Source: a bacterium (GTDB lineage Bacteria > Thermosulfidibacterota > Thermosulfidibacteria > Thermosulfidibacterales > JALWSI01). From it: a stretch of 7,318 bases of DNA. A program made the position numbers and the translations under genes. Positions 1-7,318 of this stretch are shown here, piece by piece. Location: assembly GCA_027080315.1 (NCBI GenBank), contig JALWSI010000078.1, positions 1 through 7,318 of the forward strand, read 5' to 3'. Below the pieces are notes generated by a model. It was given only the letters and a program-made list of their open reading frames with translations, was not told the DNA's origin and ran no database searches. Position 1 is the stretch's first letter; each line of letters opens with the position of its first letter.

Positions 1-1100
1 GAACTATGGCCACCGCAGGTGGATTCAGCGGTCTTTCCAACTGGTTTGGCAACACTCCCTTCTTCCAGATGCCTGGAACTTCAAAGTACCTCTCAACCAC
101 CTCCGCCGCCTTCTTAATGTTCAGCCAGGATCCTCAACTCCAGGCCTTGGCAGCTGCTAAGGGTATAGACCTTCAGAAGGTTTATGCTGGAGACCCTGCA
201 GCTGTTCAGGGCTTTTTGGGATTGGTTGGGGGGCTTGCTTCAACAAATCCCCAGTTTGCTGAGAGCTTGGTGAAGGTACAGGCCTCTCCCATGATAGCCA
301 ATCTTAAAAATGGAAAGATGAAGACCTCGGCTGTTGATGATTTCAACTGGTCATGGAACGCTGGTCTTATCTATAAGATACGTCCAAATCTCCAAATTGG
401 ACTCACCTACAGAGGCCTTACAAAGACCCGTTTCTGGGTGAGAACCCATGTGTACGATGGGAATGGCAACAGGGTTGATTCTGTGAAAGGCCATACATGG
501 GTGGATCATCCTGACCAGATTCAAGGTGGAATCTACTGGAGACCTTTGGACAAGCTACACCTGGAGTTTGACGTCACTTGGACAAACTGGAGCAGAATAG
601 ATCACTACAAGGTAGAGTGGAATCACCCATTGCTCTACGACTACTTCTATAACGGCCTTGTTGAGCAAGGAATGAGCCCAGAGGTGGCCGATCAGTTTGC
701 GAGAAATGCTATTGGCTCAAAGGAGAATTTCAAGCGTCACTGGAGAAATACTGTTCAGTACCGAGTTGGCGCGGAGTATGACCTATTTGACTGGTTGTCC
801 CTCAGAGCTGGCTACTACTACGATCCCACTCCTATTCCAGAACACACAACCGATGTCACTTGGCCAGATGCAGATAAACACACCTTTGCATTTGGTACAG
901 GGCTAAAGCTGCTTGATGGCAAGCTCTTGGTGGATACCACCTATCAGCTTACCAAGACCGATGGAAAGAGACATATAGGGGTTGGTGACAGCGTGAACCT
1001 TGACGACTCTTATGGCAGCGAAGATGAGCATCCCGAGGCCTCAATGACCGGTCATGGGTATGTGCACAACATAACCGTGACCTTCACCTATGTTTTCTGA
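1..1100 (+). CDS. OmpP1/FadL-family outer-membrane transport protein, 5'-truncated by the window edge
   Basis: This is the C-terminal part of a FadL/TodX-type β-barrel, a family that passes long-chain fatty acids or other hydrophobic molecules across the outer membrane. The frame is open to the left edge. The ATG at 6 is probably internal, because no signal peptide follows it and the N-terminal hatch region of the family is missing. About 364 residues are visible. Alternating strands such as NAGLIYKIRPNLQIGLTY (about 119-136) lead to the family-typical segment RAGYYYDPTPIPEHTTDVTWPDAD (read in two parts, about 271-294), where FadL proteins usually have R-A-G-Y-x-Y-D-x-S/T-P-x-P. The last residue is Phe after an aromatic alternating strand, the usual β-barrel assembly signal. 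Two helix-rich stretches (about 45-95 and 215-245) probably lie in extracellular loops. The transported ligand cannot be read from the sequence. The gene converges on the minus-strand operon. Confidence 0.88.
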   Translation, partial: TMATAGGFSGLSNWFGNTPFFQMPGTSKYLSTTSAAFLMFSQDPQLQALAAAKGIDLQKVYAGDPAAVQGFLGLVGGLASTNPQFAESLVKVQASPMIANLKNGKMKTSAVDDFNWSWNAGLIYKIRPNLQIGLTYRGLTKTRFWVRTHVYDGNGNRVDSVKGHTWVDHPDQIQGGIYWRPLDKLHLEFDVTWTNWSRIDHYKVEWNHPLLYDYFYNGLVEQGMSPEVADQFARNAIGSKENFKRHWRNTVQYRVGAEYDLFDWLSLRAGYYYDPTPIPEHTTDVTWPDADKHTFAFGTGLKLLDGKLLVDTTYQLTKTDGKRHIGVGDSVNLDDSYGSEDEHPEASMTGHGYVHNITVTFTYVF

Positions 1101-1121
1101 GACAATAGAGATTGAATCTGC

Positions 1122-1154
1122 AAGGGGATGGGGGTGTTACTCATCCCCTTTTTT
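1122..1154 (+). terminator. Rho-independent terminator after the FadL-like gene
   Basis: A perfect 9-bp stem (AAGGGGATG at 1122-1130, CATCCCCTT at 1142-1150) encloses an 11-nt loop. The stem's last two T's run on into TTTT, giving six T's at 1149-1154. It starts 21 nt after the FadL-like stop codon. On the minus strand the same stem has no T-tract downstream, so it should work mainly for + transcripts. It could still act as a weak barrier for the convergent operon ending at 1165. Confidence 0.9.
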
Positions 1155-1164
1155 GTTGATAGAT

Positions 1165-2094
1165 TTACCCCTCTTTCCTGATCAAGGAAAGAAAGAATCC
1201 TCCGGTGTCGTTCAGGTGGGGATAGATGCGAAGGGCATTTTTCACCATGGGGTGAAACCTCTGCTCTTCCCACCTTTCTATGCCTTGTCTTGCCGAAAAC
1301 CCTGGAAGCTCAACAGGAATCGTGGAGCATTTGTAGTTTTCCAATAGATACGACACCACCCCTTCGTTTTCTTCAGGGGCCAAGGTGCAGGTTGAATAGA
1401 GGATTAAACCTCCAGGGATGGCTGCTTTGTAGGCGGATACCAAGAGGGCCTTTTGGGTCTCTGTTAGGCGTTTTCGGGCTTTGGGGCTGGGGTCTTGGCT
1501 TGCCCGTGAGTCTTTTCTTATGGTTCCTTCTCCGCTGCATGGACAATCTGCAATAACCTTGTGAAATGTGTTGGGGGTTAATCTGCCGAACCTTCTTCCA
1601 TCCATCTGGGTGATGGTTATGTTTAAGATGCCCATTCGCTCAATGTGGTAGCTTAGGGCTTTAAGCCGCTCTCCACTGACGTCGTTTGCCACAATGACCC
1701 CTTTATTATCCATGTGCTGTGCTGCCTGGGTGGCCTTTGAACCAGGGGCTGAGGCTATGTCAAGAATAAGCTCTTTGGGTTCTGGTTTAAGTATCATAAC
1801 GGGAAGAAGAGAGGCTTCTTCTTGAAGGTAGAATAGGCCTCCAAAGTGGGGAATTGTGTTACCAAGGTTGTTTAAAGGTCCTGATACCCTGGCGGCGTAG
1901 GGGTACCATTCAAGAGGAGTGACTTCAAATCCATCCTCCTCAATCATAGGGAAGACCTCTTTAGGATTGGCTTTAAGGGTGTTACACCTCATCACGGTGG
2001 GTAAGGGGCGCTCACACGCCTTCTGAAACTCCTCAAACTCGTCGCCCAGTAACAGGCGATAGCGCCGTTCTTGCTCAGAAGAGAAAAGGGGCAA
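1165..2094 (-). CDS. NOL1/NOP2/Sun-family RNA cytosine-C5 methyltransferase (RsmB/RsmF-like)
   Basis: A SAM-dependent m5C methyltransferase of 309 aa, acting on rRNA or tRNA in the cytoplasm. Visible motifs are the SAM-binding loop DIASAPGSK (112-120), the acidic motif AND (136-138), MDG (164-166), motif IV DCPCSGEG with Cys186 (183-190), and motif VI YSTCTLAPEENE with the nucleophile Cys236 (233-244). The family-typical end TGGFFLSLIRK is present. An N-terminal segment (about 30-100, with MRCNTLKAN and GLFYLQEEAS) matches the usual pre-catalytic domain. The protein is shorter than RsmB, lacking the NusB-like domain, and shorter than RsmF, lacking the C-terminal extension, so the exact target is unclear. 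The start is a TTG: an in-frame stop lies just upstream, and an AAAGGA sits about 14 nt away inside the end of the cheB-like gene. Only 4 nt separate it from that gene, so it is the last cistron of the operon. Confidence 0.88.
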   Translation of the reverse strand: MPLFSSEQERRYRLLLGDEFEEFQKACERPLPTVMRCNTLKANPKEVFPMIEEDGFEVTPLEWYPYAARVSGPLNNLGNTIPHFGGLFYLQEEASLLPVMILKPEPKELILDIASAPGSKATQAAQHMDNKGVIVANDVSGERLKALSYHIERMGILNITITQMDGRRFGRLTPNTFHKVIADCPCSGEGTIRKDSRASQDPSPKARKRLTETQKALLVSAYKAAIPGGLILYSTCTLAPEENEGVVSYLLENYKCSTIPVELPGFSARQGIERWEEQRFHPMVKNALRIYPHLNDTGGFFLSLIRKEG

Positions 2095-2098
2095 GGGG

Positions 2099-3154
2099 TT
2101 AGCAGGATTCCTTTAATACAGTTTCTGCCAGCTTATCAGGTAGAACACCGCTATCTGCAGCCCCTAAAGCTATGGCCTTCTCTGGCATATCAAAGAGAGG
2201 GCACCCCTCTTTGGCCTGCACGATTGTTCTGGCTCCAGCCTTTTTTAGCCTTGCGAGACCTATGGCTCCATCGTCCACCCCCCCTGAGAGAAGCACCCCT
2301 ATTGCTTTGTCTTTCAGGTTGTTGGCCAGAGAGTTGAACAGAACATCCGCTGATGGACAGCAGTAGCAGTGAAGGCAGGGTCCTTCTCTAAGGCGGATTA
2401 TGGGTTCACCTTTAGCGTTGAGCTCTACTGTGGTGTGCACCCCTGCAGGTGCCACAAAAGCCTTTCCCTTTGAGACTGTATCTCCTTCCTCTGCCTCTTT
2501 AATCTCCATCTCGCTGATTCCGTTAAGAAAATCTGCCAAGGCTTTGGGCAATCCAGGGGGCAGGGTGATGGTAATCACAATGCCTGGCCCGTTGGAGGGT
2601 AGTTGGTTCAGCATTCTGGTAATAAGCCACACTCCGCCTGTTCCTGCTCCAATGCCCACAGTTCTGGTTGGTTGATTCTCAAAGGGAATTGGATTGGGTT
2701 GATCCAAGAGATCGGTATTGACGTATTGCTTTATTACTTCTCTGTCTGTTCTGGCGGCGTTCTCTATTTTTGAGACCACCCCTTTAAGGGTTTTTTCTGA
2801 GTGTTCTCTTATTCTTGCCTTCTCCACGGCTTCCACTGCCCCTGCCTCAAGCACCTTTATGGCCAATGCAGCTGTGTCGGGATAAGAGAAGTTGCCCGTT
2901 ACCACCACGGGAACGGGAGAGTAGCGCATCACCTTTCTGACAAAGGTAACGTGATTCATCTTTGGAGTGTCAAGGTCTAAAATAACAACATCTACTGGCT
3001 TCTCCATACCGCCAAGTAGCATATCTCTTGCTGAGAATGAGTCTGTTGCTACCCCTCTGAGATTGAGAGGAGGGGTCTCTGCAACGGTGTGGGCAAGGCT
3101 GCTTGTCCCTTCCACCTCTGAGGTGATCAAGAGAACATCAAGGCTCTCTGCCAT
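2099..3154 (-). CDS. Degenerate CheB-like protein (receiver plus methylesterase domains, catalytic Ser and His lost)
   Basis: The 351-aa protein has the two-domain plan of CheB, the receptor glutamate methylesterase. The receiver-like domain (about 1-125) keeps the phospho-acceptor position D60 in ILDLDTPKM and K112 after GAVEAVE. The acidic pair after β1 is replaced: VLLITSEV stands where VLVVDDSA is usual. In the methylesterase-like domain (about 163-351), IGAGTGG (168-174) replaces IGASTGG, so the nucleophilic Ser is G171. ITLPPG replaces QHMPPG, so the catalytic His is T197. The Asp of the triad remains (D295 in GGVDDG). Other fold markers are intact: APAGVH (235-240), PSADVLF (267-273) and FDMPEKAI (321-328). 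A cluster C260-x2-C263-x-C265-C266 stands where CheB has an Arg-Pro-Ser segment. I infer a non-catalytic regulator or scaffold. The reading frame is clean with a good Shine-Dalgarno (GGGGGAGAG), so it does not look like a decaying pseudogene. Confidence 0.85.
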   Translation of the reverse strand: MAESLDVLLITSEVEGTSSLAHTVAETPPLNLRGVATDSFSARDMLLGGMEKPVDVVILDLDTPKMNHVTFVRKVMRYSPVPVVVTGNFSYPDTAALAIKVLEAGAVEAVEKARIREHSEKTLKGVVSKIENAARTDREVIKQYVNTDLLDQPNPIPFENQPTRTVGIGAGTGGVWLITRMLNQLPSNGPGIVITITLPPGLPKALADFLNGISEMEIKEAEEGDTVSKGKAFVAPAGVHTTVELNAKGEPIIRLREGPCLHCYCCPSADVLFNSLANNLKDKAIGVLLSGGVDDGAIGLARLKKAGARTIVQAKEGCPLFDMPEKAIALGAADSGVLPDKLAETVLKESC

Positions 3155-3165
3155 AGTCTCTCCCC

Positions 3166-3642
3166 CTAAATCTCTCTTCTCACTGCAAGGTGTACAATAA
3201 ACTTGTCTTCATTGATGTTCTGGAAGAAGACGGTGATGTGGTTAGGATCCTCAAAGTGTAGAGGTGGACATTGGTTTTTTCTTTCTACCTTGGGTATGCT
3301 CAGTTTCCAGTATTCCCCTGTTATGTCTGATAATTTGGTGCTGATGTCCCCTCCCACTATATTAGTGATCTCCCCACACACATCTGCAATCTCAGACTCT
3401 TCAATGGGGTCATCTTCTGTTTTGCCAAGAAAGTCTATGGTAACGTTTTTGGCGAAGTCGCGGGAGATAACCACATCTAAAGTGCCCCATTCTCCGTTGT
3501 TAAACTCTATTCTTCCGTGATAAATGTCATCGCACTCTTCGCAGGGTGGATCTGGACATTCTTCTACAAGAGAGAAGAAGGTTGTGCTGAAAACATTGTA
3601 CACCACCTCAATCAGCATCTTTTCCAAAGCAGCTTTATCCAT
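3166..3642 (-). CDS. cheX: CheX-type CheY-P phosphatase
   Basis: A single-motif member of the CheC/CheX/FliY phosphatases, which dephosphorylate CheY-P to end the signal; 158 aa, normal for CheX. The family catalytic signature D-x3-E-x2-N-x22-P is met exactly by D87, E91, N94 and P117, so it should be active. The ATG at 3642 shares one base with the cheY stop (TGATG), with GGAGG 9 nt upstream. A TTG one codon earlier (3645) is also possible. An unusual feature is the Cys cluster C29-x4-C34-x2-C37 in an acidic, Pro-containing loop near the N-terminus, plus C89 and C125. The position right after cheY fits a regulator with its phosphatase; only an 11-nt gap separates it from the cheB-like gene. 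Confidence 0.88.
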   Translation of the reverse strand: MDKAALEKMLIEVVYNVFSTTFFSLVEECPDPPCEECDDIYHGRIEFNNGEWGTLDVVISRDFAKNVTIDFLGKTEDDPIEESEIADVCGEITNIVGGDISTKLSDITGEYWKLSIPKVERKNQCPPLHFEDPNHITVFFQNINEDKFIVHLAVRREI

Positions 3643-4064
3643 CAAAAGTCTCCTCCTTCTGCCCCTGGTAGCTCTTCTAACTCAAACTCCGCGCCCTCTA
3701 TGTCAAGAAGCACATTGCGCACATCTTCGGGTCTGAAGGGCTTTTTAATGAAAGCATCAACCCCCAAAGAGCGAATCTCCTCCACCTTCTCTTTTGCTCC
3801 CTCAGTAGTCACAACAACTATTGGTACCTCTCTGTAAATAGGATCCTTCTTGGCTTCTCTTATGAAGGTGATGCCGTCCATAACCGGCATGTTTATGTCT
3901 GTGAAGATAATGTCGATCCAGTTCTCCTCCAGTTGCTTCAAGGCTTCCTCTCCGTTGGCGGCCTCGAAGAACTGTGACACATTCAACCCTGATGCGGTCA
4001 CAGCCTTCTTCACAAACTTACGCATGGTGGAGGAGTCATCTACAACAAGCACCTGCAAACCCAT
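3642..4064 (-). CDS. cheY: CheY single-domain response regulator
   Basis: A 140-aa stand-alone receiver with every residue needed for phosphotransfer: acidic pair D9-D10 (VLVVDDS), phospho-acceptor D56 (FTDINMPVMDG), switch Thr T86 (VVVTTEG), Phe105 at the switch-aromatic position, and K108 before Pro in FIKKPF. After the last helix there is a short acidic tail (about 122-140, rich in Glu and Asp) not needed for the receiver fold. The chosen start is the ATG at 4064, which overlaps the HDOD stop by one base (TGATG) and has a near-consensus AAGGAGGTGA 7 nt upstream of it. An adjacent TTG (4067) would add one residue. The cognate kinase (CheA) is not in the window. The neighbouring cheX probably encodes its phosphatase. 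Output could be the flagellar switch or the HDOD protein; the sequence does not decide. Confidence 0.93.
   Translation of the reverse strand: MGLQVLVVDDSSTMRKFVKKAVTASGLNVSQFFEAANGEEALKQLEENWIDIIFTDINMPVMDGITFIREAKKDPIYREVPIVVVTTEGAKEKVEEIRSLGVDAFIKKPFRPEDVRNVLLDIEGAEFELEELPGAEGGDF
3652..3658 (-). promoter_or_regulatory. Shine-Dalgarno for cheX
   Basis: AAGGAGG on the minus strand, inside the last codons of cheY. The GGAGG core is 9 nt from the ATG at 3642 and 6 nt from the TTG at 3645, so both starts are usable. ATG is preferred by codon strength. Confidence 0.65.
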
Positions 4065-4954
4065 CAACTCACCTCCTTATTCCCCTCACCCTCAAGCTCT
4101 TTTTCGCTCTCTTTAAGGGCCTCCACAATATCTACCAAAAACTCTGTCCACAGCTCGCTTCCCTCTTTGTGGGTGAATCCAAGAGCCTCTAAAGCCTTCT
4201 TGTCCAGCTTGTAGGCAAGGCCGTCGCTGCCTGTGCCTATGCCCGTTCCTAATACAAATATGTTGCTTGTATGCACCACTGCAACTATGGGCAGTAGGTG
4301 TTCTGGGGCATTGGCAGGCTCGTGGTGGTACCTTATTGCTGCCACAATCTCTTCAGGAAGCCCCCACTTTTCCGCTATGCGTCCTCCAAGCTCAGCATGA
4401 TCCATTCCAAGCACCTGCTTTTCTGCCTGAAGGAAAGAGACTCTCTCTTTTTTGGGAGACTCCTGTACAATCTTCATAATCTCTTTCACCTGCTCTTGTA
4501 GGTAGAGGCCCAGTATGGTTTTACCAACATCGTGCAATAGGCCTGCGGCATAGGCTACCCCTTGCTCCAAGTTCAGCTTTTCTGCGATCTTTTGAGAAAG
4601 AATGGCTACACATATTCCATGCCTCCACATCTCCTCAGCGGGCACGTCGTAGCCGGGGACGTCCTTCTTGATCTCTCCGGAGGTGTAATGGGTTAGGATT
4701 ATTGAGAGCACTACGCTGTTACCCAGAACCACAAGGGCCTGTTTAAGGTCCTTAACATTGCCGTGGGGGTTGTAGAGGGGAGAGTTTGCCATCTTTAAGA
4801 TCTCCGCAGCCATTCCTGGGTCTTTTGAGACCAGATCTTCTATCTTTGACGCTTCTACGTCTCTTTGCCCCATAAGGGATAGCACCTCATGCACCACAAA
4901 GGGCATGGGTTCTATTTTATCTACCTTCTGAATGACTTCTTCTACAACGCTCAT
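4064..4954 (-). CDS. HDOD-domain signalling protein
   Basis: A 296-aa protein whose N-terminal two thirds (about 10-215) is an HDOD domain, the HD-related domain often found beside response regulators. Family signals are the KDPGMAAEILKMANSPLYNP segment (44-63), LKQALVVLG (70-78) and AAGLLHDVGK (136-145). HD-type metal residues are partly present: H112, H141-D142, H186 and H210/H211. At the usual closing Asp (VHLAD-type motif) the sequence is VHTSN, with N231, so the metal site is probably incomplete, as is common in HDOD proteins. The C-terminal part (about 235-296) is Gly-rich, then helical and acidic, without a domain I recognise. The ATG overlaps the cheD stop by 4 nt (ATGA) with GGGGGAGAAG upstream. 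Known HDOD proteins act in regulatory cascades rather than as proven enzymes; here a scaffold or output role with CheY is inferred. Confidence 0.87.
   Translation of the reverse strand: MSVVEEVIQKVDKIEPMPFVVHEVLSLMGQRDVEASKIEDLVSKDPGMAAEILKMANSPLYNPHGNVKDLKQALVVLGNSVVLSIILTHYTSGEIKKDVPGYDVPAEEMWRHGICVAILSQKIAEKLNLEQGVAYAAGLLHDVGKTILGLYLQEQVKEIMKIVQESPKKERVSFLQAEKQVLGMDHAELGGRIAEKWGLPEEIVAAIRYHHEPANAPEHLLPIVAVVHTSNIFVLGTGIGTGSDGLAYKLDKKALEALGFTHKEGSELWTEFLVDIVEALKESEKELEGEGNKEVS
4069..4078 (-). promoter_or_regulatory. Strong Shine-Dalgarno for cheY
   Basis: AAGGAGGTGA on the minus strand, nearly the full anti-16S complement, lies inside the end of the HDOD gene. Its GGAGG core is 7 nt from the ATG at 4064 and 4 nt from the adjacent TTG at 4067, which favours the ATG. 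It suggests cheY is translated strongly on its own as well as by coupling. Confidence 0.75.
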
Positions 4955-5430
4955 AGTATCTTCTCCCCCATTCCCGGAGACTTTACCGCCACTTTGCCAG
5001 TTGCCAGGTCCAGGCTCAGGCTGCGGCTGATAGTGCCTCCCACGTCTTCCCCGCGAATGAGAATGCCGTTTTTCCAGAAGAGCTTTCTTGCAATCATGTA
5101 GTTTCTCTTTCCGATGTTGAAGTTGCTTTTTGATTCCAGGATCTCTGCCCCCCCGGCGAGTTTCACTATGATGGATCTCTTGTTTGCCCCCTTGGCGTAG
5201 GCTTCTTTGAAGAGCAAAGGGATTCCAGTATCACCGAAGGTGAAGGGATTGGCCTGCGCCTTTGCCTTGTTGAGGGACGATTCCGGTAAGAGGTAGTGCA
5301 GTATTCCTCCCACCTTGGCTTTGGGGTCGTAGATAGCCACCCCTATGCAGGAACCGAGGGCGTGTGTGACTATGATTCCGCTGGTTCCTTGAACCACCTT
5401 CATGTCTGCGATCTTCACAATGTATTGCAT
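4951..5430 (-). CDS. cheD: CheD chemoreceptor glutamine deamidase
   Basis: A 159-aa CheD, which converts specific receptor glutamines to glutamate and in other bacteria also binds CheC-type phosphatases. The catalytic residues known from the Thermotoga protein (Thr, Cys, His) are all present at near-identical spacing: T22 and C28 in VTHALGSCIGV (21-31) and H45 in GILHYLLP. The N-terminal IADMKV and the FGDTGIPLLF segment (in place of the usual Y-x-D-x-A/G-x-P) are also typical. The start at 5430 is fixed by an in-frame TGA four codons upstream (5442-5440). The Shine-Dalgarno-like AGGTGGAG is about 12 nt away, longer than ideal. It is the first gene of the operon, after a 207-nt gap that holds a dyad and a possible promoter. 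Presence of CheD implies methyl-accepting receptors elsewhere in the genome. Confidence 0.93.
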   Translation of the reverse strand: MQYIVKIADMKVVQGTSGIIVTHALGSCIGVAIYDPKAKVGGILHYLLPESSLNKAKAQANPFTFGDTGIPLLFKEAYAKGANKRSIIVKLAGGAEILESKSNFNIGKRNYMIARKLFWKNGILIRGEDVGGTISRSLSLDLATGKVAVKSPGMGEKIL

Positions 5431-5469
5431 ATAAGTCGTTCACTCCACCTCTTCTCTCGTTTTTGCAGC

Positions 5470-5508
5470 CCGTTGACCCTATTAGATACAATCTAACAAC
5501 TGCAACGG
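5470..5508. promoter_or_regulatory. Symmetric two-tier dyad upstream of cheD (possible operator or 5'-UTR hairpin)
   Basis: Two nested inverted repeats share the same centre (5489). The inner pair is TTAGAT (5482-5487) and ATCTAA (5491-5496) around a 3-nt spacer. The outer pair is CCGTTG (5470-5475) and CAACGG (5503-5508), each separated from the inner arms by exactly 6 nt. As minus-strand RNA, three of the six spacer positions can also pair (two G-U, one U-A), giving a 15-bp hairpin with a 3x3 internal loop. No T-tract follows on either strand, so it is not a standard terminator. It ends 39 nt before the cheD start codon. Confidence 0.55.
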
Positions 5509-5512
5509 TTAA

Positions 5513-5541
5513 TAGATATACCAGGGGATGGTTTCTGTAAA
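5513..5541 (-). promoter_or_regulatory. Candidate σ70-type promoter for the che operon
   Basis: Read on the minus strand, TTTACA (5541-5536; 5 of 6 to the -35 consensus) is followed after 17 nt by TATCTA (5518-5513), a weak -10 lacking the final T. An overlapping TATATC at 15-nt spacing is an alternative. Transcription would start near 5506, right at the edge of the dyad, so the dyad would form the very 5' end of the mRNA or be an operator over the start site. Weak evidence. Confidence 0.3.
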
Positions 5542-5637
5542 GGTATATAATCCCTTGATGCTGTACCTTTGGCTTTTAAGCACTGTTATGTCCGTCGGTA
5601 TTTCTACTTTCCTTTAACGCGATTAGACTATTATGGA

Positions 5638-6969
5638 TTATATCCTGCCTTGGGTCCACTCTGAGATGCGGGCCTCCCACCATCTGGCTTTTTCTAACAC
5701 CTCTTCTTCGTCCAAGGCCTCTATGATGCCGTCTCGCATGATCACCTTTCCTCCCATCACCACATCGCTTATGTCTCCAGAGCTTGCTGCGTATGCGAGA
5801 TGAGATATGGGATCGTAGATGGGGGTGAGGTGTGGAGCAGAGGCATCAAACACCAGAATATCAGCCCTTTTGCCCACCTCAATGCTTCCGGTGTTTTCAA
5901 ATAGCAAGGCCTTTGCGCCGTTACAGGTGGCCATCTTTAAAACCTCTTTGGCTGGCATGATGGAAGGATCTCCTGAGACTCCTTTTTGAACCATGGCCAG
6001 TGTTGAGACCTCGTCAAGCATGTGGAGGTTGTTGTTGCTGGCGGCTCCATCTGTGCCTATTGATAGCAGAACCCCCTTTGCTGCCATCTTTGCCACAGGT
6101 GCTATGCCATTGCCCAGCTTCAGGTTGCTTTGGATGCAGATGGAGACCCCGGTTTCCCTTCTGGTCAGTATCTCTATCTCTCTTTCAGAGGGCTTCACCA
6201 CGTGGGCCAGTATCGTTGGGCCCTCAAAAACACCTTTCTCTTCAAGAAGCTCAATGGGGGGTAATCCATAGCGGGACGATACCTCTTCCACCTCCCAGGT
6301 GTTTTCGCTTGCATGGGTATGAAGCAGAAGGCCCATGCTTTTGGCCAGCTCTGAGGCCATCACCAGGGTTTCGGGAGAACAGGTGTAGGTTGCGTGGGGA
6401 CAGATGGCTATCTTGATGTGGGGGTGACCCTGGAATCTCTCGGCCATCCTCTTTGCCCGTTTCAGGTAGTCTTCGGGGCCGTTGCCCATCTTGCTGGGAA
6501 AGTCAAACACCCCCATACCCAGCACAGCGTTCATTCTAACCTTCTCAAGCACAGGCACGCTCTCTTCAAGGTAGAAGTACATATCGTTGTAGAGCACTGT
6601 CCCCGACCTTATCATCTCTACCACTGCCAAGGCCGTTGCATCCCTAACAAACTCAGGGGATAGCCATGTGGACTCTGCCGGCCAGATATGCCGCTTAAGC
6701 CAGGTGTCTAAGGGTAGATCGTCTGCCATGCCTCTAAAGAAGACCATTGGGGCATGGGTGTGGGTGTTCACGAAACCGGGAGAGACTATTCCGTGGGGGC
6801 GAGAGATCTTCTCTTTGGCGTGCCAGCTCTTCTCAATCTCCTGGGTTGGCCTCACCGCCACGATCTCTCCGTTGTGAACTACAACGCTCCCTTGCTGGAT
6901 AACCCTATCCAGCTTGTTGGCAAGTACGAACCTGCCCTCAACTATGAGGTCTGCTTCTCTCTTCTCCAT
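5638..6969 (-). CDS. mtaD: 5'-methylthioadenosine/S-adenosylhomocysteine deaminase (amidohydrolase family)
   Basis: A 443-aa cytoplasmic zinc amidohydrolase of the TrzA/MtaD group, which deaminates methylthioadenosine and/or S-adenosylhomocysteine to the inosine forms, recycling products of SAM use. Numbering from the ATG at 6969, zinc and catalytic residues are H70-x-H72 (NTHTHAPM), H217 and H219 with E222 (LHTHASE) and D307 (GTDGAASNNN). H192 lies in the CPHATYTCS segment, and E99 in a W-P-A-E segment fits the ribose-contacting Glu of the family. SNLKLGNGIAPV (281-292) is highly diagnostic. The frame extends upstream to a TTG at 7044, but that would add 25 unconserved residues and overlap the preceding gene's end, so the ATG is preferred. 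Its AGGAG is 15 nt away, longer than usual. It lies about 50 nt downstream of the pilin-like gene and may share its transcript. Confidence 0.88.
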   Translation of the reverse strand: MEKREADLIVEGRFVLANKLDRVIQQGSVVVHNGEIVAVRPTQEIEKSWHAKEKISRPHGIVSPGFVNTHTHAPMVFFRGMADDLPLDTWLKRHIWPAESTWLSPEFVRDATALAVVEMIRSGTVLYNDMYFYLEESVPVLEKVRMNAVLGMGVFDFPSKMGNGPEDYLKRAKRMAERFQGHPHIKIAICPHATYTCSPETLVMASELAKSMGLLLHTHASENTWEVEEVSSRYGLPPIELLEEKGVFEGPTILAHVVKPSEREIEILTRRETGVSICIQSNLKLGNGIAPVAKMAAKGVLLSIGTDGAASNNNLHMLDEVSTLAMVQKGVSGDPSIMPAKEVLKMATCNGAKALLFENTGSIEVGKRADILVFDASAPHLTPIYDPISHLAYAASSGDISDVVMGGKVIMRDGIIEALDEEEVLEKARWWEARISEWTQGRI

Positions 6970-7019
6970 TGGTTTTGGTTCGATCTCCTGAAGATGTTTG
7001 TATACACTAAATGTTATGG

Positions 7020-7318
7020 TTATGGGTGGTGTGGGGGCCACCAATGGGAACCTGTCCCTACATGAGAGCCCAATCCGTTTCCCCGCCCGTTGTGTTTGCC
7101 TGGATTGTTACCACTTCCTCCAGTGGAACCGCCGCTGCTGCTACCACCGCTACCTCCATCACTCACCCACCAAGAGATGCTAATCTTCACGTCGTCTCCG
7201 TCAGTGGAAGGATCGTCTCCATCGCTATAGATAATTCCCCAACACTTATCGCTGGATACGAGACCGAAGGAACCAGCTTTTAGAGGGCGTTGCCATGCGT
7301 CTTGGCCGCTGAGGTTAT
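7020..7318 (-). CDS. C-terminal part of a pilin/pseudopilin-like exported protein with Gly/Ser linker and Trp/His-rich tail (partial)
   Basis: The frame enters at the right edge and runs 98 codons to a TAA at 7022-7020; the start lies outside the window. The visible part begins NLSGQDAWQRPL and continues through SSDKCWGIIYSDGDDPSTD to DDVKISISWWV (about 41-51). The order D-x-W-x-R-P, then S-S, then an Asp/Gly-rich turn before D-D-V-x-I resembles the C-terminal region of type II secretion pseudopilins and type IV pilin-like proteins, where such Asp/Gly turns can bind calcium. From about residue 53 it changes to a Gly/Ser-rich linker (53-70), then a basic, Gly/Asn-rich stretch, and ends in a Trp/His/Pro-rich tail, SHWWPPHHP. 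I do not recognise this tail. Low-complexity coding on one strand with no stop over 98 codons, and a stop well placed before mtaD, support a real gene. The pilin assignment is inference. Confidence 0.6.
   Translation of the reverse strand, partial: NLSGQDAWQRPLKAGSFGLVSSDKCWGIIYSDGDDPSTDGDDVKISISWWVSDGGSGGSSSGGSTGGSGNNPGKHNGRGNGLGSHVGTGSHWWPPHHP

Follow-up and report, generated by a model that had tools for sequence, protein, structure and literature searches.

CheB normally strips methyl groups from chemotaxis receptors, a methylester hydrolysis that requires a Ser-His-Asp triad, and to our knowledge CheB is taken to be an enzyme wherever it is annotated. Laboratory and archaeal work on CheB also describes contacts: the Salmonella CheB variant S164A binds the receptor body with an affinity unchanged from that of the active form (PMC8609364), and Halobacterium CheB interacts with CheD and with a CheC-family protein (PMC3579733). 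Here we describe a natural CheB homologue, which we call CheB1, whose residues at the catalytic and phosphorylation sites suggest that both activities have been lost. CheB1 is known so far from one draft assembly (1.84 Mb in 253 contigs) and is encoded on the minus strand at 2099..3154 of contig C78, the whole 7,318-nucleotide stretch of DNA that was analysed and that we refer to as the window. The open reading frame begins with ATG, contains no internal stop codons and specifies a protein of 351 amino acids, made up of a putative pseudo-receiver and a putative pseudo-methylesterase domain.

A sequence-only reading of the window had placed this gene in a tight operon, and it indeed lies 11 nt 3' of cheX in the minus-strand order cheD-HDOD-cheY-cheX-cheB1, in which cheD (4951..5430), the gene for an HDOD-domain protein (4064..4954), cheY (3642..4067) and cheX, encoding a CheC/CheX family phosphatase (3166..3645), are joined by 4-nt overlaps. 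CheD retains Thr22, Cys28 and His45, which line up with the motif residues of the T. maritima protein (2f9z), CheX carries its ExxN motif (E92/N95) and CheY the full phosphorylation quintet (D10, D11, D57, T88 and K109), so that the neighbours of CheB1 look active. A gene for an RsmB/F-type rRNA methyltransferase (1165..2094, minus strand) starts 4 nt after the CheB1 stop codon and is possibly co-transcribed with it, although it is not part of the chemotaxis function. Further out, the window holds a fragment of a FadL/TodX-family outer membrane protein gene (6-1100, plus strand), a strong terminator-like hairpin with a T tail (1122-1150, plus strand) between this gene and the convergent methyltransferase gene, and an amidohydrolase gene (5638-7044, minus strand) that found no match at E<=1e-30 in eight order mates.

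To place the residues of CheB1, we used a phmmer alignment to solved CheB structures, mapped residue by residue on Salmonella CheB (1a2o); the triad of P. atrosepticum CheB, S165-H191-D287, agrees with this register (PMC7698151). On the 1a2o register the nucleophile Ser164 corresponds to Gly171 (codon at 2642..2644, minus strand) and the catalytic His190 to Thr197 (2564..2566, minus strand), whereas the catalytic Asp286 is kept as Asp295 (2270..2272, minus strand) and T165 as T172. The triad thus reads G171/T197/D295, exactly as had been proposed from the letters of the DNA, and the proposed loss of Ser and His holds against characterised CheB proteins. In addition, Gly292 (2279..2281, minus strand) occupies the position of Met283, the oxyanion-hole methionine of CheB. 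The loss is broader than first recognised: CheB1 alters 9 of the 19 catalytic-domain columns that are invariant in 39 relatives (S171G, Q196I, H197T, F202L, G237A, T290S, M292G, G293V and G322D), mostly catalytic residues and the motifs surrounding them, whereas the columns it retains (G173, G174, P199, G230, P267, G291, D295, G296, M323 and P324) are mostly Gly/Pro scaffold. Judging by the motifs in which they fall, the altered columns would cluster in space. Over all strongly conserved catalytic-domain columns, CheB1 deviates at 15 of 39, compared to 0-9 for other members. A different Ser/His pair that might occupy the active site was sought in the same alignment and none was seen: no Ser or His is aligned at either catalytic position, and the remaining serines (S187, S214, S228, S268, S275, S290, S335 and S350) and histidines (H240 and H262) lie elsewhere.

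The receiver domain has changed as well. Thr11-Ser12 (3119..3124, minus strand) replace the acidic pair of the Mg2+ site and Gly87 (2894..2896, minus strand) replaces the conserved beta4 Ser/Thr, as seen in the alignment and in the domain survey described below, whereas the phospho-acceptor position, Asp60 (2975..2977, minus strand), and K112 are kept; the missing acidic pair and the surviving D60 had both been read correctly from the sequence. Measured against the receiver quintet (DD, D, S/T, K), CheB1 therefore shows T11 S12 D60 G87 K112, with three of the five phosphorylation residues lost (D11T, D12S and S87G), which strengthens the earlier suggestion that this receiver may not respond to phosphorylation in the usual way. 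Conserved receiver columns deviate at 16 of 33 positions in CheB1 and at 0-6 in other members.

How unusual this combination is was assessed in a survey of 148 unique catalytic domains, pooled from a 386-genome set and other searches and sampled by similarity to CheB1, so that proteins sharing its losses should turn up there. The other 147 domains all carry Ser-His-Asp, Gly-Thr-Asp occurs in CheB1 only, and its receiver pattern TSDGK recurs in none of the 138 other domains with a covered receiver. Judged by these alignments, the residue losses of CheB1 are neither chance nor common variation. An orthologue with the same losses was likewise not found in the eight order mates (in two of which the only CheB is distant and belongs to a different group), in the 386-genome set, or in the class of L091 and the phylum of L090, two genomes whose related gene clusters are considered below. 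Named bacterial genomes gave nine matches to CheB1, all rhizobial and all intact, with no same-loss orthologue among them, and among the plasmid matches, judged by identity, none stood out as an orthologue, all of them falling below 60%. Within the genomes covered, the search for homologues with the same Gly/Thr substitutions leaves CheB1 standing alone.

Despite these losses CheB1 is recognisably a CheB by fold. Pfam CheB_methylest matches it with 152.3 bits against a cut-off of 24, it falls under both NCBIfam CheB cut-offs (213.6 against 342 and 208.9 against 293 bits), and a second CheB of the same genome, CheB2, passes the NCBIfam NF001965 cut-off with 393.8 bits. CheB1 is thus a CheB homologue by fold that is without the defining enzymatic features and under both NCBIfam cut-offs, and for these reasons is unfit for annotation as a methylesterase. 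AlphaFold2 confidently predicted a full-length, two-domain CheB fold (pLDDT 92.7, pTM 0.91), for which the closest structure was 1a2o (Foldseek TM 0.89; DALI-like Z 45.1, rmsd 1.9 over 339 residues); as the input alignment consisted of intact CheBs, the model speaks for compatibility with the fold and is not proof of folding. CheB1 therefore fits the description of a pseudoenzyme, an enzyme homologue without catalytic residues whose frame and predicted fold are maintained, and its sequence strongly supports the view that it is a doubly dead pseudo-CheB.

The suggestion to look for an intact cheB elsewhere in the genome led to CheB2, encoded on contig C161 (L033) in the operon cheW-cheB-cheR-cheA, with an intact Ser-His-Asp triad and a receiver acidic pair. 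A PF01584 search of the genome returned one CheW and one CheA, both from this operon, counts that apply to the assembled part of a genome estimated to be 94% complete, and seven receptor matches exceeded the cut-off. By its gene content, CheB1 would therefore coexist with one kinase system and an intact second CheB. None of the six MCPs whose C-termini were read (L118-L123) ends in an NWETF-like pentapeptide, so that tethering of CheR and CheB of the E. coli type is not expected; the idea that CheB1 acts as a competitor for such a pentapeptide is accordingly not favoured.

The gene order cheD-HDOD-cheY-cheX-cheB is shared with L090 and with L091, where cheA-cheW-mcp-cheR precede it, and L092 has the variant order cheR-cheD-cheY-cheX-cheB-HDOD; the cluster CheBs of all three have intact triads. 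Conservation of cheR-cheD-HDOD-cheY-cheX-cheB, or of cheR-cheD-cheY-cheX-cheB-HDOD, in unrelated lineages links the HDOD protein with CheX-type chemotaxis, and in the open-access literature we found no paper naming CheB, CheX, CheD and HDOD together. The three cluster CheBs are 53-60% identical to one another and 34-35% identical to CheB1. For the other proteins, the window differs from the clusters about as much as the clusters differ among themselves (CheD, 50-55% versus 45-52%; CheY, 40-48% versus 38-46%; HDOD, 29-38% versus 30-35%), CheX being poorly conserved everywhere, and this normal divergence of CheD, CheY and HDOD confines the acceleration to CheB1, whose end branch in the tree measures 4.83 against a median of 0.49. 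CheB1 falls within a 36-row group that holds the L090, L091 and L092 CheBs (SH-aLRT 95), with CheB2 in a different group; because long branches meet, its exact sister is unsure, and its placement rests on this group and on synteny. Neither CheX nor CheB1 of the window has a counterpart in the eight order mates, and the operon may or may not have been acquired by transfer. The residue losses, the synteny and the second CheB are matters of observation; as to the order of events, CheB1 would descend from a working CheB of a full cheA-cheW-mcp-cheR-cheD-HDOD-cheY-cheX-cheB cluster, the catalytic Ser and His, the oxyanion Met and the receiver Mg2+ site having presumably been lost in its own lineage, after or alongside a takeover of receptor demethylation by CheB2.

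An accelerated, redundant gene could simply be decaying, the second CheB having freed this copy from constraint and a stop codon not having been acquired yet. The intact CheB2, the CheB-specific acceleration, the loss of conserved positions in both domains and the failure to find CheB1 in relatives would all fit such decay. We therefore simulated neutral drift to 35% identity, starting from cluster CheB genes or from CheB1 itself and not counting indels: the simulated genes accumulated a mean of ~10-11 in-frame stops, with at least two in every one of the 900 runs, and CheB1 has none, so that its frame must have been maintained through most of its divergence. Even drift to 60% identity left only 3 of 900 runs free of stops. 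Scaffold columns, among them G173, G174, P199, G230, P267, G291, G296, M323 and P324, are also all kept, a confident full-length fold is predicted, the gene still sits tightly behind cheX, and its codon-position GC lies within the range of the neighbouring genes. The simulation argues against simple decay without identifying a function, and it supports the earlier proposal that an intact frame favours selection over decay. An intact gene with a kept fold points to selection for something other than hydrolysis, although with a single sequence and no same-loss orthologue this selection is not measurable by dN/dS. Taken together, we regard mere decay as unlikely, if still deserving of attention.

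A second alternative is that CheB1 has acquired a new chemistry. In place of the family PxVxxHRPS loop, its catalytic domain contains, with a one-residue insertion, the patch C260-L-H-C263-Y-C265-C266 (2357..2377, minus strand), in which C260, C263, C265 and C266, together with H262, might bind a metal or an iron-sulphur cluster or form a redox switch, in which case CheB1 would serve the chemotaxis array as an adaptor that senses redox state or metal. Within CLHCYCC, which replaces a conserved motif, four of the seven residues are cysteines, in contrast with at most one cysteine in the same loop of the 39 relatives in the 40-sequence alignment, and a metal or redox role for the patch is conceivable. 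Against this, the loop is predicted with lower confidence than its surroundings (mean pLDDT 83 for residues 261-270), and the cysteine pattern comes from a single sequence, for which conservation cannot be shown. We consider such a chemistry doubtful, and hold to be improbable the more elaborate version in which the catalytic domain was rebuilt around a four-Cys centre to yield an adaptor, independent of phosphorylation, that would sense redox state or metal and so tune receptor adaptation in a chemotaxis system with a single CheA.

It is very unlikely that CheB1 still hydrolyses esters or amides through a rearranged active site, for example with S290, H240 or a Cys nucleophile. In favour of such activity, the glycine motif is kept, as are Asp295, Thr172 and H240, and the domain has gained cysteines. 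Against it, CheB1 has lost the nucleophile, the general base, the Gln adjoining that base and the oxyanion Met; S290 stands where the family has Thr, at a position other than that of the nucleophile, and neither catalytic position is aligned with Ser or His. An artefact of assembly, binning or sequencing, which the fragmented assembly with its 2.8% estimated contamination, the single instance of CheB1 and the flanking amidohydrolase and CheX genes unmatched in the order mates might suggest, can likewise be given little credence, as the contig is ordinary in composition (GC 0.497; tetranucleotide correlation 0.756, other contigs 0.66-0.89), which makes contamination unlikely, more than 12 non-synonymous changes at conserved sites in an open frame cannot be miscalls, and CheB1 would be equally unusual had the contig come from another genome.

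We favour the reading, to which we assign a probability of roughly 0.55, that CheB1, degenerate in both of its domains, has been retained because it takes part in receptor adaptation by binding and not as an enzyme. Structure alignment, the 148-domain survey, the predicted fold, CheB2 and a frame left open where neutral drift would have closed it all support the pseudo-enzyme view already taken in the sequence-only reading, whereas the alteration of nearly half of the conserved receiver columns fits relaxed constraint as well as it fits a new role. With a kept CheB fold that would neither cut nor be switched by phosphate, CheB1 should act by binding, and receptors, CheD or CheX are candidate partners by analogy, a role made plausible by the receptor binding of S164A (PMC8609364) and by the contacts of Halobacterium CheB (PMC3579733). 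CheB1 may bind receptor modification helices, CheD or CheX, or several of these, without cutting, and would do so constitutively, because its receiver should not be phosphate-switchable. When bound, it might shield methyl and amide sites from CheB2 and CheD; alternatively, it could act as a scaffold on which CheD, CheX and CheY, as a module of the one CheA system, are held together.

Compared to the CheB methylesterase/deamidases of Salmonella (1a2o), P. atrosepticum (6ymz) and T. maritima (3sft), CheB1 has the same two-domain architecture and predicted fold, the same position in a che operon, the triad Asp and the phospho-acceptor Asp, but lacks the catalytic Ser and His, the Gln before the His, the oxyanion Met, the receiver acidic pair and the beta4 Ser, has an extra four-Cys patch and scores under both NCBIfam cut-offs. 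With the cluster CheBs of L090, L091 and L092 it shares the neighbourhood (cheD, HDOD, cheY, cheX, cheB) and the broad CheB group, but those proteins are intact and far closer to one another than to CheB1; with CheB2 it shares family and genome, but CheB2 has kept its triad and acidic pair, belongs to another CheB group and passes an NCBIfam cut-off. Titles and abstracts of the open-access papers searched yielded no natural pseudo-CheB or CheB pseudoenzyme. The nearest counterpart is the laboratory variant S164A, in which the catalytic Ser is also replaced by a small residue and which is folded and binds the receptor body (PMC8609364); S164A is an engineered single change, whereas CheB1 is natural and has, by its sequence, lost the chemistry of both catalysis and the phosphorylation site. 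A natural CheB without enzyme and switch, beside an intact CheD, CheX and CheY and backed by CheB2, would mean that the binding role has been separated from catalysis in evolution. CheB1 offers a direct test of a non-catalytic part for CheB in adaptation, and it calls for care in automated annotation and wherever a model relies on the number of CheB genes.
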